42,868 nucleotides of DNA from Bacteroidia bacterium (GTDB taxonomy: Bacteria > Bacteroidota > Bacteroidia > JADZBD01). Location of the stretch: NCBI GenBank assembly GCA_020054095.1, contig JAGVMA010000033.1, positions 1 through 42,868 of the forward strand, given 5' to 3'. Made by a program: the position numbers and the translations under genes. Below are positions 1 to 42,868 of this stretch, one piece after another (within the stretch, counting starts at the first letter, position 1; each line of letters opens with the position of its first letter). The notes under the pieces are model-generated. The model made no database searches, was not told the origin of the DNA, and worked only from the letters and a program-made list of their open reading frames with translations.

Positions 1-967
<967 letters not shown>

Positions 968-1048
968 ACTTTTTTGTTGAGTTCGTAAATATTGTTTTGA
1001 TTGAATGTAGTATCTTTTTTTTCTTTATGTCAAATTTTATTTAATGCC

Positions 1049-1160
1049 TTATGGTGACTATTGCAAGGGTGTCCACCTCTTCCCATTCCGAACAGAGTAG
1101 TTAAGCCCCTTAGCGCAGATGGTACTTGGGTAACACCAGGGAGAGTATGTCGTTGCCGTT
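1049..1160 (+). rRNA. rrf: 5S ribosomal RNA
   Basis: The segment has the typical Bacteroidota 5S core, including TCCCATTCCGAACAGAGTAG and the CGCAGATGGTACTTGGG loop E region. The closing helix I is visible as GGTGAC near 1053 pairing with GTTGCC near 1153. It follows the 23S gene by about 80 AT-rich bases and is followed directly by a terminator, so it closes the rRNA operon. The ends are accurate to a few bases. Confidence 0.95.
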
Positions 1161-1166
1161 TTTATG

Positions 1167-1200
1167 AAAGCCCTGCATTTATGTGGGGCTTTTATTTTTT
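1167..1200 (+). terminator. Intrinsic terminator of the rRNA operon
   Basis: AAAGCCC (1167-1173) pairs with GGGCTTT (1186-1192) across a 12-nt loop. A T-rich run follows to 1201. The position immediately after 5S fits the end of the rRNA transcript. Confidence 0.85.
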
Positions 1201-1216
1201 TGGACAGTTGGTTAAT

Positions 1217-2530
1217 TTAATCAGGAAAATTTTCTGTGATAAGGATATCGGAGTCGTTAGCTTGATACTTGTATAAGTGTTTTACTGATCCAAATCCAAT
1301 TGCATCAACCATCGCTTCTTTTTCATGTAACTCTGCAGCTTTTTTTACTTTTGTGTTTCCGTACTTATCTCGTAGTTTTTCTACCGTTTTTCGGAGTTTT
1401 CGTTTTTGAAGATTATTGTCGAACATATTGAACTGATTTTCTTCATCGGAAACAAAATCAAAAACATTAACAGATAGCATATTTACCTGTGAGTTGATTA
1501 CGGTTGTATTAGGATTTTGATCTTCGTACAGCTTTATATTTTTGTTTATTAACTTCATTATTTCGGCTCCTTCTTGTATTGGTTGTGAGGACTTAATAAT
1601 GTCGTGATAGTGTTCCCCTGTTTCGTATCGGACGGTTAGAGTTACTTCTTTTAGATAGAGTCCTTGTTTTGTTAGTCTTTTTTCAAGTGTTAGGCAAAGT
1701 GATGCCAAAAGGTTTTTGATATTTTGTAACGACTTGCGTTGCGCTTTTGATATTTGCCGCATGGCTTGCATGCTTTTATATTGGCTGGAGTAATTTTCGG
1801 TTTCGATAAAATTTAATCGTTGATTCCATTGAATACCAACAATGCTTTTAAATGCTTTTTTTAGTTTTTCATGATTAGTGTGGCGCAGCTGGACAACTGA
1901 TGTTATGCCGGCATCGTTAAGTTTTAATGCTGTTGGCTTTGCTATACCTGGTAAATCGGTCAGCTTTATGTTTTTTAAAACGTCATCTATATTTTCGGGT
2001 GAAATGAGTGTAAGGCCATCGGGCTTTTTTATATCGGAAGCTAATTTTGCAAGAAATGTATTAGGAGCTATACCAATGGAACATTTTAAGTAATCGCCAA
2101 CTTGTGATTTTATATCTTCTTTAATTTGCTGCGCAACTTTTATTAAATCTTTATGAATGTATTTTAAATGTGTGAATTTGATAACGGCCTCGTCAATACT
2201 TTTTGCGTAAACTACATCAGAATACTTGTGAAAAACATCCATCAGCTCTACATGTATTTCGCGATATCTGCTTGGGTGTGTTTCAAGGGGAATTAGTTCG
2301 GGGCAAATTTTTATAGCATCACTTAAGCGCATTCCGGTTTTTACTCCTTTTCTTTTTGCTTCGATAGAAGGCGCTATAATGGAGCCATACTTGCCGGGGT
2401 AAACACAAACTGCAATGGGTTTGTTTCTGAGATAATAATTTACTTGTTGTTCGCAGGAAGCAAAAAAAGAATTCATGTCGACAAACATGATATTGGGAAT
2501 GAGATTCGGTTTTATTTGAGGTGTAGACAA
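1217..2530 (-). CDS. Y-family DNA polymerase (UmuC/DinB-like translesion polymerase)
   Basis: A 437-residue protein of the Y-family of translesion DNA polymerases, which copy damaged templates with low fidelity. The palm motif FVDMNSFFAS (Asp18) and the catalytic SIDEA motif (Asp113, Glu114) are present, so the metal-binding carboxylates look intact. A helix-hairpin-helix-like stretch (LTDLPGIAKPTALKLNDAGI) lies in the middle. The C-terminal half should contain the little-finger domain, and a Lys/Arg-rich tail follows. The listed start is TTG at 2530. An ATG at residue 15 (base 2488) is the alternative, but it would leave only three residues before the first catalytic Asp, which is shorter than usual. 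No umuD-like protease or imuA gene is adjacent, so I do not assign a specific symbol. It is convergent with the rRNA operon. Confidence 0.88.
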   Translation of the reverse strand: MSTPQIKPNLIPNIMFVDMNSFFASCEQQVNYYLRNKPIAVCVYPGKYGSIIAPSIEAKRKGVKTGMRLSDAIKICPELIPLETHPSRYREIHVELMDVFHKYSDVVYAKSIDEAVIKFTHLKYIHKDLIKVAQQIKEDIKSQVGDYLKCSIGIAPNTFLAKLASDIKKPDGLTLISPENIDDVLKNIKLTDLPGIAKPTALKLNDAGITSVVQLRHTNHEKLKKAFKSIVGIQWNQRLNFIETENYSSQYKSMQAMRQISKAQRKSLQNIKNLLASLCLTLEKRLTKQGLYLKEVTLTVRYETGEHYHDIIKSSQPIQEGAEIMKLINKNIKLYEDQNPNTTVINSQVNMLSVNVFDFVSDEENQFNMFDNNLQKRKLRKTVEKLRDKYGNTKVKKAAELHEKEAMVDAIGFGSVKHLYKYQANDSDILITENFPD

Positions 2531-2569
2531 GTATTGAAATATTAGTGCAATAAATTTAATGGTAATTTA

Positions 2570-2601
2570 TTGCTGCTGCAATAGTGTGTTGAATAATTTT
2601 T
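2570..2601 (+). promoter_or_regulatory. Weak candidate Bacteroidota-type promoter for cmk
   Basis: TTG at 2570-2572, a 21-nt spacer, then TAATTTTT at 2594-2601, which matches five of the six fixed bases of the Bacteroidota -7 box TAnnTTTG. The kinase ATG follows 18 bases later. In such AT-rich DNA a match of this quality can arise by chance. Confidence 0.3.
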
Positions 2602-2619
2602 ACTTTTAAGCAAGATTAT

Positions 2620-3312
2620 ATGCAGCGAATTACAATAGCAATTGATGGTTATTCATCGTGTGGAAAAAGCACGATAGCAAAGGCATTGGCAACTAAGCTT
2701 GGTTACAGTTATGTTGATTCAGGGGCAATGTATAGGGCGGTTACACTGTATTGTCTAAGAAAAGGAATAATAAAAGATGCTCACTTTATAAGGGAAGAAG
2801 TGGTTAAGGCGCTTGATCACATTCATTTAAGTTTTGAATATAATTCGCACACAAAAGCATCGGATACATTTTTAAATGGCGAAAATGTGGAGAAGGAAAT
2901 TAGGCAAATGGAGGTTTCAAATAACGTAAGCCACATAAGCGTAATAAAAGAGGTGCGCGAAACGATGGCTAAGCTTCAACGCGAAATGGGCAAAAACAGA
3001 GGTGTGGTAATGGATGGGAGAGATATAGGAACAAATATTTTTCCGGATGCTGAGCTAAAAATTTTTATGACTGCCGATACTGTCATAAGAACCCAACGAA
3101 GAGTGGATGAATTAACATCTAAAGGCGTGCATGTTAGTTTCGATGAAGTAAAAAAAAATTTGCTCGGTCGAGATTATGAAGATTCGCACCGAAAAGAAAA
3201 CCCACTGAGGCAGGCAAAAGATGCCGTGGTGCTTGATAATACTGATTTGTCGCGCGAAGAACAGCTTGAGTTTGTTCTACGTTTAGTAGAAGATTTAAAG
3301 ATTTCTAATTAA
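2620..3312 (+). CDS. cmk: Cytidylate kinase
   Basis: A 230-residue CMP/dCMP kinase, which transfers phosphate from ATP to CMP in pyrimidine nucleotide recycling. The P-loop GYSSCGKST is at residues 10-18, the family motif DSGAMYRAV follows at about 33-41, and GRDIGT lies in the nucleotide-binding core at about 138-143. The length and the whole-protein match are typical of bacterial Cmk. It is a stand-alone gene here: a divergent polymerase gene lies upstream, and a short convergent gene on the other strand starts six bases after its stop. Confidence 0.96.
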   Translation: MQRITIAIDGYSSCGKSTIAKALATKLGYSYVDSGAMYRAVTLYCLRKGIIKDAHFIREEVVKALDHIHLSFEYNSHTKASDTFLNGENVEKEIRQMEVSNNVSHISVIKEVRETMAKLQREMGKNRGVVMDGRDIGTNIFPDAELKIFMTADTVIRTQRRVDELTSKGVHVSFDEVKKNLLGRDYEDSHRKENPLRQAKDAVVLDNTDLSREEQLEFVLRLVEDLKISN

Positions 3313-3318
3313 AACCGA

Positions 3319-3474
3319 TTACCCTTTTGGGCATTTATCGCAGCGCTTTTTCTTTTTATAGCGCTTGCAACATTTCTTTTTTTTAGCACACGAAAACATG
3401 CAAATCGCATTTGGTTTATCGTTGCTCACACAGTTTCGGATTCCCATATTCATCTGAGAGCAATAGTAGCTCAT
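3319..3474 (-). CDS. Cys/Lys-rich 51-residue microprotein, function unknown
   Basis: This ORF is short enough to be missed by length-filtered calling. Translation from ATG at 3474 to TAA at 3319 gives 51 residues with eight cysteines (5, 15, 25, 29, 35, 36, 45, 48), twelve lysines and three arginines. The cysteines form CxxxC (25-29), a CC pair (35-36) and a closing CDKC followed by Pro-Lys-Gly, separated by lysine blocks. That arrangement suggests a small metal-binding or disulfide-rich basic protein, possibly one that binds nucleic acid; this is inference. No signal peptide is visible. It lies 33 bases downstream of cdaA on the same strand, so it may be the last gene of a folP-cdaA unit. 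It fills the gap before the cmk stop almost exactly, leaving six bases. Codon-level structure and the regular Cys pattern argue that it is real; I do not know a named family. Confidence 0.62.
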   Translation of the reverse strand: MSYYCSQMNMGIRNCVSNDKPNAICMFSCAKKKKCCKRYKKKKRCDKCPKG

Positions 3475-3489
3475 TAATATGAGAGGGTA

Positions 3490-3509
3490 AATACCTAATT
3501 GTAGGTATT
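3490..3509. repeat. Perfect 8-bp inverted repeat across the cdaA stop codon
   Basis: AATACCTA and TAGGTATT are perfect reverse complements separated by a 4-nt loop. The arm overlaps the cdaA stop codon and sits between cdaA and the microprotein gene. Neither strand has a convincing T-run after it, so it is a weak terminator candidate. It could equally be an RNA stability or processing hairpin. Confidence 0.5.
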
Positions 3510-4290
3510 ATTTTAAGGTAGTTTCCAAAACTTCGCGAAGCATTTCGAGCGAAACATTCATTTGTAGTTTGCCATCTTTAGCAAACGAGATTTCGCCAGT
3601 TTGCTCCGATACGGATATGGCAATACAATCCGTTCCTTCTGTAATACCGGCAGCTGCGCGGTGGCGCATGCCCAAATGAGAGGGGAAGTCGGTGTTTTCG
3701 GTAACAGGTAAAACGCACCTTGCGGCTTTTATTCGGTTATCGGTAATTATTATTGCCCCATCATGCAGCGGACTGTTTTTGTAAAAAATGCTTTCAATCA
3801 TTTTTGATGTGATTTTGGCATCAATTGCATCACCAGTATTGGCATAAAAATTCAAATCGGATTTAGTGGTGATAACAATAATAGCACCTGTTTTACTATC
3901 GGCCATATTTTTACAAGCTTTGGCGATTGCTGCCAAATCAAGCCCACTTGATTTACCCATATTCCAGTTAAATATTTTTTTATTCAGCACATTGGTATCA
4001 AAAAAACCCGATGTGCCCACATAAAGTAAAAACCTGCGAATTTCTTGCTGAAAAACGATGATAATTGCAATCACGCCAACACCTATAAACTTGCCAAGTA
4101 TTTCGCTTAGCAACTCCATTTTTAGCGCCTCCACAATTTTCCAAATTAAAAAAATGGAAATTATACCAAGTACAATGTTAATGGCAGCAGTTCCTTTTAC
4201 CAAACGATAGAGCTGATACAAAAGCACTGCAACTAACAAAATGTCAATTGCATCGAGCCAAGTAAATTGTATAAATAAAGTGTTAATCAT
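3508..4290 (-). CDS. cdaA: Diadenylate cyclase CdaA (c-di-AMP synthase)
   Basis: A 260-residue membrane protein that condenses two ATP into the second messenger c-di-AMP. Three N-terminal hydrophobic segments span roughly residues 5-85. The DAC domain follows with the catalytic DGA motif (177-179) and the ATP-binding RHR motif (209-211, within GMRHRAAAG). The ATG at 4290 was chosen over a TTG at 4314 because the membrane segment follows it at the usual distance. With this start the gene overlaps the end of folP by eight bases, indicating translational coupling. No cdaR or glmM, the usual partners in Firmicutes, is next to it. The folP-cdaA pairing is, from memory, common in Bacteroidota. Confidence 0.94.
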   Translation of the reverse strand: MINTLFIQFTWLDAIDILLVAVLLYQLYRLVKGTAAINIVLGIISIFLIWKIVEALKMELLSEILGKFIGVGVIAIIIVFQQEIRRFLLYVGTSGFFDTNVLNKKIFNWNMGKSSGLDLAAIAKACKNMADSKTGAIIVITTKSDLNFYANTGDAIDAKITSKMIESIFYKNSPLHDGAIIITDNRIKAARCVLPVTENTDFPSHLGMRHRAAAGITEGTDCIAISVSEQTGEISFAKDGKLQMNVSLEMLREVLETTLK

Positions 4291-5116
4291 TTGACTGATT
4301 GGCAAAACTAACAATTTTAATTGCCTCTGAGGCTTCTTTTACATCGTGCACTCGCAAAATATTGGCTCCGTTTTTCAAGGCAATTATATGTGCTGCCGTG
4401 GTGCCGTTCAGTGCATTTTCCGGAGTAGTGTTAAGCACTTTGTAAATCATTGATTTGCGCGATAAGCCAACAAGCAACGGGAAATTCAGTTCCTTAAATT
4501 TTTCTAAATTATTAAGCAACTCATAATTGTGTTTAAGCGTTTTACCAAATCCAAAACCTACATCAATAATTAGTTGATTAACACCTTTGCTTTTTGCAAT
4601 TGAAGTACGCTGCTGCAGGTGACTGTAAACTTCTGTTGTTACATTTTTGTACTGCGGGTTTTCCTGCATATTTGTTGGTTCGCCTTTAAGATGCATAATT
4701 ACAATGGGTATATTGTTTTTTGCCGCTGTGGTAAATATATTTTCATCAGCTATGCCGCCAAAAACATCGTTAATCATATTAGCGCCTGCATTTACTGCTT
4801 GCTGTGCCACATTGCTTCTAAAGGTATCAACCGAAATAATTACATCTTGGAAATTATTTCTAACCGCAGTTATTATGGGAATGAGGCGTTCGATTTCTTC
4901 TTTTTCTGAAACAAATGCCGCACAGGGTCGGGTAGAGTAGCCGCCAATGTCAATTATTGATGCACCATCGGCTATCATTTTTTCGACATGCGCCAGTATT
5001 TTTTCTTCCGAATTATGCTTGTTGCCGTCAAAAAAAGAATCGGGTGTTACATTTAGTATTCCCATTATTTTTGGCGAAGATAAATGGAGAGTTTTATGTT
5101 TAAAATTTAACTTCAT
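4283..5116 (-). CDS. folP: Dihydropteroate synthase
   Basis: A 277-residue TIM-barrel enzyme of folate synthesis that joins p-aminobenzoate to dihydropterin pyrophosphate, the target of sulfonamides. The pterin/diphosphate motif GILNVTPDSFFDG is at 19-31, DIGGYSTRP at 56-64 and GLSRKS at 217-222, and the closing RVHDV segment is at 255-259. DVGFGFGK (185-192) replaces the more common DPGFGFGK, a mild variation. It begins a leftward unit with cdaA and is divergent from the DUF1599 gene, with only 33 bases between the two starts. A candidate -7 box for folP, TACATTTT, lies about a dozen bases before its ATG. Confidence 0.96.
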   Translation of the reverse strand: MKLNFKHKTLHLSSPKIMGILNVTPDSFFDGNKHNSEEKILAHVEKMIADGASIIDIGGYSTRPCAAFVSEKEEIERLIPIITAVRNNFQDVIISVDTFRSNVAQQAVNAGANMINDVFGGIADENIFTTAAKNNIPIVIMHLKGEPTNMQENPQYKNVTTEVYSHLQQRTSIAKSKGVNQLIIDVGFGFGKTLKHNYELLNNLEKFKELNFPLLVGLSRKSMIYKVLNTTPENALNGTTAAHIIALKNGANILRVHDVKEASEAIKIVSFANQSND

Positions 5117-5149
5117 TATACGTTTAAAAAATGTAAATTCGCTTCCTTT

Positions 5150-5701
5150 ATGATTATGACAAAAACTACTGTTCAGTACGATTCGGCAGTTAAGATTTGC
5201 AAAGAAATCTTCATGAAAAAAATGAAAGATTACGGCACTGCTTGGCGCGTGTTGCGAACAAGTTCAATAACCGATCAGATTTTTATAAAAGCCCAGCGTA
5301 TCCGAAACATTGAGGATAAAGGTACTCAAAAAGTGGATGAGGATATTCGTTCGGAATACATCGGAATAATTAATTACTCAATTATAGGTTTATTACAGCT
5401 TGGCTTGACAAATGATGAACGCATGGAATTACCCGAACCGGAAGTGAACACATTATTTGATAAACATATCAAGGGTGCAAAATCGCTGATGGAAAATAAA
5501 AATCACGATTATGGCGAAGCTTGGCGCGATATGCGTGTGAGCTCGCTCACAGATTTAATTTTAATGAAAATACTTCGCATCAAACAAATTGAGGATAATA
5601 AAGGAAACACCATAATTTCTGAAGGAATTGATGCCAATTTTAACGACATGATTAATTACGCCATTTTTGCGCTCATACGTTTAGAAGAAGAAATAAGCTG
5701 A
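5150..5701 (+). CDS. DUF1599 protein with two tandem domains
   Basis: A 183-residue soluble protein built of two copies of the same roughly 75-residue unit (about 8-85 and 102-179). Both copies carry KxxDYGxAWR (DYG at 27-29 and 120-122), SSxTD (38-42 and 131-135) and an RIxxIED helix. The Asp/Glu-containing helices recall all-alpha nucleotide-binding folds, but the biochemical role is unknown. I recall the family being linked by others to nucleotide modification; that is not shown here. It is the first gene of a rightward unit and overlaps the next start by one base (TGATG). This gene next to a DoxX-like gene, tpiA and prmA is a recurring Bacteroidota neighbourhood. Confidence 0.8.
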   Translation: MIMTKTTVQYDSAVKICKEIFMKKMKDYGTAWRVLRTSSITDQIFIKAQRIRNIEDKGTQKVDEDIRSEYIGIINYSIIGLLQLGLTNDERMELPEPEVNTLFDKHIKGAKSLMENKNHDYGEAWRDMRVSSLTDLILMKILRIKQIEDNKGNTIISEGIDANFNDMINYAIFALIRLEEEIS

Positions 5702-6825
5702 TGAATTTAGTTACACAAATAAGCCGAATTTTTGTAGGCGCTCTATTTATTTTTTCCGGCTTTATAAAAGCTAACGATCCACTTGGTTTTGCTTATAAGC
5801 TGGAAGAGTATTTTACGGTATTTGGCATGGATTGGTTAAAGTTCTCCGCATTATTCCTTTCCATCTTCATTTGTATATTCGAAATTGTAATTGGTTTTAT
5901 GTTACTTATTGGTAGTAAAATAAAATTCACGCTTTGGATGCTGATGCTTATGATTGTGTTTTTCACTTTCCTCACATTTTATTCGGCCTACTATAACAAG
6001 GTTACTGATTGCGGCTGCTTTGGGGATTTTTTAAAACTCACACCATGGCAATCTTTTTACAAAGATTTAATTTTACTTTTCTTCACCATCGTTTTATTCA
6101 TCGGCAAAAAATATTTGTCGCCATTGCTTACGGGCAGCGTTGAGCGCATTTCGGTTGGCGTTTTTGCAGTTATTGCTACTTCATTTCCGCTTTATACGGT
6201 AAACTATTTACCTGTTTTTGATTTTCGCCCTTACAAAATTGGCACTAATTTAATTGATGCGATGAAAACACCCGAAGGTGGCGAAGGTAAATTTGAAACC
6301 CAACTTTTTTATAAAAACTTAAAATCGAATGAAGTAAAAGAATTTACCACCAAAGATTATCCTTGGCAAGATACGCTCAACTGGAAATACGAAAAATCAG
6401 AAACCATTACTTTGGTAGCACCCACACTTGCTCCCGTTCACGATTTTGCGCTTATAAATGCCGATGGTGCCGATTACACAGAGGATATTTTATCGCAACC
6501 GGGAATAAAGTTTTTGTTGGTTTGTTCGTTTCTTGATAAAACAAATACTTCGGTATTTGGGCAGATAAATGATTTCGCACAATTGTGTAAAAAAGAAAAT
6601 ATCACATTTGTTGCCCTCACATCTTCATCCGACAGGATAGAGTCATTTAAAAAAGAAGTGAATGCCGATTTCGATTTTTATGTTACCGATGGCACACAGC
6701 TAAAAACAATAATTCGTTCTAACCCTGGCTTAATAATGCTCGATGGGCCTGTGGTAAAAGCAATGTGGCCGGCAAAAAGTTTGCCCGCCTTTAATGATGT
6801 AAAAGAAAAATATTTTAAGAAATAG
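5701..6825 (+). CDS. DoxX-like membrane protein with C-terminal thioredoxin-like region (BT_3928 type)
   Basis: A 374-residue protein. The N-terminal half has four to five membrane segments (about 5-25, 45-70, 75-100, 118-138 and 150-170) and the DoxX/MauE-like opening RIFVGALFIFSGFIKANDP. A DCGCFGD motif at about 101-107 lies after the third segment, a cysteine pattern seen in MauE/DoxX-type proteins linked to thiol chemistry. The last 110 residues look thioredoxin-like (FLLVCSF, then ITFVALTSSSD and GLIMLDG) but have a single Cys rather than CxxC, so classical redox activity there is doubtful. Its exact role is unknown. It is tightly coupled to DUF1599 by a one-base overlap, with the permease starting three bases after its stop. 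Confidence 0.75.
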   Translation: MNLVTQISRIFVGALFIFSGFIKANDPLGFAYKLEEYFTVFGMDWLKFSALFLSIFICIFEIVIGFMLLIGSKIKFTLWMLMLMIVFFTFLTFYSAYYNKVTDCGCFGDFLKLTPWQSFYKDLILLFFTIVLFIGKKYLSPLLTGSVERISVGVFAVIATSFPLYTVNYLPVFDFRPYKIGTNLIDAMKTPEGGEGKFETQLFYKNLKSNEVKEFTTKDYPWQDTLNWKYEKSETITLVAPTLAPVHDFALINADGADYTEDILSQPGIKFLLVCSFLDKTNTSVFGQINDFAQLCKKENITFVALTSSSDRIESFKKEVNADFDFYVTDGTQLKTIIRSNPGLIMLDGPVVKAMWPAKSLPAFNDVKEKYFKK

Positions 6826-6828
6826 CAA

Positions 6829-8142
6829 GTGGTAAAATTTATTTTTAAAAGAATAGTTTACGGTATATTAGTGATGCTTGGTGTTACAACTGTAGTGTTT
6901 TTTTTATTTAATGTTTTACCTGGCGACCCCGCCCGAATGATGTTGGGACAGAACGCATCGCAAGAACAAATTGATGCCATCAATAAAGATTTAGGAAGAG
7001 ATAAGCCACTTAGTACACAGTTTATGATGTACATAAATGATTTGTCGCCAATATCTATTCATAATATTACCGATCCCGATCATTATTTATTTCTTAACCC
7101 TAAAAAATACAGCGGTGTAAAATTGTTTAATGTTTCATCCACAAAAGCAATTTGCTTAAAGTATCCTTACCTGCGCAGGTCATACATCACTAAGCGAAAA
7201 GTATCTGAAATAATAGTAGATAAATTACCATCCACATTTGTGTTGGCTGTAGCTTCCATTGTTTTAGCATCGTGCTTTGGTATATTTATAGGCATTATTT
7301 GTGCGCTGCGCAAAAATTCACTATTCGATAGAAGCGCTTTGGTTTTTGCCGTATTAGGCATGGCCGGCCCATCTTTCTTTGTCGGAATAATTATAGCTAT
7401 GATGTTCGGCTATTTTTGGGCAAAAGAATTTCCGTTTCCACTTTTGCTTATTGTAATTTATTTCGTGTTCACAGCTTATTCATTTATAACTGCTTATAGC
7501 AAGCGCGATGATACATTTGAACAAAATAAAATCAAAGATTTTATTTTGGGAGCACTTTGGAAGGCGCTACCTGCAAGTGTTATTGTTTGGTTTGTAATTT
7601 ATTTTCTCAATAAATTTTTCGCAATGCCATTCCCGCTAATTGATGCTTATATTAGTTTGCCCGGAACAAACCTTAACAACCAAGGCGGCTTATTTTATGT
7701 GGATGATTTTGGAAACGAGCGTTTGCAATTGAAAAATTTAATTCTTCCCGCCATCACTCTTGGTATTCGTCCGCTTGCAATTGTAATACAACTCACACGA
7801 AATTCTTTTTTAGATGTTTTGTCGCAAGATTATATTAGAACTGCACGAGCGAAAGGATTAAGTTATTACACCATTATAATAAAACATGCATTAAAAAATG
7901 CACTTAACCCTGTAATCACAGCTATATCGGGTTGGTTTGCCGGTTTAATGGCAGGTGCAGTTTTCGTTGAACAAATTTTCGATTGGAAAGGAATAGGTTC
8001 GGAAATTGTGGAAGCGTTATTTAAACAAGATTTGCCAGTGCTGATGGGATGCGTTTTGGTAGCAGGTGCAGTTTTTGTTATCATCAACATTATTGTTGAT
8101 TTGGTTTACGGAATTTTAGACCCACGAGTGAGGGTGCAATAA
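6829..8142 (+). CDS. DppB/OppB-type peptide ABC transporter permease
   Basis: A 437-residue inner-membrane permease of the dipeptide/oligopeptide/nickel ABC family. The N-terminus has the family signature (first membrane helix then NVLPGDPARMMLG), and the C-terminal BPD transport domain carries the EAA-like loop (DYIRTARAKGLSYYTIIIKHA) that docks the ATPase. It is about 100 residues longer than typical DppB because of an insert at roughly 70-125 and extra sequence near 200-290. The start is GTG at 6829, three bases after the DoxX stop. No DppC, ATPase or binding-protein gene is adjacent, so the other subunits must be encoded elsewhere. The substrate cannot be told from sequence. Confidence 0.88.
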   Translation: MVKFIFKRIVYGILVMLGVTTVVFFLFNVLPGDPARMMLGQNASQEQIDAINKDLGRDKPLSTQFMMYINDLSPISIHNITDPDHYLFLNPKKYSGVKLFNVSSTKAICLKYPYLRRSYITKRKVSEIIVDKLPSTFVLAVASIVLASCFGIFIGIICALRKNSLFDRSALVFAVLGMAGPSFFVGIIIAMMFGYFWAKEFPFPLLLIVIYFVFTAYSFITAYSKRDDTFEQNKIKDFILGALWKALPASVIVWFVIYFLNKFFAMPFPLIDAYISLPGTNLNNQGGLFYVDDFGNERLQLKNLILPAITLGIRPLAIVIQLTRNSFLDVLSQDYIRTARAKGLSYYTIIIKHALKNALNPVITAISGWFAGLMAGAVFVEQIFDWKGIGSEIVEALFKQDLPVLMGCVLVAGAVFVIINIIVDLVYGILDPRVRVQ

Positions 8143-8145
8143 TTT

Positions 8146-8904
8146 ATGCAGATGCGAAAAAAAATAATAGCCGGCAATTGGAAAATGAATTTGTCTTTAT
8201 CTGAAGGCGAAAAATTAGCTGATGTAATAATGGCTGAAATGCCGGCTACTACTGCCGAAGTAATTATCGCACCATCATTTATTCACCTCGCTAATGTATC
8301 TGCAAAGGTTAGAGGCACCTCAATAAAAATTGCAGCACAAAATTGTAGCCAACATAATGCAGGCGCTTATACAGGCGAAGTGTCGGCCGAAATGATAAAA
8401 TCATCGGGCGCATATTATGTGATTATTGGCCACAGTGAACGCAGAGTTTATTTTAAAGAATCGAATGAGTTGCTGCTTCAAAAAATAAATAAAGCAATTG
8501 AGTACAAGCTAAAAGTTATTTATTGCATTGGCGAAAATTTAGCGCAACGCGAAGCGGGTAATCATTTCGATATTGTGCACGAGCAGCTAAAGGCAGTGCT
8601 TTTTAATTTATCGGCTCAAGCAACTGTTGACACTATAATTGCATACGAGCCCGTGTGGGCAATAGGCACAGGCAAAACTGCAACACCTGAACAAGCACAA
8701 GAAATGCACGCCTATATTCGCGATACAATTAAAACGCACTACAATGCCGATGTGGCAAATGCTGTTCGGATTCTTTACGGAGGAAGTTGCAACGAACAAA
8801 ACGCTGCATCCATTTTAACATTGCCCGATGTAGATGGCGGTTTAATAGGTGGTGCATCACTTAAAGCAGAAAGTTTTATTTCAATAATTAAAGCTGCCAA
8901 TTAG
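8146..8904 (+). CDS. tpiA: Triosephosphate isomerase
   Basis: A 252-residue glycolytic enzyme interconverting dihydroxyacetone phosphate and glyceraldehyde 3-phosphate. The catalytic residues are all visible: Asn11 and Lys13 in AGNWKMN, His96 in IIGHSERR and Glu168 in AYEPVWAIGTG, with the phosphate-binding YGGS near the C-terminus. The start could be the ATG at 8146 or the one two codons later. It lies three bases after the permease and overlaps prmA by one base, so it is part of the same transcript as the flanking genes. Confidence 0.97.
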   Translation: MQMRKKIIAGNWKMNLSLSEGEKLADVIMAEMPATTAEVIIAPSFIHLANVSAKVRGTSIKIAAQNCSQHNAGAYTGEVSAEMIKSSGAYYVIIGHSERRVYFKESNELLLQKINKAIEYKLKVIYCIGENLAQREAGNHFDIVHEQLKAVLFNLSAQATVDTIIAYEPVWAIGTGKTATPEQAQEMHAYIRDTIKTHYNADVANAVRILYGGSCNEQNAASILTLPDVDGGLIGGASLKAESFISIIKAAN

Positions 8905-9737
8905 TGAATTACATCGAATTTAAATTCACTGTTTCGCCCCGAGAGCCGTTTACAGAAATACTCACCGTTAATATAGCTGAAATAGGTTTTGATAGTTTTG
9001 TGGATACCGACAGTGGTGTTGACGCTTACATTGTGGCCGAAACATTTTCAGAAAAATTATTTAAAGAACTCGATATTTTTAAAAACACCCAGGTTAAAAT
9101 TTCTTATACCAGAAGTAATATTGAACCTCAAAACTGGAACCACCTGTGGGAAAGCAATTTTACACCTGTTGAAATTGGTGAACAATTAATTATCCGCGCG
9201 CCCTTTCATCAGCAAAGTAACAAGCCCGATATTGAAATAGTTATAGAACCAAAGATGTCGTTCGGCACAGGGCACCACGAAACTACCTATTTAATGTCCG
9301 AGCAAATATTGAAAATGAATTGGCAACATAAAACTGTTTTAGACATGGGTAGTGGAACGGGAATATTGGCAATTTTAGCAGCTAAACTTGGTGCAACCAA
9401 TTGTCATGCAATTGACATAGAAGAATGGGCGGTGGAAAACGCATTGGAAAATTGCGCTCGCAATAACATAAGCACTGTAATTGTTGATAAAGGTTCAGCA
9501 AATCTTTTGCAAGGCAGAAACTATGATTGTATCTTAGCTAACATCAATAAAAATGTGCTTTTAGCCGATATGCATCAGTACGCAAAATCACTTAACAAAG
9601 GTGGCGATATACTGCTGAGTGGTTTTTTTATTACCGATGCGGATGACATAATTGCTTACGGCACAAATATTGGTTTAACCGAATTAAACCGAAATTCTAA
9701 AAACAATTGGTGTATGTTGCACCTCAAGAAAAATTAG
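8904..9737 (+). CDS. prmA: Ribosomal protein L11 methyltransferase
   Basis: A 277-residue SAM-dependent methyltransferase that trimethylates ribosomal protein L11. Residues 1-100 form the L11-recognition part (with NWNHLWESNFTPVEIG). The catalytic domain has MSFGTGHHETT at 118-127, SAM motif I DMGSGTG at 147-153 and the ILANINKN motif at about 210-217. The start is GTG at 8904, overlapping the tpiA stop by one base; this codon gives the standard family N-terminus (MNYIEFKF). A large unknown gene starts three bases after its stop. Confidence 0.94.
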   Translation: MNYIEFKFTVSPREPFTEILTVNIAEIGFDSFVDTDSGVDAYIVAETFSEKLFKELDIFKNTQVKISYTRSNIEPQNWNHLWESNFTPVEIGEQLIIRAPFHQQSNKPDIEIVIEPKMSFGTGHHETTYLMSEQILKMNWQHKTVLDMGSGTGILAILAAKLGATNCHAIDIEEWAVENALENCARNNISTVIVDKGSANLLQGRNYDCILANINKNVLLADMHQYAKSLNKGGDILLSGFFITDADDIIAYGTNIGLTELNRNSKNNWCMLHLKKN

Positions 9738-9740
9738 CGT

Positions 9741-12700
9741 ATGACCAAACGTATTTATCTTTTTTCAGTTTTTTCAGTTTTCATTTTTACTAACTTATTA
9801 GCTCAAAGCACGATTAAAAGTTTCTCTTCCGATTCGGTAAAGTTTTTGGCAGAGATGACTGCCTTTTTTGATAACGCAAATAAAAAAGATGGCAAAGATT
9901 TTATTGAAGATAAATTTAAACCGGTGTGGCTGAAAGAGACTTGGGACCCGGCAAAACGTGCTTATGTTTATAAAGTTTGTAATGATTTACTCAAAAAACG
10001 ACTACGCCCTTATCCAGAGTTTAAAAACTTTTTAATGGCGCTTATTAATTTCCGCCAAAACAAATTATCGGAAACTACTTGGAAACAATGGCAAGCTGCA
10101 GTTGAAAAACTGATGGAAAAAGCGAAGAATAAAGACATCACTTCGTTTATGGAAGCATCCGAACTTCTATTTGAAGGCAGTGTTTTGTTCCGTTCCAATG
10201 CTTTGCAATGGGGTGCATCGAGCAGCGATTACACCATTGAATACGATAGCGTTCCGAAAATTACATTTAAGCAAACCGATTTAATAAGTGTGGTGAAAAA
10301 CGATAGCGCTATAATATTTAATACATCGGGCGCTTATTATCCAACTTCGGATAACTGGATAGGTAAAGGCGGAAAAGTAACTTGGGCGCGTGTGGGTGTA
10401 GATGAAAATACCATTTATGCCGAAATAAATAAATACAAACTAAAACTTAGCAAGCAGGGCTACGAAGTAGATTCGGCTGTGTTTTACAATAAAGTTTATT
10501 TTCCTAAACCCATTATAGGCAAGCTTAGCGACAAAGCTGTGCCCGATGCTAATGCGAATAATGCTAACTACCCAAAGTTTGAATCGTATAGCAAGCGATT
10601 TCAAATTAATGGCATAGCCAATGGCTCGGTTGATTTTGACGGAGGCTTTAACATGAGCGGAAACCGTTTCATCGGTTCGGGTAACAAAGAGAAAAAAGCA
10701 CTGATAGTAATTAAACGCAACGGAAAAAAATTCATGGTAGCATCATCAAGTATTTTCGTTTTTAAAAAAGACCGCATTTATTCTGACGAAGCTGCAATTA
10801 CAATGTATTTAGATGCCGACTCGATATTTCACCCCAATCTCAAATTCAATTTTAACATTGATAAACGCGATGTGAATTTAATAAGAACCGAAGCCGGAAT
10901 TTCTCGCGCTGCATATTCTAATACGTTTCACAAAGTAGATATGTATATTGAAGAAATATACTGGAAAATAGATTCGGCATACATGAACATGAAAACGCTT
11001 ATTGGCAGCACTATTGGCGAGTCGTCTTTTGAATCGAGCAACTATTTTAGGCAAGAACGTTTCGACCAATTTATGATGCAAGACCAAATAAGTCCGCTTA
11101 CGCAGATGAAAGATTATGTAAAGTCAATTGGTGGCACTAAAGAATTTGCTGCAACAGATTATGCAAAATATGTAAAATACCCGATTTACGAAATCCAACC
11201 AACACTTGTGAAAATGGCAGTGGCCGGTTTCATTAACTATGATATAGATGGCGATTGGATACAAGTTAAGGAACGACTTTACGATTACTCGTTTGCACGA
11301 GTTAAGTTGAAAGATTACGATGTGATAAACATTATGTCGAAAGTGCAAGGCGGTGCAAACAATGCGCAGATGAACCTACTTAATTATGATATTAAAATTA
11401 GAGGCGTGCGCGAAATATTTTTGAGCGATTCTCAAAATGTTTACATCTATCCCGAAAAGCAAGAAGTAACGCTAAAGAAAAACCGAAACTTTGATTTTGG
11501 TGGAAAAGTAAATGCCGGCTTGTTAGAGTTTTACGGTAAAAAGTTTTCATTTGAATACGATAAATTCAAAATTAATTTGAACGATGTGGATTCAATGAAA
11601 ATGTCAATTAAAGAAAAAGGCCCAAATGGCAGTTCGCGAGTAGTGAAAATAAAAACAGTAATCGAGGGCATTAATGGCGAACTGATAATTGATGAAATGA
11701 CTAATCGCTCAGGCATAAAGAGCGATAAGTTTCCGCAGTATCCGGTTTTAAAAACCAATAAAGAATCGTTTGTTTATTATGATAGAAAAAATATTCAGAA
11801 AGGTGTTTATAACCGCGATAAGTTTTATTTTAAACTCGATCCATTTACCATTGACTCGTTAGATAATTTTCAGCCGCAAGGCATAAAGCTCGATGGCGAT
11901 TTCGTTTCGGCAGGTATTTTACCGCAAATCAGAGAGCAACTTTCCGTTCAGCCCGATTACTCATTAGGATTTGTTAGAAAAACAGGCACAGAAGGATTAG
12001 CACTTTATACCACCAAAGGAAAATTTGATGCAACCGTAAAACTGAGCCACAAAGGATTGCAAGGCGATGGAACAATCAGTTATTTGACTTCTACCACGAT
12101 TTCAAAAGACATTATGTTTTATCCCGATTCAATTAACGCAAATGCCGATAGCTATGTGGTGAAAGAGCAACCAAAAGGAAGTAAAACAGAATATCCGCCT
12201 GTAAAAGGTGACACTGTTTATGTACATTGGGTTCCTAAGAAAGATGTAATGCAGGTTTTTAGTAAAGATAAGCCGCTTGATATGTTTGCCGGAAAATTAA
12301 AATTAAACGGACACATAAATTATAAGCCAACCACTATGACAGGCTCTGGTAAAACAGAATTTGCCGGTGCCGAAATGCAATCGTATCACTACACGTTTAA
12401 AAACCAAAAATTTTCTGCCGATACAGCTAACTTCCGACTAAAAGCACTTGAGCAAAGTTTGTACGCTTTTTCTACCTATAACGTAAATGCAACTATTGAT
12501 TTTGAAAAGAAAGAAGGATCATTTAAATCTAACGGAAAAGGATCAATTGTAAGTTTCGATGTAAATAAATACATCTGTTATATGGATGAATTTAAGTGGC
12601 AGATGGATGACAATACAATTGAAGTGTCGTCAAACACAAAAACAAAGTCGAATAACCCCGGTGAGTTGGATTTTACCGGTCCTGAATTTATTTCGGTTCA

Positions 12701-14219
12701 TCCGAAGCAGGATTCGTTGCGCTTTTTTGCACAAAAAGCAAAATTCGATATTAAAAATTTTATTATTTCAGCAAAAAGCGTGAAATATATAAATGTTGCC
12801 GATGCCCGTGTTTATCCTGATAGCGGAAATGTTACCGTATTGAAAGATGCCGTGATGAAAACATTAAACAATGCCGAAATAGTTGCCAACAGCGTTACTA
12901 AGTATCATAAAATTTATGGATCAACGGTAAATGTTTTTGGCAGAAAGAGTTATACCGCTAATGGTAAATACGATTACGTGGATGAATTAAAAAAGAAACA
13001 AACTATATTTTTCAGCAATATAAGTGTAGATACATCTATACAAACTTATGCCGATGCTGTTATTGCCGATACTTCGCATTTTATGCTCAGCCCTAACTAT
13101 GAGTATTATGGAAAAGTGTTTTTGCGTTCTACCGATCAGTTTTTAACTTTTGAAGGTTCGTGTATGATGCAACACGCTTGTAACACCATTCCTAAAGGGT
13201 GGTTTATGTTTAAGAGCCAAATAAATCCTAACCAAATTTATATACCTGTGGGTAAAGAAGTTTATGATAAAGATGGGAAATCTTTTGCTGCAAGTATTAT
13301 GAGCACAACAGATTCTAATCAGGTGTACACGGCATTCCTTTCAAAAATTATCAGTAAAAATGATATTCAGGTTGTTCCCGCTGAAGGTTATTTGTATTTC
13401 GATAAACCCTCGCGTGAATACCGTATCGCTTCAAAAGAAAAATTAGTTGAACGCTCATTGAATGGTAATTTCTTGAGTTTAAACGCAAACAAATGCATTG
13501 TGTATGGCGAAGGAAAATTAAACTTAGGAACCGATTTAGGCCAAGTTAAAACATTAACTGTGGGCAATGCTACACATAATACAAACAACGATTCGGCTTA
13601 TTTTGATTTAATGATTTTATTGGATTTCTTTTTTGATGACGGAGCATTGGATAAAATGGCAGATGTGATAAATGCAAAAACAGATTTGCCGGCCACTAAC
13701 TTTGGCCGACCAACTTATGAAAAAGGTTTGCGCGAAATTGTGGGAAAAGAAAAAGCCGACAAATTAATTTCTGAGGTAAACCTATATGGTAAGTTTAAAA
13801 AATTTCCTGATGAGTTAGAAAGGTCTATGTTCATCACCGATTTAAAAATGCGCTGGGATCCAAAATCTAAATCATACATCTCATCAGGGAAAATAGGAAT
13901 TGGCAATATTCGTAAAAATCAGATAAACAAAATGGTAGATGGCTGGGTTCAATTAAAAAGAAAACGCGGTGGCGATGAGATAAATATTTATTTGGAAATA
14001 GAGCCGGGCACTTGGTATTTCTTCAGCTATACGAATGGAATTATGCAGGCAATATCATCTAAAGAAGATTTTAATACAATTTTAAAAGAGTTAAAACCCG
14101 AAAAGCGCCAACAAGAAGTTCCAAAAGGAGAAAAGCCGTATCAGTTTTCATCAGCATCTGAAACAAAGAAAGACTTGTTTGTGAAAAAAATGAAACAAGC
14201 AAACCAAAGTGATGATTAG
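9741..14219 (+). CDS. Very large exported protein of unknown function (1492 residues)
   Basis: I do not recognise a named family. A signal peptide (about residues 1-21, ending LLAQ) indicates export. A roughly 150-residue helical segment follows, and then more than 1000 residues of alternating short beta-strand-like stretches rich in Tyr, Lys, Asp and Asn. There is no T9SS C-terminal domain, no transmembrane anchor, no lipoprotein Cys and no obvious catalytic motif. Stretches such as NVTVLKDAVMKTLNNAEIVANS vaguely resemble OstA/LptA or AsmA-like repeated strands, which is only an impression. The C-terminus is charged and probably disordered (from about 1455). It begins three bases after prmA and may be co-transcribed with it. 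Its stop overlaps the convergent small gene by four bases. Codon use looks like that of its neighbours, so I see no sign of recent transfer. Confidence 0.85.
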   Translation: MTKRIYLFSVFSVFIFTNLLAQSTIKSFSSDSVKFLAEMTAFFDNANKKDGKDFIEDKFKPVWLKETWDPAKRAYVYKVCNDLLKKRLRPYPEFKNFLMALINFRQNKLSETTWKQWQAAVEKLMEKAKNKDITSFMEASELLFEGSVLFRSNALQWGASSSDYTIEYDSVPKITFKQTDLISVVKNDSAIIFNTSGAYYPTSDNWIGKGGKVTWARVGVDENTIYAEINKYKLKLSKQGYEVDSAVFYNKVYFPKPIIGKLSDKAVPDANANNANYPKFESYSKRFQINGIANGSVDFDGGFNMSGNRFIGSGNKEKKALIVIKRNGKKFMVASSSIFVFKKDRIYSDEAAITMYLDADSIFHPNLKFNFNIDKRDVNLIRTEAGISRAAYSNTFHKVDMYIEEIYWKIDSAYMNMKTLIGSTIGESSFESSNYFRQERFDQFMMQDQISPLTQMKDYVKSIGGTKEFAATDYAKYVKYPIYEIQPTLVKMAVAGFINYDIDGDWIQVKERLYDYSFARVKLKDYDVINIMSKVQGGANNAQMNLLNYDIKIRGVREIFLSDSQNVYIYPEKQEVTLKKNRNFDFGGKVNAGLLEFYGKKFSFEYDKFKINLNDVDSMKMSIKEKGPNGSSRVVKIKTVIEGINGELIIDEMTNRSGIKSDKFPQYPVLKTNKESFVYYDRKNIQKGVYNRDKFYFKLDPFTIDSLDNFQPQGIKLDGDFVSAGILPQIREQLSVQPDYSLGFVRKTGTEGLALYTTKGKFDATVKLSHKGLQGDGTISYLTSTTISKDIMFYPDSINANADSYVVKEQPKGSKTEYPPVKGDTVYVHWVPKKDVMQVFSKDKPLDMFAGKLKLNGHINYKPTTMTGSGKTEFAGAEMQSYHYTFKNQKFSADTANFRLKALEQSLYAFSTYNVNATIDFEKKEGSFKSNGKGSIVSFDVNKYICYMDEFKWQMDDNTIEVSSNTKTKSNNPGELDFTGPEFISVHPKQDSLRFFAQKAKFDIKNFIISAKSVKYINVADARVYPDSGNVTVLKDAVMKTLNNAEIVANSVTKYHKIYGSTVNVFGRKSYTANGKYDYVDELKKKQTIFFSNISVDTSIQTYADAVIADTSHFMLSPNYEYYGKVFLRSTDQFLTFEGSCMMQHACNTIPKGWFMFKSQINPNQIYIPVGKEVYDKDGKSFAASIMSTTDSNQVYTAFLSKIISKNDIQVVPAEGYLYFDKPSREYRIASKEKLVERSLNGNFLSLNANKCIVYGEGKLNLGTDLGQVKTLTVGNATHNTNNDSAYFDLMILLDFFFDDGALDKMADVINAKTDLPATNFGRPTYEKGLREIVGKEKADKLISEVNLYGKFKKFPDELERSMFITDLKMRWDPKSKSYISSGKIGIGNIRKNQINKMVDGWVQLKRKRGGDEINIYLEIEPGTWYFFSYTNGIMQAISSKEDFNTILKELKPEKRQQEVPKGEKPYQFSSASETKKDLFVKKMKQANQSDD

Positions 14220-14692
14220 CGCGATGATAAAATATCGAGCATTATAATTACGCCATAAACAATTACTCTTGCCCAAAATAAATCCATTTCGGGGCTGCGC
14301 GTGGTAGTGTTATCTTGCTGTTGGTTATTTTTCTTCTTTTTTTGTTGACTGTTATTGTTCGCGTTTTCATCACCGGCATAGTTCCACTGCGAATTGTTTA
14401 TCTGCGCATTCATCTTCGAGATTTCATCTTGCGTAATTTCTCGCTCTACGGTTTTGTTTTTTGATGTTTCAACACGAAGCGTCATTGTACCGTCCTCGTT
14501 TTCTAGCACACGAGCCGCCACATACACATCGTTACGATATTCAGGAAAGAGATTAAAAACACGTTTTTCGGTGCTGTCAATCACGTTTCCCACTTGTGGG
14601 TGAACAGAAACCACCGATTGACCTGTTTGCGAAAATCCCGAAACAGATAGCACAGAAAATGCTGCGGCAATTAAAAATATTTTTTTGCTCAT
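14216..14692 (-). CDS. Small exported protein, function unknown
   Basis: A 158-residue protein beginning with a clear signal peptide (MSKKIFLIAAAFSVLSVSGFSQ). A compact domain follows with beta-like stretches (VYVAARVLENEDGTMTLRVE), then a low-complexity Asn/Gln/Lys segment (NNNSQQKKKKNNQQQDNTTT) and a final hydrophobic helix (about 135-155) that could anchor it in a membrane. The ATG at 14692 is preferred over an in-frame TTG two codons upstream because it is the normal start of a signal peptide. An exact -7 promoter box (TATATTTG, 14696-14703 on this strand) sits right before it. The stop overlaps the end of the giant unknown gene. Confidence 0.65.
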   Translation of the reverse strand: MSKKIFLIAAAFSVLSVSGFSQTGQSVVSVHPQVGNVIDSTEKRVFNLFPEYRNDVYVAARVLENEDGTMTLRVETSKNKTVEREITQDEISKMNAQINNSQWNYAGDENANNNSQQKKKKNNQQQDNTTTRSPEMDLFWARVIVYGVIIMLDILSSR

Positions 14693-14752
14693 ATTCAAAT
14701 ATAATAAATTAAAAACATTAGTAGCTTTATGCTTTATTTATAAGTTGACAGA

Positions 14753-15952
14753 ATGACTTTCTCAAAAAAATCGGTAGTCGGCATTGTTGGTTCGGGCGCT
14801 ATGGGAACCGGCATTGCACAAGTAGCTGCAATGGCAGGACACAATGTTCTCATGTTCGATACTAATATAACCGCTTTAGGTAAAGCAAAATTTTCGCTCG
14901 AATTAAATTTGCAAAAAGCTGTAGAAAAGCATAAGCTAAAGCAAGAAGAAGCAAATACAGTTTTTAGCAGAATTAACCTTATTCAATCACTGCAAAATTT
15001 TGCTGATTGCGATTTAATTATTGAAGCTATTATAGAAGACTTGAAAATTAAACAACAATTGTTTCACGATATTGAAAACATTGTTTCCAAAGATTGTGTT
15101 TTAGCTACTAATACTTCTTCACTTTCCATCGCTTCCATTAGTTCTGCATTACAAATACCAAAGCGTTTTTTAGGAATTCACTTTTTTAATCCGGCACACA
15201 TCATGCCCTTGGTTGAAATTATCCCCGGCATTTTAACCGATACAGCAATTGTTGCTGATTGTAAAAAACTGATTGATGAATGGGGCAAACTAACCGTACT
15301 CGCTAAAGATACTCCCGGTTTTATTGTAAATAGAGTTGCACGCTCGTTTTATGGCGAGGCAATAAGAATTTACGAAGAAGGTTTTGCTGACTTGCCTGAC
15401 GGACAGGCAGGTTTTGCTACTATTGATTGGGCCATGAAAGAATTTGGAGGATTTAAAATGGGACCCTTTGAGTTGATGGATTTTATTGGCAACGATATAA
15501 ATTATAAAGTAACTGAAAGTGTGTGGGAGCAATTTTTTTACGAACCCCGCTTTAAGCCATCGCTTACACAAAAAAGATTATTTGAGGCAAAACTCTTTGG
15601 CCACAAGTCAGGAAAAGGGTACTATAATTATTCCGATGGCGTAGCTATGCCCGTGGCGATAAAGAATAAAGCTGCAGGAGAAATTATTTTTTCAAGAATT
15701 TTAACGATGCTTATCAATGAGGCAGCAGATACTTTGTACTTAAAAATCGCCACCAAAGAAGATATTGATTTGGCAATGACGAAAGGTGTTAACTACCCAA
15801 AAGGACTGCTAAAATGGGCAGACGAAATAGGAATAGATAAATGCCTTGGTACAATGGAAAAACTTTATGCTGAATATAATGAAGACCGTTACCGACCGAG
15901 TACTATGTTCAGAAAAATGAAACGCGAAGGCAAAACAAAATTTTATGAGTAA
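14753..15952 (+). CDS. paaH: 3-hydroxyacyl-CoA dehydrogenase (PaaH type)
   Basis: A 399-residue NAD-dependent dehydrogenase that oxidises 3-hydroxyacyl-CoA, most likely 3-hydroxyadipyl-CoA in phenylacetate breakdown given the neighbouring paaI and thiolase genes. The NAD-binding GIVGSGAMGTGIAQ is at 10-23. The catalytic pair His143 (GIHFFNP) and Glu155 is spaced as in the family, and KDTPGFIVNR at 185-194 enters the helical C-terminal domain. Residues 214-220 (LPDGQAG) are an odd insertion encoded by a palindromic element (see the repeat at 15390-15412). The reading frame stays open through it and the family sequence resumes at once (FATIDWAMKEFGGF). It overlaps paaI by eight bases. A weak -7 box TAGCTTTA is at 14722-14729. 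Confidence 0.9.
   Translation: MTFSKKSVVGIVGSGAMGTGIAQVAAMAGHNVLMFDTNITALGKAKFSLELNLQKAVEKHKLKQEEANTVFSRINLIQSLQNFADCDLIIEAIIEDLKIKQQLFHDIENIVSKDCVLATNTSSLSIASISSALQIPKRFLGIHFFNPAHIMPLVEIIPGILTDTAIVADCKKLIDEWGKLTVLAKDTPGFIVNRVARSFYGEAIRIYEEGFADLPDGQAGFATIDWAMKEFGGFKMGPFELMDFIGNDINYKVTESVWEQFFYEPRFKPSLTQKRLFEAKLFGHKSGKGYYNYSDGVAMPVAIKNKAAGEIIFSRILTMLINEAADTLYLKIATKEDIDLAMTKGVNYPKGLLKWADEIGIDKCLGTMEKLYAEYNEDRYRPSTMFRKMKREGKTKFYE
15390..15412. repeat. Palindromic element inserted in frame in the dehydrogenase gene
   Basis: Arms ACTTGCCTG (15390-15398) and CAGGCAGGT (15404-15412) are complementary across nine positions with one G-T wobble, around the centre ACGGA. The 9-base word GGTTTTGCT occurs on both sides, at 15380-15388 and 15410-15418, exactly 30 bases apart. 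The insertion adds a multiple of three bases and reads as Leu-Pro-Asp-Gly-Gln-Ala-Gly. From memory, this and related palindromes recur in Bacteroidota genomes, including within genes. No second copy was seen in this window. Confidence 0.7.
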
Positions 15953-16367
15953 CGATAGCGCAAAAAATATAGTAGGTAAAATGATGGCCGAAGATAAATT
16001 CAGTCAATGGCTTGGTATTGAAACTATGGTGGAAGAAAAAGGCCGCTCGGTATTAAAAATGAAAGTGCGTGAAGAAATGGTAAATGGTTTTGGAATTGCA
16101 CATGGCGGAATCTGTTTTTCATTTGCCGATAGCGCTTTGGCATTTGCATCTAATGCTTATGGCAGATTAAGTGTTGCACTTGAGTGTTCCATTTCTTTTG
16201 CCGTTGCTGTTAATGTAAACGATGAATTGGTTTGTGAAGCTCGTGAGCTTTCGCTCACAAATAAAACAGCAACCTATCACATTGAAATATCAAACCAAAA
16301 AAATGAAAAAGTGGCTTTCTTTAAAGGCACAGTTTACCGTACAAGTAAAGAGTGGAGTGTTAAATAA
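15945..16367 (+). CDS. paaI: Hotdog-fold acyl-CoA thioesterase PaaI
   Basis: A 140-residue hotdog thioesterase. In phenylacetate catabolism PaaI hydrolyses dead-end hydroxyphenylacetyl-CoA esters to release trapped CoA. The active-site segment GIAHGGICFSFADSALAFASN is visible, with the HGG loop at 53-55 and the likely catalytic Asp62. The length and the C-terminal beta-strand (EKVAFFKGTVYR) are typical. The ATG at 15945 overlaps the end of paaH by eight bases, so the two are translationally coupled. The link to phenylacetate rests on the neighbours, since many hotdog thioesterases look alike. Confidence 0.85.
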   Translation: MSNDSAKNIVGKMMAEDKFSQWLGIETMVEEKGRSVLKMKVREEMVNGFGIAHGGICFSFADSALAFASNAYGRLSVALECSISFAVAVNVNDELVCEARELSLTNKTATYHIEISNQKNEKVAFFKGTVYRTSKEWSVK

Positions 16368-16408
16368 TTATAATTTACAATTTCAAATTTCAAATTTACA
16401 AATTGAGT

Positions 16409-16433
16409 AACCAGCAACCAGCAACCCGCAACC
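16409..16433. repeat. Short 7-bp tandem repeat upstream of the thiolase gene
   Basis: AACCAGC, AACCAGC, AACCCGC and a final AACC lie head to tail, seven bases before the thiolase ATG. Just before them, 16372-16404 is an AT-rich stretch with repeated CAAATTT words. The repeats occupy the position of the ribosome-binding region, which carries no visible Shine-Dalgarno site. Confidence 0.6.
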
Positions 16434-16439
16434 ATAACT

Positions 16440-17645
16440 ATGAACAAAACATATATAATAGATGGAATTAGAACTCCGGTAGGAAATTTTGGCGGCACTC
16501 TTGCTGCAGTTCGCACCGATGATTTAGCTGCAATTGTTCTAAAAGAATTAGCAAACAGAAATTCAGGAATTGACTTTAGCGAAGTGGGCGATGTGATACT
16601 TGGCTGCGCCAATCAAGCGGGTGAGGATAATCGTAATGTTGCACGTATGGCGCTTTTGCTTGCCGGATTGCCGCACACAGTTCCGGGTGAAACAGTTAAT
16701 CGTTTATGTGCTTCTGGATTATCGGCAAGTATTGCTGCTGCACGTGCAATAATGGTAGGCGATGCCGACTTGATGATTGCAGGTGGTGTAGAAAACATGA
16801 CGCGCGGTCCTTGGGTTATTTCAAAAACTTCAACTCCTTATGGCAGAGATGCGCAAATGTTTGATTCCAGTTTTGGGTGGCGCTTTATTAATCCTAAAAT
16901 GAAAGAGATGTATGGAGTAGATGGAATGGGTGAAACAGCAGAGAACTTAGCACAGCGCGATAAAATAAATAGATCCGACCAAGATAATTTTGCATTGTGG
17001 AGTCAGCAAAAAGCAACAGCAGCATTAAAAAATGGACGCCTGGCAAAAGAGATTATTTCTGTGTCTATTCCACAAAAAAAAGGCGATGCTAAAATTTTCT
17101 CTACCGATGAATTTATTAAACCGGAAACCAACATCGAAATTTTATCGAAATTGAAACCTGCTTTTAATAAAGATGGAACAGTAACCGCAGGCAATGCATC
17201 GGGTTTAAATGATGGAGCTGCCGCAATTTTATTAGCATCCGATAACGCAATAAAAAAATATAATTTAAAACCTAAAGCACGAATTGTGTCAAGCGGAGTA
17301 GCAGGGGTAGAGCCGAGAATAATGGGCATAGGCCCTGTAGAAGCAGCTAATAAAGCATTAGCAAAAGCAAATTTAAAATGGACGGATATTGATATTATTG
17401 AATTAAACGAAGCGTTTGCTGCTCAGGCATTAGCTTGTACACGTTCTTGGGGGCTTGCTGATAATGATATGCGAATTAATCCGAATGGAGGTGCAATTGC
17501 AATAGGACATCCGCTTGGCATGAGTGGCGTACGTATTTTAAATTCTGCTGCTGTTGAATTGCACGAACAAAACAAGCGCTACGCATTAGTTACAATGTGC
17601 ATTGGAGTAGGGCAGGGCTACGCTGTAGTGATTGAAAAATGTTAG
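16440..17645 (+). CDS. paaJ: 3-oxoadipyl-CoA/3-oxo-5,6-dehydrosuberyl-CoA thiolase (PaaJ/PcaF type)
   Basis: A 401-residue thiolase that cleaves 3-oxoadipyl-CoA to succinyl-CoA and acetyl-CoA at the end of the phenylacetate or beta-ketoadipate pathways. The acyl-accepting Cys90 (NRLCASGLSA), His357 (GHPLGMSG) and Cys387 (TMCIGVGQG) are all present. The segment FGWRFINPKMKEMYGVDGMG is typical of the PaaJ/PcaF branch rather than acetoacetyl-CoA thiolases. It follows paaH and paaI on the same strand after a 72-base gap with short repeats. Its stop overlaps the stop of the convergent peptidase gene by four bases (TTAG). Confidence 0.9.
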   Translation: MNKTYIIDGIRTPVGNFGGTLAAVRTDDLAAIVLKELANRNSGIDFSEVGDVILGCANQAGEDNRNVARMALLLAGLPHTVPGETVNRLCASGLSASIAAARAIMVGDADLMIAGGVENMTRGPWVISKTSTPYGRDAQMFDSSFGWRFINPKMKEMYGVDGMGETAENLAQRDKINRSDQDNFALWSQQKATAALKNGRLAKEIISVSIPQKKGDAKIFSTDEFIKPETNIEILSKLKPAFNKDGTVTAGNASGLNDGAAAILLASDNAIKKYNLKPKARIVSSGVAGVEPRIMGIGPVEAANKALAKANLKWTDIDIIELNEAFAAQALACTRSWGLADNDMRINPNGGAIAIGHPLGMSGVRILNSAAVELHEQNKRYALVTMCIGVGQGYAVVIEKC

Positions 17646-19372
17646 TTAGTTGGTAACTTAATCCATTCATTTAATCTAACCACAGGGTAACGCTTGTGCG
17701 ATTTTTCATAATAAACAGAATGTTGGTAAATGAAATAAAGTTGTGCCCATCTGCTTGCTGCAAAATCTTTATCGGTTTGCTTTTTATTTTCAAATTCAGT
17801 TTTTAATTTTTTATCGCTGTTAAGTATTTGCTCAGCTTGTTCTTCAAATATATAATCGCTAAACCATTCTTTTTGCTGAAGTACAGCATCAAAAAATCCC
17901 CAAGCGAAAAACGAATCATCGCCTTCTGGCTCAAGTGTTTCTATAACATAACGAATTGCCTGCTGCGAAACACTTATAACATAATCACCGGCATAAAATT
18001 TAATTTTCTGCTGCTCTTTTCTCACCTTTATTTTTGAGTGTAGATAGTGTCCTTCAAATGGATTGCTGCCTGTTTTATAATCTTCTATGTAATATACTTC
18101 GCAGCTAATGCTTGTGTCTTTATTGAGTTGCTTCATTTCAACTTTGTTCAACTTTAGCAAATCAATAACCTTATGCCAGGCTTGCGGTACAATATATATT
18201 GCAGGTGCTTCTATTGTTGTACCCGGTTTATAATCGTTATAAAATTTTATTTTTTTTATAGTTAGTGTATTTCTGTCGTAATACATGCGTTGTGTGCCGC
18301 TTATATTGCTTGTTTTGTATTTCGGCTCGTATCCTTTAAAATCTATCAGTTCAAATTTTGTTGTATCTAATTCCCAATTTAAAACGTGCGAAGTTAGTGC
18401 ATTGTTTTTTTTAATCGCTTTTGCACGGATGTCAATTATCTTTTTGTAATCAATATTTGTTTTGGTTACAAGGCATTGCAATAAATCATAAGTAGCCCAC
18501 ACTCTGTCGTTGTAAGGTTTCCACATGTGCGTTTCCGAAACCAAGCCAATTGTATTAAACAAGGCAGCATATCCAGTTGAAAAACGTGGCGTTTCCATAA
18601 AACCAACTATACCACTTTCCGGTGTTTCTTCAAGCGTATTTACATACGGACACATTTCATGTTTTTTCTCTTTCATTGACTTATATAAACCGGGAACAAA
18701 AGCTGTAGTCATATATTCCGATAAATCAATTTGCAACTTGTTTTTTTGTGTTGCAATAAGTGTCATTGTGTATTGATAATCGGCACCATTTGATACATGC
18801 GTATCAATAAACACATCCGGATTCCATTCTTGAAAAATAGTAACTAATGCTTTTGTATTACCGGCATCACATTTTATAAAATCTCTGTTAAGGTCAAGAT
18901 TTTGAGCGTTACCTCTAAATCCGTATTCTTCAGGTCCGTTCTGATTGGCTCTCGAATATTTCCCTCTGTTTAAACAGCCATCCACGTTGTAAACAGGAAC
19001 AATACAAATAACCAAATTATCCGGCAACTCTGCGGGTTTACTAAGCAACTTTTTAGTTAATTCAATACTGGCATCTATTCCATCGGGCTCGCCCGGATGT
19101 ATTCCATTATTGATTAAAAGAACTGCTTTGCCTTTTTGTTTTATTGAATTGGCATCAAAATCTTTGTCTTTTGAAATTACAAAAAGGTGTAGCGGTTTTC
19201 CCACATCCGTTTTTCCGTATTCAATTAATTTAGTTTGTGGACTTAATTTTGAAAAACCCTGGTAGGTCGTAATTATTTCATCATAAGTTAATGTGGTAGT
19301 GTAATTTTTCCGCTGGCCATTTTGAGCTAAGCAAATAGTTGAGCATAATGATAGAATTAACAGCCGTTTCAT
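17642..19372 (-). CDS. Exported M14-family zinc carboxypeptidase
   Basis: A 576-residue exported metallopeptidase. A signal peptide (1-16, ending CLAQ) is followed by the M14 catalytic domain. The zinc ligands are His92 and Glu95 (GIHPGEPDG) and His192 (IDTHVSNGAD). LDLNRDF at 159-165 carries the substrate-binding Asn/Arg pair, and a likely catalytic Glu is in the VSETHMW region near 280. About 250 further residues extend beyond the domain with no clear match. There is no T9SS tail, so it is presumably periplasmic or outer-membrane associated. It starts three bases after the stop of the upstream propeller gene, so the two form one transcript, perhaps handling extracellular protein. Confidence 0.88.
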   Translation of the reverse strand: MKRLLILSLCSTICLAQNGQRKNYTTTLTYDEIITTYQGFSKLSPQTKLIEYGKTDVGKPLHLFVISKDKDFDANSIKQKGKAVLLINNGIHPGEPDGIDASIELTKKLLSKPAELPDNLVICIVPVYNVDGCLNRGKYSRANQNGPEEYGFRGNAQNLDLNRDFIKCDAGNTKALVTIFQEWNPDVFIDTHVSNGADYQYTMTLIATQKNKLQIDLSEYMTTAFVPGLYKSMKEKKHEMCPYVNTLEETPESGIVGFMETPRFSTGYAALFNTIGLVSETHMWKPYNDRVWATYDLLQCLVTKTNIDYKKIIDIRAKAIKKNNALTSHVLNWELDTTKFELIDFKGYEPKYKTSNISGTQRMYYDRNTLTIKKIKFYNDYKPGTTIEAPAIYIVPQAWHKVIDLLKLNKVEMKQLNKDTSISCEVYYIEDYKTGSNPFEGHYLHSKIKVRKEQQKIKFYAGDYVISVSQQAIRYVIETLEPEGDDSFFAWGFFDAVLQQKEWFSDYIFEEQAEQILNSDKKLKTEFENKKQTDKDFAASRWAQLYFIYQHSVYYEKSHKRYPVVRLNEWIKLPTN

Positions 19373-19375
19373 ATT

Positions 19376-22282
19376 CTATTTCAAACTAATAATTAACTCA
19401 GTTTTTTCTGATTTACCGGTTGCTGTATCAGTAACCACAACCCAATATTTGCCAGGCATTAAATGATATTTACCATCATCGCTTTTGTCAACCACTACTT
19501 CTTTGCCTTCGCTTTTTGTTTTCAAGTATTTCACATACCATTCTATTTTTGTTGCATCCACAGCGGCATCGTAACTTATATAGTTAATTCCTTTTGTTAG
19601 TTTTTTTGATGTGAAATAGATTGTGTTTTCATCTTCCGTTTTAATATCAATATTTACTGCGCCATCTTTTTTAACATATACAGGAATTTGAATTGACGCT
19701 TTAATGCTGTCGCCCCATATACTTGGTTTTTTGCCCCACATTTTACTGTGTCGAGTTTTTGCGACATCAAATACTACCCAATTTTTTTGCAATACATCAT
19801 CGGTTAATTTCTGAATTTCGGTTAGCGATGCAGTATAAATTGAGCGACCATGCGTGCCAACTATTAATTCATTTTCTTTTGGCTGAATTTGCAAATCGTG
19901 AACTGCAACATTTGGCAATCCATTATTCATGAGCATAAATGTTTTGCCTTTGTTGAGCGAAACATAAACTCCGCCATCAGTGCCAACGTAAAGTATATTA
20001 CTGCTTATTACATCTTCGCGAATAACATTCACAGGTTCAGCAGGTAAGTCCAATCCAATTTTTGTCCAAGTGGTTCCAAAATCTTTTGACATATAAATGT
20101 GCGACTGAAAATTATCCCATGTGTGTCCGTTAAGGCAAACGTAAACTGTACCGGTATCATATTTTGATGCAATTATTCTTCGCACCCATAAGTTTTTCGG
20201 CAATCCGTTTTCAATTCGCTTCCAATTGTATCCACCATCTTTACTCACTTGCACTGCACCATCATCACTACCTAGGTAAAGTAATCCAAATTTTAATTCC
20301 GACTCATCTATGCAAGTAATTGTGCCATAAGCAACATCTCCTTTTTTTCCACCATTAGTTAAGTCTTTCGATAGCGTTTGAAAATCATCTCCTTTATTCA
20401 TCGAACGATGAAAATGATTGGAACAGAAATATACAATATCCTGATTGTGTTTTGAAAGCAGGATGGGCGCTTGCCAATTCCAGCGATAAGGACGCTCCCC
20501 TAAATCGTGCGAAGGAGTGATTGGTTTTGTTTCGCCTGTTTTTTTATTGATTCTAAAGTAATTCCCGAATTGATAACCTGTGTAAATGGTATTGTTATCG
20601 CGCGTATCAATTTGAATTTGCATACCATCGCCACCCATAATTGATTTGTATGGATACTGTCCTTCCTGATGCCAGCCCAATGAATAATTGTAATTACTAG
20701 GACCATACCAACCTCCATTATCTTGCAGCCCACCATAAATATTATAGGGATCTTCCATGTCATAATTAATGGCGTAAAATTGCCCCACCGCAGGCGTGTT
20801 ACATTTATACCAGTTTTTACCATCATCGTAACTTATGTTAATTCCGCCATCGTTACCATTTATAACATGGCCGTTTCTTTTCGGATTTATCCAAAGCGCA
20901 TGATGATCGGCATGCACATTATCGGCATACATGGATTGAAATGTTTTTCCGCCATCATCAGATTTTAACATGAAAAGCCCCGCAAGGTATATTTTGTTAG
21001 CATCGGTTGGTGAAATCCACACGCGCGAAAAATAGTAACCGTAAGTAAAAAATAATTCGTTGATGTACTTGTCGGTTGTTTTTACCCATGTTTTTCCTTC
21101 ATCAGTTGATTTGTAAAGCTCTGGGCCTATCACATCGCTATCAAATAAAAGTGTATTCGCATCTTCCAAAAACTCTGCTAACTGAATGGGTTTTAATTTT
21201 TTGTTTTTCACCATCTCTTTCACCATTTCAGCAGTATATTTTTTTGGAAAATCGTTTTGAGCAAGAAACACATCTAACTTTTTATTGTCGAGCAAAAGAA
21301 ACTGTTCGGCAGTTATTTTTTTCAATGTGTCTTTTGTAATTACGGTTTCGTTTGTAATTGTTTTCGATTCTTTTTTTCTGATGTCTTGATTATCAGCAAT
21401 GGCATAAATAATATTGCCCGATTGAGCATAAACAGCCAAGCCAATTCTGCCAACCCCCGCACTATTTGGGAAGCCACTGCCTTCTCCCGAAATCAATGAC
21501 CAAGTATTACCTCCATCTTTTGTTTTGTAGATTCCTGATGTTTTTCCGGATTCAACAAAATCCCACGCACGTCTTTCGCGGTACCAAAGCGAAACATAAA
21601 TTGTGTTATTGTTAATTGGATCCATTTGCATGTCAATTGCACCTGTATTTTCATCTTTGTATAAAATTTGCTTCCAAGTTTTTCCGCCATCGGTGGTTTT
21701 GTAAACACCACGTTCTTTATTTGCTGAAAATAAATGACCGAGAGCTGCAACGTAAACCGTGTTAGGGTCTTTAGGGTCAATAATTACTTTGCCAATGTGA
21801 TGCGTTTCTTCTAATCCCAAATGCTGCCAAGTTTTTCCTTTATCACTGCTTTTAAAAATTCCTACACCGGCATACGATGAGCGGCTTGAATTATTTTCAC
21901 CAGTACCTACCCAAATAGTTTCTCCATTTTTCCAATCCACATCAAAATCGCCAATAGTAAGCGCGCCTTGGTTATCGAAAATAGGAGTAAACGAGAGCCC
22001 GTTATTTTCCGTTTTCCATAAACCGCCAGATGCGTAAGCAACATAAAAAATAGTTGGATCAGCAGGGTTTACTTCCAAATCTACCACACGTCCGCTCATG
22101 ATGGTTGGCCCCACAGACTTAAACGGAACATTTGATACCAAGGAATTTTGCAGGAGTAATTTTTTTTGCTCTATTCCTTTCATGCGCTCAGCAAAAGGGG
22201 TAGCGGAAACGGGATTAACAACGGTTTGTGCATTTAATGAAATTTGAAAAATAGATGCGGTAACTAAAATGTATTTTTTCAT
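19376..22282 (-). CDS. Exported BNR/Asp-box beta-propeller protein (sortilin/VPS10-like)
   Basis: A 968-residue exported protein with a signal peptide (1-19). It is dominated by about nine BNR/Asp-box motifs of the form S-x-D-x-G-x-T-W. Examples are SSDKGKTW, TTDGGKTW, TKDGGNTW, STDEGKTW, SKDGGYNW and SKDFGTTW, each at the end of a beta-propeller blade. Such sequences match the sortilin/VPS10-type ten-bladed propeller seen in many Bacteroidota secreted proteins, often annotated only as glycosyl hydrolases. No sialidase catalytic residues were identified, so an enzymatic role should not be assumed. The last 130 residues lack Asp-boxes and look like a beta-sandwich. It is first in a two-gene unit with the M14 peptidase. 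Confidence 0.85.
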   Translation of the reverse strand: MKKYILVTASIFQISLNAQTVVNPVSATPFAERMKGIEQKKLLLQNSLVSNVPFKSVGPTIMSGRVVDLEVNPADPTIFYVAYASGGLWKTENNGLSFTPIFDNQGALTIGDFDVDWKNGETIWVGTGENNSSRSSYAGVGIFKSSDKGKTWQHLGLEETHHIGKVIIDPKDPNTVYVAALGHLFSANKERGVYKTTDGGKTWKQILYKDENTGAIDMQMDPINNNTIYVSLWYRERRAWDFVESGKTSGIYKTKDGGNTWSLISGEGSGFPNSAGVGRIGLAVYAQSGNIIYAIADNQDIRKKESKTITNETVITKDTLKKITAEQFLLLDNKKLDVFLAQNDFPKKYTAEMVKEMVKNKKLKPIQLAEFLEDANTLLFDSDVIGPELYKSTDEGKTWVKTTDKYINELFFTYGYYFSRVWISPTDANKIYLAGLFMLKSDDGGKTFQSMYADNVHADHHALWINPKRNGHVINGNDGGINISYDDGKNWYKCNTPAVGQFYAINYDMEDPYNIYGGLQDNGGWYGPSNYNYSLGWHQEGQYPYKSIMGGDGMQIQIDTRDNNTIYTGYQFGNYFRINKKTGETKPITPSHDLGERPYRWNWQAPILLSKHNQDIVYFCSNHFHRSMNKGDDFQTLSKDLTNGGKKGDVAYGTITCIDESELKFGLLYLGSDDGAVQVSKDGGYNWKRIENGLPKNLWVRRIIASKYDTGTVYVCLNGHTWDNFQSHIYMSKDFGTTWTKIGLDLPAEPVNVIREDVISSNILYVGTDGGVYVSLNKGKTFMLMNNGLPNVAVHDLQIQPKENELIVGTHGRSIYTASLTEIQKLTDDVLQKNWVVFDVAKTRHSKMWGKKPSIWGDSIKASIQIPVYVKKDGAVNIDIKTEDENTIYFTSKKLTKGINYISYDAAVDATKIEWYVKYLKTKSEGKEVVVDKSDDGKYHLMPGKYWVVVTDTATGKSEKTELIISLK

Positions 22283-22601
22283 TGTATCTTTTTTATAATA
22301 CTTCGTTATAAGGAGGGCTAAAGTAATAAATTAGAACTATGTTAAAGCGTGTTTTGTCAGTCATATTTGCCGTTAGTACTTCTTATTTTTATTCTCTTAA
22401 CAAAATTCTCTACAGATATGAAAAAAAACATCACTCTCTTTGTTTTGTCTGCTTTTTTAATTGTGGATGATGGTATTAATGATGGAAAGTATGGTTATAA
22501 TTCAAATATGAGTAATACAATGTATCAGTCAAGTTATAATACTGATAAGTTTGAGTCGGACAATGTTGTTGGCGAATCTGATTTAACAAAAATAATTAAA
22601 A
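22283..22601. other. Gene-poor intergenic strip with signal-peptide-like ORF fragments
   Basis: A 319-base gap with no confident gene apart from the low-confidence ORF listed next. A 43-codon ORF at 22339-22470 begins with a signal-peptide-like stretch (MLKRVLSVIFAVSTSYFYS) but ends soon after. A second export-like start at 22418 lies in another frame. A -7-like box CATATTTG precedes them at about 22363. The strip could be the remains of a small secreted-protein gene. Confidence 0.4.
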
Positions 22602-22639
22602 TTAAGTACGAGATTTTTGCCGAGTTTGAGATACAGTAG
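22418..22639 (+). CDS. Doubtful small exported protein or gene remnant
   Basis: A 73-residue ORF that opens like a Bacteroidota signal peptide (MKKNITLFVLSAFLIV) but has no clear cleavage site. It continues with an Asn/Ser/Tyr-rich sequence (YGYNSNMSNTMYQSS) and ends 38 bases inside the convergent DUF2400 gene. There is no recognisable domain. It could be a real small secreted protein, or a degraded copy of one. I favour neither strongly. Confidence 0.3.
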   Translation: MKKNITLFVLSAFLIVDDGINDGKYGYNSNMSNTMYQSSYNTDKFESDNVVGESDLTKIIKIKYEIFAEFEIQ

Positions 22640-23396
22640 TTAGTTTACTTGCTCCAATTCCAAACAAAGCAAAATCGTATTTCACCGGGTCGGTTTTATC
22701 GAGTTGCTGCAAGTTGGCAGTTAATTCTTCCACCGCTTTCCAGTCATTTTGTTTGCGAGTTAAAATTCTGAGTTGTCTTGCCGTGTTACCGCTATGCACA
22801 TCGAGCGGACAATAAAGTTGTGCCGGTGTAAAGCAATTCCATATCCCAAAATCAACTCCGGCTTTATCTTTTCGTACCATCCAACGCAAAAACATATTTA
22901 TTCGCTTAGCAGCACTTCCATCAGCAGGGTTTGAAATATGTTTTTCACTTCGTTCAGCGTGTTTGGTTTCAAAGAACAGCGTTCTGAATTTTATAATTCC
23001 CGATTTTACGTCAGTAGCAGAAAAACAATTTTCTAACCCTTTGTGTTTGGTGTAAATATTTTTTAACGATTGTATAAAAAACATGCAATCGGTTGCATTA
23101 AAAGTGCGGTGCACAAATTTTTTAAACGGAGCTAAATTTGTTGTAGAATGATTGCAGATAAAATCGTGTGGAGCGTAATCCATTTGCTGCATAAGCCAAT
23201 TAGCATTTTTTAAAATTGTTGGCCGCTGCCCCCAAGCAATGGTTGCAGCCATAAAAGCGGCAATTTCTATATCTGCTTTTTTACTGAACCGGTGAGGAAT
23301 AGAAATTGGATCAGGTTCGATAAAAGGCAGTTGGTTAAAAAATGCAACACGCTCATCAAGAAAAGACTTTAGTTCTTTTATCTTATTCGCGTTCAA
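22602..23396 (-). CDS. DUF2400/TIGR02757 family protein
   Basis: A 264-residue protein of a conserved Bacteroidota family of unknown biochemistry. Recognisable segments are the N-terminal ADIEIAAFMAATIAWGQRP, the central GSAAKRINMFLRWMVRKD (about 166-183) and the C-terminal DPVKYDFALFGIGA. The repeated helices and the closing GIGA motif recall helix-hairpin-helix DNA glycosylase-like folds, but no catalytic Asp or Lys is evident to me. It overlaps the preceding HTH-like gene by 14 bases, suggesting a common transcript. Confidence 0.82.
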   Translation of the reverse strand: MNANKIKELKSFLDERVAFFNQLPFIEPDPISIPHRFSKKADIEIAAFMAATIAWGQRPTILKNANWLMQQMDYAPHDFICNHSTTNLAPFKKFVHRTFNATDCMFFIQSLKNIYTKHKGLENCFSATDVKSGIIKFRTLFFETKHAERSEKHISNPADGSAAKRINMFLRWMVRKDKAGVDFGIWNCFTPAQLYCPLDVHSGNTARQLRILTRKQNDWKAVEELTANLQQLDKTDPVKYDFALFGIGASKLTTVSQTRQKSRT

Positions 23397-24420
23397 TTTT
23401 TTCTTTTATTTTTTTTAGCTTATCGTCAATTCGTTTAAAAAACTGATTGCGCTGTTTTTCAGCAACGCCACTAATTTGTGTTGATTTTTTCATCAGTGTT
23501 TTTAGCCAAGTATCCGTTTCGCTACAAAACGATGTATTGGTGGTAAGCATTGTGTTAAGCGTGTGATAAGACAAATAGGTTCCTTTGTTGGCACCCATGC
23601 TAACTAATATGCAGTTGTTACCAATGGTTATATCGCTTTGGTAAAGTGTGAAATTATTTGTGGTGTTGCTTGGAGCTGTCCCTAAACTGTATTTGAAATT
23701 TAATTCTGCCTGCTTTTTTATGTGCTGCATCATGGTTTCAAAATCGGTGCAAACTTGCAAGGCATCGTCTTTGGTTGCAAATAACCCTGATTCCCAAAAA
23801 TACTCAATCTGTAACAGTGTACTGTTTACTGTATCTTCCGACCATATTTCAACCGATGGAATTTGGCTGTAAACTTCGTTCACTTTTTTGCATGCAGCAA
23901 TTAATTCATCTGAAACAATATTAGCAGCAAATTTTTTCTCCTCAAGTTCAGGCGAGTTTAAGATAGATTTTGTCCAGTAAAAAATTTTAAAAGCCGTTAA
24001 GTGAGGCAATGCAAAATGGTGAAATATAGGAATGTCTTCGCCTGCAAAAATAATTTGCTTCTCATCAAACGCAAGCATCTTGCTTAAATCATTGTAAATT
24101 GAATTGATGTACTTAGCAAAGCCGGCAAAGTTGGGATCAATAGGTTTATAAAAAAAATTAACAATGCCTGTGTTTCCGCTATTCACAAAATTATCGAACG
24201 AAAAATTGAAGCGTGTGCAAAGCAGTGCAATTTCCTCAATAGTTAACGGAGTTTCGCCTCTAATTCTGCGGTAAGCGCTATCGTTACTTATTTTAAACAA
24301 ATCGCCAATCGTTTCTACGAGCGATAAATGAGCAGGAAGCATCTCTTTTAAGTTGCCCATTAGCTTTACTTGTGCTTCGTTTGTGGTCTTTTCCACTTGT
24401 TTTTTTTCTGATTTTGCCAT
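23383..24420 (-). CDS. Helix-turn-helix-like protein, possible transcription regulator
   Basis: A 345-residue cytoplasmic protein with no named family that I recognise. Residues about 30-75 contain a helix-turn-helix-like pattern (TIGDLFKISNDSAYRRIRGE, then LTIEEIALLCTRFNFS), similar to lambda-repressor-type domains. The remaining 270 residues are mostly helical and could sense a signal. The C-terminus is a basic coiled stretch (KRIDDKLKKIKEKIERE). The ATG at 24420 is preferred to an in-frame TTG at 24444. A perfect 16-bp palindrome lies 45 bases upstream, between this gene and the divergent exported protein gene, which fits self-regulation. DNA binding is inferred only from the sequence pattern. 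Confidence 0.65.
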   Translation of the reverse strand: MAKSEKKQVEKTTNEAQVKLMGNLKEMLPAHLSLVETIGDLFKISNDSAYRRIRGETPLTIEEIALLCTRFNFSFDNFVNSGNTGIVNFFYKPIDPNFAGFAKYINSIYNDLSKMLAFDEKQIIFAGEDIPIFHHFALPHLTAFKIFYWTKSILNSPELEEKKFAANIVSDELIAACKKVNEVYSQIPSVEIWSEDTVNSTLLQIEYFWESGLFATKDDALQVCTDFETMMQHIKKQAELNFKYSLGTAPSNTTNNFTLYQSDITIGNNCILVSMGANKGTYLSYHTLNTMLTTNTSFCSETDTWLKTLMKKSTQISGVAEKQRNQFFKRIDDKLKKIKEKIERE

Positions 24421-24464
24421 AATGGATATGCTATTTAATTGCAATTTATAATTTTTTAAGCTAT

Positions 24465-24480
24465 GAATTTTGCAAAATTC
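24465..24480. promoter_or_regulatory. Perfect 16-bp palindrome, candidate operator
   Basis: GAATTTTGCAAAATTC is its own reverse complement. It lies in the 207-base region between two divergent genes, one of which encodes the HTH-like protein. The dyad contains TTTTG on both strands, which also resembles the Bacteroidota -33 element, so it could overlap promoters in both directions. A spaced -7 box was not found with confidence on either side. Confidence 0.45.
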
Positions 24481-24627
24481 AATAATTGCTTATGCATGCC
24501 TTCGTTAGTTTGGCTTCTATTCTATTGCTTTCTGCAAAAATAGGCCGTTACTGCCCACAAAGTAGTTTCTTAAATGGTGTATTCCGGTGCAATTTTGTTT
24601 CATCATTAAAACTAAAAAACACACAAA

Positions 24628-25755
24628 ATGAAAACAAGAACACAAAAATTAACAATTGCCATAACAGCAATTATTATTATGGTTTTAGGTTTTGCACCAA
24701 TAAGCAAAGCACAAAATAATAAATTGAAATCAAGTTTATCAGTACTCAATATTGATACAAAAGGAATAGGCATGGATCCTATTCAAATGGGAAATTTGGT
24801 TAGAATAGAATTGGAAAAGCAAGATACTTTTCAAGTGATGGACAGGTACGATGTGGCCTATGTGATTGAAAAAAATAAACTATCAATTGGTAATTGCTAC
24901 GGAAAACTTTGTTTGGTGGAAGTGGGAGAGATAATTAAATCTGATTATATGTTTACCGGAAGTGCCGAGTTGTATGGCGAAACAATTATTATCACTTTCA
25001 GATTAATTGATGTTAAATCGCAAACGATTGTGAAAACGCAAGTTAACGAGTATTTAAACTTGCCTCGCGAATTGCAAACTATGGTGCGCATCACATTAAA
25101 TAGTATGTTGGGTAAAAAATCAGACGAAACCATTGTTCAAACACTAACAAAAAAGAACAACTACGATAATTCTATTAACAATAAGAATAAAACAAAAGTA
25201 GATTTATCGGGGCCGCGCAGTGGGTTCACAGTTTTTACCGGTAATGCTGCAAAATACATGGAATCGCCAAAAGAACGTGGTGGTTACAACTCATATCCGG
25301 TTATGTTTCAGTTTGGTTACCAGTTTGAAAAGCAATATTTAAACGAAGGAAACTACCAAGCACTTTTTGAATTTTTGCCAACCATTACCGGCTTTAATCA
25401 AAACGTGTTTATACCAAGTTTCACCATTTTAAATGGTATCAGAAATAACAAGCACGGCTGGGAATTTGCTTTTGGCCCCACTTTCGGAATAGTAAGAAAA
25501 GCCGATGGTTACTATGATGGCGGCAATAACTGGCAATTAGCAAGCAATTGGATAGATACACTTCCAAACCCATTTCCGATTATTGAGCGCATTGATAGTC
25601 GCGGTACTCCGGAGTTAAATTCATCGTTTATACTTGCATTTGGTAAAACTTTTAAATCTGGCAAACTCAATATACCTGTTAACTTTTATGTTGTTCCCAA
25701 TAAAGAAGGATGGCGATTTGGAGCATCGTTCGGGTTTAATGCTAAAAAATGGTAA
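24628..25755 (+). CDS. Exported protein with TolB/CsgG-like N-terminal domain
   Basis: A 375-residue exported protein with a signal peptide (1-28, ending SKAQ). Residues about 35-160 follow the pattern of TolB N-terminal/CsgG-like alpha-beta domains: a first strand (SSLSVLNIDTKGIG), a helix with an RIELEK motif, TFQVMDRYDVAYVIEK, a Cys-containing LSIGNCYGKLCLVEVGEI segment (the usual place where two such Cys occur), then DYMFTGSAELYGETIIITFRLIDVKS. Residues 185-375 are rich in Gly and aromatics, with alternating strands ending in FGASFGFNAKKW, suggestive of a small outer-membrane barrel. The function is unknown. It is divergent from the HTH-like gene across the palindrome, and a 43-codon ORF follows 28 bases after the stop. 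Confidence 0.7.
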   Translation: MKTRTQKLTIAITAIIIMVLGFAPISKAQNNKLKSSLSVLNIDTKGIGMDPIQMGNLVRIELEKQDTFQVMDRYDVAYVIEKNKLSIGNCYGKLCLVEVGEIIKSDYMFTGSAELYGETIIITFRLIDVKSQTIVKTQVNEYLNLPRELQTMVRITLNSMLGKKSDETIVQTLTKKNNYDNSINNKNKTKVDLSGPRSGFTVFTGNAAKYMESPKERGGYNSYPVMFQFGYQFEKQYLNEGNYQALFEFLPTITGFNQNVFIPSFTILNGIRNNKHGWEFAFGPTFGIVRKADGYYDGGNNWQLASNWIDTLPNPFPIIERIDSRGTPELNSSFILAFGKTFKSGKLNIPVNFYVVPNKEGWRFGASFGFNAKKW

Positions 25756-25783
25756 TTCACACACTTTTAAAAAAAATAAAGCT

Positions 25784-25915
25784 ATGAGTTTAGAAACAAT
25801 TCAGTCTTTAGTTCAAAACTTGGATTTGACTTTAGGCATAGGCAATAACGATTTGGGCATAACAGTTTATGAATTAGCGCTCGATTTTATAAGCTATGGC
25901 GCACAAATTATCTGA
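25784..25915 (+). CDS. 43-residue ORF, function unknown
   Basis: A short ORF from ATG at 25784 to TGA at 25913-25915, coding 43 residues, mostly acidic and hydrophobic (starting MSLETIQSLVQNLDLTLGIG and ending FISYGAQII). It has no signal peptide and no cysteine. It could form two helices around a Gly-Asn turn. It follows the exported TolB/CsgG-like gene by 28 bases on the same strand and is followed by two terminator-like hairpins, the position expected for the last gene of a transcript. Too short to place in a family. Confidence 0.45.
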   Translation: MSLETIQSLVQNLDLTLGIGNNDLGITVYELALDFISYGAQII

Positions 25916-25923
25916 AAATAAAG

Positions 25924-25973
25924 AAGAACAACAGTTGGATTAATTCTGCCGATGAATACAATTGTTCTTTTTT
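25924..25973 (+). terminator. AT-rich hairpin with T-run, first of two
   Basis: AAGAACAA (25924-25931) pairs with TTGTTCTT (25962-25969) around a 30-nt loop, and the T-run continues to 25973. Within the loop ATTC and GAAT can pair as an inner stem. The weak stem and long loop make it a poor terminator on its own. Confidence 0.45.
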
Positions 25974-25997
25974 AAGAAAAGCCATTGCTGCTTTTCG

Positions 25998-26033
25998 GTC
26001 CCCGTGCATTGTGTGGCACTCGGGACTTTTTTT
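25998..26033 (+). terminator. GC-rich intrinsic terminator, second of two
   Basis: GTCCC (25998-26002) pairs with GGGAC (26022-26026), and GTGC (26004-26007) with GCAC (26016-26019), with a small internal loop and an 8-nt apical loop. Seven Ts follow (26027-26033). It ends the TolB/CsgG-like gene and 43-codon ORF transcript. Downstream, AACAATA (26089-26095) and TATTGTT (26104-26110) form a further AT inverted repeat before apaG. Confidence 0.8.
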
Positions 26034-26172
26034 CTTTCCACACAACCGCTTTTGAGTTTCAACGTCTAATTGGAAGCAAGCAAAATTTAACAATAGGAAC
26101 AATTATTGTTATTAAAACTTAAACTTTAACACTTGCGTAAATAAAAACAGTTTTGCATCATTGTAGCATTAT

Positions 26173-26562
26173 ATGATAGTTACAGAAACAACAAAGGATA
26201 TACAAATAACCGTGAAAGCAACTTTTAAGGAAGATTTCTCGCGCCCTGCTGAAAACAATTTTCTCTTTGTTTACAGCGTAACTATCGAAAACAAAAGCAA
26301 ATACACCGTGCAGCTTTTGCGCAGGCATTGGTCTATTTTTGATTCAAGTGGCGAATACCGCGAGGTAGAAGGCGATGGAGTAGTGGGGCAGCAGCCCGTT
26401 TTACAACCCGGTGATATTTATGAATACGAATCGGCATGCAACCTACAAACCGATATTGGCAGCATGAAAGGAAATTATATCATGGAACGACAAGCAGATA
26501 AACTACAATTCATGGTTAACGTTCCAGAATTTGAAATGGTAGTGCCTGCCCGATTGAATTAA
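26173..26562 (+). CDS. apaG: ApaG domain protein
   Basis: A 129-residue protein that is essentially one ApaG domain, a fibronectin-type beta-sandwich. Family signatures are visible: FVYSVTIENKS, VQLLRRHWSIFDSSG, the Gly-rich GDGVVGQQPVLQPGDIYEYESAC loop and GSMKGNYIM. The role is unsettled; in Enterobacteria the gene sits with apaH and has been linked to divalent cation resistance, but no such neighbour is present here. It appears to be transcribed alone, with an AT-rich region before it and hutI 54 bases after it. Confidence 0.93.
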   Translation: MIVTETTKDIQITVKATFKEDFSRPAENNFLFVYSVTIENKSKYTVQLLRRHWSIFDSSGEYREVEGDGVVGQQPVLQPGDIYEYESACNLQTDIGSMKGNYIMERQADKLQFMVNVPEFEMVVPARLN

Positions 26563-26616
26563 TTTACCCTAACTTTCTTTTAATTTATTTTCCCATCTTT
26601 GACTTATTAGTTTGAG

Positions 26617-27858
26617 ATGAAAAAACTGTTAATCAAAAACATTAAACAACTTATTCAGGTGCGAGATAATGGAGATGCCGTTATTGCAGGTGAAGATATG
26701 AAAATGCTGCCTTGTATTAATGATGCATGGTTAGCTATTGAGGGTGATAAAATAACCGATTATGGTGCTATGGCCGATTTTCCGGGCATTACCGATTGGA
26801 GCAACATCGAGGTAATTGATGCAACAGGAAAATTAGTTTTTCCATCCTGGTGCGATGCACACACACACATTGTTTTTGCAGGCAGTCGCGAATTAGAATT
26901 TGTTGACCGAATAAATGGGCTGACCTACGAGCAAATATTTGAACGAGGTGGTGGCATTTTAAATTCAGCAAAAAAATTGGCCAATGCCACCGAAGATGAA
27001 CTGATAGAACAAACACTTGTGCGCTTACGTGAATTGCAATTAAACGGAACTGGTGCTGTAGAAATTAAAAGCGGTTATGGCTTGTCGCTCGATGCTGAAT
27101 TAAAAATTTTGCGCGTTATAAAAAAATTGAAAGAAATTTCACCGCTAACTATAAAAGCTACGTTTTTAGGTGCGCACGCAGTGCCTTCGGGCATTAGTAA
27201 AGAAAAATACATTGATGTAGTTATGAATGAAATGCTACCGCAGATTGCAGCCGAAAAATTGGCTGATTACTGCGATGTTTTTTGCGAAAAAAAATATTTT
27301 ACTAAGGAAGAAACTGTGAGAATTTTATCGGCCGCAACCACACTTGGCATAAAAGGAAAAGTTCATGCCGAACAACTCAGCCACAGCGCTGGTGTGGAAG
27401 CAGGAGTGGAGTCCGATGCAATAAGTGTAGATCATTTAGAGTTTGTAACCGATAACGATATTCAGCTACTCCAAAAAAGTAAAACGATGCCTGTGATTTT
27501 ACCCGGTGCTCAATGGTTTTTACAATTACAAAATCCACCTGCACGTAAAATGATAGATGCCGGATTGCCACTTGCCATTAGTACTGATTATAATCCGGGA
27601 TCATCGCCAAGTGGAAACATGGCGTTTAATTTATCTATTGCTTGTGTGCAATATAAATTAACACCCGAAGAGGTTATAAACGCAGCAACTCTTAACTCGG
27701 CTTATGCTATGGGTTTGCTGCAATCGCATGGGAGCATAACTGTTGGCAAAAAAGCCAATCTATTTATCACAAAAGAAATTCCTAATTATGCTTTTGTGCC
27801 ATATTCATTTGCCACTAATCTTGTTGAACAAATAATTATTAACGGAAACAAAATTTAA
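26617..27858 (+). CDS. hutI: Imidazolonepropionase
   Basis: A 413-residue amidohydrolase-fold enzyme that hydrolyses 4-imidazolone-5-propionate to N-formimino-L-glutamate, the third step of histidine degradation. The metal-binding HTH motif is in CDAHTHIVFAG (His82, His84), further ligand regions are FLGAHAVPSG and KVHAEQLSHS, and the Asp in STDYNPGSSPSGNM is the expected last metal ligand. It overlaps nothing and is followed after two bases by ftcD, the next enzyme of the pathway. hutH and hutU are not in the window. A -7-like box CATCTTTG at 26594-26601 matches five of six fixed bases. Confidence 0.95.
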   Translation: MKKLLIKNIKQLIQVRDNGDAVIAGEDMKMLPCINDAWLAIEGDKITDYGAMADFPGITDWSNIEVIDATGKLVFPSWCDAHTHIVFAGSRELEFVDRINGLTYEQIFERGGGILNSAKKLANATEDELIEQTLVRLRELQLNGTGAVEIKSGYGLSLDAELKILRVIKKLKEISPLTIKATFLGAHAVPSGISKEKYIDVVMNEMLPQIAAEKLADYCDVFCEKKYFTKEETVRILSAATTLGIKGKVHAEQLSHSAGVEAGVESDAISVDHLEFVTDNDIQLLQKSKTMPVILPGAQWFLQLQNPPARKMIDAGLPLAISTDYNPGSSPSGNMAFNLSIACVQYKLTPEEVINAATLNSAYAMGLLQSHGSITVGKKANLFITKEIPNYAFVPYSFATNLVEQIIINGNKI

Positions 27859-27860
27859 CC

Positions 27861-29537
27861 ATGAAGAAATTAATTGAATGTGTTCCTAATTTTTCTGAAG
27901 GAAATGATTTTACTATCATTAAACAAATAACAGACGAGATAGAAAAAGTGGAGGGAGTAAAACTTTTGAATGTTGATCCCGGAAAAGCTACTAACCGCAC
28001 GGTCGTAACTTTTGTTGGTAATCCAGATGCATGTGTGGTGGCTGCATTTAATGCAATAAAAAAAGCAGGCGAATTAATTGACATGAGCAAGCACAAAGGC
28101 GAACATCCGCGAATGGGCGCTACAGATGTGTGTCCGTTTATTCCAATTTCAGGAATAACGATGGAGGAAACTGCGGAGTATGCCCAGCAACTTGCAAAGC
28201 GAGTGGGCGAGGAGTTGAAAATTCCGGTTTACTTATATGAAGCAGCACAGTCAAATAAGAGCAGAAATAATCTTTCTGTAATTCGTGCCGGTGAATACGA
28301 AGGGTTTTTTAAAAAAATAAAACTGCCTGAATGGAAACCCGATTTTGGCCCTTCTGATTTTGATGCAAAGCGTGGTGCAACAGTTATTGGTGCTCGCGAC
28401 TTTTTGGTTGCTTATAATATTAATTTGAACACCACTTCCACTCGAAGAGCCAATGCTATTGCTTTTGATGTACGCGAAGCAGGGCGCACAAAAAAAGATG
28501 CAAAAGGAAAAGTAGTGAATGATGCAAACGGAAATCCGATTGTAATTCCCGGTACTTTAAAATCTGTTAAAGCTATTGGATGGTACATTGAAGAATATGG
28601 CGTTGCGCAAATTTCAATGAACCTAACTAACATAAATATTACTCCCGTTCACGTTGCTTTTGATGAAGTTTGTAAAAGTGCTACTGCAAGAGGATTGCGC
28701 GTTACAGGTTCTGAATTGGTCGGGCTTATTCCGTTAAATGCATTGCTTGATGCAGGGAAATATTTTTTAAAGAAACAGCAGCGCTCAATAGGTGTATCAG
28801 AAAAAGAATTAATAAAAATTGCTGTTAAATCTCTTGGGCTTGATGAGCTTGCTCCATTTAAACCCGAAAAGCGCGTGATTGAATATTTACTGAACGATTC
28901 TGCTAAAGCAAAATTAGTAAGCATGAATTTGTCTGCCTTTGCAGATGAAACAGCAAGTGAAAGCCCTGCCCCAGGTGGCGGAAGCATAGCCGCTTATGTG
29001 GGCGCGCTTGGCGTTTCGTTAGGTACAATGGTTGCAAATTTATCATCGCACAAGCCCGGCTGGGATGAGCGTTGGGAAGAGTTTTCTGCTTATGCTGAAA
29101 ATGGTCAGCAGTTAAAAACCGAATTATTAAAATTTGTAGATGAAGATACCCATGCATTCAATAAAATAATGGCTGCTTTTGGTTTGCCCAAAACTACTGA
29201 TGAAGAAAAAAATGCAAGAACACAAGCAATACAATTAGCAACAAAATACGCCACCGAAGTTCCGTTTAAAGTAATGGAATTGTGCCACTCATCTTTAGAA
29301 CTTATTGCCGCTATGGCCGAAAAAGGAAATCCTAATTCAGTTTCGGATGCGGGTGTGGGCGCATTGTGCGCGAGAACTGCGGTGATGGGTGCGTTTTTAA
29401 ATGTGAAAATAAATGCAGCCGGATTGAGCGATAAAACATTTGCAACAAAAATTGTTGCAGCCGGATTGGCAATTCAGGAAAAAACAATAGCTGCCGAAGC
29501 AGCTATTTTAAAAATTGTGAATGATAAAATTGGGTAA
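27861..29537 (+). CDS. ftcD: Bifunctional glutamate formimidoyltransferase / formimidotetrahydrofolate cyclodeaminase
   Basis: A 558-residue bifunctional enzyme. Residues about 1-325 are the formimidoyltransferase (MKKLIECVPNFSEG start, HPRMGATDVCPFIP, GYLV-type elements and SELVGLIP), which moves the formimino group from formiminoglutamate to tetrahydrofolate. Residues about 340-558 are the cyclodeaminase (ADETASESPAPGGGSIAAY, then KINAAGLSDKTF), which releases ammonia to give methenyl-tetrahydrofolate. With hutI two bases upstream it completes conversion of histidine to glutamate plus a one-carbon unit. It ends three bases before the convergent dnaB stop. Confidence 0.95.
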   Translation: MKKLIECVPNFSEGNDFTIIKQITDEIEKVEGVKLLNVDPGKATNRTVVTFVGNPDACVVAAFNAIKKAGELIDMSKHKGEHPRMGATDVCPFIPISGITMEETAEYAQQLAKRVGEELKIPVYLYEAAQSNKSRNNLSVIRAGEYEGFFKKIKLPEWKPDFGPSDFDAKRGATVIGARDFLVAYNINLNTTSTRRANAIAFDVREAGRTKKDAKGKVVNDANGNPIVIPGTLKSVKAIGWYIEEYGVAQISMNLTNINITPVHVAFDEVCKSATARGLRVTGSELVGLIPLNALLDAGKYFLKKQQRSIGVSEKELIKIAVKSLGLDELAPFKPEKRVIEYLLNDSAKAKLVSMNLSAFADETASESPAPGGGSIAAYVGALGVSLGTMVANLSSHKPGWDERWEEFSAYAENGQQLKTELLKFVDEDTHAFNKIMAAFGLPKTTDEEKNARTQAIQLATKYATEVPFKVMELCHSSLELIAAMAEKGNPNSVSDAGVGALCARTAVMGAFLNVKINAAGLSDKTFATKIVAAGLAIQEKTIAAEAAILKIVNDKIG

Positions 29538-29540
29538 CGA

Positions 29541-31133
29541 TTAAAAAGGAGCCGGCCCTCTATCGTCTTCTTCAATATCAAAACGATTATCATCTATATC
29601 GTTCATTTTCGAACCAAAAGTCATCGAGCTTCCGCTGTTGTTTTCTAAAAAAGTTTCATCTGGACCTATGTTGTTATTAGCTGTTTGCTGAGCAAATGAT
29701 TGAGGAACGCCTTCGCTCAAATCAACAAATTTTGCAAAGCGATCAATGAAACGAAGTTTTACACTTCCTACCGGGCCATTACGGTGCTTTGCAATAATTA
29801 CTTCGGCCACTCCTCGCGTAGAATTTCCGGCTTCGTCTTGTTCCACACCATAATATTCGGGGCGGTGCAAAAACAAAACCATATCGGCATCTTGCTCTAT
29901 TGCCCCCGACTCACGTAAATCGGATAACTGTGGCTTAAAGCCTGAAGCGCTGCCGCGTGTTTCCACACTTCGGTTTAATTGCGAAAGTGCTATGATTGGA
30001 ATGGCAAGTTCTTTTGCCAAACTTTTTAGTGAGCGCGAAATCATACTTATTTCTTGCTCGCGATTACCTAATTTTTTATCGCCACCGGCAGTCATTAATT
30101 GCAAGTAGTCAATCACAATCATTTGTATATCGTGTTGTTGCTTCAGCCTGCGCGCTTTTGCACGCAACTCAAAAATAGGAATAGCAGTGGAGTCGTCAAT
30201 AAAAATAGGCGCTTCAGATAGTTTGCCAATTTTATGATTCATTTGTTCAAATTCATAATTTTCAAGCTGCCCTTTTTTCATCCTGTCGGCAGGCAATTCT
30301 GCTTCTGCAGAAATTAAACGATGCACTAATTGCACGGATGACATTTCTAATGAAAATACTGCAACAGGTTTTTTAAATTCTACTGCTGCATTTCGCGCAA
30401 GTGATAATACAAATGCCGTTTTACCCATTGCCGGGCGGGCGGCTAAAATAATTAAATCTGAGCGTTGCCAGCCCGATGTCATTCGGTCTAATTCTGTAAA
30501 ACCGCTTTCAACACCGGTTACACCTGTTTTTTTATCGCGGGCAATTTCTATTTCTTTAATCGCCAAGTTAATAAGCGAGTGCATCTTATCGTAATTTTTT
30601 CGAATGTTGCCCTGCACCACATCATATAATCCTTTTTCGGCAGCATCTAATAAATCAAAAACATCGGTAGTTTCATCATAAGCATTTTTTATTGTTTCGG
30701 TTGAAATGCGAATAAGCTCGCGCTGAATATATTTTTGAGCTATGATGCGCGAGTGAAACTCGGCATTAGCCGATGATGCCACGCGATTAGTTAACTGTGA
30801 AATAAAGTAAGCACCGCCCACAATTTCTAATTCACCACTTTTGCGAAGCGCTTGCGTTACGGTTAAAATATCAATTGGTTCAGAACTTTGAAATAAATTT
30901 TGAATAGTATTATAAATGCGCTGATGCGCTTCTTTGTAAAAACTTTTTGGCTGTAAAATATCAATTACGTTAGTTAACGCATCTTTATCGAGCATGAGTG
31001 CGCCAAGCACCGCTTCTTCTAAATCTACGGCTTGTGGTGGCAGTTTGCCTATTTCATATAGCTGCTGCGATAGTGCAGCAAGTTTCGGGTTCTTGAGATT
31101 TGTCTTCGTCTTTTTATCTTCAAATTCGCTCAT
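29541..31133 (-). CDS. dnaB: Replicative DNA helicase DnaB
   Basis: A 530-residue hexameric replicative helicase that unwinds DNA ahead of the fork. Residues about 32-135 form the N-terminal collar domain, beginning with the family phrase LPPQAVDLEEAVLGALM. The RecA-like core has Walker A ARPAMGKTAF at 232-241, Walker B IVIDYLQLM at 339-347 and the LRESGAIEQDADMVLFL segment. No intein interrupts the core. The acidic C-terminal tail (about 495-530) is presumably disordered. It is transcribed alone; TAATTTTT and TAGTTTTA in the upstream 60 bases are weak -7 candidates. Confidence 0.97.
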   Translation of the reverse strand: MSEFEDKKTKTNLKNPKLAALSQQLYEIGKLPPQAVDLEEAVLGALMLDKDALTNVIDILQPKSFYKEAHQRIYNTIQNLFQSSEPIDILTVTQALRKSGELEIVGGAYFISQLTNRVASSANAEFHSRIIAQKYIQRELIRISTETIKNAYDETTDVFDLLDAAEKGLYDVVQGNIRKNYDKMHSLINLAIKEIEIARDKKTGVTGVESGFTELDRMTSGWQRSDLIILAARPAMGKTAFVLSLARNAAVEFKKPVAVFSLEMSSVQLVHRLISAEAELPADRMKKGQLENYEFEQMNHKIGKLSEAPIFIDDSTAIPIFELRAKARRLKQQHDIQMIVIDYLQLMTAGGDKKLGNREQEISMISRSLKSLAKELAIPIIALSQLNRSVETRGSASGFKPQLSDLRESGAIEQDADMVLFLHRPEYYGVEQDEAGNSTRGVAEVIIAKHRNGPVGSVKLRFIDRFAKFVDLSEGVPQSFAQQTANNNIGPDETFLENNSGSSMTFGSKMNDIDDNRFDIEEDDRGPAPF

Positions 31134-31327
31134 TGTATTTTTTGTTGGGTTGTAAAACTAAAAATTAAATTTCCGAATATTTTTTTGCATTTTAAATTTT
31201 GTTGGCAACTATTTTAACAACATTAAACTTTTGCTTTAACCTAAAAACACATTTTGGTGAACAGCTAAGTGCTAATATTTTCAACCACTTACATTTTGTG
31301 TTCTGAAATTTTACTTAAATTAGATAT

Positions 31328-32629
31328 ATGAAAAAAATAGTTTTCAACACGCTTGGCTGTTTGCTCATTATTACATGTTTTATTTGCTCGTGCAGAAAAG
31401 ATGTGAGCGATGAATTGCCGCCCGTTATAAATTTTATTACACCTGCTGATAATCAAAATTTTTCGGTTTTTGATACTGCTACAGTTAGGTTTATTGTTAC
31501 TGACGAAACTCAGCTTACATCGGTTACGCTTACACTGATAGATGCAAATTACACGCCTGTACTTCCATCGGTTAATGTGCCTATAGCTGGTAAAAGCATT
31601 GATAAAACTGTTTTGTATTTGTTAGATAATGTTTTGTTAGAGTCAGGTATTTATTATTTTAAAGTTTCGGTATCGGATGGTTTTAATTTTTTATCGAATT
31701 ATCGCCAAATTAATTTAACTGCCGCACCGCGCAAGGTGCATGCTTATTTTGTTGTAACTAATTTACTTAATAATAGTTATATCTCTAAAATTGATACGGA
31801 TTTTATTTTAACTTCTTATGCTAATTACACGGGTGATTTTAAAAGCATGGATGTAAATTCTTACGCACAGCGGTTATATGTGTGTGGGATTAGTTCGGGT
31901 GATTTTTATGCTTACAATACTGTTAGTGGCGCATTGCAATGGTTTTTAAATAATCCGAATACGCAAACGCCTTATTTTGAAAGTATAGTTTCGGAAAAAA
32001 ATAATGTTTTTATTTCGGATTATAATTTTACGATTAAAGGATATAATTTCAATGGTGCTCAACAATATTTGTTCAACGTGCAAAATAATTTTTACCCCAT
32101 TAAATTGTTCAGGCACAGCAATTATCTATTTGCTGAAGCGAAAGATATTGCTTCATCGGCAAAGAAAATAATTGTGTATGATGCTGTTAATGCAAGCGGT
32201 GTGCAAGAAACTTCGCTTTCGATGGATGTAATTGCCATGCACACGATTGATAATGATAATGTTTTTGTATGGGGCAATAACGGCAATCAGCCCGAAATGA
32301 AAATTTACTCTATATCAGGTAATGGTTTTTGGTCGCCATATACTATTGCTGCCGGAACTATTTACAGTGTGGCGCAGGTTAATGCTACTACTTATTTAAT
32401 TGCGCACAGCGATGGCATTATTTATCGCTACACTTATTCTAATAATAGTTTGTTGCCTTATATTAATGGTGCTAATGCTACTAAGGTTATTTACGATGAT
32501 GCTAATCAGCAAATTGTTTCGGCTGTGGGCAATCAATTAAAATTTTACGATTACAGTTCTACTAATTTATTACAAACTGTTACTGCTCCTGATTCGGTTT
32601 TAGATATTGGTGTTTTATATAACAGGTAA
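31328..32629 (+). CDS. Exported lipoprotein with Ig-like domain and propeller-like repeats
   Basis: A 433-residue predicted lipoprotein. The signal sequence ends in CFICSC with a lipobox-like Cys at about 21-22, followed by Arg-Lys-Asp. Residues 33-130 look like an Ig/cadherin-like sandwich (PPVINFITPADNQNFSVFDT, then SGIYYFKVSVSDGFN). Residues 140-433 are repeated beta blades of about 40-50 residues with YDAVNASG-like and AHSDGIIYRY-like turns, resembling a PQQ/WD-type beta-propeller. The binding partner is unknown. It ends at a strong bidirectional terminator. A -7-like TACATTTT is at 31290-31297. Confidence 0.72.
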   Translation: MKKIVFNTLGCLLIITCFICSCRKDVSDELPPVINFITPADNQNFSVFDTATVRFIVTDETQLTSVTLTLIDANYTPVLPSVNVPIAGKSIDKTVLYLLDNVLLESGIYYFKVSVSDGFNFLSNYRQINLTAAPRKVHAYFVVTNLLNNSYISKIDTDFILTSYANYTGDFKSMDVNSYAQRLYVCGISSGDFYAYNTVSGALQWFLNNPNTQTPYFESIVSEKNNVFISDYNFTIKGYNFNGAQQYLFNVQNNFYPIKLFRHSNYLFAEAKDIASSAKKIIVYDAVNASGVQETSLSMDVIAMHTIDNDNVFVWGNNGNQPEMKIYSISGNGFWSPYTIAAGTIYSVAQVNATTYLIAHSDGIIYRYTYSNNSLLPYINGANATKVIYDDANQQIVSAVGNQLKFYDYSSTNLLQTVTAPDSVLDIGVLYNR

Positions 32630-32636
32630 CAGCACC

Positions 32637-32690
32637 CTTCGGCTACGCCAAGGGCACTGTAAAAGAAAAGCACACTGGGCGTAGCCGAAG
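32637..32690. repeat. 13-bp inverted repeat with alternative pairings
   Basis: CTTCGGCTACGCC (32637-32649) is the exact reverse complement of GGCGTAGCCGAAG (32678-32690). Each arm also sits in its own local hairpin: CCCTT (32635-32639) with AAGGG (32650-32654), and the 16-bp terminator stem at 32661-32704. Words of this kind recur, from memory, as palindromic repeats between Bacteroidota genes. Confidence 0.75.
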
Positions 32691-32706
32691 TGTGCTTTTC
32701 TTTTTT
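32661..32706. terminator. Strong bidirectional terminator
   Basis: AAAAGAAAAGCACACT (32661-32676) pairs perfectly over 16 bases with its reverse complement at 32689-32704, around a 12-nt loop that can itself form GGC-GTA-GCC. T-rich ends occur in both directions. It separates the lipoprotein gene (+) from the convergent T9SS cargo gene (-). Confidence 0.88.
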
Positions 32707-32719
32707 ATAAATAAAAAAT

Positions 32720-33724
32720 CTATTCTTTCACTATTCGTTTTACTAATTGCCCATCGGGTGTATTTAGTTTTATAAAGTAAATGCCTTGTGGCATTGTGGT
32801 TAAATCTATATTAATGGTGCTTTGGTTTAAAGCGTAAATAGGATTTAAAACCGTGTTGCCAAGCGCGCCTGTAATTTCGTAAGAAATAATTTTTGCGCTT
32901 GTTTGCACTGTTATGTTTCCTGCTGTGGGATTTGGGAAAACCGAAATTGTGTTTTCTAAATCGTAATTACTGATGCCTGTTTGCAAGCATGTAACTGTAA
33001 CTACTTGGCACGATGAGCAACCATTTACATCGGTAACACACACGGTGTAAATTCCTTGTGTGAGGCCTGTGGCTGTTTGTGTAGTTTGTGTAGGATTAGT
33101 ACTCCACGAATAAGTGTAATTACCCATATTGGTAGGCGTGGCGGTAGCAGTTCCGTTATTGCAGTTTTGGTTATTAGCCGGAGTTGCGCTCACGCCAAAG
33201 CTTGGGCCTTGCGGGCCGGTAATAGTTGCTGTTGAAAGTGTGCTACAACCATTGGCATCGGAAACAACAAGTGAATAAGTACCGGGACATACGCCTGTAA
33301 CAGTTGCTGTAGTATAATTACCCGGCATCCATATATATGTATATGGCGTAGTGCCGCCAAATACAGTAGAAACTATCGAGCCATTACAATTTATGCATGA
33401 TGATGATGCCTGTGATGTGGTTAGCGCTTGCAACTGAGTAGGTTGGCTTACATTTACAGTTGCCACGCCTGTACAATTACTACCGTTAACTACTATTACA
33501 CTGTAAGTGCCGGCACATAGGCCTGTGGCGGTTTGTGTTGTTTGCATGGGATTGGTAGTCCACTGATAAGTGAACGGGCCATTGCCCGTGCCATAGGCTA
33601 TTGCCGAGCCATTGCACTGGCCAAAACACAATGGCGGAGTTACAATTACCTGCACGGGGCAGTTTTGCGAATTGGAAACAATGCTTGCTGCCGATAATAC
33701 TAAAGCTAAGTAGATTTTTTTCAT
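32720..33724 (-). CDS. T9SS-exported protein with SprB-like repeats and type A sorting domain
   Basis: A 334-residue secreted protein. A signal peptide (1-19) is followed by three SprB-like repeats (about 25-95, 98-168 and 178-245), each with a PYTYIW- or FTYQWTTNP-type strand, then TATGL or TVTGV, then GTYSVIV- or GTYSLVVSDANGC-type endings. Cysteines at repeat positions could form disulfides. The last 75 residues are a type A T9SS sorting domain: ISVFPNPTAGNITV, then GIYFIKLNTPDGQLVKRIVKE-like ending. It is therefore expected on the cell surface or released. The repeats suggest adhesion or a structural role. Confidence 0.88.
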   Translation of the reverse strand: MKKIYLALVLSAASIVSNSQNCPVQVIVTPPLCFGQCNGSAIAYGTGNGPFTYQWTTNPMQTTQTATGLCAGTYSVIVVNGSNCTGVATVNVSQPTQLQALTTSQASSSCINCNGSIVSTVFGGTTPYTYIWMPGNYTTATVTGVCPGTYSLVVSDANGCSTLSTATITGPQGPSFGVSATPANNQNCNNGTATATPTNMGNYTYSWSTNPTQTTQTATGLTQGIYTVCVTDVNGCSSCQVVTVTCLQTGISNYDLENTISVFPNPTAGNITVQTSAKIISYEITGALGNTVLNPIYALNQSTINIDLTTMPQGIYFIKLNTPDGQLVKRIVKE

Positions 33725-33804
33725 AGGAGTCAGGGGTTAGGGTTTTAATCTTAGACAATAGAACACAACACATAGTTGCACCCCATTTTTTATACATTTA
33801 CTGC

Positions 33805-34173
33805 ATGAATTTGCAAATTGCACTCGCACTTATATTAATCCATTTTATTGCCGATTTTTTATGCCAAACCGATAGCATGGCGCTTAATAAAAGCAAAAGC
33901 ATTTATTGGCTTACGGTGCATGTAATTACTTATACCATAGTGCTTTCTATTGCTATTATAATTATGGCAATGGTTTTTAACCTCAATTTTAAAACCGCAA
34001 TTATATATGCATTGCTAAACGGAGCTCTGCACTTTATTACCGATTTTTTTACCAGCAAACTCACCTCGCGCTTAGCCAAGCTGCCCAGCAAGCATTGGTT
34101 TTTTGTTGCCATCGGTGCCGACCAGCTTATACATTACTATTGCCTGATGATTAGTTTTTATTATTTTTTTTAG
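33805..34173 (+). CDS. DUF3307 membrane protein
   Basis: A 122-residue integral membrane protein with about four hydrophobic segments and family-like motifs: IHFIADFLCQTDSMALNKSK near the start, then the helical core, NGALHFITDFFTSKL (His and Asp in the third helix) and GADQLIHYYCL near the end. The conserved His/Asp pairs within membrane helices could bind a metal, though the function of DUF3307 is unknown. It is divergent from the T9SS cargo gene. A -7-like TACATTTA lies four bases before the ATG. Confidence 0.82.
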   Translation: MNLQIALALILIHFIADFLCQTDSMALNKSKSIYWLTVHVITYTIVLSIAIIIMAMVFNLNFKTAIIYALLNGALHFITDFFTSKLTSRLAKLPSKHWFFVAIGADQLIHYYCLMISFYYFF

Positions 34174-34214
34174 AGAAAAGGCATTCTTTGAACATTTATA
34201 GTCTGTTTTTTACC

Positions 34215-34340
34215 TAAACCAAGCCAAAAAAAACATAAACCATCCTAACTTTTTTATAAACCTTACTTATTTTTTCATAAACCAAGTCAAAAAGAAAATA
34301 AACCATGCTCATTATTTTATAAACTAAGGCATCCTGATAT
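34215..34340. repeat. Array of six 21-bp units beginning TAAAC(C/T)
   Basis: TAAACC starts at 34215, 34236, 34257, 34278 and 34299, and TAAACT at 34320: six starts exactly 21 bases apart. The 15 bases after each word vary and are A- or T-rich. Units 1 and 4 resemble each other, as do 2 and 5, giving a 63-bp higher period: 47 aligned bases, 34216-34262 against 34279-34325, differ at eight positions. It occupies the gap between the convergent DUF3307 and PKD protein genes. Confidence 0.8.
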
Positions 34341-34421
34341 TTTTTTTTAGGCATTTAATATTAAAACCGAAGTGTTTTTCATCCCCAATTCTGCATTAAT
34401 AATTAATAATTGAGCAAACTT

Positions 34422-36794
34422 CTACCTGTAAATCTGAAAAAAGCCGGTATATGTTTTTCCTATAGCGTTTACTTGCAGGGCGTAATAATAAGTGCCATCG
34501 TTATGCGAGCTTCCGTCCCAATCGTTAAGGTATCCTTGTTTTTCGTAAATAGTATTTCCCCAGCGGTTATATATTATTAGTTTGTTATCTGTGTAATACT
34601 CTAAATACTGAAACGCTAATAGATCATTCATCTTATCGCCATTGGGTGTAACTACATTGGGCGTAAGAATTTCGGCAGGTATAATGGTAATTTCTTTGCA
34701 CACGCTATCTGCACAGCCATTAGTAGTGCTTACGGTGAGGCACACGGTATATGTGCCGGGTGTGGTATAAGTGTGTGTGGGGTTTTGCAATAGGGAGGTG
34801 GTGTTATCGCCAAAAGTCCATAGCCAACTATTGGCATTGCTCGCAAAAATGGATGATATATCGGTAAAGGTGATGGGCACATTTGCAATTCCGGTGCCGG
34901 GTGCTTGGCTAAAATTGGCAATGGGCAGTGGTTCTACATAAGCGGTGATTGTAATGGTATCTGAAAAACATCCGTTAGCACTTGCGTATGCGTTATAGGT
35001 TGTGGAAGTTAAAGATGTGCCGGTGTTAAAAATAGTATCGTTAATAGTACCTGTGCCGGTTAAGTTATTTCCCATCCAGCTAATGGTGCTTGTGGTTATG
35101 CATGAGCTTAGCGCGAATGAAAAGGGATCTCCGGAGCAAACAATTAAACTATCGGGCACGGCATTTACATCGGGCGCATCTATTAATGGAACTATAGGCG
35201 AAGGAAATCCGGTAATTGTGTTTCCGCAGGCATCCACCACAGTGGGAGGCGGTACAGTAATACTTGCCGGTGCATTGCAATAGATGGGGCAATTAGGTAT
35301 TACTAAATTTAAAATTTGGCTGGTGGCGCCCGTGCTGCAATTAGGCGATGAGCCCACAACTAATGGTGTATTAGTTGCCCACGGATGATTTATAGTATAA
35401 GGTGGCACACCGTAACGCACAAATACGGTTCCGTTAAGCGTACATTTATTTGAGCAAATAGGCGTGGTGGGCACGTTCCATAAACTTGCATATGCTTCTA
35501 CCGTGCGGCCTAATATAATGGCTGCAAATGGCCACGATGTGGTAAAAGGGTCGTAACGAATATAAGTAGTATTGCATCCCACCGATGGTCCTGTGCGACC
35601 TAAGTGCATTCGTAAATAAAAGTTAACGGGGCTGCATGAATTTGCATAGCAGCATGTAAGCGGACTTAAAATATTAAAGCTATCTAAATAGGCCGTGCCC
35701 GGAGTATTAGCATTTGGTACTGTAAATGATTGCGATTGCCCGCAACTTGTGCTAAAGTACATTGTGCCTTGGCTCATCACGGCAGTGGTAAAAGGGTCGG
35801 CATAATAGCTGGATGTAATGTAAAGCCCCGTAACTGTTACAGCGGCAGGAATGGTAACCAATATGCTATCTACATTATATTGCGGCACTATGCACGATGG
35901 CATTTGTCCGCCCGTCCAATTAGCATAAGGGCCTACAACTAATGGATCAATAGTAATGGGAAGCACACGGCTTGCATCGGTGAGCCAATTCATGGGCACT
36001 TGCATTTGCAATATTGCGCCTGTTTGTGTTTTAATTATTTTAAACGAACCTATTGTGTACTTATTAGCAGCATCGTAACACAGTGGTGCTAAAATAGTGC
36101 TCACTTGTTTGCCGCTGTTATCAAGCAATAGTAAATCGCCACACCAGCCGTTAGTTTTTGCGGTTCCGTTAGTTTTGTTTTCGGTAAGGGTGTATCCTTC
36201 CGGAAAAATTAATTCTTCTTCAATAATGTAATCAGTAAAATTTCCGGTAACAGGTTGTTTTAGTATGTAATTATATTTCACGGCATTTTCGCGATAAATA
36301 AATTGCTTGTCAATGCCTGCGATAATATCAGTCATTAAAACAGTATTGCCCGTTAAATTAAAATTAGTGCCGATAGGCGCCCCGTTAATTTTACAATTAA
36401 CACCCATTTTAAATTTTGTATCGGCATTGCCTAAGTTTATGGCTGCAGTGCCATCGGTATATAAATAAGTTGGGTTTGGCTGATTAATGGCGGCATAATT
36501 TCCATCGGCAGTTTTTTGTAATTGCCCACTGATGGGAACTAATTTGCCATCAGCATTTTTATAATTCAACGGGCGCTTGCTGTATTTCACCATTATCTGC
36601 CCATCGGTAGTAGTATATGTTCTCGAAAACAAAGTACGCTTGTCGGTATCTTCCGTCCAATTAGCATTGCTTGTAATGTTACTTGTATCTTTTATAAAAT
36701 ACTCAGGAACTAATGCAGCATCTTGTGCCGCTGCATTGATAGAGAATAAGATTAGAAAAAGATAATTGAGAGGAGCAATTCTTTTCATTTTCAT
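34422..36794 (-). CDS. Exported PKD-domain protein with T9SS type B (CHU_C) C-terminal domain
   Basis: A 790-residue secreted protein. The signal peptide (MKMKRIAPLNYLFLILFSINAAAQ region) is followed by a large N-terminal part of unknown fold rich in Asn, Thr and Tyr. Many cysteines lie at about 340-560. A PKD domain lies at about 625-710 (PITFTDISS, WLWTFGDNTTSLLQNPTHTY, GTYTVCLTVS). A gliding-motility-associated type B sorting domain ends the protein (LTPNVVTPNGDKMNDLL, IYNRWGNTIYE, DWDGSSHNDGTYYY). Type B domains are tied to T9SS secretion. The start at 36794 is set by a strong promoter just upstream; the frame stays open 114 bases further only by chance. Confidence 0.88.
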   Translation of the reverse strand: MKMKRIAPLNYLFLILFSINAAAQDAALVPEYFIKDTSNITSNANWTEDTDKRTLFSRTYTTTDGQIMVKYSKRPLNYKNADGKLVPISGQLQKTADGNYAAINQPNPTYLYTDGTAAINLGNADTKFKMGVNCKINGAPIGTNFNLTGNTVLMTDIIAGIDKQFIYRENAVKYNYILKQPVTGNFTDYIIEEELIFPEGYTLTENKTNGTAKTNGWCGDLLLLDNSGKQVSTILAPLCYDAANKYTIGSFKIIKTQTGAILQMQVPMNWLTDASRVLPITIDPLVVGPYANWTGGQMPSCIVPQYNVDSILVTIPAAVTVTGLYITSSYYADPFTTAVMSQGTMYFSTSCGQSQSFTVPNANTPGTAYLDSFNILSPLTCCYANSCSPVNFYLRMHLGRTGPSVGCNTTYIRYDPFTTSWPFAAIILGRTVEAYASLWNVPTTPICSNKCTLNGTVFVRYGVPPYTINHPWATNTPLVVGSSPNCSTGATSQILNLVIPNCPIYCNAPASITVPPPTVVDACGNTITGFPSPIVPLIDAPDVNAVPDSLIVCSGDPFSFALSSCITTSTISWMGNNLTGTGTINDTIFNTGTSLTSTTYNAYASANGCFSDTITITAYVEPLPIANFSQAPGTGIANVPITFTDISSIFASNANSWLWTFGDNTTSLLQNPTHTYTTPGTYTVCLTVSTTNGCADSVCKEITIIPAEILTPNVVTPNGDKMNDLLAFQYLEYYTDNKLIIYNRWGNTIYEKQGYLNDWDGSSHNDGTYYYALQVNAIGKTYTGFFQIYR

Positions 36795-36813
36795 TTTAAT
36801 TAGGGATGCAAAG

Positions 36814-36844
36814 CAAAGATAGAATAATTGCAAAGTTTCGCAAA
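36814..36844 (-). promoter_or_regulatory. Bacteroidota-type promoter for the PKD/T9SS gene
   Basis: Read on the minus strand: TTTG (36844-36841), a 19-base spacer, then TATCTTTG (36821-36814). Both boxes match the published Bacteroidota consensus exactly (TTTG and TAnnTTTG), with usual spacing. Transcription would begin near 36808, about 14 bases before the ATG at 36794. Confidence 0.75.
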
Positions 36845-36900
36845 CAATATCATTTGGCAAATTGATAAAAATATTATTTCTAAACTTGTGTTCCGATTTG

Positions 36901-38526
36901 ATGAGCAATAGCGCAAAATACTATTTGTATATTTTAATGGCAGGCATTGCACTTTCGCTGCCGTTCATTGGCTCATCGCAATTATTCGATTGGGACGAAA
37001 TAAATTTTGCCGAATGTGCCCGCGAAATGCTTGTAACCGGAAATTACCAAACGGTGCAAATTAATTTCCAACCGTTTTGGGAAAAGCCGCCACTCTTTAT
37101 TTGGATGCAGGCATTAAGCATGAATATTTTTGGAATAAATGAATTTGCTGCCCGGCTGCCCAATGCCCTTTGCGGAATAATTACACTGCTGGTGCTTTTT
37201 CGTTTAGGCAAAAAATATGCCGATGAGCGATTTGGTTTACTATGGGCACTTGCATACGCAGGTTCTATATTGCCACAACTATATTTTAAATCAGGTATTA
37301 TTGATCCTTGGTTTAACCTTTTTATTTTCTGTGGCATTTATTTTTTAATGCTTTATACCGATGAAGCGCAAAGCAATAAAAAGAAACACATTCTACTATC
37401 AGCAATTTTTATTGGCTTAGCCATTATGACCAAAGGTCCGGCTGCACTTTTAATAGTAGCACTTTGTGCAGCCGTTTTTTTTATTGTTAAGCGCTTTAAG
37501 TATAAAGTTGTTTTTACCGATGTGCTTTTGTTTCTCATCACGGTAGTTTTTGTTGGCAGTATTTGGTTCATGATGCTATGGCTCACGGGCAATAAAAATA
37601 TCATTACTGAGTTTTTTATTTACCAAGTACGTTTGTTTAACACGCAAGATGCCGGGCATGGTGGGCCGTTTGTATATCACTTTATTGTTTTGCTACTTGG
37701 TTGCTTTCCTGCTTCGGTGTTTTTTCTTTCATCGTTCCGCAAAAATAATGAGCACAGCAAACAACATTTTAAAACATGGATGAGTATTTTATTTTGGATG
37801 GTGCTTATTCTTTTTTCGGTTGTGAAAACTAAAATCATACATTACTCATCGCTTTGCTATTTCCCGCTTTCGTTTTTGGCCTGTTATGCAGTGTATCACA
37901 AAATTGCCATAAATCGTTACCAGCAGTTTTTAATTTACTTTATTCTTGTTGCTTATTTGCTTTTGTTGGCAGCAGTTCCGTTCATTAATACGTTTAAACC
38001 CGAAATTATAAACAGCGGAATAATTAAAGATACATTTGCCACCGAAGCACTAAATGCCGAAGCCAATTGGACGGTTTTTCATTTTATTCCGGCAATTTTA
38101 TTTTTTATAACCATTTTGGTTTTTGCGTATTACAATTTCCGGAAAGAAATAAACAAAAGTGTAATTGCACTATTTGTGATGACAATGTTATCGGCTAACA
38201 CCGTATTTTTGTTCATCATTCCTAATGTGGATAATTACTCGCAAAGTGCAGCGGTTGATTTTTTTAAATCCTTGCGCGATAAAGATTGTTACGTATCCAC
38301 TCTTGGTTATAAAAGCTACGCACAATTATTTTACAGCAATAAGCCATTGCCAGCAAATAAAAATAGTTTGAACGAAGAATGGCTTTTAACAGGCGCTATT
38401 GACAAGCCGGTTTATTTTTCATCGAAACTAAATTCAGAAAAAGAAGTGCTTGAAAAATACACTGATATAAAAGTGATTGGCAAAAAAAACGGTTTTGTTT
38501 TTTATTTGCGTATGCCTGAAAATTAA
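36901..38526 (+). CDS. Integral membrane glycosyltransferase, ArnT/PMT family (GT-C fold)
   Basis: A 541-residue membrane protein with about twelve hydrophobic segments. It belongs to the dolichyl-phosphate-mannose mannosyltransferase/ArnT (PMT_2) superfamily, which moves sugars from lipid-phosphate carriers to lipid A or proteins on the outer face of the inner membrane. The first periplasmic loop has the catalytic-type acidic motif FDWDEINFAECA, followed by the FWEKPPLFIW segment typical of ArnT-like enzymes and a conserved GIIDPWFNLFIFCG. The C-terminal 120 residues form a small periplasmic domain. ATG at 36901 is preferred over an in-frame TTG at 36862. The sugar and acceptor are not deducible. 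A -7-like TAAACTTG at 36881 precedes it. Confidence 0.85.
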   Translation: MSNSAKYYLYILMAGIALSLPFIGSSQLFDWDEINFAECAREMLVTGNYQTVQINFQPFWEKPPLFIWMQALSMNIFGINEFAARLPNALCGIITLLVLFRLGKKYADERFGLLWALAYAGSILPQLYFKSGIIDPWFNLFIFCGIYFLMLYTDEAQSNKKKHILLSAIFIGLAIMTKGPAALLIVALCAAVFFIVKRFKYKVVFTDVLLFLITVVFVGSIWFMMLWLTGNKNIITEFFIYQVRLFNTQDAGHGGPFVYHFIVLLLGCFPASVFFLSSFRKNNEHSKQHFKTWMSILFWMVLILFSVVKTKIIHYSSLCYFPLSFLACYAVYHKIAINRYQQFLIYFILVAYLLLLAAVPFINTFKPEIINSGIIKDTFATEALNAEANWTVFHFIPAILFFITILVFAYYNFRKEINKSVIALFVMTMLSANTVFLFIIPNVDNYSQSAAVDFFKSLRDKDCYVSTLGYKSYAQLFYSNKPLPANKNSLNEEWLLTGAIDKPVYFSSKLNSEKEVLEKYTDIKVIGKKNGFVFYLRMPEN

Positions 38527-38528
38527 AA

Positions 38529-40163
38529 TCAGGTTTGTATTACACCCACATTATATTGTTTTGTTATAGGCGCATGGTTAGCGGCTTCTATGCCCATGCT
38601 AATCCACTTGCGTGTATCAAGCGGATTTATAATTGCATCTAACCACAAGCGTGCTGCAGCGTAGTAAGGCGATATTTGCGAATCGTAGCGCGATTTAATT
38701 TTATCGAACAATTCTTTTTCACGCTCGGCAGTAATTTCCTCGCCTTTCGCTTTCATGCTTGCTACTTCTATTTGCAGTAAAACTTTAGCAGCTTGTGCAC
38801 CACCCATTACTGCTACTTGCGCTGTAGGCCAACCAACAATAAGTCGAGGGTCATAAGCTTTCCCACACATGGCGTAATTTCCTGCGCCATAACTGTTGCC
38901 TATTATTATTGTAAATTTTGGCACTACCGAATTGCTCATTGCGTTCACTAATTTTGCACCGTCTTTTATTATTCCACCGTGTTCTGATTTTGAGCCCACC
39001 ATAAAACCTGTAACATCTTGCAAAAACACGAGCGGAATTTTTCGCTGATTACAGTTCATTATAAAACGAGCAGCTTTGTCCGCACTATCGCTATAAATAA
39101 CTCCGCCAAATTGCATTTCACCTTTTTTGTTTTTCACCACTTTGCGTTGGTTGGCAACAATGCCCATAGACCAACCATCTATTCGGCCCAAACCACAAAT
39201 TATAGATTTGCCATATTCTTCTTTGTACTCTTCAAATTCCGAATTATCAACTATGCGCTCAATAATTTCTTTCATGTCGTATTGCTTGTCGCGCGTATCG
39301 GGTAAAATGCCGTAAATTTCTTTTTCATTTTTTGTAGGCAGCGCAGGTTTTATTCTGTCGAAACCTGCTTTATCGTAATCGCCTAACTTGTCGAAAATAT
39401 TTTTTATTCTGTTCAGGCAATCTTTATCGTCTCTGCATTTATTATCTGTAACGCCCGATATTTCGCATTGTGTGGTAGCACCGCCCAGTGTTTCGTTGTC
39501 AATAGTTTCGCCTATTGCTGCTTTTACTAAATAACTTCCTGCTAAAAATATACTTCCGGTTTTATCCACTATCATCGCTTCATCGCTCATGATGGGCAAA
39601 TAAGCACCGCCCGCAACACAACTTCCCATAATGGCTGCTATTTGTATTATTCCCATCGAACTCATTACGGCATTGTTTCTGAAAATGCGGCCAAAGTGTT
39701 CTTTGTCAGGAAAAATTTCATCTTGCATGGGCAAATAAACTCCGGCACTATCTACTAAATAAACAATGGGTAATTTATTTTCAATTGCAATTTCTTGTGC
39801 ACGCAAATTCTTTTTTCCGGTTATAGGAAACCATGCACCGGCTTTTACAGTGGCATCATTTGCAACCACAATACATTGTCTGCCTTTGATGTAACCAATC
39901 ACCACCACCACACCACCGCTTGGGCAGCCGCCATGTTCTTTATACATTTCATCGCCTGCAAAAGCGCCTACTTCTATTTGATGCGCACCTTCGTCAAGCA
40001 AATAATCAATACGTTCGCGAGCGGTTAACTTTCCTTGCTCGTGTTGTTTATCAATGCGCGACTTGCCGCCACCCCAAAAAACTTTTTCGAGTTTTTTCTG
40101 CATTGCAGCAACATGCATTTTGTTTACATCTTCGTTTTTGTTGAAATCAATGTCTTGAGCCAT
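38529..40163 (-). CDS. Acyl-CoA carboxylase, beta (carboxyltransferase) subunit
   Basis: A 544-residue biotin-dependent carboxyltransferase subunit; the length and sequence fit methylcrotonyl-CoA carboxylase beta (MccB/AccD-like) rather than propionyl-CoA carboxylase. Motifs include KLTARERIDYLLDEGAHQIE, ACVV-type YVVANDATVKAGAWFP, GGAYLPIMSDEAMIV and GNSYGAGNYAMCGKAYDPR, the last forming the acyl-CoA/biotin pocket. The enzyme carboxylates an acyl-CoA, likely 3-methylcrotonyl-CoA in leucine breakdown. The biotin carboxylase subunit is not nearby. It is downstream of the YitT-type gene by 26 bases, possibly co-transcribed, and ends two bases from the convergent glycosyltransferase stop. Confidence 0.9.
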   Translation of the reverse strand: MAQDIDFNKNEDVNKMHVAAMQKKLEKVFWGGGKSRIDKQHEQGKLTARERIDYLLDEGAHQIEVGAFAGDEMYKEHGGCPSGGVVVVIGYIKGRQCIVVANDATVKAGAWFPITGKKNLRAQEIAIENKLPIVYLVDSAGVYLPMQDEIFPDKEHFGRIFRNNAVMSSMGIIQIAAIMGSCVAGGAYLPIMSDEAMIVDKTGSIFLAGSYLVKAAIGETIDNETLGGATTQCEISGVTDNKCRDDKDCLNRIKNIFDKLGDYDKAGFDRIKPALPTKNEKEIYGILPDTRDKQYDMKEIIERIVDNSEFEEYKEEYGKSIICGLGRIDGWSMGIVANQRKVVKNKKGEMQFGGVIYSDSADKAARFIMNCNQRKIPLVFLQDVTGFMVGSKSEHGGIIKDGAKLVNAMSNSVVPKFTIIIGNSYGAGNYAMCGKAYDPRLIVGWPTAQVAVMGGAQAAKVLLQIEVASMKAKGEEITAEREKELFDKIKSRYDSQISPYYAAARLWLDAIINPLDTRKWISMGIEAANHAPITKQYNVGVIQT

Positions 40164-40189
40164 AGTTTTATTTCTGTTGCTAAATATAA

Positions 40190-41101
40190 TTAATGTTTAT
40201 GAGCCCGTTTTTTAATCATTCCGCCACGGGTATCTTTCACGCTGTTCATCACAATAAATGCATTGGCATCTATTTTTTCTACTTCGGTTTGCAGTTTGCC
40301 AATTTCTAAACGGGTTATTACAGTAAAAACAATTTCTTGCTGGTTTAAATTTTCGCCATGTGTGCCAAAGCCGCGTTTGCCATTATAAATAGTAACGCCA
40401 CGCCCCATTTGTTGTGTAATCATTAATCGTATTTCTTCGCTGTGAGCAGATATAATAGTAACGCCCAGGTATTCTTCCACGCCTTCTATCACAAAATCTA
40501 CCGTTTTGGATGCTGCCATATATGCAAGTATGGAGTATAACGCAGTTTCAATGCTCAGCAAATAAGCCGCTACCGAAAAAATGAAAATATTAAAAACTAA
40601 AATTATATCGCCTACCGACATGGCTGTGTTCCGGCTGATGGTGATTGCCAGCACTTCGGTTCCGTCTAACACGCTGCCACCGCGCACAGCCAAACCAATG
40701 CCGGCACCAATAAAAAAGCCACCAAAAACAGAAACCAATAATTTATCGCTCGTTACAATTGGATAATCTACAAAAGCCAAAGCGCAAGCCAAGCCGCTTA
40801 TGGCAATGATACTTTTAATTGCAAACATTTTTCCAATTTGGCGATAAGCCAAGTAAACAAAAGGTAGATTAATAACGATTAATAAAAGTGGCAACTTAAT
40901 AAGCGTTACGGCAGATACTAAAAGTGATATGCCGGTAACACCGCCATCAATAAAACTATTGGGCAACAAAAAACTTTTTAAACCAAAGCCGGCAGAAATT
41001 ATGCCTGCCGAAATAAGCAACACATCTTTTATCCAGTGCGAAATTGTAATACGTCTGTTTTTTATTTCTTTGGCATTTTCGTATTTGCTTTTGGCATTCA
41101 T
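40190..41101 (-). CDS. YitT/DUF2179 family membrane protein
   Basis: A 303-residue protein of the YitT family. Five to six membrane segments span about residues 25-210 (family opening ISAGFGLKSFLLPNSFIDGGVTG; GGSVLDGTEVLAI). The cytoplasmic C-terminal DUF2179 domain at about 215-300 has GVTIYNGKRGFG, QEIVFTVITRLE and DANAFIVMNSVKDTRG. Function is unknown; transport is a common guess. ATG at 41101 is chosen over an in-frame TTG at 41110. An exact TATATTTG box (41115-41108 on this strand) ends six bases before the ATG, so transcription may start at or near the start codon. The acyl-CoA carboxylase gene follows on the same strand. Confidence 0.87.
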   Translation of the reverse strand: MNAKSKYENAKEIKNRRITISHWIKDVLLISAGIISAGFGLKSFLLPNSFIDGGVTGISLLVSAVTLIKLPLLLIVINLPFVYLAYRQIGKMFAIKSIIAISGLACALAFVDYPIVTSDKLLVSVFGGFFIGAGIGLAVRGGSVLDGTEVLAITISRNTAMSVGDIILVFNIFIFSVAAYLLSIETALYSILAYMAASKTVDFVIEGVEEYLGVTIISAHSEEIRLMITQQMGRGVTIYNGKRGFGTHGENLNQQEIVFTVITRLEIGKLQTEVEKIDANAFIVMNSVKDTRGGMIKKRAHKH

Positions 41102-41215
41102 TGGCGGCAAATATAATTGTTATACTTGTTTTTTAGCTGATAATGTGTGCATAGTATTGTTTCCAATGTTAAATAAACCTATATATGTATCTTTATCCCA
41201 TAATCTTTCATCAAA

Positions 41216-42208
41216 ATGATTTCATTAGTTACCGGTGGTGCCGGATTTATAGGAGCGCACGTTACCAATGAGCTTATAAAATTAGGCCATATAGTAGTTG
41301 TGTTAGATGATTTGAGCGGTGGATTTCAGGATCATGTTAATCCTAAAACACTATTTGTAAAAGGATCAATTACCGATACTGAATTATTATCGAAATTATT
41401 TACCGAACATAAATTTGATTATGTATATCACTTGGCTGCTTATGCAGCGGAAGGGTTAAGCCACTTTATAAAAAACTTTAATTACACCAATAATCTAACG
41501 GGCAGCGTAAATCTTATAAACGAATCGGTAAAGCATAAAATAAAATGTTTTGTTTTCACTTCCTCTATTGCTGTTTATGGCGCTGCAAAACCACCGATGA
41601 CCGAAGATACAGTGCCCCTTCCGGAAGACCCTTACGGAATTGCAAAGTATGCTGTAGAAATGGATTTGAAAGTTACACACGAAATGTTTGGATTGAATTA
41701 CGTTATTTTCCGCCCACATAATGTGTATGGCGAATATCAAAATTTAGGCGATCGCTATCGCAATGTAGTGGGTATTTTCATGAATCAATTAATGCAAGGA
41801 AAACCGCTGAGTGTTTTTGGCGATGGAAACCAAACACGCGCATTTAGTTATATAGGCGATGTAGCTCCTTACATTGCAAATTGTGTAAATGTAAAAGAAG
41901 CATACAACCAAATATTTAATGTAGGTGCCGATAAAGATTATACTGTAAACGAATTAGCAAAAACGGTAATGAAAGCGATGGACATAGAAGGAGAGTTAAG
42001 ACATTTGCCACCACGCAACGAAGTTGTACACGCATACTCTTCTCATGCAAAAGCTAACAAAGTGTTCAATATTAAAAGTAGCACTACACTCGAAAATGGC
42101 ATTACCAAAATGGTGAGCTGGGCCAAAACAGCCGGAGCCAGAAAAAGCTCTCGTTTTAAAAATATTGAGATACTCGAAAAATTACCGTCAGTTTGGCTCG
42201 AAGATTAA
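41216..42208 (+). CDS. NAD-dependent nucleotide-sugar epimerase/dehydratase (SDR, GalE-like)
   Basis: A 330-residue extended short-chain dehydrogenase that acts on nucleotide sugars, often as a UDP-glucose/UDP-N-acetylglucosamine 4-epimerase. The NAD-binding TGGAGFIGAHV is at 6-16, the catalytic Ser/Thr is in FTSSIAVYG, and Tyr and Lys are in DPYGIAKYA (YxxxK). FRPHNVYGE, GDGNQTRAFSYIGDV and FNVGADKDYTVNELA are family substrate and C-terminal segments. The exact epimer cannot be told. The next gene, a glycosyltransferase, starts three bases after the stop, so together they may begin a surface polysaccharide operon. A weak -7 box TATCTTTA is at 41188-41195. Confidence 0.88.
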   Translation: MISLVTGGAGFIGAHVTNELIKLGHIVVVLDDLSGGFQDHVNPKTLFVKGSITDTELLSKLFTEHKFDYVYHLAAYAAEGLSHFIKNFNYTNNLTGSVNLINESVKHKIKCFVFTSSIAVYGAAKPPMTEDTVPLPEDPYGIAKYAVEMDLKVTHEMFGLNYVIFRPHNVYGEYQNLGDRYRNVVGIFMNQLMQGKPLSVFGDGNQTRAFSYIGDVAPYIANCVNVKEAYNQIFNVGADKDYTVNELAKTVMKAMDIEGELRHLPPRNEVVHAYSSHAKANKVFNIKSSTTLENGITKMVSWAKTAGARKSSRFKNIEILEKLPSVWLED

Positions 42209-42211
42209 TTT

Positions 42212-42868
42212 ATGCCACGTATCTTATTCATAGCCGCCCATCGCCCCAATCGTTCACCAAGCCAGCGTTTTAGGTTCGAACAATATTTAAACTATTTAAA
42301 ACAGAATGGTTTTGATTCTGAATTTTCGTTTTTGATATCGGCTGCGGACGACAACTATTTTTACAAACCCGGAAACACGCTAATTAAAACTTATATTTTT
42401 ATAAAAAGTGTGTTAAAAAGACTAAAAGACATTTCGCGGGCATCTAATTTCGATATTGTATTTATTCAGCGCGAAGCATTTATGACTGGCTCTACATACT
42501 TTGAAAAAAAATTAAATAAATCAGGCGCAAAACTTGTTTTTGATTTTGATGACGCAATTTGGAATCTAGATGTGTCGGAGGCAAATAAAAAATTGGGTTG
42601 GCTGAAAAATCCGGACAAAACGGCAAAAATAATTTCCTATAGCGATATGGTATTTGCTGGTAACAAGTATTTATCGGATTATGCTCGCCATTATAACAGC
42701 AATGTAAGTATTGTGCCCACAACTATTGATACCGAATCGTACCAAAAAATACCTATAGAAAAAGATAAAAACAAAGTATGCATCGGCTGGACAGGCAGCA
42801 TAACCACGATTAAACATTTTGAATATGCCCTCCCGTTTCTCGCCAAATTAAAAGAAAAGTATGCCGAT
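42212..42868 (+). CDS. Glycosyltransferase (GT4-like), 5' part, runs off the window
   Basis: An open frame from ATG at 42212 to the window end, 219 codons without a stop. The N-terminus MPRILFIAAHRPNRSPSQRFRFEQ is typical of GT-B glycosyltransferases, with a first Rossmann strand and a Ser/Pro/Arg-rich loop. LVFDFDDAIWN and VFAGNKYLSDYAR, then VSIVPTTIDTESY, are family landmarks of the N-domain and hinge, and KVCIGWTGSITTIKH starts the C-terminal nucleotide-binding domain. The catalytic Glu region lies beyond the window. The sugar donor is unknown. It starts three bases after the epimerase. Confidence 0.83.
   Translation, partial: MPRILFIAAHRPNRSPSQRFRFEQYLNYLKQNGFDSEFSFLISAADDNYFYKPGNTLIKTYIFIKSVLKRLKDISRASNFDIVFIQREAFMTGSTYFEKKLNKSGAKLVFDFDDAIWNLDVSEANKKLGWLKNPDKTAKIISYSDMVFAGNKYLSDYARHYNSNVSIVPTTIDTESYQKIPIEKDKNKVCIGWTGSITTIKHFEYALPFLAKLKEKYAD

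Follow-up and report, generated by a model that had tools for sequence, protein, structure and literature searches.

Does the short open reading frame that occupies the gap between two converging units, cmk and folP-cdaA, encode a real protein, and in which physiology would this protein work? We addressed this question in a window of 42,868 nucleotides, the whole stretch of contig JAGVMA010000033.1 of a Bacteroidia bacterium that was analysed, whose features are collected in Table 1. The earlier note had described in this gap a 51-codon frame with eight Cys arranged in CxxxC, CC and CxxC patterns, and this frame is present exactly as claimed.

Table 1. Features of the locus and related operator copies in the genome of the window organism.
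Feature	Position	Strand	Remarks
End of 23S rRNA gene and 5S rRNA gene	1-1161		contig start
cmk	2620-3312	plus	confirmed with Pfam and NCBIfam
51-codon ORF	3319..3474	minus	translation MSYYCSQMNMGIRNCVSNDKPNAICMFSCAKKKKCCKRYKKKKRCDKCPKG, 51 aa, 8 Cys
Probable CDS	3319..3453 (stop included)	minus	MNMGIRNCVSNDKPNAICMFSCAKKKKCCKRYKKKKRCDKCPKG, 44 aa; start predicted from the place of the -7 box and from relatives
Conserved core, CC-x8-C-x2-C-P	3328..3372	minus	CCKRYKKKKRCDKCP; resembles the FhuF C-terminal [2Fe-2S] motif, from invariance in 23 members and TIGR03950 matches in relatives with shuffle control
Bacteroidota-type -7 box	3468-3461	minus	TACTATTG; begins 15 nt ahead of the ATG (3453); relatives arranged alike
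Palindromic operator (predicted)	3490..3509		AATACCTACAATTAGGTATT; perfect (14/14), its end exactly 21 nt from the -7 box downstream
cdaA	3508-4314	minus	confirmed with Pfam and NCBIfam
folP	4283-5116	minus	upstream of cdaA; confirmed with Pfam and NCBIfam
Palindromes of the TACCTA-N4-TAGGTA set, genome G000 (the window's own)	C80:3492-3507 (window), C43:67113, C66:65013, C83:18630, C68:25652 and 25685

The coding sequence is most likely shorter than the frame itself. Since a Bacteroidota -7 box (consensus TAnnTTTG) falls within codons 1 to 7, and relatives begin just after the same box, the probable start is codon 8 (ATG 3453-3451, minus strand), yielding a 44-aa form that begins MNMGIRNC. 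Among relatives, the ATG lies 11-16 nt, in some 20-38 nt, after a similar box.

This gene belongs to a family. A first search recovered it in 9 of 60 genomes, that of the window included. With a profile built from 8 members, matches were obtained in 30 of 395 genomes of the phylum, some of them by chance, and a profile from 23 members found the gene in 87 of 395 Bacteroidia genomes (about a fifth) and 48 of 197 genera, always as one copy. In genus g23, by inference Chryseobacterium-like, it is carried by 147 of 148 genomes. Weak matches at loci L054-L061 were discarded, their frames overlapping other genes and looking like chance.

Four Cys (CC, C and C) and a Cys-Pro dipeptide are invariant in the alignment of the 23 members. 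The core K-x-CC-x-x-[YFH]-K followed by C-x2-C-P is constant with rare exceptions and the N-terminus is variable; one further upstream Cys is common in the family, and the remaining Cys of the window protein are not conserved. The CC-to-C spacing ranges from x8 to x10 and is usually x8, with x10 in two relatives (loci L053 and L246). The idea of a small, basic, Cys-rich protein binding zinc or held by disulfides was right in part: the protein is small, basic, Cys-rich and probably metal-binding, and relatives share its Cys core, but the eight-Cys pattern reduces to four invariant residues. The dN/dS ratio, which the same note had proposed to estimate, proved low: computed as pN/pS from 38 sequences, mostly from g23, it is 0.14 for the whole protein, 0.24 for its N-terminal part and 0.03 for the Cys core. 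Purifying selection acts strongly on this core; the short gene is real and encodes a conserved protein.

That so short a frame would easily be missed was also correct. Neither the window protein nor any of the 23 members matches a Pfam or NCBIfam model above cut-off, a PDB sequence search gave no match, and literature searches found no description of the microprotein family. This is a family of about 50-residue proteins without existing annotation, described by no entry of Pfam, NCBIfam or PDB, and its kind is predicted from its sequence to be that of a FhuF-like Fe-S site, as discussed below. The AlphaFold model, computed with two sequences, was poor (pLDDT 59).

The promoters of the family carry two kinds of operator. 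One is a palindrome, AATACCT-N6-AGGTATT, whose perfect copy in the window is the sole exact occurrence of this 14-base pattern in the genome. Its 21-nt spacing to the -7 box was first seen at five loci (L002, L003, L009, L031 and L037); in promoters fetched after the motif had been defined, the -7 box lies exactly 21 nt downstream in 22 of 26 bearing a palindrome of at least 11/14. Altogether, 28 of 78 family promoters display the palindrome at exactly this distance, as against 0 of 304 control segments, and other spacings are rare (28 of the 32 palindrome-bearing promoters keep 21 nt). The second operator is the Fur box ATTTAGAATTATTCTAAAT of Riemerella anatipestifer, supported there by EMSA at four promoters (PMC5609570). 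Of the 78 family promoters, 25 bear this box, in many cases 3-6 nt ahead of the -7 box; among the 304 controls, 3 do. No promoter among the 78 carries both, and 25 have neither at the thresholds used, several of these being near misses; since related species are counted, the 78 promoters are not 78 independent events. The two operators are mutually exclusive and occupy fixed promoter positions.

In this gene the palindrome precedes the promoter core, a placement which by analogy would suit an activator, and in the hemA and suf promoters it lies at or after the likely -7 box. The symmetry of TACCTA-N4-TAGGTA resembles that of NarL/FixJ-type 7-2-7 sites. No account of the palindrome turned up in a literature search. 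The MerR-like MliR was considered as its reader, and the passages searched in the paper describing it give no binding motif for comparison (PMC9478572). Rrf2/IscR-type control was considered as well and set aside for the window's genome, in which no Rrf2 protein is found at E<=1e-3; one Fur protein is encoded.

The genes sharing these operators point to iron. Exact TACCTA-N4-TAGGTA copies number four in the window's genome, before the microprotein gene, hemA-hemCD-hemB, the suf operon (sufA-like, sufB and sufC genes) and a TonB receptor gene, and a pair of one-mismatch copies of this core precedes a TonB receptor accompanied by a PepSY protein. This small set marks heme synthesis, suf and TonB receptor genes together with the microprotein frame. 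Elsewhere, the core palindrome is found before suf in genome G021 and, with one mismatch, before feoB of the same genome and suf of genome G001. In 17-nt scans for Fur boxes, the window's genome contains a single exact copy, in the suf promoter, and two Fur-box genomes contain 13 and 14 copies with at most one mismatch, versus 6 and 0 control matches. In Fur-box genomes, the arrangement of TCTAAAT with a -7 box precedes TonB receptors, a TonB receptor with HmuY, fur itself and an ECF sigma factor, and also other sites without evident iron role. At locus L145 (genome G383) it stands before a ribBA-like riboflavin gene, named by eye. In the suf promoters of three genomes (L028:3631-3690, L157 and L171), palindrome and Fur-type box lie side by side, an arrangement which suggests dual control of suf there.

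An iron-linked operator, as expected of the Bacteroidota iron regulon, is present in many family promoters: the Fur box in 25 of 78 and, in the window, the palindrome common to hem, suf and TonB genes. On these promoter sequences, it is very likely that the microprotein belongs to the iron regulon, with expression presumably turned on when iron is short. Because the operators are common to heme, suf, TonB, feoB and fur genes, iron control is the best-supported functional statement that can be made about this family.

Two other views of the locus fare poorly in the light of these results. That the frame is short, and was not found in the one other genome searched from the taxonomic family of the window organism, would fit a chance ORF or a regulatory peptide without function of its own; purifying selection (pN/pS of 0.03 in the core) and the wide single-copy conservation speak so strongly against it that we give it practically no credit. 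The earlier note favoured co-transcription with folP-cdaA and a possible link of the protein to c-di-AMP or folate physiology, and the gene does lie on the same strand directly downstream of cdaA. However, CdaA, FolP and Cmk accompany the microprotein gene at the window locus only: none is encoded near any of the 60 other family loci compared, about half of which are from g23, so that the gene is not tied to cdaA, folP or cmk and the cdaA neighbourhood is not conserved. Moreover, the intergenic gap holds the gene's own promoter and an operator common to heme, Fe-S and TonB receptor genes. Read-through from cdaA may occur at the window locus, whose arrangement is not the conserved one; a functional tie to c-di-AMP or folate is very improbable.

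What the protein would do is suggested by its Cys core. The E. coli ferric-siderophore reductase FhuF, derepressed by low iron via Fur, binds a [2Fe-2S] cluster through CC-x10-C-x2-C, a motif called unprecedented by those who characterised it (PMC8068687). Its sequence ends VRRTCCQRYRLPDVQQCGDCTLK. Like FhuF-type reductases, the microprotein has a C-terminal vicinal CC followed by C-x2-C, with basic residues before the CC, an aromatic residue or His three residues after it and, in most, Pro after the last Cys; it is also iron-regulated, as judged from its predicted operators. It differs by its size, 44 aa without any Pfam domain, whereas FhuF, of about 260 aa, includes a palm-like domain, and by its spacing, CC-x8-C-x2-C in the window protein and usually x8 in the family, with x9-x10 in some members.

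Profile comparisons go in the same direction. Weak matches to NCBIfam TIGR03950 (siderophore ferric iron reductase) were obtained from 12 of the 23 members, the best with E 0.0014, and every match itemised lies within profile positions 188-223 of 223, the C-terminal end. This likeness exceeds Cys spacing, since none of 46 shuffles with all Cys kept in place matches. On the other hand, homology to FhuF is not established: relatives reach 14.8 bits among the matches itemised, far below the cut-off of 137.9 bits, the window protein itself has no TIGR03950 match, a small HMM of the FhuF C-terminus failed to tell true members apart from shuffled sequences, 3 of 36 exceeding the 95th percentile, and individual hhalign comparisons yielded only P 0.02-0.04. 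We regard a FhuF-like Fe-S site in the microprotein as an evenly balanced proposition. Member L229 also shows a weak match to NF041379, a CYCXC family (seleno)protein (E 0.0021).

The best explanation, in which we place about even confidence, is that the microprotein is a stand-alone mini-ferredoxin with a FhuF-like Fe-S site, produced when cells starve for iron; such an electron carrier would join the regulation and the motif. Its 44 residues would probably reside in the cytoplasm, and its gene would belong to the iron-starvation regulon, being turned on under iron shortage in the window lineage by a regulator reading the palindrome at 3490-3509, and in other lineages (Weeksellaceae-like and others) by Fur reading the Fur box. 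The CC-x8-10-C-x2-C-P core would fold round a metal site whose likeliest occupant is a [2Fe-2S] cluster as at the FhuF C-terminus, and the lysine-rich surface would dock the protein to an acidic partner. Bound to its cluster, it would pass electrons for reductive iron release from siderophores, heme or stored iron, a final role that we put forward tentatively. A precedent is Bfd, the bacterioferritin-associated ferredoxin, a small Cys-rich protein which is induced by iron starvation and donates electrons for iron release. The microprotein resembles it as a small Cys-rich protein and proposed iron-starvation electron donor; its Cys spacing is different, and no Pfam ferredoxin or BFD-like model matched any of the 23 members at E<=1.

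The same core could nevertheless serve otherwise. Bacillus subtilis produces FbpA, FbpB and FbpC, small basic proteins regulated by Fur, and by analogy the microprotein might be a zinc-knuckle-like, lysine-rich RNA-binding protein silencing iron-using mRNAs in starvation. Its very basic core, small size, variable N-terminus and iron-regulon promoter would suit this role, and four Cys can also hold zinc. The likeness to the Fbp proteins is one of description (small, basic, iron-regulated), the microprotein having a conserved four-Cys core and coming from another phylum, and both the vicinal CC and the shuffle-controlled TIGR03950 matches point to a FhuF-type site instead; we consider RNA binding unlikely. 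Slightly less likely still would be a carrier or assembly factor that holds a labile cluster, Fe(II) or heme and hands it on without electron transfer. The operator common to the suf and hem operons of the window's genome would agree with such a function, as would the Cys-Pro invariant in the aligned members, which could be a heme motif, but Pfam and NCBIfam provide no sequence link to known carriers.

Beyond the choice between these roles and the mini-ferredoxin, the microprotein probably helps to handle iron when iron is scarce. It is conceivable, though for now tentative, that stand-alone FhuF-like [2Fe-2S] microproteins form a class-wide family and belong to the standard iron-starvation response of Bacteroidia. 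In many lineages this family would be placed under a non-Fur regulator which binds AATACCT-N6-AGGTATT, a site whose centre lies about 43 bp ahead of the inferred transcription start, and which also controls heme, Fe-S and iron-uptake genes. If this is true, many Bacteroidota have in common a core iron-starvation microprotein missing from family libraries. This protein would then provide the unusual FhuF-type Fe-S site in a minimal form open to testing, and the mutual exclusion of the two operators would speak for a second, so far unrecognised iron-linked regulator in the class Bacteroidia.
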